From positions 1 through 64,000 of the forward strand of contig QOQW01000019.1 of assembly GCA_003327425.1 (NCBI GenBank): 64,000 nt of DNA, given 5' to 3'. A program made the translations under genes and the position numbers. This DNA is from Candidatus Ozemibacter sibiricus. Lineage in GTDB: Bacteria; Muiribacteriota; Ozemobacteria; Ozemobacterales; Ozemobacteraceae. Below, piece by piece: positions 1 to 64,000 of this stretch (positions are counted from its first letter, which is position 1; every line of letters starts with the position of its first letter). The notes below the pieces were generated by a model. It was not told where the DNA came from. It did no database searches and was given only the letters and a program-made list of their open reading frames with translations.

Positions 1-1840
1 CCCCAGGGCCAGGGGCCGGCCTTCGCCTGCCCCAGGCCAAAGGGTATCGGGGAAACGGCCCCAAAGCAAGGGCTGTCCTCGGCTCACCGCCGTGGTTGCC
101 TTTACCCACTTCAAATAGCGAGGACCCGAAGAAATCAGAGAGGTCGGCATAGGGAACCGAGTCATAATAGGGCGGATCGGTGAAAAACGCCGTGGCGGAC
201 TGATCGGGCAAGGGATGCGTGGTGGCGGAGTTCGAGGATACCGTCGATGTGTGTGGCCTCTGGCAAAGGGCCACCGCTTGCGTTTCGATGACCTTGCTCA
301 CCCATTCCAACGCCCCGGAGAAATCTCCGGTAGCCTCAGAAAAAGGGTTTGCCTCGGCAAAATCCCAGACCATTGGTAAAACTTGTCTGGAGAAAGTATT
401 CGCAATTTTTACCCATCCTTGATCCCAACGTGCCAATGAAGAAAGCCTATCCGCCTGACGGTCGATGGCGAGGGCGAGGCAGGTCTGGACGGCGTCGGCG
501 AAGCCGGGAGGGGTGGAAGGAAGTCGGGAGGCGATCTGCCGAACGCATGCAACCAGCGTCGTCAGCGCCAGGGCTTGGCGGGGGGTGAAGAGATGTCCCC
601 ATTCAATCATTCCGTACAATTGAACGCGAAATCCTAGCGTGCCCTGGGCTGGGAGGGGTTCATCCGGTACCAGGGACAACTCACCGGTGTGGCGGCGCTT
701 TCGGGTTTCCAGTTCCCGGCGGGCGTTCTCAACGGCTTCGAGATCGCGGGGGGTGGGCAGGCGGTAGAAGCGGCCCTGCTGGCCGGGGCGGGTGGTGACG
801 ACGCAGAAGAGACGGGCGTCAGCGGCTCCGCCCCGGCGGGCCTTCAACTGCTCGCGCACCTTGGCGACCGGCGTGGTGTAGCCGCAACAGGGGCAGGTTC
901 CCGAACCGCGGGCGACCGTTCCGGCGCTGACATCTTTCGCCTTGGCCCCTTCGATGATCGCGAAATCGACCCGTTTTTCGGCGAGTTTCGGAACGAGACG
1001 CAAGGCGACCGAAAGAGCGCCCTTCTTAGCCAGCCACAGCGATCGTAGGAGCGGTACTTCGGCGCCGCACCCAGGACCTTCGCACCTGATCGTGCGCGCC
1101 CACAGATAGGCGATGGGAACGGCACCGTCGGGGTCTTTGGGATAGAACTCGACGAGTTCTCGTTCGGCCTGCTCCTTGAGCCAGGTTCCCCATCTTCGAA
1201 CCTCGTCGGCAAGCTTCTGGCCGTATTTGGGGATATATTCGAGGACGACCTTGTTCAAAAGGACGGCGACAGGGTTCAAATCGGAAGCGAACGCGTCCGC
1301 GCCTATTCGTAGAGCTTCGAGCGGAATCGAACCGCCACCGGCGAACGGGTCCACGACCAGCGGCCGGGTCCCCGGTTCGCCGCCCAGCGATTCGTGAGCG
1401 ACGCGGGTGAGAGTTCGTACCGTTTCAAGATACGAGGGATTCGTCGAATGGTCCCAACTGGAGAAATCGGCGATGAAATCGAGCAGAGCTTTGCGTACCT
1501 CGACCGGATTTTCCGCTTTTTTGGGGTCCTTCTGCCAAGCGATTCGCCGCTTGAAGGTTTCGTCGCTCGCCAGTTCTGGGTGCTTGGTCGCCCACTCGAG
1601 CATGACCTCCCGAGCCTTTTCCAGGAAGGCTGGCGGGCAGTGCTCATCGGCGGGATCGGGCCACAGCGCCGCGCACAAGACCGCACGGCAGGCGGCCAAC
1701 GGTCGCCGCGCCCACCAGATGTGCAGGGTCGAGATATGCCCCTGGCGAATGCTCTTTTCTCGCCGTGCGTGTTCTGAAATTCGCCGGATCGGCAAATCCA
1801 CCTCGATTAACCGTTTTGGTAGCTTCGTTTGGTTGTTCAT
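1..1840 (-). CDS. DUF1156-type adenine-specific DNA methyltransferase (DrmMI-like), truncated by left window edge
   Basis: Not in ORF track because it runs off the edge. Minus-strand reading frame from ATG at 1840: MNNQTKLPKRLIEVDLPIRRISEHARREKSIRQGHISTLHIWWARRPLAACRAV...; SAM motif DPFAGGGSIPLEA...SDLNPVAV (about 1260-1360) and catalytic DPPYYDSVPYADLSDFF (about 130-180), all in the same frame. Confidence 0.9.
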   Translation of the reverse strand, partial: MNNQTKLPKRLIEVDLPIRRISEHARREKSIRQGHISTLHIWWARRPLAACRAVLCAALWPDPADEHCPPAFLEKAREVMLEWATKHPELASDETFKRRIAWQKDPKKAENPVEVRKALLDFIADFSSWDHSTNPSYLETVRTLTRVAHESLGGEPGTRPLVVDPFAGGGSIPLEALRIGADAFASDLNPVAVLLNKVVLEYIPKYGQKLADEVRRWGTWLKEQAERELVEFYPKDPDGAVPIAYLWARTIRCEGPGCGAEVPLLRSLWLAKKGALSVALRLVPKLAEKRVDFAIIEGAKAKDVSAGTVARGSGTCPCCGYTTPVAKVREQLKARRGGAADARLFCVVTTRPGQQGRFYRLPTPRDLEAVENARRELETRKRRHTGELSLVPDEPLPAQGTLGFRVQLYGMIEWGHLFTPRQALALTTLVACVRQIASRLPSTPPGFADAVQTCLALAIDRQADRLSSLARWDQGWVKIANTFSRQVLPMVWDFAEANPFSEATGDFSGALEWVSKVIETQAVALCQRPHTSTVSSNSATTHPLPDQSATAFFTDPPYYDSVPYADLSDFFGSSLFEVGKGNHGGEPRTALALGPFPRYPLAWGRRRPAPGPG

Positions 1841-1914
1841 CGTCTTTTAGCCAAGAACCTTTTTTGAATTTACCCGGTAATGTTCTATCTTGATGACGGG
1901 CTCCAAACCCATTT

Positions 1915-4900
1915 CTACTGGGTTTTGAATCGGGTGAATTTCCGGTTTGTTCCCACAGTTGTACACAACGTAGAGCCAATAATCTTTTTGAGGCGGTCGG
2001 CGGTCTTGTATTCATTGGCCGTCAGGGCGATATCACCGACCCCCGCCCGGCCTTTGACTTCGATGAACCGGATATCAAGCGCGGTTTTTGGATCTTGGGG
2101 ATGTGGTCGACGGGAAATAAGATCAAAGCCGCGATTCTGGGTTTCCACGCTTTCGACTTCCCAACCTCGGGCGCGTTCATAGGCCATGACGGCTTGAATA
2201 GCAATTTTCTCAACCTCTTCATCCCGGACCATGGGGGCCACACCGGGGGAATCTCTCTCCGGGTGGGGAAGGACCCAAGCTCGGCCATGAAACTTGATAT
2301 CGCTGATCGCGCAAATCCGCTCCTTGGCGAGTTCTTCCCGGCGGGTCTCCAAGCGGGTATTGAGCTCATCGATACGATCTTCCGTCTGCTTGATGTGACC
2401 CATGAGTTGAGGAGTCGAATCGCCCGCCTCTTTCAGGGCGTGGAGTTCGGCCATGCGATGGTTCTGGCGGTCTATCAACTCGTTCAGGCTGATCTCCAGA
2501 TGCTTGGAGATGATCCTGATTTCCTTCTCCCGGTGTTCTGAGATCTGCTGTTGGAACGCCCTCAAGGCTTGCTCATGGAGGGTTTGCTCGATTTGCCGTC
2601 GGTCAGGCAACCTCTGGTCATCCGGGGGCCTGGCTTCCGAACCGGCGGGAATCAGGTCGAGAAAAATCGTCGGTTGCCTGACGAAGATACCCCCATGCAT
2701 GTCGCATTCCATGACGAACAACCGCCGATGCAGCACGTGGCCGCATCCATCTTTTACAGAAGCGGAAAGAACATCGAGCCTTGCAGGTTCGGTCCGATGA
2801 AGATCATAGAATATCGCCCCCCGCAACAAATCCGTCTGGGTCTGGGAAAGCACGTCCTCGCGGATGACCTCGAAGAGCGGATGGCCGGGGGTCACCCACT
2901 CGAGGGTCGGATCGTCGGTCAGCAGCTTTTTATCGAAAGCGATCTGCTTATATTCCCGGCCCAAAGCTCCGAATCTTGGTTCAAGCCGTTCCCCAAGCGG
3001 CCAGAGGTTTTTAGGGACTTTGCCGATTTTGTACAAGTGTTTCCCTTTGGCAATTTCCTTTGGATGGATCCCCGAGAGGGGCCCGGCGGTCAAGAAGAAG
3101 TCTTCGATGACCTCGGGAACCAACCGGCGTTCCCGGGCCTCGGCAGATTTGCCGACGATGGCGGAGAGGTTCAATTCTTTCTTGGCCAAGCCTTCGAGGG
3201 CGGATGAAGTAATACGCCGGAAGCGGTCCAGGTCGATTTCCTGAACGATGCGGTTCTTGATGACCTCTTCGGTCAGGTTGCGGGCATACATCTCTCGGAG
3301 CATCTTCTCGAGCTGATTCGAGGGGAACACGTCGCCAAGAACATTGAAGATTTTCCCGGTACGACATGGATCGAGGTCTTCTTCAATGCTGCGGATGCGC
3401 TCAAACAGCTTGTGCATGACCCGACCTTCCCGGGTGTTCGTCGATACGAAATTGAAAATGAGACAGTCTTTTTCCTGACCGTAGCGGTGGATACGGCCCA
3501 TGCGCTGTTCGAGTCGAACCGGATTCCAAGGGATGTCATAGTTGATCATGAACCAACAGAACTGGAGGTTGATCCCTTCCCCGGCGGCCTCGGTCGCGAC
3601 CATGACCTTGCATGACTCGCGGAACTCACGTTCGGCATAGATGCGGGTTTCCGGCATATCCCGGTTCCCGATCTTCATACCACCGTGGATCTTGGTAACC
3701 GACAACCCCCAATCCCGCAGCTTGCCGACCAGGAAATCAAGGGTGTCCTTGTGCTCGGTGAAGATCAGCAGCTTCATCGTGGGGTCCGCGAAAATTCCCT
3801 GTTCGGTGATGACTTCCCGAAGCTTGGCCAGCTTCGATTCGGTCTCCTTGCCTTCGATCTCGAGGGCAACCTTGATCAGACGGTTCAATTGCAGGATCTC
3901 TTCCCGGAGGTCATCTGGGTCACTCGAGGCAACCACCTCTTCGAGCTGGGCAAGGATTTCAGCCTGTTCTTCTTCTGGCAATTCGTCAAAGTCTTCGGGA
4001 AGTTTGCTCTGGATCTGATGTTGCCGGTGGGCCACCGGATCGGCCAGGATCTTCTCGCGCTTATCCCGCATCCGTTCGAGGCTTCGGCGGACGGCATAGA
4101 TGCTCGAAGCGAAGCGCCTTTGGAGCATGGCCATGGTGAAGCCCAATGCCCGGCCCCGGCTCGAGTCATCCTGAGCGGCTTTGATGGATTGGTCTTCCAC
4201 ATAGTGGGTCAGGGCGTCGTAGAAATCCATTTCTTCGGCGGAAATCTGAAATTCCGATGTGCTGACCCATCGTTTGGTGAAGAGAGTTTTCACCGCTCCG
4301 GTTTCCGGATCGGGAAAGTGAACCAAAGCTTCTTTGATTCGGCGGAGGTAGAAGGGGGCTTCCCGTTGGTTCATCGCCGCTTGAAGACTCCGAATATCCC
4401 CGTACACATCGCGGTCGAGGAGTTCGAGGAACAATCGGAAGTTCTCGGGGTCGCCCTTGTGGGGAGTCGCCGTCATGAGCAGGAAATGGTCGGTCATCTG
4501 GGACAGGGCTTCGCCCAACTGGTACGCCAGCGTCTTCTTGTCAGCATTATAGGCGCTCATCTTGTGGGCCTCGTCGACGATGATGAGGTCCCAATGGCTA
4601 CGGAGCAGGCTTATCTTGGCGTCTTCGATACGGGAGACCCAGGAAATGGAAGTGATGACCTGGTCTCTTTCCTGCCAAGGGTTGGAGCCGTAGTTCGCCC
4701 GCAGGATCTGGCTGTTGATGACATCGAAAGATTCCCGGAATTTGTCCTTCATTTCACGCTGCCATTGAAAGGAAAGGTTGGCGGGAGTGACGATCAGTAT
4801 TCGTTTTATGAGACCCCGAATTTTCAACTCCTTGATGAGAAGGCCGGCCATGATGGTTTTCCCAGCCCCGGGGTCATCGGCCAGCAGGAACCGGATTCGA

Positions 4901-5253
4901 GGGAGTTTCAAGAAATAGTCGTAGACCGCTTCAAGCTGGTGGGGGAGCGGGTCAACGCGGGCGATGGACAATGAAAAGTAGGGGTCATATTCATACGCCC
5001 ACCCCAGGCGAAGGGCTTCAATACCTAAGCGGAACTTCTGGGGATCGCCATCGAATGGTTCTTTCTCGGGCAGGCATTCCAAGACAGCCAATTGATCATC
5101 ATCTAGGACGGCCTCATGTACTTTGTTGGAAGAAAGGCCCCGACCGATGATTTTGATACTCTCGCCCATCGGGATTACAACCAAAATCTGCACCAATTCT
5201 GGAAAAACAGGACCCCGGATGATGACGTTTTCCTTGACCTGATCCTTGTTCAT
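1915..5253 (-). CDS. SNF2-family helicase with C-terminal DUF3883-like domain (DrmD-like); C terminus frameshifted
   Basis: 1112 aa; Walker A DDPGAGKTIMAG, VDEAHKM, MTATPHKGD, ATEAAGEGINLQF...RLEQRMGRIHRYGQ; C-terminal EKIAIQAVMAYERARGWEVESVETQNRGFDLISRR...FIEVKGRAG. Confidence 0.9.
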   Translation of the reverse strand: MNKDQVKENVIIRGPVFPELVQILVVIPMGESIKIIGRGLSSNKVHEAVLDDDQLAVLECLPEKEPFDGDPQKFRLGIEALRLGWAYEYDPYFSLSIARVDPLPHQLEAVYDYFLKLPRIRFLLADDPGAGKTIMAGLLIKELKIRGLIKRILIVTPANLSFQWQREMKDKFRESFDVINSQILRANYGSNPWQERDQVITSISWVSRIEDAKISLLRSHWDLIIVDEAHKMSAYNADKKTLAYQLGEALSQMTDHFLLMTATPHKGDPENFRLFLELLDRDVYGDIRSLQAAMNQREAPFYLRRIKEALVHFPDPETGAVKTLFTKRWVSTSEFQISAEEMDFYDALTHYVEDQSIKAAQDDSSRGRALGFTMAMLQRRFASSIYAVRRSLERMRDKREKILADPVAHRQHQIQSKLPEDFDELPEEEQAEILAQLEEVVASSDPDDLREEILQLNRLIKVALEIEGKETESKLAKLREVITEQGIFADPTMKLLIFTEHKDTLDFLVGKLRDWGLSVTKIHGGMKIGNRDMPETRIYAEREFRESCKVMVATEAAGEGINLQFCWFMINYDIPWNPVRLEQRMGRIHRYGQEKDCLIFNFVSTNTREGRVMHKLFERIRSIEEDLDPCRTGKIFNVLGDVFPSNQLEKMLREMYARNLTEEVIKNRIVQEIDLDRFRRITSSALEGLAKKELNLSAIVGKSAEARERRLVPEVIEDFFLTAGPLSGIHPKEIAKGKHLYKIGKVPKNLWPLGERLEPRFGALGREYKQIAFDKKLLTDDPTLEWVTPGHPLFEVIREDVLSQTQTDLLRGAIFYDLHRTEPARLDVLSASVKDGCGHVLHRRLFVMECDMHGGIFVRQPTIFLDLIPAGSEARPPDDQRLPDRRQIEQTLHEQALRAFQQQISEHREKEIRIISKHLEISLNELIDRQNHRMAELHALKEAGDSTPQLMGHIKQTEDRIDELNTRLETRREELAKERICAISDIKFHGRAWVLPHPERDSPGVAPMVRDEEVEKIAIQAVMAYERARGWEVESVETQNRGFDLISRRPHPQDPKTALDIRFIEVKGRAGVGDIALTANEYKTADRLKKIIGSTLCTTVGTNRKFTRFKTQ

Positions 5254-5767
5254 AGGCCTATGAAGGATGTGAAAGAGAGCGGATTTTCTTCCAGACTTCG
5301 AGGAAATTCTCTTGATCTTCCCAAATGGTGTTTTAGGCTAAATCACGGTCTTCCTGGGGAGTGTTCTCGACTTTTTCGATATAGGCTGACGAAGGTCAAA
5401 TTTTCGAGAGAGCACCCCTGGCGTTCAGGAAGGCAAGGACGCCCCAAACTGCCATGGAGGATGCGCCAACCAACTGTGGTTAGAGGTTAGCCTCGGTGCA
5501 TTGTAAAATGCTTCCCAAGCCATTGGCAAGCATTATTGCTGTGTGGCCATCGGGCCTTCCCCACCCAGCAGGGGAATCTTTTGCCCGTCCTGATGGGAAA
5601 TCGATGGAGGATCAGAATTTTTCTTCGTGTTTACCCTATCGGCGCTGCGGATGGCCAACCGCCGTGCCGTTGGTCAGTCATTGCCCCGAACTTTGAACCA
5701 CCATGGGTGGCATTATGTGGGAGCCGGATCGACGAGGGTGGAAGAAAGCCACCGCTCAGAGAAGGGA

Positions 5768-6304
5768 TCACCGGCCAAGGCTGCTCCCAAGGGCTGAGGA
5801 GTGCCAATCGCAGAACATGCGTAACGTACGAGTGAAGCGATCGCTTTCATCCCTGCCATTATCAGCATCGTAAGACACCCGGGGGCGGGCGATTCGGGCG
5901 AACAGCTCGCGCAGCAAGCGGAAGAGGCCGGCGACCTGCGGGGCCTCCCAGGCCGGACCGCGTTCGTAATCGAGCGCCACCGCATTGTCCAGCACGAAGA
6001 CTCCGAGATCGGGCAACGGCACGCCATCGACGGTGATGCCCCGGCAGAGGAAATGGAAGGGGTCGGCCTCGCCCTGCACGACCAGGCGGGCGGCGTTGGG
6101 AACGCTGTCGAGCGGTTTGTCGCACCGTTCGAGACGGTGCCGGAACACCGGGCTGCCGACCAGAAAACGGGTTTTCTGACGCAGGATCTGATAGATGTCT
6201 TCGACCTCGGGGCCGCTCAGCCCGTGCAGGCAGATCTCGGGCAGCCCGCCGTCATCGGCCGCGAAGAGGTCGAGAACGGCGGCAATGACAGGGTCGCCGG
6301 ACAC
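5768..6304 (-). CDS. hypothetical protein, about 178 aa (GTG start proposed)
   Basis: C-terminal part of ORF 5768..6580; coherent sequence VSGDPVIAAVLDLFAADDGGLPEICLHGLSGPEVEDIYQILRQKTRFLVGSP...; starts about 10 bp after the upstream MBL gene stop. Confidence 0.6.
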   Translation of the reverse strand: MSGDPVIAAVLDLFAADDGGLPEICLHGLSGPEVEDIYQILRQKTRFLVGSPVFRHRLERCDKPLDSVPNAARLVVQGEADPFHFLCRGITVDGVPLPDLGVFVLDNAVALDYERGPAWEAPQVAGLFRLLRELFARIARPRVSYDADNGRDESDRFTRTLRMFCDWHSSALGSSLGR

Positions 6305-6314
6305 AGCCTGCGTT

Positions 6315-7157
6315 TCAGAAATCGAAGACCTGCCCCTCGGCGACCGCGAAGCAATCGACATTCGCCCCGGCCTTGCGGATCCGTTGCCGACACCGTTCCA
6401 ACTGCCGCTCGAGATCGTCATCGGTGCGGTCGGGATCGTGGTGGAACAGGCCCAGCCGCTTGACTCCCGCCTCGATGGCGAGATCGGTGGCGTCATCGTA
6501 GGTCGTGTGCCCCCACCCCCGGGTAAGTTTGTAGTCATCGAGGGTGTACTGGGCATCGTGGAACAGGAGGTCGGCCCCACGACAGAATTCCAGATACTGA
6601 TCGCGGGACAATCCGCCCGGATGCGGGAACGACAGCTCGTTATCGGTCAGGAAGACGAACGTCTTCCCCTGATTGCTCAACCGGCAGCCATAGCCGCCAT
6701 TGGGATGGCTCAGGCGCAACCCGTCGAAATCATGGAAGCCGACGGTTTCGAGGCGCGGGCAATCCTTGCCGTAATAGAATTTCGCCCGCATATTGCTGAA
6801 ATCGACCGGAAAATAGGGCGGCTCGACCTGGTGCGCCAGCACCTTCTTGACCGACCGCTGATCCTTGGGCCCACCATAGACATGAATGGTGAAACGATCG
6901 CTGTAGGCAGGCACGAAGAAGGGAAAGCCGGCCAGGTGATCCCAGTGGCAGTGGGTCAGGAAGAAGTAGATCTCATTGACGGATTTGTCTTTGAGGAGTT
7001 CTTTGCCCAACAGACGCATCCCGGATCCGGCGTCGATGACCAGCACGGCTCCCTGGTCGCTCCGGAGTTCCAGGCAGGTCGTGTTCCCACCGTACCGCAG
7101 CGTCTGCGGCCCCGGCGAAGGCAGGGAACCCCGGCATCCCCAGACCTTGATCTTCAT
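6315..7157 (-). CDS. MBL-fold metallo-hydrolase
   Basis: 280 aa; KVWGCRGSLPSPGPQTLRYGGNTTCLEL, metal motif THCHWDHLAGFPFF, FLTDNE, FHDAQY. Confidence 0.9.
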   Translation of the reverse strand: MKIKVWGCRGSLPSPGPQTLRYGGNTTCLELRSDQGAVLVIDAGSGMRLLGKELLKDKSVNEIYFFLTHCHWDHLAGFPFFVPAYSDRFTIHVYGGPKDQRSVKKVLAHQVEPPYFPVDFSNMRAKFYYGKDCPRLETVGFHDFDGLRLSHPNGGYGCRLSNQGKTFVFLTDNELSFPHPGGLSRDQYLEFCRGADLLFHDAQYTLDDYKLTRGWGHTTYDDATDLAIEAGVKRLGLFHHDPDRTDDDLERQLERCRQRIRKAGANVDCFAVAEGQVFDF

Positions 7158-7425
7158 GCATCCTCCACGGTTGACGAAAGCTTCACCCTCGGTATCGGCA
7201 GAGATTATACTTTACCGAGGGTTTTCCATCCAAGCATTTGTTTTCTCCAAAATTTCCTGGTACCCTGCCCAAGCCGGCAAGCCTCTCGGTCTGGCTTCCG
7301 GCCCGCCCGACCAGCGGTCAGGCCGTTCGGTCCCGACCCGGGCGACGATGCCCGGCGCTTGCCGGCAGCCCACGGCAGACAGCCCAATCTACCGCTGGGC
7401 GCCATGCTCATTCAGGAGGTCACGC

Positions 7426-9234
7426 ATGCCACGTTCTCTTCTCGGGAAGATCGTCTTCTTCCTGGCGTCATCCTTCGCCACGACGTTGTTTCTGCCCAGC
7501 GGCGCGGTCGAAGCCGTCGATCTCGCCTTCGACCGCACCGTCCTCGAAAAAGCGGTGGTGGAACACGTGCTGGACAACGGGTTGCGCATCCTCATCCTGC
7601 CCCGCCCCGAGGTGCCGGTCGTCTCGCTGGTCACCTGGGCCGACGTCGGCGGCGCCGACGATCCCAAAGGGCTGACCGGCATGGCCCACATGTTCGAACA
7701 CATGGCCTTCAAGGGCACCAGCACGATCGGCAGCCGCGACATCGTCCGCGAACGCGAGTTGATGGCCCGCGAGGACGCGATCTTCGCCGCCATCCAGGCC
7801 GAGCGCGCCAAGGGGCCGCGCGCCGACCCCGCCGTCCTCGCCTCGCTGACCGCCGACCTCGAGCGGGCCTCGGCCGAGGCCTACCAGCTCGTCGAGCCCA
7901 GCGCCTTCGCCAATCTGCTGCAGCGCGAAGGCGGCACCGGGCTGAACGCCTTCACCTCGCGCGACCAGACCGCCTACATCGTCAGCCTGCCCGCCAACAA
8001 GATCGAACTCTGGATGGCCATGGAATCCGAGCGGTTCCTCGACCCGGTGCTGCGCGAGATGTACAAAGAGCGGGAAGTGGTGGCCGAGGAGCGCCGGATG
8101 ACGGTCGAGAACCGCCCCAGCGGCAAACTGTTCGAAGATTTCATCGCCACCGCCTTCAAAGCCCACCCCTACGGGCAGCCGCTGATCGGTCACATGTCCG
8201 ACATCCAGAACTATTCGCGGGCGGCGGCCATGGAGGTCTTCCAGCGCGCCTACGGCCCCGGCAATCTGATCCTGTCGATCGTCGGCGACGTCGACCCCGC
8301 CCGGGTCATCGCCCTGGCGAAGAAATACTGGGGCCGCCTGCCGGCCCGGCCCGTACCCGGGCGCCTCACCACGGTCGAACCCGAACAGCTCGGCGAACGA
8401 CGGGTGATCATCGAAGACCGCGCCCAGCCGACCCTGCTCATCGGCTGGCACGTCCCTGCCGGCACGCACCCCGACACGCCAGCGATAGAGGCGCTGACCG
8501 ATATTCTGGGGCAGGGCCGCACCTCGCGCCTCCATCGGCGCCTGGTGCGCGACCTCAAAGCCGCCGTCTCGGTGAGCGCCTTCACCGGCTTTCCCGGCAC
8601 CAAATATCCCTCGCTGGCCGTGGTCTATGCCATGCCGGCGCCCGGCTCGACCAACGCCAGCTGCGAAGCGGTGATCCACGAAGAGATCGCGCGACTGCAG
8701 AACGAACCCCTGACCAACGAAGACCTCGAGAAGGTCAAGGCCCGCGCCATGGCCGGTTTCCTGCGCGGGTTGCGCAGCAACATGGGCCTCGCCCAGCAAC
8801 TGGCCTCGTACCAGCAATTGTGGGGCGACTGGCGGGAACTCTTCCGCGAACTCGACCGCATCAACGCCGTCACCCCCGCCGACGTGCAGCGCGTGGCCCG
8901 CACCTACTTCACGGCCCGCAACCGCACCGTGGCGATGCTGGAAACCATCGCCACGCCCGCCGCCAGCAGCCCCGCCAGGCTCGTCGCCACCCCCGATGCG
9001 GCGGGAGCGACCGCCGGGGCGCCGACCGCCCCGAGCACCCCGAGCGCCATGGCCTCGCCCACCGGTACCGGCCCGGCTGCCGCCGCGGCCACTCCAGCCG
9101 CCGCGTCGGCGCCAGCGAGCGCCATCCCTGAGGTCCAGCCGTCGACCGCCCCAACGACCACGGCGGCCGGCAGCCAGCCTTCACCTGCGACCACCGCCAT
9201 CGCCAGCGAGCCCACCCAGGAGAAACAGCCATGA
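7426..9234 (+). CDS. M16 family zinc peptidase (catalytic), with Pro/Ala/Thr-rich C-terminal tail
   Basis: ATG 7426 preceded by aggaggt; signal-like N terminus; HxxEH motif HMFEHMAFKG; VVAEERRMTVENRPSGKLFE. Confidence 0.92.
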   Translation: MPRSLLGKIVFFLASSFATTLFLPSGAVEAVDLAFDRTVLEKAVVEHVLDNGLRILILPRPEVPVVSLVTWADVGGADDPKGLTGMAHMFEHMAFKGTSTIGSRDIVRERELMAREDAIFAAIQAERAKGPRADPAVLASLTADLERASAEAYQLVEPSAFANLLQREGGTGLNAFTSRDQTAYIVSLPANKIELWMAMESERFLDPVLREMYKEREVVAEERRMTVENRPSGKLFEDFIATAFKAHPYGQPLIGHMSDIQNYSRAAAMEVFQRAYGPGNLILSIVGDVDPARVIALAKKYWGRLPARPVPGRLTTVEPEQLGERRVIIEDRAQPTLLIGWHVPAGTHPDTPAIEALTDILGQGRTSRLHRRLVRDLKAAVSVSAFTGFPGTKYPSLAVVYAMPAPGSTNASCEAVIHEEIARLQNEPLTNEDLEKVKARAMAGFLRGLRSNMGLAQQLASYQQLWGDWRELFRELDRINAVTPADVQRVARTYFTARNRTVAMLETIATPAASSPARLVATPDAAGATAGAPTAPSTPSAMASPTGTGPAAAAATPAAASAPASAIPEVQPSTAPTTTAAGSQPSPATTAIASEPTQEKQP

Positions 9235-10727
9235 ACCGCCTGCCTCGCCGCGACCTTCCGGTTCCTTCCGCTTCGATCCGCCCCCGCCCCGCTGCCCGCC
9301 TGTGCCTGTTGCTGCTGGCCGGCCTTCTCTGCCTGCTGACGGCCGGCGCCGCCTCGGCCCGCAGCCCCATCGACGTCGAAAAGATCGCCTTCCCCCCGCT
9401 GCCCCCGATCGGGCAACCCGACCTGGAGGAGATCACCCTCGACAACGGCCTGCGCCTCTACCTGCTGGTCGATCGCAGCCTGCCGCTCATCCAGGCATCG
9501 GTCCGCATCCATGGCGGCTCCTTCCTGGAGCCGCCCGACAAGATCGGGCTGGCCGAGATCTGCGGCCGTCTCCTGCGCATCGGCGGCACCGCCTCCTACA
9601 CGAGCGACCAGCTCGACGACCTGCTGGAAGGGATCGGCGCCGTGGTCGAGACCTCGTTCGAGACCATCTCCGGCCGGCTCAGCTTGAGCATGCTCAGTTC
9701 CCAGGCCGATCTGGCCGTCGAGGTCATGGCCGAAATCCTCCGCCGGCCGGCCTTCGAACCCGATCGTCTGGCCCAGGTCATGGTGGCCATGCGCGCCGCC
9801 GTCAGCCGGCGCAACGACCAACCGGCAGCCATCGCCACCCGGGAGTTCGACAAGCTCATCTACGGCGCCGCGTCCCCCTACGCCCGCCATCCGGAGAATG
9901 CCACCCTGCGCGCCATCACCCGCGACGACCTGGTCGCCTTCCATCGCCTGGTCTGCCAGCCACAGAACATCCAGATGGCCATCTACGGCGACATCGACCG
10001 CGCCCGGATCATCGACCTCGTCAAGAAGGCCTTCGGCGACTGGCCGAAAGGCGACACGCCGCTGCCCGACTTCCCAGCGGTCGAGTATGCCTTCACGCCG
10101 AAGGTCGGCCTGATCGACCTGCCGCAGGCCAATCAATCGAACATCCTGCTCGGGCACCTGGGCGGCCGCCTGCTCGATCCCGACCATGCGGCCCGCCTCG
10201 TCATGAACAACATCTTCGGCATCAGCTTCGGCAGCCGCCTGTTCCGCGAGGTGCGGTCGCGGGCGGGCCTGGCCTATTCCGTCTACGGGGCGATCACCGC
10301 CAATATGTCGTACCCCGGCCAGTTCATCTGCTCGGTGTCGACCCGCGCCGACGCCACCCTCAAAGCGGTGGCCAAGATCATCGCCGAGATCGAGCGCCTG
10401 CAGCAGGAACCGCCCACCGCCGAAGAGCTGCGTCTCGGCAAAGACCGGTACCTCAATGCCTTCGTGTTCAATTTCGAAAATCTCGACAAGATCGTCGACC
10501 GGCTCATGTATTTCGATTTCTTTGGGTTGCCCCGCGACTTCCTGCAACAGGAAAAGGCGCGGGTGGAAGCGGTCACCACCGCCGATGTCCAGGCCGTGGC
10601 GCGGAAGCAGATGAAGCCCGAGGCGCTGCGCGTACTGGTGGTAGGTCCTGCGGCCCGCTTCGACGGCGACCTGAAGAGCCTGGGCCTGGGCGCTCCCGAG
10701 CCTATCGATATCACCATCGCGCCCTGA
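9231..10727 (+). CDS. M16 family peptidase-like protein lacking HxxEH (non-catalytic partner)
   Basis: 498 aa; ITLDNGLRLYLLVDRSLPLIQASVRIHGGSFLEPPDKIGLAEICGRLL (HxxEH absent); SRLFREVRSRAGLAYSVYG; ATGA overlap with upstream gene. Confidence 0.9.
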   Translation: MNRLPRRDLPVPSASIRPRPAARLCLLLLAGLLCLLTAGAASARSPIDVEKIAFPPLPPIGQPDLEEITLDNGLRLYLLVDRSLPLIQASVRIHGGSFLEPPDKIGLAEICGRLLRIGGTASYTSDQLDDLLEGIGAVVETSFETISGRLSLSMLSSQADLAVEVMAEILRRPAFEPDRLAQVMVAMRAAVSRRNDQPAAIATREFDKLIYGAASPYARHPENATLRAITRDDLVAFHRLVCQPQNIQMAIYGDIDRARIIDLVKKAFGDWPKGDTPLPDFPAVEYAFTPKVGLIDLPQANQSNILLGHLGGRLLDPDHAARLVMNNIFGISFGSRLFREVRSRAGLAYSVYGAITANMSYPGQFICSVSTRADATLKAVAKIIAEIERLQQEPPTAEELRLGKDRYLNAFVFNFENLDKIVDRLMYFDFFGLPRDFLQQEKARVEAVTTADVQAVARKQMKPEALRVLVVGPAARFDGDLKSLGLGAPEPIDITIAP

Positions 10728-10809
10728 ATCGACCGGGATGGCCGCGGGCCCATCGCGAGGGATTCATGCGGGCTTCGGTTTGTGTTATACCGGAACAGGT
10801 GAACCACGC

Positions 10810-13800
10810 ATGACCATCCCCTCATCGACCGGGGCCGAGCGCGGACCGCTGTTGCAGGCTCGCCTCTATCTTTCCGCCCCGGGAGCCGCCCTGGCCGCCG
10901 TGCGTACCGAGATCGGCCGGCGGGTGCTGCCGTTGCTGCGTCGCAAATTCTCTCGGCGCGGCGTGTCGCTCGTGCTGGTCGATCCGACTGGCGACGGCCA
11001 CACCCTGCCCGACCTGCCCCTGGCCAGCCGTCTGGCCGAGATCGAGCGCTGCCGCCCCTTCTTCCTGGGCATCCTGGGCACGGCAGCCAGCGATCCCGCG
11101 CCCCGAGAAGTGCACGCCGAGCTGGCCGAGCGCTATCCTTGGCTCGGCCGGCTCCGCTGGCGCACCATGTCCGGCATCGAAGCCGAGCTGGGCGGTCTGC
11201 TGGCCCCCGACCAGCCCGCCGGCATTTTCTTCTACCACCTCGCCGATCCCGTGCTGGGCGGTTCGCCGCGCCCCGAAGGGCCGGTGGCCGATCTCGTGGC
11301 TCGCCTGCGCGAGGCCGGCCTGCCGGTGCGCGAAGGCATCGCCTCGTTATCGGCGCTGGGCGATCTGGTCTACACCGACCTCCACCGCCTGTTCGAGCGC
11401 CTGGCGCCGCCGCGCGCCCTGTCGCCGCTGCAGCGGGCCGATCTCGTCCAGGAGGCCTTCGCCGCCGCCCGCCGGCTCGTCTATCGGCCGCATCCCGGCG
11501 TGTTCCATTGCCTCGATGAGTATGCCCATCAGGGTGGGGAGCGCCCGCTGCTGGTGACCGGCCCGCTGGGCAGCGGCAAATCGGCCCTGGTGGCCAACTG
11601 GGTGGCGCACTACCGGGCCGCCCACCCCGACGATTTCCTCTTCGTGCATCACCTCGAGGTCACCAATGAAGCGGCCCAGGACTTGTTCCTGTATCGTCGG
11701 CTGTACCAGGCTCTGGCCGCCCGGTTCGGGCTGCCCCTGCCCGCCCCCACGACCGCCGACACCCTCCGCCAGAGCGTCCTGGAGTGGCTCCACCTGGCGT
11801 CGCCCTGGGGTCGCACCATCGTCGTCCTCGACGGCATCCATCTGTGGCAGGAAGAAGGCGATCCGCGCCTTCCCGAATGGATGACCGCTCCCCTGCCCAC
11901 CAACCTGCGCCTGATCCTGACCGGGCAACCCGACCGGCCGCCCGTCACCGAACTGATGCACCTGGGCTGCACGGTCGCCCCCCTTCCCCCCTTGGATCGC
12001 ACCGAGCGCCAGGCCCTGCTCGAAGCGACCGCGGCCGCCCGCGGTCTCGCGCCCCTGCCCCCGCGCTGCGATCGACTCCTGCGCGAAGAGGCGGCGGGCA
12101 ATCCCCTCTTCCTGACGCTGCTGCTCGATACCCTGCAGCTCTTCCCGCCCGGGCCCGGCGAAATGCCGCGCCTGCCCATCGACGTCGCCCCGGCCTTCGG
12201 CCCCGGCGATCTGCTCGACCTGATGCTGGCCCGGCTCGATGAGCACACGCCCCCCGCCACGCCGGGCGCCATCCGCGAGGCGCTGAGCGCCCTGGCCTGC
12301 TCGCGGGCCGGCCTCGACGAGGACGAACTGCAGGCCCTGCTCGGCCCCGGCGACACCGACCTGCCCTACGTGCTCTGGGCCCCGGTGCGCCGCCTCCTCG
12401 AACCGCTCGTCCTGATCCAGGGCGGACGCTGGATGCTGGCCCACGAAGCGTTGGGGGAAGCCATCCGCCGGCGGTTCCTGTTCTCCGAGCAGCATCTGTT
12501 CGCCCGCCGGGAGCGGCAGGTGACCCTCTTCCGCGCCGTCGACCGCGGGCCGCGCCATCTCGAGGAATACGGCTGGCTCCTGGCGGCGCAGGGCGCCTGG
12601 GAACCGCTCGCCCGCTGGCTGGCCGGGCTCGATACCTTCGCCGATCTGGTGCAGGCCGACCAGCTCGAGGCGGTGCGGCTCTGGCGCATCCTGGAGCGGC
12701 ACTCCCCCTTCCGGGCCCTGGAAGCCTACGCTCGCCCGCTCCTCGAACCCGACAGGTATCTGCCCTTCCTGCCGTGGCTGGCCCGTTTCCTGCGCGAATT
12801 CGGACTGCCCGAGAAAGCCCTCGACCTCGAGCGCCGCTATGTCCGCCATCTGCGGGAACGACCGGCCGGGGCCGACCCCCTGCCGGCCATCGAAGAGCTG
12901 GCCCACCACCTGTTCCATCAGGGCGAGTTCGCCGAGGCCGAGCCCCTGCTGCTCGAACTGGTCAGCCGCGGCCAGGCCGGCGACCAGCCGCCGCGGCTGG
13001 CCGAGGGTCAGCGCGCCCTGGCCATCATCGCCCACGCCAGCGGCGCCTGGGACAGAGCTGCTGCCCTCTTCCAGGACGCGCTGGCCCGCTACGCCGCCGC
13101 CGGCGACGGTTTCGGCCTGGAACGCTGCCTGGCCAGCCTGGGCACCGCGCTCTACAGCCAGGGCGACCTGCCGGGCGCGCTCGCCGTCTTCCGCCGCCAG
13201 GAACTGGTGGCCCGCTCTCTCGGCCGCCTGGCGGGCCTGACCGATGCCTACCTCGGCCAGGCCATGTGCTGCCGGGCCGCCGGCGACCTCGACCAGGCCC
13301 TCGAGCGGTTGGCCACCGCCGAGCGGCTGGCCCGGCTGGTGGGGTCGCGTCCCGCCCTGGCGGCCTGCCTCAACCTGCAGGCCGCCGTCCTGCGCACGCG
13401 CGGCGATCTGGGGGCGGCGCTGTCCCGCTTCCGCGAGGCCGAGGCCCTGTTCGCCGACACCCGCGATCACGCCGGCCGCCAGGCCGCCATCGGCGGCCAG
13501 GCGTCGATCGCTCGCTCGCGGGGCGACCTCGACGAGGCCGCTCGCCTCTACGCTGAACAGGAGCGGATCTGCCGCATGATCGGCCACCGCGAGGGCCTGA
13601 CCATCGCCCTGGGCGGCCAGGCCACCATCCTGCGCGAGCGGGGCCGGCTGGCCGCCGCCATGGAGATGGCCCGGCAAGCCGAGAAACTCTGCCGCGACCT
13701 GTCCTTCCGGGAAGGCCTGCAACGCAGCCTGTGCATCCAGGCCACCATCCTGCGCGACCAGGGCGACCTCGATGGCGCCCTCGCCCTGCTGCGCGAAGCG

Positions 13801-15543
13801 GAGCGGATCTGCCGCGAGATCGGCCTGCGGTCGGGCCTGCAACGCACCCTCGAGCATCTGGCCCTGGTGCTGAAGGCCCGCGGCGATCTCGACGGCGCCC
13901 TCGCCCTGCTCAAGGAACAGGAGCGCCTCTGTCGCGCACTTGGCTTGAAGATGGGCCTGCAAGCTTCGCTGGGCTATCAGGCCCACATTCTCTATTTCCG
14001 GGGCGACATCGAGGGCGCGATGGCCCTCTTCCGCGAGCAGGAACGCCTCTGCCGCGAACTCGGCCTGCGCGATCGCCTGCAGCAGGCCCTCGGCGGGCAG
14101 GCGGTCATCTGCCGGGCCCGCGGCGACTGGACCCGTTCCCTGCAACTGCTCGACGAACAGGAACGGATCTGTCTGGAGATGGGCCTCAAAGACGGCCTGC
14201 AGATCGCCCTCTACAACAAGGGCATCATTCTGCTGGTGCGCGGCGACCTCGACGGGGCGATGACCCTGTTCCGCAAGCAGGAGGCGATCTGCCGCCAGGC
14301 CGGTTATCGGGAAGGCCTGCAGGCCAGCCTCGGCAGCCAGGCCGTGATCCATCGCAACCGCGGCGACATGCTGCGGGCCATGGCCCTCTTCCAGGAACAG
14401 GAGAAGATCTGCCGCGAGTCGGGCTACAAAGAGGGGTTGCAGGTCTCGCTGTGCGGGCAGGCCGCCATCCTGCAGGCGTCGGGCGATTTCGACCTGGCCA
14501 TGGCCAAACTGCGAGAGGGCGAGAAGATCTGCCGCGAACTCAGCCACAAGGAAGGCCTGCAGCGGGTGCTGTGCAGCCAGTCGCAGATCCTGCGGGCGCG
14601 CGGCGACACCGAGGGCGCCATGACCCTGCTGCGGGAGGTCGAGAAGATCTGTCGCGGCCTCGATTACAAGTCGGGGCTGCAACGGGCCCTCGAGTACCAG
14701 GCCGCCATCCGGCTGGCGGCGGGCGACCTCGAGGGGGCCATGAGTCTGCTCAAGGAACAGGAGGCGATCTGCCGGGAACTGGGCATCAAGGCCGGCCTGC
14801 AGGCCGCCCTCGGACAGCAGGCCCTGATTCTCGAACGGCGCGGCGATCTCGACGGCGCCCTGGCTCTGCTCAAGGAGCAGGAGCTGATCTGCCGCGAACT
14901 CGGCCTGAAAGCCGGCCTGGCCCGTGCCATGGCCACCCAGGCCGAAGTCATGGCCAAGAAGTACGATCGCACGCGCGAAGCCATGGAACTGGTCAACGAG
15001 GCCTACCGCCTGGCCCGCAGCCACGGCTTGAATACGCTGTCCAATCAGATCCGGTCGGTGCTCGAGGCGGTCCAGCCGCCGGGCGGCCCCCAGCCGGCCC
15101 GCATCGACACTGCCGACTGGAGGAGGTTCCAGGCCCAGCTCGCCGAGAAGACCGCCTTCGCCCGCGATCCCGCCGATCCCAGAGCCTCGCTCGAACGACT
15201 GCGCCAGCAGGAACGCCTGTGCCGCGAACTCGACATGCCCACCGAGCTGGCCAACAGCCTGGCCGGCCAGGCCCTGATCCTGCGCGAACTCGGCGAGGGA
15301 GAACGGGCCCTGGCCATCCTCCGTCAGGAAGAGGCCATCTGGCGGCAGCAGGGCTCCCATACCGGCCTGCTGGAATGCCTGGTCAACCAGGCGCTGCTCT
15401 TGGTGCTCGACCTGCGCCGGCCACGGGAGGCCCTGTCTCTGGCCGAGGAAGCCTGGCGCCTCGGCGAGAAGCATGATCTGCCCGAGCTGCCCCACCAGGT
15501 GCTGGGTCAGCTCCTCGACTTCATCCACGCGCAGCTCCGATGA
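10810..15543 (+). CDS. STAND-type protein: DUF4062-like N terminus, NACHT/AAA-like NTPase, long TPR array
   Basis: 1577 aa from ATG 10810; N terminus RLYLSAPGAALAAVRTEIGRRVLPLLRRKFSRRGVSLVLVDPT; Walker A LLVTGPLGSGKSALVANW; Walker B TIVVLDGIHLW; many 40-aa TPR-like repeats. Confidence 0.88.
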   Translation: MTIPSSTGAERGPLLQARLYLSAPGAALAAVRTEIGRRVLPLLRRKFSRRGVSLVLVDPTGDGHTLPDLPLASRLAEIERCRPFFLGILGTAASDPAPREVHAELAERYPWLGRLRWRTMSGIEAELGGLLAPDQPAGIFFYHLADPVLGGSPRPEGPVADLVARLREAGLPVREGIASLSALGDLVYTDLHRLFERLAPPRALSPLQRADLVQEAFAAARRLVYRPHPGVFHCLDEYAHQGGERPLLVTGPLGSGKSALVANWVAHYRAAHPDDFLFVHHLEVTNEAAQDLFLYRRLYQALAARFGLPLPAPTTADTLRQSVLEWLHLASPWGRTIVVLDGIHLWQEEGDPRLPEWMTAPLPTNLRLILTGQPDRPPVTELMHLGCTVAPLPPLDRTERQALLEATAAARGLAPLPPRCDRLLREEAAGNPLFLTLLLDTLQLFPPGPGEMPRLPIDVAPAFGPGDLLDLMLARLDEHTPPATPGAIREALSALACSRAGLDEDELQALLGPGDTDLPYVLWAPVRRLLEPLVLIQGGRWMLAHEALGEAIRRRFLFSEQHLFARRERQVTLFRAVDRGPRHLEEYGWLLAAQGAWEPLARWLAGLDTFADLVQADQLEAVRLWRILERHSPFRALEAYARPLLEPDRYLPFLPWLARFLREFGLPEKALDLERRYVRHLRERPAGADPLPAIEELAHHLFHQGEFAEAEPLLLELVSRGQAGDQPPRLAEGQRALAIIAHASGAWDRAAALFQDALARYAAAGDGFGLERCLASLGTALYSQGDLPGALAVFRRQELVARSLGRLAGLTDAYLGQAMCCRAAGDLDQALERLATAERLARLVGSRPALAACLNLQAAVLRTRGDLGAALSRFREAEALFADTRDHAGRQAAIGGQASIARSRGDLDEAARLYAEQERICRMIGHREGLTIALGGQATILRERGRLAAAMEMARQAEKLCRDLSFREGLQRSLCIQATILRDQGDLDGALALLREAERICREIGLRSGLQRTLEHLALVLKARGDLDGALALLKEQERLCRALGLKMGLQASLGYQAHILYFRGDIEGAMALFREQERLCRELGLRDRLQQALGGQAVICRARGDWTRSLQLLDEQERICLEMGLKDGLQIALYNKGIILLVRGDLDGAMTLFRKQEAICRQAGYREGLQASLGSQAVIHRNRGDMLRAMALFQEQEKICRESGYKEGLQVSLCGQAAILQASGDFDLAMAKLREGEKICRELSHKEGLQRVLCSQSQILRARGDTEGAMTLLREVEKICRGLDYKSGLQRALEYQAAIRLAAGDLEGAMSLLKEQEAICRELGIKAGLQAALGQQALILERRGDLDGALALLKEQELICRELGLKAGLARAMATQAEVMAKKYDRTREAMELVNEAYRLARSHGLNTLSNQIRSVLEAVQPPGGPQPARIDTADWRRFQAQLAEKTAFARDPADPRASLERLRQQERLCRELDMPTELANSLAGQALILRELGEGERALAILRQEEAIWRQQGSHTGLLECLVNQALLLVLDLRRPREALSLAEEAWRLGEKHDLPELPHQVLGQLLDFIHAQLR
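13561..14940 (+). repeat. Tandem 120-bp coding repeats (40-aa TPR units), about 12 consecutive units
   Basis: Repeating GERICRELGLKxGLQxxLxxQAxILxxRGDLDGAMALLxEQE with an exact 120-nt period, no indels seen between about 13561 and 14940. Confidence 0.85.
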
Positions 15544-18098
15544 CCGCGCCGCTCGTCGAGGACATCGGCCGCGATCTCGAGGTTCCCCTCAAATCCTTCC
15601 GCATCATGGCCCTGGAGCGGGCCGCCCGCGAAGGCGGCGGCCCCGAGCTGCTGACCCTGCTCGAGACGCATCTGGCCCGCGAAGACGACGAAGAATGCCG
15701 GCTCTTGTGCCGACATGCGCTGGTCCTGGTGCGGGCCCGGCAGACGGAAGAACTCCCGCCAGCGCTGCCAGCCGAGGAGCATTTCGCCGAACGGTTCCAG
15801 GCTGCGTCGGTCCCCGAGCGCGTGCAGCTGCTGATGCGACTTCTTCCCCAGGAGCGGCCGAGTCTGGCGGCCCAAGCTCAATCCTGGCTGGACACCGAGA
15901 ACGACCCGCTGGTGGCCGCCACTTTGATCCGCACCTTCAGTCCCCACTGGCCGGCCGCGGCCATCGCCCGGCTGAGCCGCTTCCTGAGCGCTCCCCGGCT
16001 CAGCCTGCGCACCGCCGCCCTGGAAGCGATGGTGCGCGCCGCCCCGCACCTGCTGACCAACCATCTGCCTCGGCTGCTGACCTCGCCCGATCCGCGCCTG
16101 CGCATCCTGGCCGTGCAGGGCCTGGCCGCCTTCGATCCCGAGGCCGCCCTTGCCCACGTCGACCAGATGCTGCAGTCGCCCGACCCGCCGACCCGCCTGA
16201 CCGCCTTGAGCAACTGCCTGTTGCTGCCCTTCCCCCGGGTCAAACCCCTGCTGATCCGATTCATCGCCAGCGAACGGTGGGGCAGCCTGCTCGAGAAGGC
16301 CTGGGCTCTGCTGGCCGCCAACGCCGATGCCCAGCTCCCGTTCCATCTGGCCGCCGTCGCCGAGCAATCGACCGGGCCGCGTGCCGAGATGCTGCAGCGC
16401 TTCCTGGGCGAGTCGATCCGGCTGGTGCTCGACGCCGGCCTGACCAGCGATGCCCCCGACCTCTACCAACGGCGGGTCGACACCTGGCGACGACAGGTTC
16501 GTGCACGGCGCCTGGCCCGCGACCTGGGCTCTCGGCTACATGGCACCCCCGACCCCGATGTGGTGGTGGCCGCCTTCGCCGCCCAGCACGACCTGTCAAC
16601 GCCCGAACTGCGACAGGCGCTCGCGGAAGCCGCGCGCGACGAGCCCGACCCAGCCATCGCCGCCATCCTCGCCGCTTTGGCCCAAGGGGTGCTTCCCACC
16701 CCAGCCCATCCCGCCCCCCCGCCGGCGATCTCTTCGCCCTCCTCCCCGAATCAGAACGCAGAAAGAGGGGCCACAGCCACCGCTCCTTCCCCTCCCCTAC
16801 CGACCGCGTTCCCTCCGTGTCCTGCCAGCGAGGACCTCTCCACAGGCCCCTCGCCCACGGCCGCCGCCCCGACGCCTCCTTCCGAGGCCGCGCTGCCGCC
16901 ACACCCCCCGACCGCCACACCCCGCACCGAGGCGGCGCCGGCCTCGCCTGCGGCCACCGCGTCCGGCCAGTCCGGTCTTCCCTCCCCAGCCGCCCCACTA
17001 TCCCTGATCCGTGAACTGGCCCTGTTCCGCCCGGCAGATCGGGAATGGGCGGTGCCACGCCTGCGCGAGCTGCTGAATGGCCGCCACACCCCGCCGGCTG
17101 AGCGGGCCGCCGCCTTCCGGGCGGCGGCGCGGATCGAAGAGCCCGAATTCCTCCCGATCGCCCGCGCCTTCCTGACCGACCGCCATGAGACCCTGGCCCT
17201 GGCTGCCCTGGAGTACGTCGGTACCTTCGCGCCGGCCAGTTTGCTCCCGCTGCTGCCCCAGTTCCTGCACTCGTCCTCCTGGCGCCTCGCCGCCACCGCT
17301 TTGAAGATCGCCCAGCAGGAAGACCCGGCCAAGGCCGCGAGCGCCCTGCGGTCCCTCGCCATCTCCCGACGCCCATCCGATTGGGAAACCGCCCTGCGGG
17401 CCATGGTCTATTTCGACTTTCCTTTGGTGCGCGGCATCCTCCTCGAAATGCTCAATCGCAAGCTGCCCGAATCCCTCTTCCGATTGGGCCTGCAATTGTT
17501 CCAGGCCAACCCCGATCCCGAGAATCTGTATTTCCTGATCGGTCTCGAAACCAATGCCCCGCCCGCCTGCGTGCTGGCGGTCAGGGAGACCCGACGGCAG
17601 GTCGGCCGCCTCCTCATCGAGCTGGGTCTGCTCAGTCTGTCCGGCCTGGGAGCGCTCGAAGCCGAACTGACCGAGCGCTGGCGTCGCGAACAGGCCCACC
17701 GTCGACCACCGTCCCGCTTCACTCCCGAAGCGCTGGCCGCGGCCGAGGCCACCCGTCAATGGTGGCGAGAGATGCTGACCGGGTGGGTTCCCGCCCTGGC
17801 CCTGCCTGTCATGGTGTGGCTGGCTCTGCCCTGGACCACCACCCCCGCCTGGCCCTCGGGCACAGGCCCGCTGCCACCGCGGCCCACCGTCATCAGCGGC
17901 CGCCTCCGCGCCGCCCCCGCCCCGTGGCCAGGACGCCTGCTCGAAACCCCCACCGGCCAACGGTGGTTCATCCCCAGTCCCACCCAGGCCATCCCCGCTT
18001 CGCTTCCTGCCTCTGTGGCAGAGATCACGATGACGGTCCGCCCCTTCCGCCGCGAACCTGATGGCACGATCCTGGCCATCGAGGAGGGAAGGCCATGA
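15540..18098 (+). CDS. HEAT-repeat-like protein with Pro-rich linker and C-terminal membrane segment
   Basis: 852 aa; alpha-helical repeats (SRFLSAPRLSLRTAALEAMVRAAPHLLTNHLPRLLTSPDPRLRILAVQGLAAFDPEAAL); TM-like WVPALALPVMVWLALPW; ATGA overlap with upstream gene. Confidence 0.8.
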   Translation: MTAPLVEDIGRDLEVPLKSFRIMALERAAREGGGPELLTLLETHLAREDDEECRLLCRHALVLVRARQTEELPPALPAEEHFAERFQAASVPERVQLLMRLLPQERPSLAAQAQSWLDTENDPLVAATLIRTFSPHWPAAAIARLSRFLSAPRLSLRTAALEAMVRAAPHLLTNHLPRLLTSPDPRLRILAVQGLAAFDPEAALAHVDQMLQSPDPPTRLTALSNCLLLPFPRVKPLLIRFIASERWGSLLEKAWALLAANADAQLPFHLAAVAEQSTGPRAEMLQRFLGESIRLVLDAGLTSDAPDLYQRRVDTWRRQVRARRLARDLGSRLHGTPDPDVVVAAFAAQHDLSTPELRQALAEAARDEPDPAIAAILAALAQGVLPTPAHPAPPPAISSPSSPNQNAERGATATAPSPPLPTAFPPCPASEDLSTGPSPTAAAPTPPSEAALPPHPPTATPRTEAAPASPAATASGQSGLPSPAAPLSLIRELALFRPADREWAVPRLRELLNGRHTPPAERAAAFRAAARIEEPEFLPIARAFLTDRHETLALAALEYVGTFAPASLLPLLPQFLHSSSWRLAATALKIAQQEDPAKAASALRSLAISRRPSDWETALRAMVYFDFPLVRGILLEMLNRKLPESLFRLGLQLFQANPDPENLYFLIGLETNAPPACVLAVRETRRQVGRLLIELGLLSLSGLGALEAELTERWRREQAHRRPPSRFTPEALAAAEATRQWWREMLTGWVPALALPVMVWLALPWTTTPAWPSGTGPLPPRPTVISGRLRAAPAPWPGRLLETPTGQRWFIPSPTQAIPASLPASVAEITMTVRPFRREPDGTILAIEEGRP

Positions 18099-20077
18099 GC
18101 CACGCGTCAGAGGGCCGATCCCGCCGGCGCGGCCGGGCGGTGCTGGCGGCGACCGTGCTGGTGGTCATCGCCCTGCTGGGAATCCGGCCACTGCTGATGA
18201 TAGGCGGCTGGACCGCCCGCCCCGCCGATTGGCACTCTCCGTCCCGACTGGCCGAACAGATGGCGAAGCTGGCCCTGCAAGAAGTCCTTGCCCAGGCCCT
18301 CCTGGAGATGGCTGCCCCTTCCCCGGCCTGGGAACGCTGGCTGGCGTCCGCCGCCGAGCCGCTTCCCTTTTCGCTGGGCGTGCCCGCCAGCCTGCATCTG
18401 GCCCGCCATCATCTGGCGGGGTGGTTCACTCCCCAATTGGCCGCGCAGGCCCGCCTCCTGCGCACCCCCGACCACCGCCTCGCCCATCTCCTTCTCCAGA
18501 CCTCGTGCCACCTGGCCGCGCCTGACGGGGCGTCCATCGCCGGACAGGCGACCGCCACTCTGCTGGTGGGGCTCGAAATCACCCCTCTGCTCGGCCCCGA
18601 CCTGCCTCCCGCCGGCTGCGCGCTGCTGGTCCGGCAGGCCGGACAGGAATGCCTCGACACCGGGGGCCTGAGCCTGCATCCACCACAGGCGAGGTTGCGG
18701 GTCAGACAAGGCGATCTGCCGCCCGAGCGGCGCGGCCTGATCCGCCTCGAAGCCGGCTTCGAGCCAGGCGCCGCGATCAGTACGGCCGCGTTCTTCCTCG
18801 ACGCGCCGCCCAGCCTGGCGCGCCACCTGCCCGGCGCCACCCCGACCGAACTGCACCGCACCGGCGTGGACGACTGCCTGATCCTCCTCCCCGACCTCGC
18901 CGAACTGCTGGAAACGCATGGCATCCCTGCTCGTCAAGCCCTGAGCGGCCTGACCGGCCTCTTCACCCGTCAGACGCTGCCCCTGTCCGGTCCTTCCGCT
19001 CCTCTGGCCTCCCCTGCCTTCGACCTGGCGCGCGCTCTGTTGCTCGGCCCTCCTTCCCCCAGGACGGGGCCACCTTCGCCCCTGCCCGGACCAGAGCCGG
19101 CCGCTTGGTCCTTTGCCCCGCCGTCACCACCACCTGGAGGGGCACCCTTCTCACCAGGCCGGCGTTCGAGCGGCCCGCCCAGCCCCCAGGTCGCGGCCCT
19201 CGAGGGCCCCGCACCCGAGCTCCCCGCCCATCCGGGCCTCGACCCGTGGGCCGACCTCACCGGGGCGCGCGCCGACCTGGAACGCCTCTGCCAGCCGGCG
19301 CTCCCCATCCGATACCTCGAACTGACCGCCTTCCAGTTGTCGGTCGAGCGGTTTCCCGCTCCCATCCAGGCGGCGCTTGTCCCGTATGCCGGTCCCTGGC
19401 TCTGCCTCGATGCCATGACGGGACTGCGCGCCCCGCCGCCCCTGCCACGGTTCACCGACCGGCTCTTGCTGTGGTTATCTCGGCAGCGTCCGAGTCTGCC
19501 CCTGCCCCTCACGTCGCTGACCATCTCGCCCTTCGGGACCGCCACCACCGCGCCCTCTCTGCGGTGGCCTGGCGACTGGGGCGACAAAGTCCCGACTGCC
19601 GCAGCCGCCCATCTGGTGCTCGGCGGGCCAGGATCAGCGCCGGAACTGACCTGGCATGGTGTCCAAGGCATCTCTGGAGCACTGACCCTGGGCAATCCTC
19701 ATCAAGAAATCCGGTATCGCGGAACCGGCCTGCTGGTGGCTGCCGGGCCCATCTCGATCAAAGGCATCGTGCGCAAAGCCGATCCCGAGGCTCTGCTGCT
19801 GCTGGTCAGCCAGAGCGGCGTCATCGAGATCGATGCGCCCCGCGTGGAAGCCGGCTTGATCGCGCTCACCCCGCGCGGCACCGGCTGCGTGCGCCTGCTG
19901 CGCCCCACGCTGATCCATGGCGCCATCGCCGTCGACCGCCTGGGCACCGCCGAGTGGGCCACCGGCACGCACGTCCTGGCCTTCGACCCGGCCTTCGCCC
20001 CCGATCGGATCAGGCACCTGATCGCCCGGCGCCGCGACCTCGACTCGCCGCTCCTGAGCGCAGGAGAACAGCCATGA
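18095..20077 (+). CDS. hypothetical membrane-anchored/secreted protein
   Basis: 660 aa; N-terminal RRRGRAVLAATVLVVIALLGIRPLL hydrophobic segment; ATGA overlap with upstream gene. Confidence 0.75.
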   Translation: MSHASEGRSRRRGRAVLAATVLVVIALLGIRPLLMIGGWTARPADWHSPSRLAEQMAKLALQEVLAQALLEMAAPSPAWERWLASAAEPLPFSLGVPASLHLARHHLAGWFTPQLAAQARLLRTPDHRLAHLLLQTSCHLAAPDGASIAGQATATLLVGLEITPLLGPDLPPAGCALLVRQAGQECLDTGGLSLHPPQARLRVRQGDLPPERRGLIRLEAGFEPGAAISTAAFFLDAPPSLARHLPGATPTELHRTGVDDCLILLPDLAELLETHGIPARQALSGLTGLFTRQTLPLSGPSAPLASPAFDLARALLLGPPSPRTGPPSPLPGPEPAAWSFAPPSPPPGGAPFSPGRRSSGPPSPQVAALEGPAPELPAHPGLDPWADLTGARADLERLCQPALPIRYLELTAFQLSVERFPAPIQAALVPYAGPWLCLDAMTGLRAPPPLPRFTDRLLLWLSRQRPSLPLPLTSLTISPFGTATTAPSLRWPGDWGDKVPTAAAAHLVLGGPGSAPELTWHGVQGISGALTLGNPHQEIRYRGTGLLVAAGPISIKGIVRKADPEALLLLVSQSGVIEIDAPRVEAGLIALTPRGTGCVRLLRPTLIHGAIAVDRLGTAEWATGTHVLAFDPAFAPDRIRHLIARRRDLDSPLLSAGEQP

Positions 20078-20535
20078 CCATGACCACGCCCGCGCCCACC
20101 CCCACGCCCGCCTGGCGGCTGCCCGTCGCGCTGCTGATCGCGGCCCTGGGCGCCGCCGCAGGGGTGGTCGGCTGGTGGCTGCCCCGCCCCGATCCGGCTT
20201 CCTATCGTGCCTGGCTGGCTTCCACGCTGGCCGAGGAGCCCCTGACCATCCTCTCCGGGTGTTCCTATGCCTGGCTCGAGACCTACGCCGAGCACCCCCT
20301 GCCGTTCCTGCCCCTGGGAAGCGTGAGCCTGGCAGCCCCGCCCGCGCGAGCCCCCTACCACCCTCTGGCCGCGACCATCTTCCGCCGCCAGCTCGCCATC
20401 GAACCGGTGCCGCCGGTCGCCCCCAGCCGCCCCGCTGCTCTGCGCCTGCGTGTCACGGTCGATATCCCCACCGAACCGGCCTGGCCGGCGGTCATCGCCG
20501 AGACTCTGGTCTTCCGCGGAGACGATCAGCCATGA
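20074..20535 (+). CDS. hypothetical small membrane-anchored protein, 153 aa
   Basis: ATG 20074 in frame of ORF 18649..20535; MTMTTPAPTPTPAWRLPVALLIAALGAAAGVVGWWLPRP; ATGA overlaps on both sides. Confidence 0.7.
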   Translation: MTMTTPAPTPTPAWRLPVALLIAALGAAAGVVGWWLPRPDPASYRAWLASTLAEEPLTILSGCSYAWLETYAEHPLPFLPLGSVSLAAPPARAPYHPLAATIFRRQLAIEPVPPVAPSRPAALRLRVTVDIPTEPAWPAVIAETLVFRGDDQP

Positions 20536-21272
20536 CCGGGCGCCACCAGCTTCCTTCCAAGCGCTGGCCCGTGCGCTTCCGCCTCGCGCACCGCAGCCCC
20601 CTCCCGTTCGCTGCGTCTGCCGGCCCCCGCCTCGCGCACCGCGGCGCCGCCTCCCCTGAGGCCCTGCTGGCCACCCTGGTCATCCTCGTCCTGACCGTTT
20701 TTCTCTGGCATCAGGTGGGCCGCAACCCCGCCCAGAGCTGGCCGCTCCCTTCCCCGGCCCTCACCGCCCAGGCGCGGGCTCTCCTCGCCACTATCACCGC
20801 CGATCTGTCCCGCAGCCGCTCGGCCGGCTTCATCGCCACCTGGACCCGGCTACCGCCCCCGGACGGATCGCCCGATCAGCCTCATTCGATCCGATGGTTC
20901 ATGCTCCCCGCCGTCTTCGGCCTTCCGGTCTCGAACGCCACGCCCGCCTCTGCCCCCATCGAGATGGTGGCTTATGCTCTGGTCCCCGCCTCGAAGACCA
21001 CAGCGGCCCTGTATCGCCTCATCGCCTCGCCGTCACTTCCCCTGGAGGCCGTCACGGCCTCAGAGCTTGCCGAGTCGACACCGTTGGCCACCAATGTCGT
21101 ATTCCTCGACATCGCTCTTCATGCCGCGCCGACCGCTTCGGGCCCGGTCGATTGGTTCTCGGTGACCTTGCACCTGGGCGAGTCCACCGCGATGGCCTCC
21201 GGTACCGGCGACTTCTTCGCCGTCGCCCGCCCTTGGCGCCTTCCCACCGCCACCAGAATGACCTCTGAATGA
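20532..21272 (+). CDS. pseudopilin-like protein
   Basis: 246 aa from ATG 20532; HRG|AASPEALLATLVILVLTVFLWHQVG resembles a type IV prepilin segment with Gly at -1 and Glu at +5; ATGA overlap with upstream gene. Confidence 0.65.
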   Translation: MTGRHQLPSKRWPVRFRLAHRSPLPFAASAGPRLAHRGAASPEALLATLVILVLTVFLWHQVGRNPAQSWPLPSPALTAQARALLATITADLSRSRSAGFIATWTRLPPPDGSPDQPHSIRWFMLPAVFGLPVSNATPASAPIEMVAYALVPASKTTAALYRLIASPSLPLEAVTASELAESTPLATNVVFLDIALHAAPTASGPVDWFSVTLHLGESTAMASGTGDFFAVARPWRLPTATRMTSE

Positions 21273-21275
21273 GAT

Positions 21276-21306
21276 CTGCCCTCCCGAACCTCGTTCGAGA
21301 GGGCAG
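21276..21306. terminator. Inverted repeat between convergent genes; possible terminator
   Basis: CTGCCCTC (21276-21283) pairs with GAGGGCAG (21299-21306), inner CGAAC/GTTCG; no clear U tract. Confidence 0.45.
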
Positions 21307-21381
21307 CAGCAGCAAGAAAAAGCCGGGCAAAGAGGATCTACGAAGAGAAATCCAAGCTAGGCAGCCGTTTTCCCGGCATGA

Positions 21382-24300
21382 TCAGTTGTAGGGGACTTTC
21401 TCTGCATCGCTTGGCGAGGGGGTTTGCAAGGTGAAGGGAATTCGCCCGCACTTGCCGCTCGAATTTGTTGAATCGGGCTGGGCCAGGTAGAGAACGCAAC
21501 GATAGGTAGTGCCCGGTTGGGGCTTGATGGAGTACGGTGAGCCGGCCAAACTCAACATTTGAGCCTTGAACATCCACTTATCAGGTGCACCAACCTCTTG
21601 AATGATGAAATCGGAGAATATTGTTTTCCATTCCTCGATCCAGATCCAACCCGTGGGAGACTCGATCCCCGCGTAGGAATCATTGAGCGGCACCACCGGT
21701 TGACGCCCTTCGATATTTTTCACAAAAGGAGTCCCATACGGTGTTCCATCGCTATAGACATATTGGATGTATTTTTCAAATGCACCCCATGGACTGGCAC
21801 TCAGGGCTCCAGCTTTCTCTTTGACCTTGATTTTGAGGGGGAAGAGATAGACATCCCCATTTTTCATCGCCTGTTTGACCGTGAAAGCATATTCCCCAGG
21901 ATTCTTGAAATCTAATAAAAGATAATTAGAGAAGCTAGTACCATCTTGATAGAAATAGAGTCTGCAATAATCTGGCAAGACACTCCCATCAAGATCGTAG
22001 GGCGCCAATGTACTTTCGCCATCGATCAATCTGACATTGAAAAATGTCCCTTCGGCCAGCAATGGACGCGTGTCATACGAAGAATAGCCGATTTCGTATC
22101 GATACCCTGAACTATCGGAAGAACTCGAGGACAACGTACCAAGGAACCTGGACTGACTGGTACCGACGGGCCAGTTGGAGGTATAGCTCCGATTCCCGCC
22201 CGATTTGGTGGCCACGTGGATCGTGAACTTCCGACTCAGACTCTTCTGGCCGTTGTTCCACTGCAACGTGAACGTCGGTTCGAATTTCCCGGCCGCCCCT
22301 TTGGGATTGATGTTCAGATAATAGGAATAGGGTGCCGTAGAAGAATAGGCGCTCAAATTCTCGGTGGAAAACGTCCAATCGGTCGGCAGGTCAGAACACG
22401 TCCATCTCGCATCGGGGAACTTGGTATCGCTGGTCGCACGGATTCTGATCGAAGACCCGCTCACCACATAGATCGGGCCCTCTGGCGCATCCACCAGCTT
22501 GATCTCTCCTCCGCTGTCGACCGCCAGCGTGACGGTCTGCTGAGCCGTCAGAGCAGGCTGGCTGGAATCCTGCACGCGCACCGTCACCTGGTGGGTTCCC
22601 GCCGCTGCGGCGCCCGGCGTGCCCGCGACCTGCCCCTGGGCGTTGCCCGACAACCCCGCCGGCAGCCCCGTGATCGTGAACGAATAGGGCGCCGTTCCGC
22701 CGGTGGCGCCGAAGGCATGGGAGTAGGCCGTTCCGACCTGGGCTGCTGGCATGTTCAGATTCGTGATCTGCAGCGACCGCAGATTGAAAACCACCTGACG
22801 CTCCGCTTTCGAGCCGGCATCGTCTTCCACTTTTACCGTCGCGGTGTAGGTAGGATTGGTCGCCCCAGCCCCGACTGTGCCGACGATGTTCGCCTGACCT
22901 GGCGTGGCGGTCTTGGTCAGCGTCAGCCCCGGCGGCAGATTGGTCGCCGTCCAGGTGTAGTTTCTGGTGCCCTTCCCGCCGTGGGCCACAATCGTCTGAT
23001 CGACCGCCCCACCGATGGTGGTGTTGATCGGACCGACAGGATCGATCACCAGCAGCATCTCGAAATCCTTCTCGATGTCCTTGGGGGCTGACGATTCTTT
23101 GTCGCGCAGGTCATACTCGCCCACCGCCACTTTGACGGTCGCCGGCTCGAACGTCTCGAGCTGATGCGACGGCGTCACGGTCATCTCGCCCTTGGGCACC
23201 CCCGACACGACATAGGTGCCATCGCTCTTGACGTCGACCGTTTTGCTGAATGGCCCTCCCGGCAGGTCGGTGGCCTGCCCGGTCACCGAGACCTTCACGC
23301 CCGTGGGATCGCCGAGAATCTTGCCGTAGACCAATCGACGGTGCTGATCGTAGGTCGCTAAGACCTTTTCCCCTTCGAAGGCCAGATGCACCGGAAGATT
23401 GGGCTTTTCGGGGAAAGTCTGCACCAGGAAGGAAACCCCCAGATCGAGCAACCAGGCATACGAATGCCCCAGCACGTTGGAATAGTGGTATTCGGCGATC
23501 AGCCGCGCAAAGGCATCGGTCGACAGTTCGACCGCGGTCGTGCTCAGCACGTCGAGCAGCACCTGGGCGCGCAGATACACCCTGGCCGTCGCATCGACCT
23601 GGGCTTCGATGGTCGGCGACGTGCGAGTGAAGGAGTGGCTGCGATTGGGCTTGGTGCCCCCCGAAATCCCCGTGAAGGTGTTGTAGGAGATGGCCCCATC
23701 GATCCGTTCGCTGTAGCTGAAGGTCGACTGCACCGACATCGCCGCATCGGCCTCGACCTGATACCCGGCGAACAGACCGACCTTGAGCCGGACATTGGCC
23801 TTGCCGAGCTTCAGCGTGGCCGCCCAGGCCGCCGAGGGAATCGGGACCTCCCCTTCCACCGACAACGCTTGCGAGACGGTTGTCTTGACGGTCGCGGTGC
23901 TCTTGATCGACAGGAAATACTTGATATCAGAATCCTGGATCAGGTGGTAGTCAGCGTAGACCCAGGCATAGACCTCGACCGCGCCTTCGACGATCTCGAC
24001 CTTGACCTTCCCATTGTCGTAGATCACGGTGCCGGCCAGATCATGCCGCACATGGGGCTTGACTTCGGCATTCCGGATGGCCGGGGTCAGATCGATGGTC
24101 GGGCCGGTGATTTCGCGATGCTCCCCGGTGGGGATCACGATCGTCGTACCTGGCCCCGGAGCCACCGACGGACTGAGCATCTGCCCGGCCGGCGCCCCCG
24201 CCCGATCGAGGGTCTCGGGGGTCAGTTCGGTCGTGAAGGTCATGTCGAGCGTGTCGAAGGCATCGCTCAGCCGCCCAGGCTCAGTGACGATTGTCGTCGT

Positions 24301-24711
24301 CCCGTCAGGATTGGTCGTCACCGACTTGACCTTGACCACCTGCCCGGCCCCTTCGGTCACCACCAACACCTTGCCCGGCGCCGGAACCGCCGCCGGATCG
24401 GCGAAGCGAGCGACGATGGTTCCGTTACTACCGGCGGTGGCCGGCGTCAGGGTGGCAACCGTGACCGCATCGCCGGCTGCGAAATAGGAAGCATCGGCTT
24501 TCAGAGTCGCATTGGTGACTGTACCGCCCGGCGGGCCGAACCCATCACCGCTCGAGCCGCCCGCGGTCACGGGCACCACATCCTCTGATCCGCTCCCCGG
24601 GCTGGTGAGTCGACACCCGACCACCAGCCCCACCAAGGCGAGCAGGAAAACCGTCATCCACCATCGCATCGGCGAGGCTTTGCCATGAAAACCGTTCCTG
24701 AACAAGGCCAT
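21382..24711 (-). CDS. putative lipoprotein with Ig-like (He_PIG-type) domains
   Basis: 1109 aa; lipobox-like LVGLVVGC; LPPGLTLTKTATPGQANIVGTVG and LPAGLSGNAQGQVAGTPGAAAAGTHQVTVRVQDSS. Confidence 0.8.
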   Translation of the reverse strand: MALFRNGFHGKASPMRWWMTVFLLALVGLVVGCRLTSPGSGSEDVVPVTAGGSSGDGFGPPGGTVTNATLKADASYFAAGDAVTVATLTPATAGSNGTIVARFADPAAVPAPGKVLVVTEGAGQVVKVKSVTTNPDGTTTIVTEPGRLSDAFDTLDMTFTTELTPETLDRAGAPAGQMLSPSVAPGPGTTIVIPTGEHREITGPTIDLTPAIRNAEVKPHVRHDLAGTVIYDNGKVKVEIVEGAVEVYAWVYADYHLIQDSDIKYFLSIKSTATVKTTVSQALSVEGEVPIPSAAWAATLKLGKANVRLKVGLFAGYQVEADAAMSVQSTFSYSERIDGAISYNTFTGISGGTKPNRSHSFTRTSPTIEAQVDATARVYLRAQVLLDVLSTTAVELSTDAFARLIAEYHYSNVLGHSYAWLLDLGVSFLVQTFPEKPNLPVHLAFEGEKVLATYDQHRRLVYGKILGDPTGVKVSVTGQATDLPGGPFSKTVDVKSDGTYVVSGVPKGEMTVTPSHQLETFEPATVKVAVGEYDLRDKESSAPKDIEKDFEMLLVIDPVGPINTTIGGAVDQTIVAHGGKGTRNYTWTATNLPPGLTLTKTATPGQANIVGTVGAGATNPTYTATVKVEDDAGSKAERQVVFNLRSLQITNLNMPAAQVGTAYSHAFGATGGTAPYSFTITGLPAGLSGNAQGQVAGTPGAAAAGTHQVTVRVQDSSQPALTAQQTVTLAVDSGGEIKLVDAPEGPIYVVSGSSIRIRATSDTKFPDARWTCSDLPTDWTFSTENLSAYSSTAPYSYYLNINPKGAAGKFEPTFTLQWNNGQKSLSRKFTIHVATKSGGNRSYTSNWPVGTSQSRFLGTLSSSSSDSSGYRYEIGYSSYDTRPLLAEGTFFNVRLIDGESTLAPYDLDGSVLPDYCRLYFYQDGTSFSNYLLLDFKNPGEYAFTVKQAMKNGDVYLFPLKIKVKEKAGALSASPWGAFEKYIQYVYSDGTPYGTPFVKNIEGRQPVVPLNDSYAGIESPTGWIWIEEWKTIFSDFIIQEVGAPDKWMFKAQMLSLAGSPYSIKPQPGTTYRCVLYLAQPDSTNSSGKCGRIPFTLQTPSPSDAEKVPYN

Positions 24712-25078
24712 ATCCCCTCCTGGCGAAAATTGTTTTTTTGGGAATTGCCGATCTGGAAAAGTATCATTCTTCTGAAATTCGCGTCAAGAGGTGCATCAGC
24801 AGCTTGCTTTGCCCCCTTCGGCGACTTCAGGCCGACCCTCTTCCTCAAGGGAACAGCTCGCCTGAAGCCCTCGTGATCTGGAGCGACGCCCCGATCGGCC
24901 CAACTGCGAAGCGGCCGATCCGCCGGCTGAACGCGCCAGGTTCGGCAAGCCGCGACCAGGAGTTCAGGAACGAGGCCGATGGCCCCTGGCGACGGCCTCA
25001 GGGCCTGCAGAATGTGCCCGTTCTGAGGCCCCCTCAGGATTGATGATTCCCCTGCCCCAGGCCCCTGGGAACGGCGCC

Positions 25079-26398
25079 TTATTCCGGCGCTTCCTGGTCG
25101 AGATGATCGGTGCCCACCTGCTGGAAGTGCTCTTCGACCTGTCGGGCCCGCTCGTCGGTCGGCGGTTGCAGCGAAAGCAGGCGCGCCTTGGCCTGCCGGG
25201 CCTGGGCAGAATCGGGATACCGCGTCGTGATCTTCTGGAAGGTCTGGACGGCCTCGGCCAGATTCCCCTTGGGATCCTCCTCGAGATAGAGATCGCCCAG
25301 CTCGAGCAGGGCCTGCGGGTCGGGCTGCTTGCGCATCGCCGCCGCGTAGAGATTGATGGCGGCCACCGGCCGGGACGCCCGCAGCGCCCGGGCCTGGGCC
25401 AGGATCTCGGCGACCTCGGCCGCCGCCACCCGATCGGCCGCCGTGGGCTCGGCCGCGGGGGGAGGCGGCTCCGATGACGTGCGGCTGGGCTCGCTGCCCG
25501 GAACGTCAGCCACGGCCGCCACCGCCCTGGCTGTGGATGCCGTCAGCGTCACCGGCTTGGCCGTCGGTGACGCCATCGGAGCCGGCACCGGCTGGGCGGC
25601 CTCGGCGATGCGCGCCAGGGCCTCCTTGATCTCGGCCAGATGCCGCCGGGCCCGCTCCCGCAGATCGGGCGGGGCCGCCGCCTGGTCGACAACCGCCTGC
25701 AGCAACCGTCGCGCTTCTTCCAGATTGCCGTACAGCCGCTGGTACACCGCATGGAAGAACGCTTCCCGCGGCCCGCGCCGCGCCCGCGGCCCATAAAAAG
25801 CCAGCCCTTCCCCGATGAACCCGTAATCATTGGACAGATAGGAAGCATCGAGTTCGACGCAGGCCACGAAGGTCTCGAGAGCCGCCTCCCGCTTCCCCTC
25901 GCCCCGCTCCCGAAGGGCGCGCAGGAACAGCGACCGGGCCATTTGCTTGCGTTCGGCCTCGCGGCGGGCGGCCAGCTCCGGCCCACCGTCGGCCACCCGC
26001 TTCTCGGCCTCGGCCAGACGAGCTTCGAGGAGCAACCGCACGAGCGGCGGCAGCTCGCGCCCGGTGGCCAGCGCCTGGCGAAAGGCGGCCTGCGCTTCTT
26101 CGGGCTCCTCGATCTCCAGCAGCGCGAACCCGTACAGGGCCCACAACGGGTGGAAATCAGGAAAGCGCTTCACCCCGTCTTCCAGGATCTCGACGGCCTC
26201 CGCGTATTTCTTCTGGGCGTACAGCGATTGCGCCTTCCGCAGCGCCGCGCGCGGCGTCTCTTCGGCGGCGGCCAGCGACGGCAGGCAACCGACGACCAGC
26301 AGAACAACCACCCCGGCCCGCCTCAACCCGCCCAGGCGCCACGCCTGGCCATGCCAGGGCCACCAACGGTTCTGGCTGCCACGTTCCTGACCATTCAT
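25079..26398 (-). CDS. secreted tetratricopeptide-repeat protein
   Basis: 439 aa; signal-like VVVLLVVGCLPSLAAAEE; AQSLYAQKKYAEAVEILEDGVKRFPDFHPLWALYGFALLEIEEPEEAQAAFRQAL. Confidence 0.8.
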   Translation of the reverse strand: MNGQERGSQNRWWPWHGQAWRLGGLRRAGVVVLLVVGCLPSLAAAEETPRAALRKAQSLYAQKKYAEAVEILEDGVKRFPDFHPLWALYGFALLEIEEPEEAQAAFRQALATGRELPPLVRLLLEARLAEAEKRVADGGPELAARREAERKQMARSLFLRALRERGEGKREAALETFVACVELDASYLSNDYGFIGEGLAFYGPRARRGPREAFFHAVYQRLYGNLEEARRLLQAVVDQAAAPPDLRERARRHLAEIKEALARIAEAAQPVPAPMASPTAKPVTLTASTARAVAAVADVPGSEPSRTSSEPPPPAAEPTAADRVAAAEVAEILAQARALRASRPVAAINLYAAAMRKQPDPQALLELGDLYLEEDPKGNLAEAVQTFQKITTRYPDSAQARQAKARLLSLQPPTDERARQVEEHFQQVGTDHLDQEAPE

Positions 26399-26617
26399 TC
26401 TACGCCTCCACTGCGCATGACGCTCCCATGATCACCCTTGCCTGCGGTTCCGTCAAGCCTGCTCCCTGCGTGCCCCATCGATAGCCCAGGGAATCGGGCC
26501 GTATAAGGAATCGGGCTGCATCCGGTGCGCCTTGATTTCCCCTCCCTCAGGATTTCTGGTAACGTTGAAGAAGACCCAGACGTAAGGCTGGTAGAGTTCA
26601 GCCGAGGAGGACAAGGC

Positions 26618-29600
26618 ATGAGCAGGACGCGGTATTGGTCGGTGGCGGTCATTCTGGCCGTGGCGGTGCTGGGGGCGATCCCGGTCGGCGAGGCGTGCAG
26701 CGCCAAGGGACCGCAGGATCCCTACACCGGCTTGATCACCTACCCCAACAACGAGGGAACCAACGGCAACAAGACGCAGATCCCCGATCTGCCCGACACG
26801 CCGTTCGCCGGCGGCAAGTTCTTCAAAGCCTGGAAAGGCGACGGCATGAAGGTCATCATCGTGCCGGTCGGTTCGACCCTGGTCTTCGACGGGGTGATCC
26901 AGTCCGCCGCTCCGATCAGCCCTCCCCGCCCCGCCTTCTGGGAAGAAGGCGAACAGCAGCAGCTCTACGGCCGCCTCGTCAGAGACATGGCCCCCCCCAA
27001 GTGGACCATCTTCGGCAACGGCCGCGGCGACTACGCTCCCGGACAGGCCCCGCCCACCGACCCCGGCTTCTCGCTCAAACCCTTCGAAATGGGTCCCGAC
27101 TGCATGATCGTCGAAGACACCCCGGCCGTCAAAGCCCTCTGGAAGCTCTCCTACGACCAGAAATCCGCCATCAACATGCTGGGCATCGCCTACAACGATC
27201 CCGTCTACAAGGCAGCCATCGACAAAGCGCTGCCTCCCGGCGCCGATTTCGCCAACATCCTGCAGAACGCCGGCGGGCGAGAGCCCCAGTTCGACCTCGA
27301 CGCCAAGAAACTGAACAATTTCGAGATCAGCCCCACCGGCCCCGAAGGCGTCGAAGGTCTGCGCAAAGGGCTGCGCGAAGCGCTTCCCCACACGCCCGGC
27401 TGCCAGACGACCGAAGAGGTGGTCGAACGCCGCTTCAAGAACGCCGACGGCACCGCCAGCTACACCAAGAAACTGCCCGCCACCGCCGGCCTCATCTTGA
27501 AGGCCGGCTACATCGCCATGCAGGAGTGGTATGCCTCCGGCAAATACAACACCAAGTTCCTGATCACTCCGCCCAGCGGTTCCACCGTCGAATTCGGCGG
27601 CGAGCAACTGGTCAAGAAGTTCGAGGCGCCCACCGCTCCCGACTACTGGACGATCGACCTCAACAGCGGCCTCGAATCCTGCAAGGATTGCGTCTGGTGC
27701 TGGATCGAGGCCAAAGGCACCCTGAAACCCGCCGACAGCAAGATCGATCCCTCCTCGAGCAACGAGAAATTCTACGACGTCGACCCCACCTCGATCGCCA
27801 TCGGCGGGGTGATGGTGCGCGGCTACTACCAGAGCGGCAACTCCACCGCCGGCCGCAACACCCTGGTCTATGTCGTGGTGGCCGATACCGAGCCGCCCGC
27901 CGCCTTCGAGTGGCTGGACGCCTTCGCCATCAAGGGCGAGACCGGCAAGCCCCTGGCGGCGACCAACCAGGCGAATGCGCTGCGCCTGCGCGTCTACGAC
28001 AACAACCCGTTGCTGGGCGCCGACAAGTTCAAGAACATCCATGAGGCTGAGGGCGTCAAGGGACTGGCCGACTTCGAATTCGTCGAAGCCGGCAAACGCC
28101 AGGGTGGCAGCAACGTCGTCGAGGTCTATAAGCGCTACCTCGAGCCGGTCAAAGACGGCTATGGGGAAGCCAATTTCCGGCCCCGCCTCGCCTACAACGT
28201 CTGCGTGGCGGCCTGCCTCGGCTTCAAGCTGACCGGCTCGGCGGCCGCCCTCGAGAAGTACGTCGGCCCCGTCCCCAACCTGCACGACCGCGTCGCCCTC
28301 GTCAGCCAGCGCTTCGTCTGGAAGACCGCCAGCGAAGCCCGTGTGATCGGCCGGCAGGTCTACAACTCCAAGGGAGAGACCGTCACCGGCCTCGCCGCCC
28401 TCCAGAACCAGTTCGAGTGGTCCGGCTACGGCTCATTCGACCTCGAGGTGCCGCTGAGCAGTCTCGACGAGCCCATGGGCACCCTGTTCGCCGAGGGCAG
28501 CCGCCGTTATGACCTGACCTTCGCCGAGGCCGGCCTGGCCGCGCCCAGCGGTTCCCCCGCCCCTGGCGTGCCTGTCCAGAACGGCAAACTCCAGTTCTAC
28601 CCGTGGTCAGACAAAGCGCTCAAGATCTTTCCCATCGTCCAGGACGGAGTCGGCAACCAGACCCCCAGAGAAGCCACCGTCAACGCCATCCTGGCCACCC
28701 GATTCAGCGGGCTCGACGTGAAATCGCCCGATGACGCCGTCGCCTCCTGGACCGACCCCGCCGACCTCGACGGCGCGGTCGCCGCCACCCCGGTGAAGGG
28801 CGGCCGCCTCGGACTCGACGCCAATCTGCCCGGCAAGACCGGGGCAGGGCCGTTCGATTGGGGCAGGTTCGCGTTCGTCGCGTCGCTGAAAGACAAGGGG
28901 CGGCCCCAGATCGCCCTCGAGATCCGCAACGCCAAGAACGAGAAGGCGGTGCTCTACGGCAACTTCGCCGCCATGGGCGACCTGCCAGGCTATTATGCCG
29001 CCCTCGCCAAGGCGGGGTCCAATGACTGGTGCAGCACCACCGACAGCAACAAGGGCATCGCGGCGTTCACCTCCGACAGTCCCAACGACGCCGACGAGCT
29101 CTATGTGTTCGAGGCCGGCCTCGCGCAAGACCTCTACCTCGACATGCAGAGCGCCATCGAGGCGGGCCGGTTCCGACCCTGGCTCTTCAATCTTCCCGAG
29201 AATACCGACGTCGGATTGCCGATCTGGGGCGCCAACTACTGGAATGGACGGCCGGCCTACAACCACGACCGCCTGGCGTACCAGCAAGGCAACCGCGATC
29301 GCCTGCTCTTCCGCTACTGGGCCTGGGACAACCTCAATCCCTACGACTGGCAGCACTCATCCTTCCCGCAAGGGGTGAAAATCCAGTCGGGCGATCGCGA
29401 GTTCAAGGCGGTCAAGGCCGACAAGATCACGGCCAGGGTGACCCTCATCGACAAACCGGTCTATCCCGGCGACGGCAAGGTGCCCGCCACGAAGGTCTGG
29501 TGGCCCGATTACATCTTCCAGAACCCCTCGCACCGCAGCGCTGGCACCTATGAAGAGTGCTCAATCGCCCTGGAGGCCGAAGACGAAGCCGGCAACAAGC

Positions 29601-29689
29601 CGCGCCTGCTCAAGGTCTTCTTCCGCATCATCCCGCCAGGCGTCGAAACGATCCGCACCCTGGAGGACAACCGCGAACGGCAGAAATAA
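26618..29689 (+). CDS. large secreted protein of unknown function
   Basis: 1023 aa from ATG 26618, RBS gaggagg; signal peptide MSRTRYWSVAVILAVAVLGAIPVGEA. Confidence 0.8.
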   Translation: MSRTRYWSVAVILAVAVLGAIPVGEACSAKGPQDPYTGLITYPNNEGTNGNKTQIPDLPDTPFAGGKFFKAWKGDGMKVIIVPVGSTLVFDGVIQSAAPISPPRPAFWEEGEQQQLYGRLVRDMAPPKWTIFGNGRGDYAPGQAPPTDPGFSLKPFEMGPDCMIVEDTPAVKALWKLSYDQKSAINMLGIAYNDPVYKAAIDKALPPGADFANILQNAGGREPQFDLDAKKLNNFEISPTGPEGVEGLRKGLREALPHTPGCQTTEEVVERRFKNADGTASYTKKLPATAGLILKAGYIAMQEWYASGKYNTKFLITPPSGSTVEFGGEQLVKKFEAPTAPDYWTIDLNSGLESCKDCVWCWIEAKGTLKPADSKIDPSSSNEKFYDVDPTSIAIGGVMVRGYYQSGNSTAGRNTLVYVVVADTEPPAAFEWLDAFAIKGETGKPLAATNQANALRLRVYDNNPLLGADKFKNIHEAEGVKGLADFEFVEAGKRQGGSNVVEVYKRYLEPVKDGYGEANFRPRLAYNVCVAACLGFKLTGSAAALEKYVGPVPNLHDRVALVSQRFVWKTASEARVIGRQVYNSKGETVTGLAALQNQFEWSGYGSFDLEVPLSSLDEPMGTLFAEGSRRYDLTFAEAGLAAPSGSPAPGVPVQNGKLQFYPWSDKALKIFPIVQDGVGNQTPREATVNAILATRFSGLDVKSPDDAVASWTDPADLDGAVAATPVKGGRLGLDANLPGKTGAGPFDWGRFAFVASLKDKGRPQIALEIRNAKNEKAVLYGNFAAMGDLPGYYAALAKAGSNDWCSTTDSNKGIAAFTSDSPNDADELYVFEAGLAQDLYLDMQSAIEAGRFRPWLFNLPENTDVGLPIWGANYWNGRPAYNHDRLAYQQGNRDRLLFRYWAWDNLNPYDWQHSSFPQGVKIQSGDREFKAVKADKITARVTLIDKPVYPGDGKVPATKVWWPDYIFQNPSHRSAGTYEECSIALEAEDEAGNKPRLLKVFFRIIPPGVETIRTLEDNRERQK

Positions 29690-29717
29690 CGCCTCTCTCG
29701 TCCGCTCGGATTTCCTT

Positions 29718-29740
29718 CGCCCGCCCCCTCGGGGCGGGCG
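29718..29740 (+). terminator. Perfect 10-bp stem-loop downstream of 29689
   Basis: CGCCCGCCCC-CTC-GGGGCGGGCG. Confidence 0.65.
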
Positions 29741-29844
29741 TCTGGCATAGGGCCGATCGACGCTGCATCTGTCGCAGACGGCCAGCGCTCATGCCTTGGG
29801 CGAGATGAGTGGCCATTCTGCCTTGGACAAGGTATCATGGCCAT

Positions 29845-30870
29845 ATGACGACGGACATGGATGCCCAGAGACGATTGGCGGAAATCGATCGGTTACGCGA
29901 CGAAATTCGGGCCATCGAAGACGAGGTCGCGGCGCGCGCCGGTCAGGCAGAGAGCCGCGGGGCTTCCCCCGAAGAACTGCGCCAGATCGGCGCCCGCGGC
30001 CGACAGGCGACCGAGCTGCGAGCGCGGCTCGAGAAATGGTGCCAGGAGCTGCGCCGCGATCACCCCGAGATCTTCGCCGCCTGGGCCGAACGGCATCAGG
30101 CGGCCGTGCGCCGGCTGATCATGGCCGAACTGGCCCGCCACCGGCCCGGCGTGGCGTCGGTCGAAGAGGGCCTCGCCCGCATCACGGCCGAGGGCGCCTA
30201 CTCCAGCGACGACCTGAAGGTGCTGCAACTGGCCGGCTTCCTGGACGAATGGCGCGAAGTGCTGGAAGGAAAGCGCCCGTATGCGCTGTTCCCCCCCACC
30301 TGGGAAACCTACCCTCCCGTGCCGGCGCTGGACTGCGACCTGCGCGAGCCCCTTCCCGTGCCCGCCGATCTCGCGGCCCGCCACCCCGACATCCTGGCCG
30401 TGCGCGAATGGCAGGCCTGGCACGCCGGGCTGGTCTTCCTGGCCGAGGCCCTGTCGATCCTCGACCAGGGCAAACCCTGCCGGCTCGAGCGCGCCACCGG
30501 CGCCTACACCCCGGGCCAGCCCTGGGAAAGCGCGTTGACGTTGACCACCGGCCAGCTGTCGATCACCCTGCGCTGGGGCGAGGAGCCGAGCGGCTCAGCC
30601 GCCACCGACGCCCCCGCCAGCGCGACCGACGCTCCCGCCGGCCCCGGCCCCGCAGGAACCCGCCCCTTCTGCCGAGTCACGACGAGCGGCTTTTTGCCGC
30701 ACGAGCAACTGCTCTGGAGCGGCTCCTTCGGCGGAGAATCCTCCGGGCTGACCATCAGCTTCCGCCACTTCCGCGAGGATGCCATCGAAGCCATCCAAAC
30801 CCTGGCCGGCCGCCTGTTCGCCAAGGCCACCCTGACCACGACGACCCCGGCCAGCCCAACAACCGGTTGA
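29845..30870 (+). CDS. hypothetical protein with coiled-coil-like N terminus
   Basis: 341 aa from ATG 29845; MTTDMDAQRRLAEIDRLRDEIRAIEDEVAARAGQ... Confidence 0.7.
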   Translation: MTTDMDAQRRLAEIDRLRDEIRAIEDEVAARAGQAESRGASPEELRQIGARGRQATELRARLEKWCQELRRDHPEIFAAWAERHQAAVRRLIMAELARHRPGVASVEEGLARITAEGAYSSDDLKVLQLAGFLDEWREVLEGKRPYALFPPTWETYPPVPALDCDLREPLPVPADLAARHPDILAVREWQAWHAGLVFLAEALSILDQGKPCRLERATGAYTPGQPWESALTLTTGQLSITLRWGEEPSGSAATDAPASATDAPAGPGPAGTRPFCRVTTSGFLPHEQLLWSGSFGGESSGLTISFRHFREDAIEAIQTLAGRLFAKATLTTTTPASPTTG

Positions 30871-31000
30871 CGACCAATCGTTGCGCCGTTGGGAATGGCC
30901 TGGCAAGAATTATCACCATTCCCCCTCCCACCGTCTAAAGTCTGACCCCGTAAAAGACCACTCGCCTCAACGGGAAGCCTTGGCTCCTCCGGCGGTCAGG

Positions 31001-34000
31001 TCACCATTGATAGTAGTACTGCTGCCCCCGGACATCTTGTTCCCGATTGGGCGATACGACCTTCCGGCCTCGATTGAAGGTGGTGGGAACAATCTGGTCA
31101 GGTCGTACTCCCTGTTCGAATTGAATGCCATCCAACCAGACGGAATGCGAGCCCAAGGCGGTCGGGCTCGAATTATCCAGGAGAATGTGGGCCTGGCTGG
31201 CCACGGATTCGTTGAACGCAAGATCCAGAGCGATGAAAATTCGGTAGAAGGTCATCATGGCTCCTCCACCATCTGGCGGATAGAAGGGGAAGGTTTCCGT
31301 CACCCCGACATTGACCAGGTTCGGGCCACCGCCGATGACTTGCCCGGTGGAAGCCACCTCGACGAAATCATAAACCGCTACCGATCCGTCTTCCCGTGTC
31401 TGGGCCAAACCGATACGCACCGACCCTGTCCCGGGGCAGACCCAACCCGACAGAATGAACCGACCAGGAGCGGCAGGCACGGCCGGGAAGGTGGTGGTCG
31501 CGATGGTCTGATACACGGTGCCCGAAGCGAAATTCGGCCCGGTATGCGCCGCCAACACCTCGACCCGGAACTGACACGTATCGACCGCCGCCCCGGCGTT
31601 GCCGCTCAACGCCTGGCCGCCGGTGGGCCCATAGATGCTGGCCATCTGCCCGGCCGGCACCGCGATCCGCACATGAGCGGTGGCGATCCCTCCGGGTGGC
31701 ACGGGATCGGGTAGATACGTCGTGGACGCCTGCAAGGCTCCCACAGGAATGGTATTCCCCAAGCCATCATCCAAGGCCGTAAATGTCCAAGCGAATCCGG
31801 ACAAAGCCACATTGCCGAGATTGCGGAAGCCCACTTCGATCCAGTGGGAAGTGGTACCAGCCGTCAAGGTGCCGAAATCGACCAGGGTCGGCAGCAGATC
31901 GAGAGCCTGGTAGGTCAACACCGTCACCCGCGTGTTGAACGTGGCCGAAGCTTCACCGGGCTGCACGATCCCATCGTTGTTTTCGTCCTCCCAGACCGTG
32001 TGCGTCCCGATGTAGGTTCCGGGCGGGGTGAAGGGAGGAATGGTCAGCGAGGCGACGGCCGCCCGATTGCCTGCCACGTTGATGACGAATGGCGCAGCCG
32101 GGGCGAGGCCCAGGTTCGCGCTGGCGATCGCCACGCTCCCCGACCAGGAGTCGCTGGCCAGCCAGCGAACCCGTTGCAACGGGAAGTCTCCTGTATTGGT
32201 GACCGTGAACCCAGCGGAGGGAATGGCGCCAGGGTTGGCATTCCCGAGATCGACCATCGGGGTGACGGCGATCCCCTTCTTTCCAACTTGTACTATCACC
32301 GAGAAATTGGCATATTCCTCCGCCGCCGGTTGATGAGCCCCATCGGCCGGATTGTAGTCTTCATAGACCAGGAATGTCCCGTTGTAGGTGCCATTGGCCC
32401 GCGGCGCCCCGATGCTGACGCTTACTGTCGCGATGACCGAAGCCCCGACGGGAATGGCCCCGATCGGATCGGAGAAGGTGGCATTGGCCGCCGGAATGGT
32501 ATCGACCCCTCCGACCAGAGCGGCCGATTTCCCGCGAACGAGCGCCAATGGAATATTGCCCACATTTTGCACTTCGATCGGCGCTTGAACGAGGCTGCCT
32601 TCGGTGGCCAACCCGAGATTGAGGGGGTTTTGGATGACCTTGAGAACCCGTTTCGCGTTCACGGTCAGTTGGAGGACGGCGGTGGTGCTCGCTTCGGCCG
32701 CCTGCATGATGGCATCGTTGTTGGAGTCATCCCAGGCCGTCAGTGTCGCCACATAGACTCCGGCGGGGGTCGCCGCCGGAATATTCACCGACCAATACCC
32801 GGTAACGGTCTGGCCCACCAGGATCATGCCGATCGGCGAAGGAGTGAAGACGCTCGCGGTGGCCGGAATGGTGGTGGGCCCGATCAACGCCGTCGCCGTC
32901 GCCCGCGCTCGCGTGATGGTCAACGAACCGTCGTTGTAGACACGGAACGCCTTCTGAAGAGAAGTCGAAGCCGGATCGCCCGAGGTGGTGACGGTGGCAT
33001 CGAGCACATCGAGCGAGACGATGCCGACTTGCACCGCAACTCGGAAATCATCTTGCGGTTCCCCGACGTTTCGAACGGTGTCCGGACTGTCGAAAAGCCA
33101 GGCGGAGCTGCCCAGATAGTCGCCCAAAGCCTGCCCTGCGGGAACATTCAAGGTGATATCGCGATAAAAGAACGCCCCCGCCGGCGCAGAAAATGGCTCT
33201 GCCGGCGGGAAACTGTAATTGGCCTGGCCGATCGTGCCCGGCCCGATCAGATCGACTTTCTCCCACCGGAGTTGGGTCAGATCGGTATTTCCCGTGTTGC
33301 GGCAAGGGATCTGGACGGTTTTGGCGGTTCCGGGGGCCATTCCCCCGAAATCGACGACCGGCACCAGGACCTGGACGGAAGCCGCCGCATCGACCGTGAC
33401 CTGAAGGACGAACGAAGCGGAGGCTTCGAAACTATCGCAGATTTGATTGCCATTCGTATCTTCAAATACCCACTGCACGCCGGAATAAACGCCCAGCGGC
33501 GTCCCAGGGGGAATGTATACCCCAACCGTCACGTTGCCAGTGCCGCCAATGGCCACGGCTGCCGGCAAGCTCACATTCAGGCTCGAAGTCGCGATGGTAT
33601 CGCTCCCGTTGCTCAGGGGGGCGAGAATGGGCCGGAGCTTACTCAAAGGAAGCTCCCCCGTATTAGTCAGCGTCAATGGTGGAGCCGCGAGCGTATTGTT
33701 CGGGGGGGCATGCCCGGCATTGAGAGGACTGGGAGCCAGGGTGAAGGAGATCGTCCCGATTCCGATCCTGACCTGGAAAGTACGGGCCGCCTCCGTAGCG
33801 TTGAGGCTGCTGTTGTTGTCACGGTCATCCCAGAGGGTCCAGGTGGCCAGATAAATTCCGCTTGGGTGCACTGGAGGGATGACCGCCCGCACGGAGGCCT
33901 GGCTGGCCAGCGGTACGGCAAGGAAGCCGGGATTGGTCGGAGTGACCGTGATGGTGGTGGTCGTTCCCACGGTTTGTTGGAATTTCAAGTTGAGAAGGTC

Positions 34001-37000
34001 GAGATTGCCACCATTGAAATAATTGAGGGTCTGGGGATTGGTCGTCAGGTTGCGGGGCCAGTTCCCCAGGTCGATGAGCGACTCTACGGTGAAGACGTTG
34101 GTCTTGGCGGGAACATCGACTTGCACGTTGAATCGATCATACGGTTCACCGATGTCGATCTGCAGATTGCCATTCAGATCGTCATAGACGGCCATCGTCG
34201 CGATATACGAGCCTGAGGCTTGATTGTAGGGCACCCAGAGGGTCGCCGTCGCGGGGCTGGTCGCCCCCGGATTGACCGTGCCGACCGGAGAAGGAGTGAA
34301 GGTCAGATGGACATTGGGGATCTTGGCTCCGCCAGGGCCGTTCAAATCGACCTTATTCCACAATACTGCCACCGCTGTGGCGTTGGCGACATTTCGGACG
34401 GCCCCGGAGAAGGGGCTGCTGTTCTCGCCGGGACCGACCGTGCCGAGGTTCCAGATATCGGGGGTCGCCAGCAAGGCCCGACGGAAAATCCGAATGGAAT
34501 TGGACACCAATTTGCCGGTCGAGGTGGCGATTCCGCTGTTCAGATCGATCCCAGTCGCCGACGAGGCCAGTTGCGCGGTCACCGACAGACTGCCCACCAG
34601 GCCTGTTTCGGAAGCGGCAGTAAACACCCAGCCGAACGTCGCCAGGGAGTTGCCGAACACGGTGAGCGAAGCCGGCGTCGGACCAGAAACCAAGGTCAGA
34701 TCGCCAGTACTTGCGGCTGTCTTGATCAACGCCGAAGCAGTCGCCGGGCTGATGGTCGCCGCGGCCGTCGAGAGATTGTTCCGCAGCGACAGAGAGGCGA
34801 GCACCGTTTCTCCTTCGTACACGCTGGGAGGGGAGAGGGTCAGCGAGCCGATCAGGCTGCCAGGAACTTGAACACTGCAGTATTGAAGAGCCAAAGCCGG
34901 GTTGGATAAGGTGTTGCCATTGGAATCTGGATCATTTTCGATGCTGACCGTCCAGGTGCCGAGCACGGCCGTTCCCGGCAGGACATACAAATGATCCGCC
35001 GTGCCCGAGGCATTGGCTGCCAGCATTGGCGATACGTTGACCCACCCCGTGGGCAAGGTAGGGGTTGGAATGAACGAATTGTACAATCTGATGCGATACC
35101 ACTGCGAGTTCGGGTTGAGACCGAATGCCCGGATGAAAATGGTCTGCCCGCGATTGAAGGAGTATTGCTCGGGGTTATAGGTATCGCTGGCCGACAGCAG
35201 AAGGCCGATGCTGGCGACCGTCCAGGAGTCGTTCGGGGTGGCCGGATTCAGGTAGGTCACCGAAGCCGGCCAGTTGGCATCGTAGGCTCGCAGGCTGGCC
35301 GTCAGCGTTGCCAGACCAGTGGGCGAGTAGAGATCGACGTTCACGCCAAAGGTGAAGGTGGCAACCGTGTTGCCTCCCGCCAAGGCAAATGGCAGTGGCG
35401 GTGAAGCCAACGACTGGGCATACGTTCCGACCGTGATGCTCAAACTGGCGGCTTCGATGATGGCGGTAGCCGAACCGGCATTGCGCAACGCGAAGGTCAC
35501 CGTCACGCCCTGTTGGTTGCGATACACCACGGTCGGCGTCGCCACGACATTCAAGACCTGCAACGCCGGCGGATTTTGAATCCAACACACGTTGCTCGTC
35601 GCCGTGGCGCTGACCAACGGGGTATCATCATTGCCATCGAAGCCGCGTCCACTGACCGAGGCGATCATCGTCCCCGGCGATACGGCGACGAACTGCCACG
35701 TGAACGTCGCCTGCCCATTGCCCGGCACGTCTTGCAAAGCGGGGGTCGGCCCCCCGGTCTGATTGGCTACCCCCGTACCAGAAACGGCCAGCGGGCTGGG
35801 ATAGGCGCTCTTGACAATGGCCCCCCCCGAATTGGTGAAGGTCGAAGTCGCGACGAACGGTTGGCCGACCGATACAAATGGAGGCAGGGCGAGATTCACC
35901 GACAGGCTGGCCGGCGAGACCACAGAGAAAACATTCTCACAAACGATGTAGGTATTGAGGGGATCGGTGATGCGGATACGCCATTGGCCATACGGCGACG
36001 TCGGATCAAGAGAGAAGGCATGAAACAATTCACCATTCAAATCTGCTGTTAAAGGGGGGGTGGAAGAAGCCACTTCAACATTGCCCGGATTGTACCAACG
36101 AACGACAAACTCCCGGAGGGGAGCCAAAACTTCCCCCTTGGCATAGACAACCTTCACTCCACTGGTCGGACGGTTGAAACTTGAAGATTCATACAAGTAG
36201 GAAGCATCTTTGAAGGTTTTGACCTTTTCGGCGATGATGGTCCAACTTGCAGGATACAAGGCCCCTGACGACGTGGCGGTATTGAACGTGTTGAGATCGG
36301 TATACCCGACATCGCCGTCGATCAGATCGCTCCCCGTGGCGGTCAGCGGGTTGACATCCACCCCATAAGTAGCCAGTTGGCTGAAACCGCCCTGGACCGT
36401 CAGCGGAAACACCGTCACAGGGTAGGTGGCATCATAGGTCTTGGGCACCGCAGGCGGCGGCAGGAAGGTGAACTTCAGCACCGATGCATCCCAGCGCGCG
36501 AGGGCTTCCCCGAGGTTGATCACTTCCAGAAGAACCGGGACATTGATCTGCCCTCGGGCGATGAAACTCGGAGCGGTGATCCGGTTCAACACCACATCGG
36601 CAGGGTTCTGAATGGTCCAGGTGTCGGTGATGTCGGCGCTGACATCATCGGTGTTCTTGCCGCTGAAGGTATTGGTTCCGGAAGCCGTTCCGTTGATGAC
36701 GACCACGCCCGAGTCGCTATTGGGCGAGACATTGACCGAAAATGTCGCCACGAATGAGCTGAGAGGCGGGATGATCGTGCCGATCGACGGAGACACCAAC
36801 GTGAACGTATGACTGCCCAAGGAGAACGTGAGGCTGGCTCCATCGAAGGCATAGGGGGTTTCCCCCTGGTTTTCGATCGTCATGCGCACAGGGATCCCCG
36901 ATTGGCCCTTGTTGACGTAGGCGGGCGTCGCATCGATGGAAATGATCGCCAGACGGGCTTTCGACCGAATCCACCACGTGTGTGTCTGATCGGCTCCTTG

Positions 37001-39961
37001 GTCGCCGAAGGTCACAGCCCCATTGGTACCGGTAGCAACCGCATCGACCGTGCTGGTCCCGGTCGGCGAGGTCTCGGACACGCTCACCAGGAAGGTGGCG
37101 ACCAGACTGGCCCCGGGCAGCAGATTGGCCGGCAGGCTCGGCGTCTGCAGAATTTGGCTGTATGCACCAAGACTGAACGTCAGCGAGGCTCCGATGAGAT
37201 TGACCGGGTTGATATCATCATTCCGAATGGTGACCCGTACCGGGATGTTGTCTTGGCCTTGCGACACCCCATTCGGCGTATCGGCCGTCACCGAGACGAT
37301 CGACAGGGCCCGGCAGATCAGGCGGATCTCATTGAGCACCGGCATGGCGCCATTGGCATTGCGCTGGAATATGCAACGGTATTGGAGATAGCGCCGATCA
37401 GGGCTGGGAATGGCGGCCGAGCCGTTGACCTGGGTGGTGGCGACCGTCGACCACGCGCTCCAAGAGGCATCAGGAACAGGCGTGGCGCCGGTGCGCACTG
37501 CGAGAACCAGACGGCCGTTCGCCCCGCCCACGCAATCGTATTGAATGGTCTGCCAATCGGGGGTTTCTGACCGCGCATCGAACACCATCGACTCGAACTG
37601 GGCCACATTGGCCCACCCCCCGGTGGGAGCTTCGATCGCCCCCACGGAATAGCTGCCTCGAAACGCATCGGCGCATTGGTAAAAGGAGGTAGGAGACAAT
37701 CCAATGCCGACTTGGAGAGGAGTGTTGTAGAGATAATTAGTGGTATCCGTATTGGAAATTCCGACCGTGTTGACCGTATTCACAGGCCGGTCAGTACCCC
37801 CTGGACCGATCACGCCCCGAGGGCTCAGGTATTGATACCGATGGCAAATGTCACCATTTCGGTAGAGCACGGTTTGGAAGATATAGATATCATCTACCGC
37901 GCTGTAGCGGTTGGTTCTCCACGTAAAGACCATGCGATCCGGAGCGCTCAGAGTGTTAACGTATACCCCTGGAAGAGTGGGATAATCAACATTGTCGTAT
38001 TTAAGATCGATCCAAAGAGGAGCGATCAATTCATCAAACCTAACAGTGGCCCCCGTGAATTCATTCCAGGTATTTGTATAGTCGTACCCAGCCGTCAAAT
38101 CAGCTGGCCGCCGATAAATAAAGCCATTCGTGGAGACATACCACTGGGTAAGATTGACTCCGAAAAAGTAAAAGTCCCATGGCAGATTTATTGGATCACT
38201 TCGAGCATCGTCGCGATAATACAAAAATTGCCCTGTTCGCTCAAAATGAATACCCGCGTTATAACCAAGATTGTTTGAAATATCGATAGTTACATTTTCC
38301 AGGCCTGGGGAAAGAAGTTTGCGCGAGTAATAAGGAGTCCAGGCAATGGCAGCCGTTTGATTTGTATTGTTGACAAAGCCATAGGATGGATTCGGTGCAC
38401 CCGCATTTCCCCAATGAACAAAATATGTCCGAGTCGAACCCCGAGGCATGTTGACCAGGAATGAGATGTCGGCGTTTGCTACCGTACAACCAGTCAGCAG
38501 AAATCGGCTAACTTCATTACCCTCTTCATCAGAGACCCGAAATTCGTTGATGCTGGCCGGCTGCTGCCCGGCTGGAATGGCGAATTGAACTCGGCAAGGC
38601 GCGTTGATGCGATCGGTGACATTGGGCTCGGTCACCGTGATGGGCACGCGATACTGCCAATACCCCCCGCTGGCGAACGTGCGCGGGCGGATCGAGCCAG
38701 GATCGGTGGTCGTATCGATCATGTACATGGCCCGCCCGTTGTTGAAAAATGTAGACGAAGCCGTATCGACCAGCACGCGGTCGGTCCGCACCACGCACCC
38801 GTTGCTCCCCCCGCTGCTTTGCACCACCCCGAAGGCATCGAGGGCCTGCACCGTGATGTAATACCGGGTTCCGCTGGCCAGGGTCAGCCCGGTCAAGGTT
38901 ACGCGATTGGCCATCCCGACGTCGGTCCAGTTCACGACATTGGTACCGCCGGGAGTGGTTCCGGCGGCGACACGGTACCCTGCCAGGGGCGCGGAGGGGT
39001 GGTCCCAGTTAGCTTCAAGTCGATCGGTGAACAACGACCATTCGATGTCGCGGGTGGGACCATCTCGCACGGCGATGGTGAAAGCCATCGCTTCGACCGA
39101 GTAGGGAGATTCGTCGCCATCGGTGTCGACATCGGTGACCACATAATAGGCAGTTCCCCCTGGGGGGGTCGTGTCGAGGAAACTGTTGGTGGTCACCGTC
39201 GCAATTTGCGTATATGGCCCACCAGAGACCGTCGCCCGGTAGACCCGGTAGTGGGCAAGGGTCGAAGCCCCGGTGCTAGCCTGCCAGGTCAGTTGAACCG
39301 AAGCTCCGCTGGGAGTGGCACGCAACCCAATCGGACTGATGATGAATTTGAGGTTGTCGACATACGCCCCCGCTTGCTCTCCATTATCGCATTGCATATC
39401 CCAATAGACCCGCCAGACATAGGTCGTTCCCGAGGCCAGCGCAATCGGCCCGACCCACCCGGTATCCTGCCACGTCCCATGCAAGGCGGCCCCACTCGTA
39501 TTGGTCTCGGTAAACACCGAAAGAACCACGCTATCGTTAGGGTTGGCGGGAGTCGCATCTTGGGTGTGCAAGCGACAATACAATCGAAAGTTATCGTAGG
39601 CGCCCACCCAGGTATCTTTGTGGGAAAACCTCCCCCAGCCGTTGGCCGGCCCGCCCGTGACCGTGAATGTCTGTTCGATCAACCCATCGCGGGCTTGATT
39701 GTTCGCCGTGCCGACGGCATTTGCATAAAATGAACCCGCCGGATTCCCATCGGCACCTGTCCAGCTCCATGTGCTCATTCCCTGTCCACGCGCCACCAGA
39801 TTGTCGAGCGTCCATCCGAAGTCATTCGAGGTGAACTGCCAGTTCTGAATTTGATTCAATCCAAAAACAGGTGTCCCCATCCCAAGGCCCCAGAGAGCGA
39901 CTTGCAAGGCTACCACCGCCAAAGTTTTGAGGTAGGCATATCGCTTGGTCATACGGTTCAC
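31001..39961 (-). CDS. giant modular surface/secreted protein (fibronectin III-like, DUF2341-like, CARDB-like and repeated calcium-loop modules)
   Basis: 2986 aa; signal-like TLAVVALQVALWGLGMGTPVFG; FN3-like GLRATPSGASVQLTWQAS...; DUF2341-like YWQYRVPITVTEPNVTDRINAPCRVQF...; repeated D-x-N-x-[DN]...E loops. Confidence 0.88.
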   Translation of the reverse strand: MNRMTKRYAYLKTLAVVALQVALWGLGMGTPVFGLNQIQNWQFTSNDFGWTLDNLVARGQGMSTWSWTGADGNPAGSFYANAVGTANNQARDGLIEQTFTVTGGPANGWGRFSHKDTWVGAYDNFRLYCRLHTQDATPANPNDSVVLSVFTETNTSGAALHGTWQDTGWVGPIALASGTTYVWRVYWDMQCDNGEQAGAYVDNLKFIISPIGLRATPSGASVQLTWQASTGASTLAHYRVYRATVSGGPYTQIATVTTNSFLDTTPPGGTAYYVVTDVDTDGDESPYSVEAMAFTIAVRDGPTRDIEWSLFTDRLEANWDHPSAPLAGYRVAAGTTPGGTNVVNWTDVGMANRVTLTGLTLASGTRYYITVQALDAFGVVQSSGGSNGCVVRTDRVLVDTASSTFFNNGRAMYMIDTTTDPGSIRPRTFASGGYWQYRVPITVTEPNVTDRINAPCRVQFAIPAGQQPASINEFRVSDEEGNEVSRFLLTGCTVANADISFLVNMPRGSTRTYFVHWGNAGAPNPSYGFVNNTNQTAAIAWTPYYSRKLLSPGLENVTIDISNNLGYNAGIHFERTGQFLYYRDDARSDPINLPWDFYFFGVNLTQWYVSTNGFIYRRPADLTAGYDYTNTWNEFTGATVRFDELIAPLWIDLKYDNVDYPTLPGVYVNTLSAPDRMVFTWRTNRYSAVDDIYIFQTVLYRNGDICHRYQYLSPRGVIGPGGTDRPVNTVNTVGISNTDTTNYLYNTPLQVGIGLSPTSFYQCADAFRGSYSVGAIEAPTGGWANVAQFESMVFDARSETPDWQTIQYDCVGGANGRLVLAVRTGATPVPDASWSAWSTVATTQVNGSAAIPSPDRRYLQYRCIFQRNANGAMPVLNEIRLICRALSIVSVTADTPNGVSQGQDNIPVRVTIRNDDINPVNLIGASLTFSLGAYSQILQTPSLPANLLPGASLVATFLVSVSETSPTGTSTVDAVATGTNGAVTFGDQGADQTHTWWIRSKARLAIISIDATPAYVNKGQSGIPVRMTIENQGETPYAFDGASLTFSLGSHTFTLVSPSIGTIIPPLSSFVATFSVNVSPNSDSGVVVINGTASGTNTFSGKNTDDVSADITDTWTIQNPADVVLNRITAPSFIARGQINVPVLLEVINLGEALARWDASVLKFTFLPPPAVPKTYDATYPVTVFPLTVQGGFSQLATYGVDVNPLTATGSDLIDGDVGYTDLNTFNTATSSGALYPASWTIIAEKVKTFKDASYLYESSSFNRPTSGVKVVYAKGEVLAPLREFVVRWYNPGNVEVASSTPPLTADLNGELFHAFSLDPTSPYGQWRIRITDPLNTYIVCENVFSVVSPASLSVNLALPPFVSVGQPFVATSTFTNSGGAIVKSAYPSPLAVSGTGVANQTGGPTPALQDVPGNGQATFTWQFVAVSPGTMIASVSGRGFDGNDDTPLVSATATSNVCWIQNPPALQVLNVVATPTVVYRNQQGVTVTFALRNAGSATAIIEAASLSITVGTYAQSLASPPLPFALAGGNTVATFTFGVNVDLYSPTGLATLTASLRAYDANWPASVTYLNPATPNDSWTVASIGLLLSASDTYNPEQYSFNRGQTIFIRAFGLNPNSQWYRIRLYNSFIPTPTLPTGWVNVSPMLAANASGTADHLYVLPGTAVLGTWTVSIENDPDSNGNTLSNPALALQYCSVQVPGSLIGSLTLSPPSVYEGETVLASLSLRNNLSTAAATISPATASALIKTAASTGDLTLVSGPTPASLTVFGNSLATFGWVFTAASETGLVGSLSVTAQLASSATGIDLNSGIATSTGKLVSNSIRIFRRALLATPDIWNLGTVGPGENSSPFSGAVRNVANATAVAVLWNKVDLNGPGGAKIPNVHLTFTPSPVGTVNPGATSPATATLWVPYNQASGSYIATMAVYDDLNGNLQIDIGEPYDRFNVQVDVPAKTNVFTVESLIDLGNWPRNLTTNPQTLNYFNGGNLDLLNLKFQQTVGTTTTITVTPTNPGFLAVPLASQASVRAVIPPVHPSGIYLATWTLWDDRDNNSSLNATEAARTFQVRIGIGTISFTLAPSPLNAGHAPPNNTLAAPPLTLTNTGELPLSKLRPILAPLSNGSDTIATSSLNVSLPAAVAIGGTGNVTVGVYIPPGTPLGVYSGVQWVFEDTNGNQICDSFEASASFVLQVTVDAAASVQVLVPVVDFGGMAPGTAKTVQIPCRNTGNTDLTQLRWEKVDLIGPGTIGQANYSFPPAEPFSAPAGAFFYRDITLNVPAGQALGDYLGSSAWLFDSPDTVRNVGEPQDDFRVAVQVGIVSLDVLDATVTTSGDPASTSLQKAFRVYNDGSLTITRARATATALIGPTTIPATASVFTPSPIGMILVGQTVTGYWSVNIPAATPAGVYVATLTAWDDSNNDAIMQAAEASTTAVLQLTVNAKRVLKVIQNPLNLGLATEGSLVQAPIEVQNVGNIPLALVRGKSAALVGGVDTIPAANATFSDPIGAIPVGASVIATVSVSIGAPRANGTYNGTFLVYEDYNPADGAHQPAAEEYANFSVIVQVGKKGIAVTPMVDLGNANPGAIPSAGFTVTNTGDFPLQRVRWLASDSWSGSVAIASANLGLAPAAPFVINVAGNRAAVASLTIPPFTPPGTYIGTHTVWEDENNDGIVQPGEASATFNTRVTVLTYQALDLLPTLVDFGTLTAGTTSHWIEVGFRNLGNVALSGFAWTFTALDDGLGNTIPVGALQASTTYLPDPVPPGGIATAHVRIAVPAGQMASIYGPTGGQALSGNAGAAVDTCQFRVEVLAAHTGPNFASGTVYQTIATTTFPAVPAAPGRFILSGWVCPGTGSVRIGLAQTREDGSVAVYDFVEVASTGQVIGGGPNLVNVGVTETFPFYPPDGGGAMMTFYRIFIALDLAFNESVASQAHILLDNSSPTALGSHSVWLDGIQFEQGVRPDQIVPTTFNRGRKVVSPNREQDVRGQQYYYQW

Positions 39962-40542
39962 CTCGGATCTGAACGTACTGAATCAGTCGGGCCAGGACTT
40001 CTGGACCAATCACGCCAAAGTTCGACGGCTTGCCAGACCACCATGCCGCAGAGCCCTCCGGCCAGGACCAGCTTCCACCAGGGGAAATTTTCCCTGGGGT
40101 GTGGCAAATGGGCACGATGGCGCTGGATCGCCACGTGATCGCCTCGCCGCTCCGCCACAATCAGAAGCCAAGCTCGCGCCTCATGATCGAGGGGGTCTTT
40201 CGCCACCAGGTCCTCGAGGAATGCCTCGTAGAGGGCAGGATCTTCCCCTGCGGCCAGCGCTTGCAAAATGGCCGCCCGTGAATTCTTCTCGGGGCGACGA
40301 TCGGGGAGACTCGGAGCCGTGACGTGCAGGGGAGGTCGTCCTCCTCTTGCCCGGACCTGAGCTTCGAGAGCCTCAGCCCCCTGGACGTCTCCGGCTTCAA
40401 GCCGCTTTCGCATGTCGCGGGCGGCCAGTACCTTCGCCAGATCTTGCGGTGACACTGGCTGCCCCTGCCCCACGGCTGCGAGCGTGGCAACAAATACCAT
40501 GCCCATAACGCTCCCGATCAACCGCCACCAATCAACGTTCAT
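39958..40542 (-). CDS. membrane-anchored hypothetical protein, 194 aa
   Basis: N-terminal hydrophobic segment and C-terminal TM WWKLVLAGGLCGMVVWQAVELW; ATGA overlap with start of giant gene. Confidence 0.7.
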   Translation of the reverse strand: MNVDWWRLIGSVMGMVFVATLAAVGQGQPVSPQDLAKVLAARDMRKRLEAGDVQGAEALEAQVRARGGRPPLHVTAPSLPDRRPEKNSRAAILQALAAGEDPALYEAFLEDLVAKDPLDHEARAWLLIVAERRGDHVAIQRHRAHLPHPRENFPWWKLVLAGGLCGMVVWQAVELWRDWSRSPGPTDSVRSDPR

Positions 40543-40835
40543 CGCTTCCTGGGTCCCCGCTCCCCGGGGGGCCGTGTGGCTCTGAATTTCAACTCCTCCA
40601 GGATGGAATGACCGGAATTGCTCCAGCTATCCCTAACTAGAATACTGCAAAAGTTATTCCGGGGCCAATGGTTATGGTAGAGTGATTAATCTATTGGTCG
40701 GGGGGCTGGCGACTCGCAAAGCCTCTATCCCCCACCCTACCTCAGGTTCCTAGGTGATCTAGCGCCTCGAAAGCTGAAGCCCCCGATGCTCCTCAATCAC
40801 GTCATCGCAAAAGCCAAGAATTTTCCTTGACGCCT

Positions 40836-40970
40836 ATGCAACTGCTCCTCGAACAATCCCTGGAACTGGCTTCGTGGCTGACCCGCATCCGGAGGCTATT
40901 GCACCAGCACCCCGATCTGGCGTTCCAGGAGCGAGTCACCGCTCGGCGGGCCGTCGAAAAGCTGCACTGA
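40836..40970 (+). pseudogene. N-terminal fragment of an M20-type peptidase/amidohydrolase
   Basis: 44-aa frame MQLLLEQSLELASWLTRIRRLLHQHPDLAFQERVTARRAVEKLH*, resembling M20 N-terminal RRxLHxHPELxFxExxTA. Confidence 0.6.
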
Positions 40971-41028
40971 CTGAGCCGGATGAAAGGTGCCGCGCGAAGA
41001 AGACCCTGCATTGGGGGGAGAACCGAAG

Positions 41029-42333
41029 TTGAAAATCTTGCACACGTCTGATTGGCACCTGGGGCACCAATTGTACGACCAGCGGCGCGACGGCGAGCAC
41101 CGCGCCTTCCTCGACTGGCTGCTGCAGCTCATCGCCGCCGAACGCATCGATCTGGTGCTGGTCGCGGGCGACGTGTTCGATACCGGATTCCCGCCCACCT
41201 ACGCCCTGGAATTGTACTATTCCTTCCTGGCCCGCTGCGCCGGCAGCGGCTGCCGCCAGGTGGTGGTGGTCGGGGGCAACCATGACTCTCCAGCCACTCT
41301 GGCGGCCCCACGCGAGGTGCTCCAGGCCATCCGCGTCACCGTCGTCGGCGGGGTCGACCCCGATCATCCCGAGGCTGATCTCGTGACCGTCACCGATGCG
41401 GCCGGCGCGCCGCTGGGCCTCGTCGCCGCCGTCCCCTACCTGCGCGACCGCGACGTCCACTTCCCCCAGTTCGGGGAAGGCGCCGAGGCGCGCTCGCAGG
41501 GCATCATCGACGGGACCGCCGCCTGGTACCGGCGTCTGACCGACCTCGCCCTGGCCCGACGCGCCGAGCTGGGACGCCCCGACCTGCCGATCATCGCCAC
41601 CGGCCACCTCTTCGCCCAGGGGCTCAGCGCCATCGGGTCGGAGCGCACCCTGTACGTCGGCAACCTCGGCGCGTTTCCCGCCACCGGCTTCCCGGCCGAA
41701 CTGGCCTACGTCGCCCTCGGGCACCTGCATCGCCCGCAGGCAGTGAGCCGCTACGAGCACATCCGGTACTGCGGCGCCCCGATTCCGCTCTCGTTCGACG
41801 AGATCGGCTATCGACAGCAGGTGCTGATCGTCGACACCAGCGGTGAAACGACCTCGAGCGCCGGAGCGCCAGCTTCCGACACCACCGCGACCGCGGCCGC
41901 CGAACCGACCTTGGTGCCGGGGCCCGCCGGTTCCTGTGCTGTGCGAGCGGTGCCGGTGCCGGTCTTCCGGCCGCTGGTGCGCCTCAGCGGCGACCTGCCG
42001 GCCATCCGGCAAGGGCTGGAGGCGATCGCCGCGACCGAGCCGCCCGCCTGGGTCGAGATCATGTACAACGGCGCCGAATTGATTCCAAATCTCAGCACCC
42101 GTATGCAAGACCTCGCCGAGCCGTTCCCGGTGCGGGTTCTCCATGCCCGCGACATCTTCCCCGGCCGCACCGTGACGGTCGAGGCCCCCACCATCGATTT
42201 GCGAACGGTGACGCCCCACGAGGTCTTCGCCCACCGCTTGCGCCGACTCGACCTCACGCCGGAAGACCGGGCCATGCTGATCGAGGCGTTCGAGACGATC
42301 TACCTCCAGGTCGTGCAGGGAGGGCCGTCATGA
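41029..42333 (+). CDS. sbcD: Exonuclease SbcCD subunit D (Mre11-like nuclease)
   Basis: TTG start with ggggggag upstream; LKILHTSDWHLGHQLYDQRR, LVAGDVFDTG, VVGGNHDSPATL, ATGHLFAQG; adjacent to sbcC. Confidence 0.95.
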   Translation: MKILHTSDWHLGHQLYDQRRDGEHRAFLDWLLQLIAAERIDLVLVAGDVFDTGFPPTYALELYYSFLARCAGSGCRQVVVVGGNHDSPATLAAPREVLQAIRVTVVGGVDPDHPEADLVTVTDAAGAPLGLVAAVPYLRDRDVHFPQFGEGAEARSQGIIDGTAAWYRRLTDLALARRAELGRPDLPIIATGHLFAQGLSAIGSERTLYVGNLGAFPATGFPAELAYVALGHLHRPQAVSRYEHIRYCGAPIPLSFDEIGYRQQVLIVDTSGETTSSAGAPASDTTATAAAEPTLVPGPAGSCAVRAVPVPVFRPLVRLSGDLPAIRQGLEAIAATEPPAWVEIMYNGAELIPNLSTRMQDLAEPFPVRVLHARDIFPGRTVTVEAPTIDLRTVTPHEVFAHRLRRLDLTPEDRAMLIEAFETIYLQVVQGGPS

Positions 42334-45300
42334 AGATCCTGAAGCTGCGGCTGACCAACCTCAACTCGCTGAAGGGGTCCTTCGAGATCGATTTCACCGA
42401 CCGCGAGCTGACGGCGGGCGGCATCTTCGCCATCACTGGCCGCACCGGCTCCGGCAAGACCACCATCCTCGACGCCATCTCCTTGGCGCTGTTCGGCGAG
42501 ACCCCCCGGCTCGGCCGAGGCGCCGACACCGAGGAACTGATGACCCGCGGCACCGGCCGGTCGGAGGCCATCGTCGAATTCTCCACCCGGGTCGACGGTC
42601 GGACCCTGGTGTTCCGCGCCACCTGGGAACGCCGCCGGGCGCGCGGCCGCCCCGACGGCCGGGTGCAGGATGCCACGATGAAACTCGACCAGATCACGCC
42701 CCGCCAGCCCGGCGATGCGTGGGATGCCGATGGCCATCAGAAGATGCGAACGGCCATCGAGCAGATCACGGGCCTCGATTTCAAGCGGTTCACTCGCACC
42801 TGCCTGCTCGCCCAGGGCCAATTCGCCGCCTTCCTGGAAGCAGACCTGGACGAACGCGGCAAGATCCTCGAGCAGATCACCGGCACCGAAATCTATTCGG
42901 AACTGTCCAAAGCTGCCTATCGGCGCGACAAGCAGGAGCAGGAACGCCTCGATCTCCTGCGGCAGCGCCTGCAGGGCGTCATCCTGATGCCCGACGAGGG
43001 ATTTCAGGCCCTGCGAGAACGGACGGACGCTCTGGTCCGCGAACGCCAGGCCCTCGAGGACGCTCGCCTGACCATCGCCCGGCAGATCCAGTGGGTCGAG
43101 CAATTCGAGAACCTGGTCCAATCGCGGCAGTCTTTGGAAGCCTCGCAACAGGCCCTGGCCGCCGAACGGGCGGCGGCCGCCGCCGACCTCGCCCGGCTCG
43201 CCGAGGCCCGCCGCGCCGAGCCGCTGCGCCCCTTGTTCGCCCAGCAGGAAGCCGCCCGCCAGGCCGCCGCCGAGCAGGAAGCCGCCCTCGCCGAGACCCG
43301 CCGCCGGCGCCCCGAGGCGCAGGCCGAACAAGCGCAGGCCGAACAGGCCTGCCGCGCCGCCCAGACCGACCTGGATGCCTTCACGGTCGAAGCCCGAGGC
43401 CGGCGTGAGCTGATCGGCCGGGTGCGTCAGCTCGATCAGCAGCGAGCCGGCCTCGCCGAACAGCACGCCCAAGCCCTGCAGCAGAAGAACGCCCTCACGA
43501 ACCATCTCGCCACGCTCGAAAGCGAGATCGCCGCCACGACCGACGCGATCGCCCGGCTCGCCGAACAGCAAGCCGACGTGGCCCAGCGGCTCGCCGCCCG
43601 TCAGGCCGATGCGTTCCTGGGGTCCGATCTCAAGGCCCTGCGCGAGCTGACCGCGACTCGCGTCGCCCTCGAGCGTCGCCGGCGCGACCTCGAGACCGAA
43701 CTGGCCAGAACAGCCAAGGAACTGGCCCGCGAAGAGAAGAAGGTTCGACAGCTCGAGGCCGAGATCGAAAAGGCCGAAGTCGCCGTGGCCGAACGGCAGA
43801 CCGCCCACGACCAGGCGGCCGCCGCGCTGGCCCGGGAGTTTCCCCAGGCCACCGCCGCGTCGCTGAAGAAGGTGGTCGAAACCGCCCAGAAGCAGGAAGC
43901 CCACGCGCTCGCCCTGTGCGAATGCGGCGAGGAGATCCGCGAGCGGCGAAAGGTGCAGGCCGACCATGAAACCAACCGGCAGCAGCGGGCGGCCGACCTC
44001 GCCACCGCTCAGCACCTGGTCGAGACGCTCGAGAAGCAGCGGGAGCACGCCGAGCAGGTCATCAAGGAACTCGAGGCACGACAAGCGCGCGCCGAGCTCG
44101 AAGCCTCCTTGGAAGAACATCGCCGCACCCTCCGTGATGGCGAACCCTGCCCGCTGTGCGGAGCCACCGAGCATCCCTATGCCGCCAACCGCGACCACGG
44201 TCCCTTGGATCCCGACCGGCTGGCCACCGAGATGAAAGCGGCCAGGCAGGCTCTCAAGAAACTGGACGCCGAGCTGAAGAAGGCCCGCCAGGCCGAGCAG
44301 CAGCTCGTCGCCGACCGCGGAGCGGATGAGGCCACCAGTCAGGCCCATGCCAAGGCCATCGCCAGCCTGGAAAAGAAATGGGAACGAACCGTGGCTCACC
44401 TCGAGGCCACGCTTCTGGCCGCAGCGGCGGGAGACCAGGGGGGTGAAGCAGATCGGCATCCAGCCCCGCCGGTGGGCGCCGCCGCGCCTGACCGAGAGCC
44501 GCTTGGGGCTGGATCTTCCCTGGCCGCCCCCGACCGGCCGTCAGGCCGAGACGAAGAAGACCGCGACGCCCGTCACCGCTTGTCTCCCGACGACGAAGCA
44601 GCTCTCAACCGTCTGGTGGCCGCCGCCGGCCAGCAGGTAGCCGCCGCTCAGGCCGCATTCGACCGCTATACCGCGGCGGTCGAGAGCCGCAACCAGGCCG
44701 AAGCCGACCTGAACACCGCGCGCTCTGTCGCGCAGGAGCTGGCCACCCGCCTGGCCGACGCCCGCGGCGCCCGCGACACGGCCGCCACCCGCCAGCAGGC
44801 GTTGCAACGGCAACGCGACGACGGGCAGACCCAGCTGGCCGAGCTGGAGGATCGCCTGCTGCAGACCCTGGCCACCTACGGCATCACGGCCCTCGACGAT
44901 GACCTCCTGCCCACCCTCGAAGCCCGTTGGCAGTCGTATCAAGCCGATCAAGCCCGCCAGGCTGCCCTGGCCCAGGATGAACAGCGCGCCCGCCAGACCC
45001 TGGCCGCTGCCCAGGCCAGGAAAGAAGGGCTCACTGCCCAGCTGGCCGCCCTCGAGGGCACCCTCGCCGACCTCGCGCGCCGCCTGAACGAGCTGGACAG
45101 CGAACGCCGGACCCTGTTCGGCGATCGCGACCCCGCCGCCGAGGAGGATCGCCTCGAAGCAGAGCTGGCCGCCCGCCAGCAGCGGGTGCAGGCGACGCAG
45201 CAGGCCGCGCAGGAAGCCCGCCTCAAGGTCGAGACCCTGACGACGACCGAGGCCTGGCAGGCCAACGAGCTGCGCGCCCGGCAAGCCGCGGTCGCCGCGG

Positions 45301-46190
45301 CGTCGCAGGCGGTGGCCGACGCTCTCGCGACGGCGGGGTACCCCGATGAGACGACCGCCCGGGCAGCCCTTCTGCCTCCGGCCGAATGCCAGCGACTGGC
45401 CGACCTCGAAAAACGTCTCGACGAGAAGGCGACCCGTCTGCAAGGCGAACTGGCGCAGGTGACCAGGCAGATCGCCGAGCAGGAGGCCGCCCGGCCGACC
45501 GATCGTTCCCTCGCCGACCTGCGCGCCGAAGAAGCGGCGCTGATCGAGCGCCAGGCCGCCAAGGCCGATGAATGGCAGGCCAGCGCCACCGCCCTGGCGA
45601 CCCAGGAGAACCTGCGCCAGCAGCATGCCCAGCTCCAACAGGAGATCGCCGCCGCCGAACAGGCCCGCCGGCCCTGGGCCAAGCTCAGCGAGCTGATCGG
45701 CTCTGCTGACGGCAAGGCCTTCCAGACCTTCGCGCAGGGCTTGACCTTCGGCAGCCTGGTCTATCTCGCCAACCAGCAACTGCAGCGGTTGAACCACCGC
45801 TACCTGCTGACCAACGTCGGCCTCGAACTGCGGGTCATCGACCGTTTCATCTCTGAAACGCGCGCTACGGTGAAGAACCTGTCGGGGGGCGAGAAGTTCC
45901 TGGCCAGTCTGGCGCTCGCCCTCGGCCTCGCCCAGATGGTCGGCCAGAACCACCAGATGGACACATTGTTTATCGACGAGGGGTTCGGCTCCCTCGACCC
46001 GCAGACCTTGCAGATCGCCATGGACGCCCTGTGCACCCTGCCGGAACAGGACAAACTGGTCGGCCTGATCTCGCACGTCGAGGCGATCCGCGACCGCCTG
46101 CCCGCCCGCATCGAGGTCCAGCGCGAGGGCGGCGGCTTCAGCACCATCCAGGGCCCCGGCTGCCGCCGCCTCTCCACCAGTAATAATTAA
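42330..46190 (+). CDS. sbcC: Exonuclease SbcCD subunit C (Rad50-like ATPase)
   Basis: 1286 aa; GRTGSGKTTILDAISLALFGETPRL, zinc hook PCPLCGATEHPYA, coiled coils, VKNLSGGEKFLASLALALGLAQ, FIDEGFGSLD. Confidence 0.96.
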   Translation: MKILKLRLTNLNSLKGSFEIDFTDRELTAGGIFAITGRTGSGKTTILDAISLALFGETPRLGRGADTEELMTRGTGRSEAIVEFSTRVDGRTLVFRATWERRRARGRPDGRVQDATMKLDQITPRQPGDAWDADGHQKMRTAIEQITGLDFKRFTRTCLLAQGQFAAFLEADLDERGKILEQITGTEIYSELSKAAYRRDKQEQERLDLLRQRLQGVILMPDEGFQALRERTDALVRERQALEDARLTIARQIQWVEQFENLVQSRQSLEASQQALAAERAAAAADLARLAEARRAEPLRPLFAQQEAARQAAAEQEAALAETRRRRPEAQAEQAQAEQACRAAQTDLDAFTVEARGRRELIGRVRQLDQQRAGLAEQHAQALQQKNALTNHLATLESEIAATTDAIARLAEQQADVAQRLAARQADAFLGSDLKALRELTATRVALERRRRDLETELARTAKELAREEKKVRQLEAEIEKAEVAVAERQTAHDQAAAALAREFPQATAASLKKVVETAQKQEAHALALCECGEEIRERRKVQADHETNRQQRAADLATAQHLVETLEKQREHAEQVIKELEARQARAELEASLEEHRRTLRDGEPCPLCGATEHPYAANRDHGPLDPDRLATEMKAARQALKKLDAELKKARQAEQQLVADRGADEATSQAHAKAIASLEKKWERTVAHLEATLLAAAAGDQGGEADRHPAPPVGAAAPDREPLGAGSSLAAPDRPSGRDEEDRDARHRLSPDDEAALNRLVAAAGQQVAAAQAAFDRYTAAVESRNQAEADLNTARSVAQELATRLADARGARDTAATRQQALQRQRDDGQTQLAELEDRLLQTLATYGITALDDDLLPTLEARWQSYQADQARQAALAQDEQRARQTLAAAQARKEGLTAQLAALEGTLADLARRLNELDSERRTLFGDRDPAAEEDRLEAELAARQQRVQATQQAAQEARLKVETLTTTEAWQANELRARQAAVAAASQAVADALATAGYPDETTARAALLPPAECQRLADLEKRLDEKATRLQGELAQVTRQIAEQEAARPTDRSLADLRAEEAALIERQAAKADEWQASATALATQENLRQQHAQLQQEIAAAEQARRPWAKLSELIGSADGKAFQTFAQGLTFGSLVYLANQQLQRLNHRYLLTNVGLELRVIDRFISETRATVKNLSGGEKFLASLALALGLAQMVGQNHQMDTLFIDEGFGSLDPQTLQIAMDALCTLPEQDKLVGLISHVEAIRDRLPARIEVQREGGGFSTIQGPGCRRLSTSNN

Positions 46191-46412
46191 TGCCAGGAAT
46201 AGTTCTGGGTAGGTTGCTCTGTCCTGTCTCTTCCCTGAGGCTGGCCTCCCCCGCCGGGGGGAAGAATCTATCCCAGGATACCGTTATTTTGCGCCGATTT
46301 TTGACGACATGATGGCGCGCCCATCGCAAAGGGCACCCAGCAAGCGGCCCGCACCATCGCCCAATCGGGCATCGACCATCCGACTCCCCGCGGCTTCAGG
46401 CCTAAGAGTGGG

Positions 46413-47015
46413 TCAGAAGCGGTCGGTGATCATCACTTCGGTTAGGGGCAGTTGCCCGCCGCGCGGCCAGGCCGGCTTGATGCCTTTGCCGATGGCGACC
46501 ATGAACGAGATGATGTGGTCGGGGGGAAGGTTGATCAGGCGGCCCACGGCGGCGTAATCGAAGCCATCCATCGGGCAGGAGTCGTACCCCATCTCCTTGG
46601 CCGCCAGCATCAACGCCATGCCCGCCAGGCCGCAGGACCGCATGGCCTCATCGCGCTGCACATCGGGCTTGCCATCGTAGTAGGCTTTGATGGCTGGCAA
46701 CAGAAAATCTCGAACAGGTTGCTCGGCATTCCGCCAGTAGCGGGCGGGGTCCTTCTCCCAGGCCCGCAGATCGGCGCACAGGATCACCAGCAGCGAGGCA
46801 TCGGTGACTTGCGCCTGGTTCCAGGCGACTTTGCGAATTTCCTGCCGCAGGGCCGGGTCCTGCACCACCACGAACCGCCAGTTCTGGATGTTGAAGGCGG
46901 TCGGCGAGAGGATGACCGTCGACAGCAGCCGAGTGACCTCTTCCTGCGACAGGCGATGGTTGGGATCGAAATGCTTGACCGAACGACGCCCACAAATGGC
47001 TTCCACGACTTTCAT
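46413..47015 (-). CDS. nitroreductase family protein
   Basis: 200 aa from ATG 47015; MKVVEAICGRRSVKHFDPNHRLSQEEVTRLLSTVILSPTAFNIQNWRFVVVQD; LAAKEMGYDSCPMDGFD. Confidence 0.92.
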   Translation of the reverse strand: MKVVEAICGRRSVKHFDPNHRLSQEEVTRLLSTVILSPTAFNIQNWRFVVVQDPALRQEIRKVAWNQAQVTDASLLVILCADLRAWEKDPARYWRNAEQPVRDFLLPAIKAYYDGKPDVQRDEAMRSCGLAGMALMLAAKEMGYDSCPMDGFDYAAVGRLINLPPDHIISFMVAIGKGIKPAWPRGGQLPLTEVMITDRF

Positions 47016-47363
47016 GCCTACTTTGCTCCTCCATACTCTCTTAGAATCAAACTCCCCCTGACCCTGGGGATCAACTACCGCCATCTGGGGATCCCGGGCC
47101 GGACGCCCCCGTCCCCCCCCCAATGACCTGGTGGTCTGAGAGGATTCTACCATCAGAAACCAACTTCTGGAGCGAGAGTTGCAGAATGATGCCCCTTGCC
47201 ATGTCCAGATTGCCAGAAATCTTTCGCCACGAGTGCTGAAAACCGAGCAGCTCGACGGGAGGATTCAACCGCGAACAGGCTCTAGCGCTTATTTCGACGC
47301 CCACCTCGTGGCACGGAATATGCAACCTGCGATGACCAACCTATACTTACGGGGGGGACACCA

Positions 47364-48683
47364 ATGATCGGGAAGAATCTTCGGGTGGTTCGTCAGATGG
47401 TGGTTGCCTCGCTGTTCGTGTTGGGCCTGAGCCTGACCCTGCGGGCAGAGAATCTGGTCCTTCTCCACAATGGACACCTTCCCAAGAAGGTGTTGGTGGT
47501 GCTTTCCAATACCACCCGCGATTTCGTGGCCAATCTCATCGAGATCATCGCCAGCATCCACGAGCAGGATGGCCTGACAGGGGAAGACGCCTTCAAGCTC
47601 CACGTGCTGTCCAGTTCGCGGAACGAACGCAAGTCGTTGCCCACCGATCCTGACAAGCTGGCGAAATATGTCGAGTTCAACGACGAGCTGTTCGTCAACG
47701 ACATCTGGATGCAGGACATCGGCGAGTTCTGCGCCGTCGTCGAGAACGGCGTCCGGTCGGAAGCGGTGTTCGATTCCCGCCGCGGCCGCGGGCTGGCGCA
47801 GGTCATGCCCACTCTCGCCCAGACCTGGGGCCAGAAGTATTTCGTCAATCCCAGCACTTCCCTCAGCTGCGGTGATTACGGCGGCAACATCGAAGTCACC
47901 CCCGACAACATCCTCTACTACGGCGACACGATGACCTCGACCTGCGAGCAGTTCCTGCTCAAGAACGGCTACCAGAATCGGGCCGTCAAGCTGCAGACCT
48001 CGTGGCTGCAGGTCGGCCACATCGACGAATACATGACCATCATTCCCAGCCGGCACTCCCGGTGCGGCTACAGCATCGTCCGGGCCGACCCCTGGTATGC
48101 CCTCGACCTCATCGAGGCCGCCAAGGAAGAAGACTTCGCCGCCATGCCGCGCGACATGGGCGATTTCCTGAAGCGGGTGCAGGCCGCCCTCCGCGACCCC
48201 GAGAAATGGAAGAACACCCGCGAAGCGACCTTCATCGAACTCAACCGCAAGATCGGCGAAGTGATCGATGCCAACATCTCCCGCCTGGTCTCGGAAATCC
48301 GCCGCATCACCGGCGACACCTCCCGCGACATTCCCATCATGGCCTGGCCGAACGTCTTCCACAACTTCAACAACGGCCTCAAACTCCAGCACTGCATCGC
48401 CTACACGCCCGGAGTCGCCAACCACCTCGTCCTGCGCGACCACCTCATCGTCCCCGACCCCTTCTTCCCGCCCTTCAAGCGCACCGTGGAAGCCCGCTTC
48501 CGGGCCCAGGGCAACCGTGTCCACTTCATCAATGACATGCCCTATCACAACCTGCAGGGCGAAGTGCACTGCGGCACCAACGTCCGCCGCGATGTGAACC
48601 GCACCCTGATCACGCCCCAGTACACCAACGCCCTCGCCGCCCTGCGCGATACCTTCGATCGCGTCCACCGCGACGTCCGATAA
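47364..48683 (+). CDS. secreted protein-arginine deiminase (PAD) homologue
   Basis: 439 aa; signal peptide to LTLRA; NDIWMQDIGEF, GNIEVTP, QVGHIDEYM, QGEVHCGTNVRRDVN match the PAD Asp/His/Asp/Cys motifs. Confidence 0.85.
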   Translation: MIGKNLRVVRQMVVASLFVLGLSLTLRAENLVLLHNGHLPKKVLVVLSNTTRDFVANLIEIIASIHEQDGLTGEDAFKLHVLSSSRNERKSLPTDPDKLAKYVEFNDELFVNDIWMQDIGEFCAVVENGVRSEAVFDSRRGRGLAQVMPTLAQTWGQKYFVNPSTSLSCGDYGGNIEVTPDNILYYGDTMTSTCEQFLLKNGYQNRAVKLQTSWLQVGHIDEYMTIIPSRHSRCGYSIVRADPWYALDLIEAAKEEDFAAMPRDMGDFLKRVQAALRDPEKWKNTREATFIELNRKIGEVIDANISRLVSEIRRITGDTSRDIPIMAWPNVFHNFNNGLKLQHCIAYTPGVANHLVLRDHLIVPDPFFPPFKRTVEARFRAQGNRVHFINDMPYHNLQGEVHCGTNVRRDVNRTLITPQYTNALAALRDTFDRVHRDVR

Positions 48684-48689
48684 GATCCA

Positions 48690-50078
48690 ATGGAACCCGC
48701 CGCCATGCTGCCGCTGCCTCGCCGCGACCAAGCCCTCCGCCTCCTGCTGGCGGGAAGCCTGTGGCTGGCGGCTTGGTTCCTGATGGCCGGTCCGGTCTGG
48801 GGGGCCGCCAAACCCGCCCCCGACTGGACCTTCCTCGTCTACCTCAACGGCGACAACGACCTCGACGACGTGGTCGACGCCGACCTGGCCGAGATGGAAG
48901 GCGCCGTCCCGGCGCACGCCCGCCTGCTGGTGCTGGTCGATCGGGCCCGGGACGGCGGCCAGCTGCTTCGCTTCTCCGCTGGTCGACGCGAGATCATCGA
49001 ACAGGGCCAGGAACCCGACATGGGCGACTGGCGCACGCTGGCCGCCTTCGCCGAACGGGGCATGGCCCTGGCGCCCGCCCGTCACACCGCCCTCATCATC
49101 TGGAACCATGGCATGGGCTGGAAAGGCCCCGGCGCGGCAGGCTCGCGCGGCATCTCGGCCGATGACACCAGCGGCACGCACATCAAGGCCGACGAGCTGG
49201 GCCTCGCCCTCCGCCAGGTCGCCCAGAAAACCGGCCGCCGCCTCGACCTGCTGGCCCTCGACGCCTGCTCGATGCAGATGGCCGAGGTCGCCTGGCCGAT
49301 CCATCGGCTGTGCGACGTGCTGGTGGCCTCCGAAGAGGTCATTCCCCGCGGCGGCTTCCCCTACGACCGCTTCCTGCGCGACCTGCCCGCCGGCGCCGAC
49401 GCCGAACGCGTCGGCCGTCTGTGGGTGGATACCTATCTCGACGCCTATCGGGGCACCGAGATGCCGGTCACCCTCTCAGCCTGGCGGTGCGGCGATCTCG
49501 CCGAGGTCTTCTACGGCATCGACGGCCTGGCCAAGGCCCTGATCACCTCGGCCGGCGCTCCGGCTCTGTTGAAGAGCGCCCTGCGCGACGTGCAGCGGTT
49601 CACCTGCCGCGACCATATCGACCTGGGGCATTTCACCGACCTGCTGCAGGCCCGCGCCACCGACGATACCGTCACCACCGCCCTGGGCAAGCTGCGCCGG
49701 GCCCTCGATCAAGCACTGATCGCGGGCGGGACCACCGGCGGTCATCTGCGACGCGCCCAGGGCATGGCGATCTACTTCCCCTCTCAGCCTGGCCTGTTCG
49801 CGCCGGCCTACAACGACCTCGGCTTCGCCCGCGCCTCCCAGTGGGACAACCTCCTGGCCGACTATTTCGCCCGCCAGGAGATGCTCACCGTGCTCGCCGC
49901 CGTCGAGGCCGGCGACCCCAGCCGCCTCCCCGCCCTGGCCAGCCGCCTGGCCACCGAACGGCCAGACCTGGCGGCCGATCTGGCCGGGCGTCTGCGCTTC
50001 CTCGCGGTGCAGCACCCCGATCTGCCGGAAGCTTCGCGTCGCGCGGTCGCCGACCTGCTCGATCAGGCCGCCCGCTGA
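48690..50078 (+). CDS. secreted clostripain-family (C11) cysteine peptidase
   Basis: 462 aa; signal-like N terminus; WTFLVYLNGDNDLDD, catalytic His IIWNHGMGWKG, catalytic Cys LLALDACSMQMAEVAW; starts 7 nt after the PAD stop codon. Confidence 0.88.
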   Translation: MEPAAMLPLPRRDQALRLLLAGSLWLAAWFLMAGPVWGAAKPAPDWTFLVYLNGDNDLDDVVDADLAEMEGAVPAHARLLVLVDRARDGGQLLRFSAGRREIIEQGQEPDMGDWRTLAAFAERGMALAPARHTALIIWNHGMGWKGPGAAGSRGISADDTSGTHIKADELGLALRQVAQKTGRRLDLLALDACSMQMAEVAWPIHRLCDVLVASEEVIPRGGFPYDRFLRDLPAGADAERVGRLWVDTYLDAYRGTEMPVTLSAWRCGDLAEVFYGIDGLAKALITSAGAPALLKSALRDVQRFTCRDHIDLGHFTDLLQARATDDTVTTALGKLRRALDQALIAGGTTGGHLRRAQGMAIYFPSQPGLFAPAYNDLGFARASQWDNLLADYFARQEMLTVLAAVEAGDPSRLPALASRLATERPDLAADLAGRLRFLAVQHPDLPEASRRAVADLLDQAAR

Positions 50079-50137
50079 CACCGGCGACCTCTCCTGGTCG
50101 ATCACGTTGTCCAGGCTCCAAGATTAGGAGCGGCCGT

Positions 50138-50692
50138 ATGGAACCCCAAGAATTTCTCGCCGAGGTACGCCAACGGCTGGGTGTCCCCGCCGGCCGGATC
50201 GTCGACGAACGGGAACTGGCACTGGCCGAACGGAAAAGGCTGGGCCTGCCGGCCAGTCCGCCACATCTGCTCACCGACTACCGCGGGTATCCGGTCAAGC
50301 TCGATTTCATCATCCGGGACGAGCTGCATTTCACCGTCAACGCCCCCATCTTGCACCGCGTCTCGGTCCGCCCCTGGACGATCTTCGATCGCTTCCTGCG
50401 GCTGGTAGGGCTGCTAGCCTGGGCGCCATTCCCCGACCCGACCGAGCAGCGGTTCTTCCTGCAGGGGCTCTCCCCGGAAAACGCCGCTCGCTACCTCACG
50501 CCGACGCATGTCAAGGCTTTCGATGAGCTGTATCCCTTCGCCCACTGGACAGCCAACGAGCGGGGGTACCAATGCCTCAAAGGGGTCGACATCGACGGCG
50601 GCTACACCCCCGCCGACGCCGTTCGCGACCTCGACCTTCTGCTCGACATCGTCGCCGCCGACCAGGCCGCCCGCTCCACCGTCCGCCCCTGA
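50138..50692 (+). CDS. hypothetical protein, 184 aa
   Basis: ATG 50138 in frame of ORF 49310..50692, RBS-like attaggag; MEPQEFLAEVRQRLGVPAGRIVDERELALAERKRLGL... Confidence 0.7.
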   Translation: MEPQEFLAEVRQRLGVPAGRIVDERELALAERKRLGLPASPPHLLTDYRGYPVKLDFIIRDELHFTVNAPILHRVSVRPWTIFDRFLRLVGLLAWAPFPDPTEQRFFLQGLSPENAARYLTPTHVKAFDELYPFAHWTANERGYQCLKGVDIDGGYTPADAVRDLDLLLDIVAADQAARSTVRP

Positions 50693-50865
50693 TCTCTCAC
50701 GGGCCACGCCTTCATAGTTCCCTCTAGGGCCCCAAGCAGATGGCCATTCTTGAAGGCGCCGGAAAGTCGCCCAGCGCACATGCGGGGTCCCGCACAGGAC
50801 CGAACATTCCCGCTCGTGCTTCCTCCCGATTGACAACTTCGAGCCTCTGACTACAATGAGAACGT

Positions 50866-51258
50866 ATGGAACCACCTATGTTTCCGACCCTCGAGCGCTC
50901 TTCGCCAAAGCGACCGCTCTCCGCCTGGTGCCTGCGCGAAAGAGATGATCGCCCCGTCGTGCGCCCACGGAGACCCGGCCAGGCGAAACCGGCACGGCCG
51001 TCCGACGAACCCGATTTTTCGAAGATCCGCTGCCCCAATTGCGGGTGGCAGCCGAACCGCGCGAGCCGCTGGGTCTGCGCCCCCTGTAGGGCTCCAGAGT
51101 GGTACGAGCACGGCTGTTTCCATTCCTGGAACACGTTCGAAACTCGTGGTCGCTGCCCTGGTTGCGGACACCAGTGGCAATGGACGGCCTGCAACGCCTG
51201 CGGCCAGTGGTCCCGGCACGAGGAGTGGTATGCGAAAGAGCCTCGACCACCAACCTGA
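50866..51258 (+). CDS. zinc-ribbon-containing hypothetical protein
   Basis: 130 aa; IRCPNCGWQPNRASRWVCAPCRAPEWYEHGCFHSW...RCPGCGHQWQWTACNACGQWS (four CxxC knuckles). Confidence 0.65.
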   Translation: MEPPMFPTLERSSPKRPLSAWCLRERDDRPVVRPRRPGQAKPARPSDEPDFSKIRCPNCGWQPNRASRWVCAPCRAPEWYEHGCFHSWNTFETRGRCPGCGHQWQWTACNACGQWSRHEEWYAKEPRPPT

Positions 51259-51322
51259 ACCAGCGAATTTCTTTCAGCAACGCCCCTGCGTTGACATTCT
51301 CCTCTGACCTCGCCCCAAGGGC

Positions 51323-51934
51323 TCAAGCCGGACGAGAACGCCTGGGTCGACGCCCCTTGGCTTTAGGAGCCTGCGAGGCCAAACCAGTGAGAGACTCCCA
51401 TCTCTCAATGAGGTGAGGCGCTTCTTTGAGTTCGGCCAATGGCGCCAGGCGAGCGCGAATCATCGCCCGATCAATCGCCTGGCCCTGCCGAGCGAGAATT
51501 CCCTCGATGTCGGCCCAATCCTGGGTGCGATCGGCAAAGGCCTTCAGCACAACGAGATCCTCTGCTGAACAGATACGCAACCGGATACCCGGCAAATACT
51601 CTTCCATCGTGGCCCGCTGGATGATCTCCTCCTCGAAAGGGAATCCTGCCAGAGCGATGTCGATGCCGATTCCCCCAGCGGTCCGCAACAACAACACCCG
51701 TGAGCGCCGAGCGAACGCGGCGGGATCCGGAATCCGCGCCGGGAATCGTTCGATCAGAGGACCGATGACCGCGTCTTCTTGGCCGAAACCCGTGAACAGG
51801 GAAATGTCCATGTCCCGGGTGAGGCGAGGAATACCCCAACGCTGCAGGGCCAGACCTCCGATGAAGCAAAAACGCCATCCATGCTGATCGAGAAAGGCTT
51901 GGACATCCTGTGCGGCCAGGATCAGATCCTGCAT
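51323..51934 (-). CDS. nucleotidyltransferase, AbiEii/MNT-like
   Basis: 203 aa from ATG 51934; RFCFIGGLALQRWGIPRLTRDMDISLF and ICSAEDLVVLKAFADRTQDWADIEGIL. Confidence 0.82.
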   Translation of the reverse strand: MQDLILAAQDVQAFLDQHGWRFCFIGGLALQRWGIPRLTRDMDISLFTGFGQEDAVIGPLIERFPARIPDPAAFARRSRVLLLRTAGGIGIDIALAGFPFEEEIIQRATMEEYLPGIRLRICSAEDLVVLKAFADRTQDWADIEGILARQGQAIDRAMIRARLAPLAELKEAPHLIERWESLTGLASQAPKAKGRRPRRSRPA

Positions 51935-52161
51935 CGCCACCTCGAAAGGTACCGCTGCTGTTCGATGAGTCCTGAATACGGGCCGGGTGGACAATCCCGC
52001 AGGGCCATCCGAAAAGACTCCGTCAACTCCCGGATCGTCGCAGCCACGTCGACGTGAGAAACCTCTTGCCGCTTGATCTCATCAAGCATCGGGCCGGCTC
52101 GTTGCCAGGTCTTCACCCATTGGGCCAGGGTGGGGCGGGTAGGCTCATCCATCATTTTCAA
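51922..52161 (-). CDS. small protein upstream of and overlapping the nucleotidyltransferase gene (putative antitoxin/partner)
   Basis: 79 aa; MKMMDEPTRPTLAQWVKTWQRAGPMLDEIKRQEVSHVDVAATIRELTESFRMALRDCPPGPYSGLIEQQRYLSRWRCRI; 13-bp overlap. Confidence 0.75.
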   Translation of the reverse strand: MKMMDEPTRPTLAQWVKTWQRAGPMLDEIKRQEVSHVDVAATIRELTESFRMALRDCPPGPYSGLIEQQRYLSRWRCRI

Positions 52162-52324
52162 CTTACCATAGAGCCGGCCTCCAGGACCAGGGGATTCGAC
52201 CTTCCTTGCTCAACCAGCCGGTGGTGAAAGTTCAATGAGAATCGGCGACTTTCCCTACTACCTTCTTGCCGCCGGTCGGGTATACTGAAGAAAAGACCCA
52301 ATTTCCTTCGACGAGGAGGACCCC

Positions 52325-53110
52325 ATGCCCCACACCGCCGGTCTGCGGCTCCCCCCGGGCTTACCGATCGCCGCCATCGCCGACCTGCACGGCCACCTCG
52401 ACGAGTTCGACAAGATGCTCGCCGAGATCGACCGCCGCCTCGGTCCTGACGCCGTCATCATCACCCTCGGCGACTATGTCGACAACGGCCCGCGCATCCC
52501 CCGCTTGCTCGACCGCCTCCTCGAAGTGAAACGCCAGCGCCCCGAACGGTTCTTCTCGATTCTCGGCGATCACGACCTGGCCTGCCTGCGCGCCATGGGC
52601 TGGCGCAAAGGCCCGCCCGACGAAGCCTGGTATCAGAACTGGGCCAACCGCTACTGGCACCCCGGCGGGGAGACCCCCCGCCAATACGGCGCCTCGAGCG
52701 GCGCCACTCTGGCCGAGATGATGGATTCCCGCCACCGCGAGTTCCTGCAGGAACTGCCCTGGTTCTTCGAGTATGGGGAATATGTCTTCGTGCACGCCGG
52801 CCTCGAACCCCGCGACCTCGGCCCCCAGCGCGAAGAACTGGCCCGCCGCGAACCGCTGCCCGGCTTGCAGACCCACCCGCAGCTCCGCGACAAGAAGCTG
52901 GCCGTCACCTCCTGGGAAGGCTGGGGCCGCATCGTCGTCAGCGGCCACACCCGGGCGGCCAAGATGCGCCAGATGGTCGATCCCCTGCCCGGCGACCCCC
53001 ATTTCGTCACGCCGTACCGCATTACCCTCTCGGGCGAAATCGACTCGACCGGAACGCTGTACGCGGCACTCCTACCTGAACGGATCTTTCTCGAGGTCGG
53101 CCCAGATTGA
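52325..53110 (+). CDS. PPP-type metallophosphoesterase
   Basis: 261 aa; AIADLHGHLDEF, TLGDYVDNGP, ILGDHDLACL, VFVHAGLEP, VVSGHT. Confidence 0.88.
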   Translation: MPHTAGLRLPPGLPIAAIADLHGHLDEFDKMLAEIDRRLGPDAVIITLGDYVDNGPRIPRLLDRLLEVKRQRPERFFSILGDHDLACLRAMGWRKGPPDEAWYQNWANRYWHPGGETPRQYGASSGATLAEMMDSRHREFLQELPWFFEYGEYVFVHAGLEPRDLGPQREELARREPLPGLQTHPQLRDKKLAVTSWEGWGRIVVSGHTRAAKMRQMVDPLPGDPHFVTPYRITLSGEIDSTGTLYAALLPERIFLEVGPD

Positions 53111-53247
53111 GAACAGCCCCTCGGCCCGACCGCTGAGCCCTTGCGCGCGCTCGCCGGGCATACCCCTGGATCGCGTCGTCAACCGTTCTCGGCGAGCCCT
53201 TGCGCGCGCTGGCGGAGCGTCACCCGGTCGAGTGAAGACTGGGGGCC

Positions 53248-53988
53248 TCAACCCCTGGGGTTGGCGGTACGTCGGCGTCGACCCTTCGTTTCCGCCTTGC
53301 CTCGACGCGGGGCATTCTCGGCCTGGCGCCGCATGGCCTCGGCCCGTTCCGGGCTCAAGCCGGCCAGGCGCAGGCTGTCGAGCAGGATGTCCAGTTCCTC
53401 CATTTCGACCACATGCTCGAGGGCATCTTCGCACGCCTTGATGGCGCCGTCCAGATCGCCAAGCCGCAGGCAGCAGTCGCTGAGCGCCACATAGGTCTGG
53501 AATTCCTCCGGTTCGCGTGCCAGCGCCTCCAGCAAGGTCTGCTTGGCCTCGAGGGGCCGATTCTGCCGCAACTGACAAACCCCGAGGTACAGGTAGGCCT
53601 CGTCAAACCCGGCATCCAGCGCGATCGTTCGACGCACGGCGGCTTCGGCTTCCTCCCAACGGCCCTGCTCCATCAAGGCGGTGGCGAGGTTCAGCCAGGC
53701 TTCAGCGAAGCGCGGGTCGAGGGTGGTGGCTTTCCGATACCAGGTCACCGCATCGTCGTACAGCTCGAGATCGAAACTGGCATCGCCCATGGCATTGGCG
53801 ATCCGGGCATTGTCAGGATCGAGTCGCAGCGCTTCCCTGAACCACCGCAGCGCCTCGGTCGGGTCGTGATCGTCCATGCAGAGCTGGCCGAGGTCATAGA
53901 GGGCCTGCCGATCGTGCGGATCGGCCTCGAGGCGCTGCCGCAACGCCTTCTTCTGTGCTTCGAACCGTCGCTCGCTCATCGTCTTCAT
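53248..53988 (-). CDS. tetratricopeptide-repeat protein
   Basis: 246 aa; LYDLGQLCMDDHDPTEALRWFREALRLDPDNARIANAMGDASFDLELYDDAVTWYRKATTLDPRFAEAWLNLATALMEQGRWEEAEAAVRRTIALD. Confidence 0.88.
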   Translation of the reverse strand: MKTMSERRFEAQKKALRQRLEADPHDRQALYDLGQLCMDDHDPTEALRWFREALRLDPDNARIANAMGDASFDLELYDDAVTWYRKATTLDPRFAEAWLNLATALMEQGRWEEAEAAVRRTIALDAGFDEAYLYLGVCQLRQNRPLEAKQTLLEALAREPEEFQTYVALSDCCLRLGDLDGAIKACEDALEHVVEMEELDILLDSLRLAGLSPERAEAMRRQAENAPRRGKAETKGRRRRTANPRG

Positions 53989-54026
53989 CCTTTCTGGACG
54001 CGCCGCGCCTGGGTCCCCGGCGGCGA

Positions 54027-55316
54027 TCAGGTTCCGACAGCGGGGCCGGAAGAACGGCGCCCGGCGATGTCAGGCAGGGCCGGCACCATCACCACCCGGA
54101 AGCCGATGAAATTGAGCCCCTTGGCCGGGTTGCTTCCATTGCGATGGGTGGCCTGGCATTGCGCGGCGAAATGGTTCCAGGACCCGCCCCGAATGACCCG
54201 ATTCTCTCCGGTCTTGGGGCCGACCGGATCGACCGCCGGCTCCTCGGTATATTCGCCATAGCGGTCCTGGCACCACTCCCAGACATTCCCACACATGTCG
54301 TACAATCCCCATCCGTTGGGGTTTTTCAATCCGACATCGTGCGTCTGGCCATCGCTGTTGTCTTTGTACCAGCAGGAATCCGGATCGATCTCGTTCCCCC
54401 ATGGGTAGAGAGTGGTGGTACCGGCCCGGGCGGCGTATTCCCACTCCGCTTCGGTGGGCAACCGGAAGGTCTTGCCTTCCCGTTCCGACAGGAATTTGCA
54501 GAATTCGACGGCATGAGCCCAGGCCACCTGCTCGACCGGGCGATTGGCCCCTTTGAACCGCGAGGGATTGCCTCCCATCACTTTCTCGAACTGCTCCTGG
54601 GTGACCGGATGGACCCCGATGTAGAAAGGTCGGGTGATCGTCACCTGATGGACCACCCGCGCCGATTCGGCGGCGTCTTCATGGCCCATGCGGAAGACGC
54701 CCGGCCCGATCAACCGCAGCCGCAGACCGATCGAGGTGACGGTCTCGCGCTCGAGACCGGCGGTCATGGCCAGCCCCCATAACGAAACCCCGCTGGCGCC
54801 AGGCATGCGCAAGACCTCGGCCAGACACTTCGCGGCCGGCGAGGTGGCCGGCAGCGGCAATAGGGCCAGGCTGCCATCGGCCAGGACCTTCAAGCAGGTC
54901 ACCTGTTTGCAGGCCGGGCAGGTAACCCCGTGGGTCAGTTCTTTCCCATAGGTGACGGTGAAGGTGGAACGACCGCACGTCAGGCAATCGACCTCGAAGG
55001 CCAGCGTGCTCCAGTCGGGGGGACGGGCGCTCGGATCGCGGCGCCCCTGGGCCGCCGCCTCTTCGCCGGTCGGGGGGCGCCCGCCGAGATCGGGAAAGGG
55101 CCCGCCCTGGCGCTGGATGGGAGCGCTCTGCACGCCGCCGTTGGCGTCGATGCGGGTCAGGGTCACCTCGGCGCAGCTCCGGCAGGCCACCGCGTGGGTG
55201 GTGCCAGGGCGGAGGGGCAGGGTGAACGAGGTCTTGCCGCAGCCGACGCAGGTGGCCCGCCACAGGTGCTGATCGGTCACCGGGCCGGCGGCCGAGGCAT
55301 AGAGGGTCTGAGTCAT
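54027..55316 (-). CDS. SUMF1/formylglycine-generating-enzyme-family protein with two N-terminal zinc-ribbon-like repeats
   Basis: 429 aa; RPFYIGVHPVTQEQFEKVMGGNPSRFKGANRPVEQVAWAHAVEFCKFLSEREGKTFRLPTEAEWEYAARAG...GGSWNH; N-terminal CVGC-CRSC and CLTC-CPAC repeats. Confidence 0.9.
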   Translation of the reverse strand: MTQTLYASAAGPVTDQHLWRATCVGCGKTSFTLPLRPGTTHAVACRSCAEVTLTRIDANGGVQSAPIQRQGGPFPDLGGRPPTGEEAAAQGRRDPSARPPDWSTLAFEVDCLTCGRSTFTVTYGKELTHGVTCPACKQVTCLKVLADGSLALLPLPATSPAAKCLAEVLRMPGASGVSLWGLAMTAGLERETVTSIGLRLRLIGPGVFRMGHEDAAESARVVHQVTITRPFYIGVHPVTQEQFEKVMGGNPSRFKGANRPVEQVAWAHAVEFCKFLSEREGKTFRLPTEAEWEYAARAGTTTLYPWGNEIDPDSCWYKDNSDGQTHDVGLKNPNGWGLYDMCGNVWEWCQDRYGEYTEEPAVDPVGPKTGENRVIRGGSWNHFAAQCQATHRNGSNPAKGLNFIGFRVVMVPALPDIAGRRSSGPAVGT

Positions 55317-55361
55317 GCCAGTTCGTCCTTCTTCAGTGCAGAATTCGCCCCGGCGGGCATC

Positions 55362-56057
55362 TCATGTCGCCGCCTCGACCCGCGCCACCAGGTCGCGGAA
55401 CTCGGTCCAGCCGGCGCGCCGGAACCGCTGGGCGATGGTGCGGGCAGGCTCCAGGCATCCGGCTTCGAGACAGGCCAGCGCCGCATCGCAGAAGAAATCA
55501 CGCGTCTCTTCGTCGAGCGGCAGAGTCGCCAGCGCCGGCTCGATCACCCCGACCACATCGGGGGGACGGCCGGCCGCCCGCTCGAGGTAGAACCGCCCGG
55601 CCAGGAACGCCCCGACCGCCGAGCCCGTCGCCGGGCCCGTCGCCGGGCCGGCCGCCCCTCGAGCCGAACCCTCGCCGCCACGCCGGGAGGCATCAGGCGC
55701 CCCCGCCGCCCCTTTCCCCTCGGGCATGACCGGGCCGCCGGGCTCGGCCGCGGCGGTGGCGGCCTGCACGAAGGCATCCAACCGGGCCACGATCGCCTCG
55801 AGCGGCTCCCGGGTCTTTTCGATTCCGATGCTGCCGCTGAGGCGGTGGGCCAGCTCTTCGAGACGGCGGCGGCGGGTTTCCAAAGCGGCCTGGCGATCAG
55901 CGAGCTCTTGCACCGCCGCCTCCACGCGGCGCTGCTCGGCAGCCCGACGGAAGGCGACGGTCTCGGCATCTGCCCACAGCGCGACCACCCGCCGCCCTCG
56001 GCCGGTTACCCCGTAGGCCTGCGGTTCTGGCAGGGTGCGCACCAGTTTGACTTTCAT
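55362..56057 (-). CDS. hypothetical protein, 231 aa, coiled-coil-like
   Basis: ORF; VEAAVQELADRQAALETRRRRLEELAHRLSG; overlaps upstream gene by 4 bp. Confidence 0.65.
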   Translation of the reverse strand: MKVKLVRTLPEPQAYGVTGRGRRVVALWADAETVAFRRAAEQRRVEAAVQELADRQAALETRRRRLEELAHRLSGSIGIEKTREPLEAIVARLDAFVQAATAAAEPGGPVMPEGKGAAGAPDASRRGGEGSARGAAGPATGPATGSAVGAFLAGRFYLERAAGRPPDVVGVIEPALATLPLDEETRDFFCDAALACLEAGCLEPARTIAQRFRRAGWTEFRDLVARVEAAT

Positions 56058-56440
56058 GCGGGCTTCTGCGGCGGGGTACCGGCCTCGGCCTGGAGTTCGG
56101 CAAGCCTGGCGCGTGCCGCCTGGAGGCGGGCATCGACCGTCGTCAGGTCGGCGTTCGTCTCCTCGGCCAGGCGACCGATCGCCTGCCGAAACCAGCGAAC
56201 CGCTTGGGCCAGATCGGCCCGCCGTTCGGCCTCGGTCGGGGCGGGCTTCCTGGTCTCCGTCGGCGCCGACTCGCCAGCCACGCCCTCAGTGGCAGGCGCG
56301 GCCGGCCCCGCCGCCCCTCCGCCTTCCGGGGCCTTCGGGACCGGGGAAGGGGCCTCAGGCGGCGGCCGAATCGCCGCCCCGCAGGCGAAGCAGATGGTGG
56401 CACCCTGGGCCACCTTTTCCCAACAATGCGGACACTGCAT
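56054..56440 (-). CDS. zinc-ribbon hypothetical protein, 128 aa
   Basis: MQCPHCWEKVAQGATICFACGAAIRPPPEA; 4-bp overlap with downstream gene. Confidence 0.7.
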   Translation of the reverse strand: MQCPHCWEKVAQGATICFACGAAIRPPPEAPSPVPKAPEGGGAAGPAAPATEGVAGESAPTETRKPAPTEAERRADLAQAVRWFRQAIGRLAEETNADLTTVDARLQAARARLAELQAEAGTPPQKPA

Positions 56441-56471
56441 CTCGGTTGGTCGAGAACCGGGAACCTACGCC

Positions 56472-57722
56472 TCAGGCCGGCAGATCTTCCAGCGTGTGGA
56501 TGACCACCCCGGACCGCAGCTTCGGCTCGAACCAGGTCGACTTGGGCGGCATGATCTGGCCGGCATCGGCGATGGCCATCAACTGCTCGATCGACGTCGG
56601 AAACATCGAGAAGCTGACTTTGAACTTCCCTTCGTCGACGATGCGCTCCAGTTCCTTGACCCCGCGAATGCCGCCGATGAAGTCGATGCGTTTGTCGGTG
56701 CGCGGGTCCTTGATGCCCAGGATGGGGCCCAACAAATTATCCTGCAGGATCGACACATCGAGGCGCTTCACCGGGTCGTGGTCGTTGTAGGTGCCGGGTT
56801 TGGCCGCCAGTTCATACCACTGGCCGCCCAGGTACATGCCGAAATGGGTGGCCTGCTTGGGCTTCTTCTCCGTCGTCTTCGTGACCGTGAACTTTTCGCC
56901 GACCTTGGCCAGGAACTGCTCGGGGGTGAGCCCATTCAGGTCTTTGACGGCGCGATTGTAGTCCATGATGTGCAGGTGATTGTGAGGGAACAGGACGGCC
57001 AGGAAGAAGTTGTATTCCTCCTGCCCGGTGTGCTTCGGGTTCTGCTCGCGGCGCACCTTGGCGATGCGCGCCGCGGCGGCCGACCGGTGGTGGCCGTCGG
57101 CCACGTACAGCACCGGCACCTTGGCGAACAGATCCTGCATCTTCTTGATCCAGTCGGCATCCTTGACGACCCACAGCACGTGCTGGATGCCGTCGGGAGC
57201 GACGAAATCATACTCGGGCGTGCCCTTGGTGATCTGGTCGATCATCGCATCGATCTCGGCCCGGGCCTTGTAGGTGAGGAAGACCGGCCCGGCGTTGGCG
57301 TTGATCACGTCGACATGCTTGAGGCGGTCTTCTTCCTTGTCTTTGCGGGTCAGTTCATGCTTCTTGATGGTATCGTTCCAATATTCTTCGGCCGAACAGC
57401 AGGCCATCAGCCCCGTCTGGGCGCGGCCATCCATGACCTGGCGATAGATGTAGAGCCAGCGGCCGGGATCATAGACCAACCATCCCTTCTGCCGGAAGGC
57501 CTCGAAATTCTCTTTGGCCTTGGCGTAGACCCGTGGGTCGTAGAGGTCGATCGACGGGTCGAGATCGATCTCCGGTTTGGTCACATGCAGGAAGGAATAG
57601 GGATTCCCCTGGGCCATGACCCGGGCTTCCTCGCTGCTGAGGACATCGTAGGGCAACGCCGCCAGCTTGGGAGCGATCTCTTTGGGAGCGCGCAAACCAC
57701 GGAACGGTCGAATCGCAGCCAT
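56472..57722 (-). CDS. DUF1015 family protein
   Basis: 416 aa from ATG 57722; IRPFRGLRAPKEIAPKLAALPYDVLSSEEAR...NPYSFLHVTKPEIDL...YVADGHHRSAAA. Confidence 0.9.
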   Translation of the reverse strand: MAAIRPFRGLRAPKEIAPKLAALPYDVLSSEEARVMAQGNPYSFLHVTKPEIDLDPSIDLYDPRVYAKAKENFEAFRQKGWLVYDPGRWLYIYRQVMDGRAQTGLMACCSAEEYWNDTIKKHELTRKDKEEDRLKHVDVINANAGPVFLTYKARAEIDAMIDQITKGTPEYDFVAPDGIQHVLWVVKDADWIKKMQDLFAKVPVLYVADGHHRSAAAARIAKVRREQNPKHTGQEEYNFFLAVLFPHNHLHIMDYNRAVKDLNGLTPEQFLAKVGEKFTVTKTTEKKPKQATHFGMYLGGQWYELAAKPGTYNDHDPVKRLDVSILQDNLLGPILGIKDPRTDKRIDFIGGIRGVKELERIVDEGKFKVSFSMFPTSIEQLMAIADAGQIMPPKSTWFEPKLRSGVVIHTLEDLPA

Positions 57723-57869
57723 TTCATTCTTCCTTTCGCGATAGGTTGTTTCGCCCATTCTAGGAGCGGCCCCCCCCCTTGTCAATCACTTGCCCCGCCT
57801 CTTTTCGCGCCTGGGTTCGTGGTTTCGGAGGATTGGCCCCATCCAGAGCGTTTGGGGTATCATACTGCC

Positions 57870-60779
57870 ATGGGCACGCCGGCCCCTGCCTCCCCATCGA
57901 CCGGATCGACCGGGACCTGGCGCGAGACGCTCAACGTCTCGCTGCAGGTCATCGTGCTGACGGCGACGTTGGTGCTGGGCATCGATTCCTGGCTGGCCTC
58001 GCGGCTCGACCACGATCGGGAAGCGTTCGCGGCCCGTTGTCGCACCGTCGTCGAACGACTGGCCGTCCGTTCCGAGCCAGCTTTCTACACCCTCGAACGG
58101 ATGAAACCGTTCTTCCGCCCCTGGACCCGTCAGGATCTCCCGGCGTTGCGCCACGCGGTCGCCAGCGCCGCCACCACCTGGGGCCTCGATCTGCTGGTGT
58201 TCGTCTACGATGCGGGCGGCGAACTGCTCGGCGCCGCCCCAGCCAATGCCCCCAATCTGTGGCTGATGAAGCAGTTGCAGCGCGGCCTCATCACCCCGTC
58301 GGCCGCCGAATTCGCCAGCCTATGCCAGAAGCTCGACAAGAAGATTCCCTTCGTGTTCGGCTTCGGCAAGGATCTCGCCCTCTTGCGCCGGGATCGAGGA
58401 CTGGCCATCGAAACCTTCCAGAAGACCACGCGGGGAGTGCTGCTCTGGCAATCCTGGAAATCCGGCGGCGTGCTGGTGCATTGCCCCGTCATCCCGCCGC
58501 CCGAGGAGACGTTCCGACGGTTGTCGGCGACCGTGGGCGAAGGGCCCGCGCCTCATTTCGCCGGCCTGGGCTTCCGTGATACCGATACCTGGAAGCGGAG
58601 GGGAACCGAGCTCGATCCCGAGGCTCGCCGAGCCTGGCTGGCCCTGCAGGCGGACAATCGGCAGGAAGGTCTCTGGGCCGGCGCCTGGTGGTCGTTCCTG
58701 GAAACCACCGCCGGCCGCCTGGTGTATGCTTCTTTCCCCCCACCTCCCGAGCCCTTGCAAGCCGTTCGTCAGATGGTCCGCCTGAGCGCGGCGGCCGGTC
58801 TGGCCATCGTCCTGGGGGCTCTGTATACCTTCGGCCTGGGAGCCGCCTTCACCCTGCGCCGGATCCTGCTCGGGCTGTTCCTGGCCGCAGCCCTCATTCC
58901 TCTGGTCGGTCTGGCCATCGGCTCGCTCGACGTCGTGCAGGTCTACCAGGACGTCCTGGGCACCCGCATCCAGGCCGTGCAGGATGAAGCCATCCGCAAT
59001 GTGGTGCAGGAGTTCGATGGGTTCGTGGCTTCCTGCGCCCAGTTCATCCGCACCGCGACGAGCGATCCGGCCCTGGTCGGCAACGAAGAGGGGTGGCGCC
59101 GGCTCGCCGACCGCCTCCGGCGCCGCCAGCTGGCCGATGTGCTGCAAGTCCGCGATGCCAGCTCACGCCTTCTGTTCTCCTCCGATCCAGGCTCCAACAG
59201 CGACCGCGAGGTCATGGTCCGCGCCATGGCCCGACGCGCCATCGAACGCTACCGCCCCGAACGCCTGGGCGAGGCCTCCTATACCGCCAACCTCTTCGCC
59301 GACAACATGGTGCGGCGCGACGACATGGGCTTCTCGACCATCCTCAACTTCCCCGGCCGCCTGCAGACCTTGCAGATGGGCAATGCTCGTTTCCTGTATT
59401 TCTTCCAGGTGCCCCCCGCCGACGTCGGACCGGTGGCCTACATCGACATCATCGTCTCGCTGTCGAAGGCCGTCGCCACCTACCTCCGCCAGCGCCACGG
59501 CCGACGCCTCACCTATGACGGAATCTGGCACCGGTTCTATGCCCTCGCCGTCCGCGACCTGCGCTGGACCCTGCCCCCCCCGCCTCCCCTCCGCCAGGAG
59601 ATCAGGCACCTCGCGCTGGTCAGCTGGCTGACCGGCCGGCCCGCCAGCCGCCGCCTCGACCAAGCCGGCCACAGCGGCTTCGCCGTCGCCATTCCCTGCG
59701 CCGAACTGGCCGATCACAGCCTGATCGCCTATTACCCGGACGATCTCGTCCGCGAGCGCATTGGCGCCGTCTGGTCGAAGATCTCGCTCGGCGGCCTCTT
59801 CTTCCTGGGCCTCGTCGGCTTGATGGCGTTCAGCATTTCCCGGCTGTTCCTGGCTCCCCTCCGCCACCTCGAAGAGGGAGTCGCCGCGCTCGCCCGCCGC
59901 GATTTCGAGTTCCGCCTGCCGGTGGCTGGCCAGGATGAGATGGCCCGCTTGTTCAGCGCCTTCAACGACATGATGGTCGACTCCAAGGACCTGCAACTGG
60001 CCCGCAGCGTGCAGGAAGGGCTCGTCCCCCAGACCTTCCCCCAGCCTCCGGGCTATTCGATCGCCGGCAGCCTCGAGACCGCGTCCGACCTCGGTGGCGA
60101 CTGCCTCGATTGCTTCGCCCTGGCCGGCGACCGCACCGTCTTCTTGATCGGCGACATCACCGGGCATGGCGTCGGCTCAGCCTTGCTGATGGCCTTCTCG
60201 CGAGCCATCACCTTCCACTGGAGCCAGGGCCAATCGCTCTATCCCGACTCGCTCACCACCGATATCGATCGTATGCTCCGGCGCCGCCATGGGTCGCGCC
60301 TGTTCATGGGCGTCATCTGCGGCATTCTCGACCCCCAGGCCCACCAGATCGATCTGGTGGTACGCGGGCACGTCTATCCCCTCCTGTTGCTGGCCACCGG
60401 GGCCGCCACCTGGATCGGCACGCCTTCCTATCCGCTGGGCATCGGCACCAACCGGGAAGAGCCCGCCACCCTCCGCCTGCCCCTCTATCCCGGCGACCGC
60501 CTCCTCTGCTTGACCGACGGCTTCATCGAAGCCTGCGACCCCAATGGCGAGATGGTCGGCTATGAGCGGGTCGCCGAATGGGCCCGCCAGGAAGCCGGCG
60601 TCCAGTCGGACGCCCGGAGCTGGCTCGACGCTCTCCTGGCACGCCATCGCAAGTGGTGCCAGGGCCGCCACGAAGATGACCTGACCACCTTCGCCATCGT
60701 CCGCCACGCCGATCCGTCGGGGGCCGATGGTCCGGCCGCTCCTCCGGCCACCGACGCTTCCGGGGAGGGCCACGCGTGA
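57870..60779 (+). CDS. membrane HAMP + PP2C-type SpoIIE phosphatase
   Basis: 969 aa from ATG 57870; HAMP FLAPLRHLEEGVAALARRDFEFRLPVAGQDEMARLFSAFNDM; ARSVQEGLVPQTFPQ...GGDCLDCFALAGDRTVFLIGDITGHGVGSALLM; LCLTDGFIEACD. Confidence 0.92.
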   Translation: MGTPAPASPSTGSTGTWRETLNVSLQVIVLTATLVLGIDSWLASRLDHDREAFAARCRTVVERLAVRSEPAFYTLERMKPFFRPWTRQDLPALRHAVASAATTWGLDLLVFVYDAGGELLGAAPANAPNLWLMKQLQRGLITPSAAEFASLCQKLDKKIPFVFGFGKDLALLRRDRGLAIETFQKTTRGVLLWQSWKSGGVLVHCPVIPPPEETFRRLSATVGEGPAPHFAGLGFRDTDTWKRRGTELDPEARRAWLALQADNRQEGLWAGAWWSFLETTAGRLVYASFPPPPEPLQAVRQMVRLSAAAGLAIVLGALYTFGLGAAFTLRRILLGLFLAAALIPLVGLAIGSLDVVQVYQDVLGTRIQAVQDEAIRNVVQEFDGFVASCAQFIRTATSDPALVGNEEGWRRLADRLRRRQLADVLQVRDASSRLLFSSDPGSNSDREVMVRAMARRAIERYRPERLGEASYTANLFADNMVRRDDMGFSTILNFPGRLQTLQMGNARFLYFFQVPPADVGPVAYIDIIVSLSKAVATYLRQRHGRRLTYDGIWHRFYALAVRDLRWTLPPPPPLRQEIRHLALVSWLTGRPASRRLDQAGHSGFAVAIPCAELADHSLIAYYPDDLVRERIGAVWSKISLGGLFFLGLVGLMAFSISRLFLAPLRHLEEGVAALARRDFEFRLPVAGQDEMARLFSAFNDMMVDSKDLQLARSVQEGLVPQTFPQPPGYSIAGSLETASDLGGDCLDCFALAGDRTVFLIGDITGHGVGSALLMAFSRAITFHWSQGQSLYPDSLTTDIDRMLRRRHGSRLFMGVICGILDPQAHQIDLVVRGHVYPLLLLATGAATWIGTPSYPLGIGTNREEPATLRLPLYPGDRLLCLTDGFIEACDPNGEMVGYERVAEWARQEAGVQSDARSWLDALLARHRKWCQGRHEDDLTTFAIVRHADPSGADGPAAPPATDASGEGHA

Positions 60780-63664
60780 CCACCCCTGCCGCCGCCACCT
60801 ACCGATCCGGCTTCGGCCCGCTCCTGCTGTTGTTCCTGGGCATCCCTCTGCTGCTGCTGTCGATCATCGGCACCCACACCCTCGGCCGCTTCACGGAACA
60901 CACCGTCCGCGAGCGGCAGGCCGCCCTCGACCACCTTTTGGATCAAGGCGTCGCCCAGTCCTCGACGTCCTGGTACGTCCTGCGCCGGCTCAATGCCTTG
61001 TCCCGCCTCATCCGCCGCCATGGCGCCGATCATCCCCTGGTGGAGCGGGCCTTCCAGCGGCTGGGCACCCGCTGGCAGCTGCCCTGCACGGTCTATGTCT
61101 ACCGCCATCGCGACCTCCTCCGCACCTTCCCCGCCGAGGCCGGCCACCGGTCGACCTTTGCCCGTCTTCTGCACGATCTCACCCTCACGGGCGACGATTT
61201 CATCCAGGCCCAGCGGCATCACAACCAGGCGCTTCTCGACCTCTTCGGGCCCGGCAACCGGCTCGAGCTGCTCCTGCGGTTCAAAGGCAAGCTGCGACGG
61301 TTCACGCGGGGCGACACCCGCGGCGCTTATCTCATCCAGGAGTTCCCCGACGGCTGGGGGTTCTTCTTCATTCTGCCCCGCATTCCTCCCTTCGCCACGC
61401 GCTTCCCCCTCGTCCGCCCCCTCACCTCCCCCGCGCTGGGCGCCGCCGTGCCTGGCGAGGACTTCTGGCTCCCGCCGGCCGGCACCGACGCCGACCGCAT
61501 GCGCGTCGCCCTCCAGCGCACCATCGAAGAAGGACGCACCCAGGTTCAGCACGATGGCATGGAATGGGTCTTCTGCCAGAACCGCGAAGGCATCGTCTGG
61601 TGCGCCGCCCTCCCCCTGCCTCGGTCGCCGATCGGCGGCCGGGCCGGCCTGCTGGTCACGCTCGGCTACCTGCTGGCCGGCCTGTGCTTCGCCCTGTTCA
61701 CCCTCTCCCAGACCGGATCGGCCTGGGGCCACGCCGTGACCGATCGCCTCGAGGCCCTCGGCATCCGCTTCCGCCTCGGCCTGCTGTTCGCCATGGCCAC
61801 CATTCTGCCGCTCGGCATCGCCATCCTCCTCGGCTCCATCGGTCTCATGGACCGCCGCGAACTCCTCGTCGCCGAGGCCGGGCGCACCGGCCTGGCCAGG
61901 CTTTCCCAGGTCGAGCAGGGCTATGGGGCCCGCATCGAAGCTTTTCGCCAGGTGGCCGCCGCTTTGCGCGAGTCGCCTTTCGTCAAGTACCTGCAGCTCG
62001 AACCCCTCGCTCGCCTCGTGAACCGGCTCATTCGGGCCAATGCCATCCAGCGGTTCGAAATCCGCGACCCGCTCGGAGCCACGTTGTTCACGACGGACGA
62101 TCGCGAAGTGCACGGCGTCACCCAGGCCACCGATCTGTTCAGTCGCGCCGCCATCCGACGGGAAGCCCCCAACCGCCTGGGACGGGCGGCCGACAAGGTG
62201 TCGGCCGAGGAAGTCATGGCCGAAGGCTTCCTGTCCCGCGACGATGTCGGCCTCTCGGCGGTGCTGCGCCAGCCCAAGACCGTGCTGACCTTCCGCATGG
62301 GAACCAGCCCCGCCCTCTGGTACTGGGACACCTACCCCGAACTGGCCACCGGGCCATGCTTCCTGGCTGTCACGCACCAGCTCGAGTGGGTCTACGAAGG
62401 CTACATCCGACAGGCCTTCGGGGTGAGCCTGCCGCCGGAGGCCATTCCTTCCCGACTGGCGATCGAAGTGGGCTTCGAGTCGGCCAATTTCCGCACCCGC
62501 CCCCGCCTGCAGGGCGCCGGCTGGCTCCCGCTCCTGCACGCCGCCGCCCGCAGCCAGGAAACCGGCCGCGTCCTCTTCCGCGAACTCGACCTGCCCTCCG
62601 GCCGGTTCTGGGTCACGCTCAAGCCCGAACTCACCCTCGGCATGTTCGTCTTCGCCGAACTCGTCCCGGTCGCCTCCCGACTGGCCACCCTCGCCCCCAT
62701 CCGCTGGCGGCTCCTGGCCACCAGCCTGCTCGCCCTGCTCGTCGCCTTCCTGGGGGCCACCCTGATCTCCTCGTTCTTCATGCAACCCATCGCCGACCTC
62801 GGCGAAGGCATCGCCGCCATCCGCCAGCGCGACGCCAGCTTCCGCATCCCGCGCCGGCGCCCCGACGAGTTCGGCCTCCTCGCCGATGCCTTCAACAACC
62901 TTTTGAGCGAACTCAAAGAGCTGGAATACGGCCGCATCGTCCAGGAAAGCCTGCTCCCCGCCGATCCGCCATCCCCCCCCGGCTGGGGCATCGCCTGCCA
63001 CCGCATTCCCGCCACCGACCTGGCGGGCGACTACCACGACGTCTTCGCCCTCGGCGACGGCCGCTGGGCCCTCATCATGGGCGACGTCACCGGCCATGGC
63101 ATCTCGGCCGCCCTCGCCATGGCCATGGCCAAGGCCACCGTCGACTACCAGTCCCTCACCGGCTGGACCGTCCCCAGCCAGGTCATGGACCAGCTCAACC
63201 GCCTCTTCTACCGCGAACTGAAGCCGCGCCAGAAGTTCATGACCATGACCTACGTCGTGCTCGACCCCGAATCCGGCGAGTTCCTGGCCGAGAACGCCGG
63301 CCACCCCTACCCCTTGATCTACCGGGCCCAGACGCGCACGGTCGGCGAACTGCCCCTCCCCTCGATGCCGCTCGGCGCCCGCAAGATCCGCAAAGCCGCC
63401 CCCCAGATCGGCCGGCTCGACCCCGGCGACGCCTTGCTGCTCTATTCCGACGGCATGGTCGAATGCCCCGATCCGCAGGGGAACCCCTTCACCTACCCGC
63501 GGTTCTACGCGCTGTTCGAACGCCTGATGCGGGAACGGCGACCGCTTCCCGACGCGCTGGCCGCCATGGAGGCCGCCCTGCGAGCGCACCAGGGGCCCGG
63601 GCCCTTCCCCGACGATGTCACGCTGCTGCTCCTGCGCCGGGACCCAGCTTCCCCGGCCGCCTGA
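60776..63664 (+). CDS. membrane HAMP + PP2C-type SpoIIE phosphatase (tandem paralogue)
   Basis: 962 aa; IADLGEGIAAIRQRDASFRIPRRRPDEFGLLADAFNNL; VQESLLPADPP...AGDYHDVFALGDGRWALIMGDVTGHGISAALAMAMAK; LLYSDGMVECPDPQG; ATGA overlap. Confidence 0.92.
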   Translation: MTTPAAATYRSGFGPLLLLFLGIPLLLLSIIGTHTLGRFTEHTVRERQAALDHLLDQGVAQSSTSWYVLRRLNALSRLIRRHGADHPLVERAFQRLGTRWQLPCTVYVYRHRDLLRTFPAEAGHRSTFARLLHDLTLTGDDFIQAQRHHNQALLDLFGPGNRLELLLRFKGKLRRFTRGDTRGAYLIQEFPDGWGFFFILPRIPPFATRFPLVRPLTSPALGAAVPGEDFWLPPAGTDADRMRVALQRTIEEGRTQVQHDGMEWVFCQNREGIVWCAALPLPRSPIGGRAGLLVTLGYLLAGLCFALFTLSQTGSAWGHAVTDRLEALGIRFRLGLLFAMATILPLGIAILLGSIGLMDRRELLVAEAGRTGLARLSQVEQGYGARIEAFRQVAAALRESPFVKYLQLEPLARLVNRLIRANAIQRFEIRDPLGATLFTTDDREVHGVTQATDLFSRAAIRREAPNRLGRAADKVSAEEVMAEGFLSRDDVGLSAVLRQPKTVLTFRMGTSPALWYWDTYPELATGPCFLAVTHQLEWVYEGYIRQAFGVSLPPEAIPSRLAIEVGFESANFRTRPRLQGAGWLPLLHAAARSQETGRVLFRELDLPSGRFWVTLKPELTLGMFVFAELVPVASRLATLAPIRWRLLATSLLALLVAFLGATLISSFFMQPIADLGEGIAAIRQRDASFRIPRRRPDEFGLLADAFNNLLSELKELEYGRIVQESLLPADPPSPPGWGIACHRIPATDLAGDYHDVFALGDGRWALIMGDVTGHGISAALAMAMAKATVDYQSLTGWTVPSQVMDQLNRLFYRELKPRQKFMTMTYVVLDPESGEFLAENAGHPYPLIYRAQTRTVGELPLPSMPLGARKIRKAAPQIGRLDPGDALLLYSDGMVECPDPQGNPFTYPRFYALFERLMRERRPLPDALAAMEAALRAHQGPGPFPDDVTLLLLRRDPASPAA

Positions 63665-63704
63665 CCGCGGGCCGCGCCGCGCCCCCTCAGCCGCCGCGGC
63701 CCCC

Positions 63705-64000
63705 TCAGCCCAGGATTTCCACGACCGTCGCCCCCAGCAGGACGAGGTCGAGCACCGTCAACACCGCCACGCACACCCACGAGAACCGGCTCAGCCACGG
63801 GCCGTTGGCATGGTCTCCGAGCAGTTGCCGATCATCGCCCAGTTTCACCAGATAGTACAAGAATGGCGGCAGGATCAGGCCCTGGGCGAATTGCGAGGCC
63901 CGCATCACCATCAAATAGAGGAAATCAACCCCGGGGAGCAGCACCAACCCGGCCCCCAGCACCAGCAAGGCGATGAAGATCCCGTAGAAGAACGGGGCTT
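63705..64000 (-). CDS. NRAMP-family divalent metal transporter, C-terminal fragment (runs off right edge)
   Basis: FLYLMVMRASQFAQGLILPPFLYYLVKLGDDRQLLGDHANGPWLSRFSWVCVAVLTVLDLVLLGATVVEILG resembles NRAMP C-terminal segments. Confidence 0.7.
   Translation of the reverse strand, partial: APFFYGIFIALLVLGAGLVLLPGVDFLYLMVMRASQFAQGLILPPFLYYLVKLGDDRQLLGDHANGPWLSRFSWVCVAVLTVLDLVLLGATVVEILG

Follow-up and report, generated by a model that had tools for sequence, protein, structure and literature searches.

A predicted secreted peptidylarginine deiminase encoded beside a C11 cysteine peptidase in a Riflebacteria genome

Do two neighboring genes, one for a peptidylarginine deiminase (PAD) and one for a clostripain-family (C11) cysteine peptidase, encode enzymes that act together on arginine, or is their adjacency without functional meaning? 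The question is raised by the window analyzed here, a 64,000-nucleotide stretch corresponding to contig C13 of a 5.68-Mb genome (G000) of the phylum Riflebacteria. An earlier note on this DNA had described the two genes and interpreted them as a possible module for the arginine-directed modification of extracellular proteins. Our analysis confirms the observation and partly supports the interpretation. The features of the pair are listed in Table 1. The motif residues of both proteins fall at the codons that had been claimed for them, and the two genes are as tightly spaced as had been stated. An internal ATG at codon 6 is an alternative start for the C11 gene.

Several other features of the window were recorded. 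Just 3′ of the C11 gene lies a 184-aa ORF (50138-50692, +) without a Pfam match. On the reverse strand, a 2986-aa ORF (31001-39961) matches fibronectin type III weakly (2e-7) and possibly encodes a giant surface protein. A SNF2/helicase protein of 1112 aa, also encoded on the reverse strand (1915-5253), has a NO VEIN (NOV_C) domain at its C-terminus, a combination that occurs in some defence proteins.

Table 1. Features of the PAD-C11 gene pair (window coordinates)
Feature	Position	Strand	Basis
PAD gene, 439 aa, catalytic domain only	47364..48683	+	PF03068, PDB phmmer, AF2, Foldseek
Probable Sec signal peptide of PAD, ~residues 1-28 (...TLRA/EN)	47364..47447	+	Sequence and model
Catalytic Asp118 of PAD (PAD4 D350)	47715..47717	+	Invariant, 41/41
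Catalytic His219 and Asp221 of PAD (PAD4 H471, D473)	48018..48026	+	Invariant, 41/41
Catalytic Cys403 of PAD (PAD4 C645)	48570..48572	+	Invariant, 41/41
Intergenic gap, 6 nt	48684..48689	+	PAD stop ends at 48683, next ATG at 48690 (sequence)
C11 (clostripain-family) cysteine peptidase gene, 462 aa	48690..50078	+	PF03415, AF2, Foldseek
Probable signal peptide of C11, ~residues 1-39 (...VWGA/AK)	48690..48806	+	Sequence; model helix 11-32
Catalytic His140 of C11	49107..49109	+	Invariant in 45/45 C11s aligned
Arg153 of C11, predicted autoprocessing site	49146..49148	+	Aligned with clostripain Arg190 (9cip)
S1 Asp191 and catalytic Cys193 of C11 (LDAC)	49260..49268	+	Invariant in 45/45 C11s

The deiminase and its relatives

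The PAD protein matches PF03068 at 1.7e-31 (110.1 bits; gathering cut-off 25) in a Pfam-A scan that returns no other family, and its residues 107-410 align with human PAD1 and PAD4 in a phmmer search of the PDB (7e-18 to 2e-17). The AlphaFold2 model (pLDDT 91.6) predicts a pentein fold, with human PAD4 as the best Foldseek match (3.8e-23, TMq 0.66). Residues were mapped to PAD4 by our own numbering of the phmmer alignment, and conservation was counted over 41 aligned catalytic-domain-only PADs, all of which keep the four catalytic residues. The substrate-binding residues W115 (Trp347), R140/R142 (Arg372/Arg374), and V217 (Val469) are retained (PAD4 numbering in brackets), as are the Ca1 ligands Q117 (Gln349), E121 (Glu353), and E177 (Glu411), which are kept in 38-39 of the 41 relatives. 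Membership in PF03068 and the intact catalytic residues uphold, within the reach of sequence and model, the earlier claim of a PAD active site. The Ca2 site keeps only two of its four ligands, D137 (Asp369) and S138 (Ser370). The Glu351 position is occupied by I119, with Cys, Trp, or Phe in other relatives. The Asn373 position is G141, and Gly is found there in 38/41 relatives.

Signal peptides had been claimed for both proteins of the pair, and a probable one is readable at each N-terminus, where each model also places a helix. In the PAD, it comprises a basic n-region, a hydrophobic core, and a small residue at -1; inspection of this sequence revealed no lipobox. The model contains a helix at residues 3-23 and disorder at residues 21-28. 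Neither PAD_N nor PAD_M gives a Pfam match, and the predicted pentein fold begins at approximately residue 30-38. In the mature protein, the catalytic Asp motif is preceded by only ~90 residues, too few to leave room for PAD_M. Most catalytic-domain-only PADs have ~115-145 residues ahead of this motif, signal peptide counted, and most PADs of cyanobacteria, myxobacteria, planctomycetes, and actinobacteria have ~230-380; the few exceptional rows in either length group are mis-set starts or cut contigs.

The window PAD thus resembles the PADI enzymes of animals (human PAD1-4) and cyanobacteria in its family, its catalytic D/H/D/C set, its Trp347/Arg372/Arg374 equivalents, its Ca1 ligands, and a predicted fold matching that of hPAD4. 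Unlike those three-domain enzymes, it lacks PAD_N and PAD_M, has lost the Glu351 and Asn373 ligands of Ca2, and carries a probable signal peptide. It shares PF03068, a kept Ca1 site, and a lost Ca2 site with the two-domain PADs of actinobacteria and fungi, including the citrulassin lasso-peptide PADs. In other non-cyanobacterial PADs, however, the loss of Ca2 goes together with a divergent PAD_M; the actinobacterial and fungal enzymes carry this domain (PMC8826395), whereas the window PAD does not. No prior description of a catalytic-domain-only PF03068 PAD was found in the open-licence literature.

PF03068 matches are present in 26 of 40 Riflebacteria genomes, including 19 of the 24 from the family, and in 0 of 14 control genomes. 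Set against the <1% of bacterial species that have a PAD (PMC8826395), these counts make PADs near-core in Riflebacteria. The earlier remark that PAD-type genes are uncommon in bacteria therefore holds for bacteria at large but fails for this phylum. In our PAD tree, a quick tree with some long branches, the catalytic-domain-only PADs of Riflebacteria, Cloacimonadota, Walliibacteriota, Muiribacteriota, Bdellovibrionota, and a few other groups lie on one side of a branch, with a support of 81 for the exact set and 99 (starred) once three Bdellovibrionota-like rows join. The earlier note had proposed a phylogeny against animal and cyanobacterial PADs. Its cyanobacterial part sets the window PAD apart, across a starred branch; the tree contains no animal PAD, and nearness to animal PADs was judged through the cyanobacterial enzymes alone. 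By its sequence, the window PAD appears to belong to a secreted clade that has the catalytic domain alone. Its closest named record is "Candidatus Ozemobacteraceae bacterium" CALLCO010000095.1, with 76% PAD identity.

The usual PAD of the family is a different, single-copy form, 41-47% identical to the window PAD and found in most family members (in this genome, G000:C7:359859-361082; loci L082-L097). It lies just 3′ of a sigma-70 gene in 10 of 16 named loci, and in 9 of 16 an acetate kinase gene follows it, frequently after an intervening gene for 3-hydroxybutyryl-CoA dehydrogenase. No functional link is evident in this conserved order, and no protease gene adjoins the single-copy PAD at any of the 16 named loci. 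Beside the other PADs of the phylum, we likewise found neither a protease nor a common partner; their neighbors are radical SAM, T2SSE-like, NadA, TerB, and cyclase genes. In several family members (L067, L068, L071, L073, L074), secreted PADs of a second, longer type (~485-510 aa) also occur; these carry an insertion that separates their His/Asp motif from their Cys motif, and they share no common neighbor. The near-core presence of secreted PADs with a catalytic domain alone may be a more unusual fact than the PAD-C11 pair itself.

The C11 peptidase and its predicted specificity

The second protein matches PF03415 at 2e-41 (143.2 bits; gathering cut-off 25.8) and C11 proteases among PDB sequences at 1e-12. 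The best Foldseek match of its AlphaFold2 model (pLDDT 87.7) is clostripain (9cip, 3.6e-18). It resembles clostripain, PmC11, and globupain in its family, its His/Cys dyad, its S1 Asp, and a basic residue for predicted autoprocessing in a disordered linker (residues 141-152, pLDDT <50). It differs from them in its linkage to a PAD, in an identity of 16-21% to the solved family members, and in its score against the clostripain equivalog TIGR02806, which at 32.9 bits is below the cut-off of 550. The position of Arg153 is basic in all 45 aligned C11s: Lys in 26, Arg in 16, and Arg in the three that are PAD-linked. We rejected Arg153 as a signature of the PAD-linked enzymes, as Arg also occurs in these 16 of the 42 unlinked C11s.

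Cleavage after arginine is plausible from the residues predicted to line the S1 pocket. Asp191 corresponds to PmC11 Asp177 and clostripain Asp229, a residue regarded as the chief determinant of S1 (PMC4850288; PMC11296011). C11 peptidases usually cleave following arginine or lysine, and the P1 range of the family extends from Arg alone in clostripain (PMC11296011) to Arg/Lys in PmC11 (PMC4850288) and Nle/Leu/Asn/Arg/Lys in globupain (PMC12280095). Ile or Val occupies the S1-lining position equivalent to PmC11 Thr204 in the three PAD-linked C11s, and all 42 others of the phylum have Glu there. Our alignment places Val at this position in clostripain, so arginine cleavage by the PAD-linked enzymes is still likely. 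The window protein, with Ile218, is clostripain-like here and keeps Asp191; no single residue fixes Arg over Lys. In the C11 tree, a long branch (1.72) separates the PAD-linked enzymes from the other 42 C11s sampled from the phylum. C11 peptidases are abundant in Riflebacteria, with 4-22 matches in many genomes and few or none in others, and their genes are often arranged as tandem pairs (G000:C47, G001:C166, G002:C97, G003:C108, and others).

Conservation of the gene pair

The PAD-C11 pair is found at three loci: the window (G000:C13), a second place in the same genome (G000:C17), and a second genome of the genus (G002:C95). Gene order is identical, with gaps of 6, ~14, and 15 nt, respectively. 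The second copy in G000 is 57% (PAD) and 56% (C11) identical to the window pair. From gene order and size, the pair in G002 is syntenic with that of the window; its upstream ORFs run in parallel, with sbcD- and sbcC-sized ORFs followed by a reverse-strand ORF at the place of the nitroreductase gene. The remaining genome of the genus, G001 (96% complete), has no pair, and the arrangement is so far confined to two of the three genomes. Conservation of the pair, the lack of which would have counted against the reading in the earlier note, is borne out to this extent: the pair is kept between two genomes and duplicated within one. The neighborhood search that the note had proposed yields these three loci of one genus, and the pairing does not generalize. 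When up to 10 kb of flank was screened at 80 named PAD loci by tblastn and an HMM of 45 C11s, the single positive was an Ozemobacteraceae locus, and none of the other 79 had a C11 gene. We found no description of a PAD-clostripain operon in the open-licence literature.

The PAD and C11 trees have the same topology, ((C13,C95),C17), with starred support of 100/96 and 100/97, respectively. This congruence indicates that the pair predates its duplication. Both genes are under purifying selection, with dN/dS values of 0.29 (PAD) and 0.17 (C11) between C13 and C95 and of 0.31 and 0.35 between C13 and C17. At the second locus of G000 (L061, G000:C17:27000-46000), an M48 peptidase gene lies immediately upstream, and ~2 kb downstream is the gene for an 852-aa protein with a caspase (C14) domain.

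Possible roles of the pair

We regard it as fairly probable that the pair is a two-gene unit for two exported enzymes whose shared targets are extracellular proteins that contain arginine. The first gene would supply a minimal PAD, composed of a signal peptide and a pentein catalytic domain, that acts outside the cytoplasm and turns arginine in proteins or peptides into citrulline. It probably uses one calcium, bound at the Ca1 site, and would lack the PAD_M-driven calcium switch of animal PADs. The second would supply a C11 zymogen that cleaves itself at Arg153 and, once activated, cuts proteins at basic residues, arginine most likely. The processing or breakdown of environmental protein would be the most likely role. 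We infer co-transcription, export, catalytic activity, and shared substrates for the two enzymes; their cooperation is suggested by genetic linkage, for which joint arginine-directed action appears the best reading. Against it stand the confinement of the pair, among the genomes searched, to part of one genus and the setting of the family's usual PAD, which has sigma-70 and acetate kinase genes for neighbors and no protease. The shared unit could also mean mere co-export.

Those same distributions bear on a rival account, in which two unrelated secreted enzymes came to share a transcription unit by chance and their adjacency has no functional meaning. The pair is very narrowly distributed, the core PAD has no protease neighbor, and C11s are numerous (eight in G000), but order and tight spacing have outlasted ~43% protein divergence, both at another place in the genome and in another species. 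We consider chance sharing possible but doubtful. A route for nutrients, in which PAD and protease free citrulline peptides that feed ornithine carbamoyltransferase (OTC) and carbamate kinase to yield ATP, in place of a free-arginine deiminase, would fit the arcC and OTC matches above cut-off in G000 and the lack of an arcA match in all three genomes of the genus. However, OTC is near universal, arcC has other roles, and there is no transporter link; the route is weakly supported because an arcA-like gene coexists with a PAD in several family members, and we judge it quite improbable.

The remaining alternatives concern how the two enzymes might meet at arginine. Citrulline is a neutral residue, and an acidic S1 pocket should reject it. 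The S1 pocket of PmC11 is acidic (PMC4850288). The PAD could serve as a protector or brake instead of a partner in degradation, citrullinating the organism's own or its neighbor's proteins, possibly C11 Arg153, and so blocking cleavage or activation. The predicted activation site is indeed Arg in all three PAD-linked copies, but the unlinked C11s have Arg (16/42) or Lys (26) there as well, and this gating seems unlikely. Cleavage after PAD-made citrulline by a shifted S1 pocket is very unlikely. Besides Ile/Val in place of the Glu of the 42 others, the PAD-linked C11s carry Arg where PmC11 has Ala206 and Gly/Ala where it has Asp207; these changes represent one substitution event on one branch, Asp191 is kept, and the Val that strictly Arg-specific clostripain has at the Thr204 position led us to mark this reading down.

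Joint action on arginine-containing proteins, our preferred reading, is analogous in idea to PPAD and the Arg-gingipains of Porphyromonas gingivalis, in which an exported deiminase accompanies arginine-directed cysteine proteases. Arg-gingipains are clan CD cysteine proteases of family C25, not C11. PF03068 PADs are phyletically distinct from PPAD, which is itself an extended agmatine deiminase (PMC8826395), and the window PAD, with PF03068 as its sole Pfam-A match, is not of PPAD type. As a tentative and rather speculative extension, secreted catalytic-domain-only PADs may be a core trait of Riflebacteria on which one genus built a dedicated module, with PAD and an arginine-directed C11 working on the same residues by competition, gating, or sequential action. 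Such a module would be an independent counterpart of the PPAD-gingipain system, assembled from two unrelated parts.

To our knowledge, protein citrullination has been studied almost solely in animals and P. gingivalis. A PAD without calcium-switch domains offers a test of how much calcium control resides in the catalytic domain and is possibly a small, handy enzyme. Paired with a basic-residue protease, it opens the question of deimination versus cleavage to direct testing with a pair of purified proteins. Bacteria with secreted PADs as near-core genes would provide a natural context for extracellular citrullination in which no animal host is apparent.
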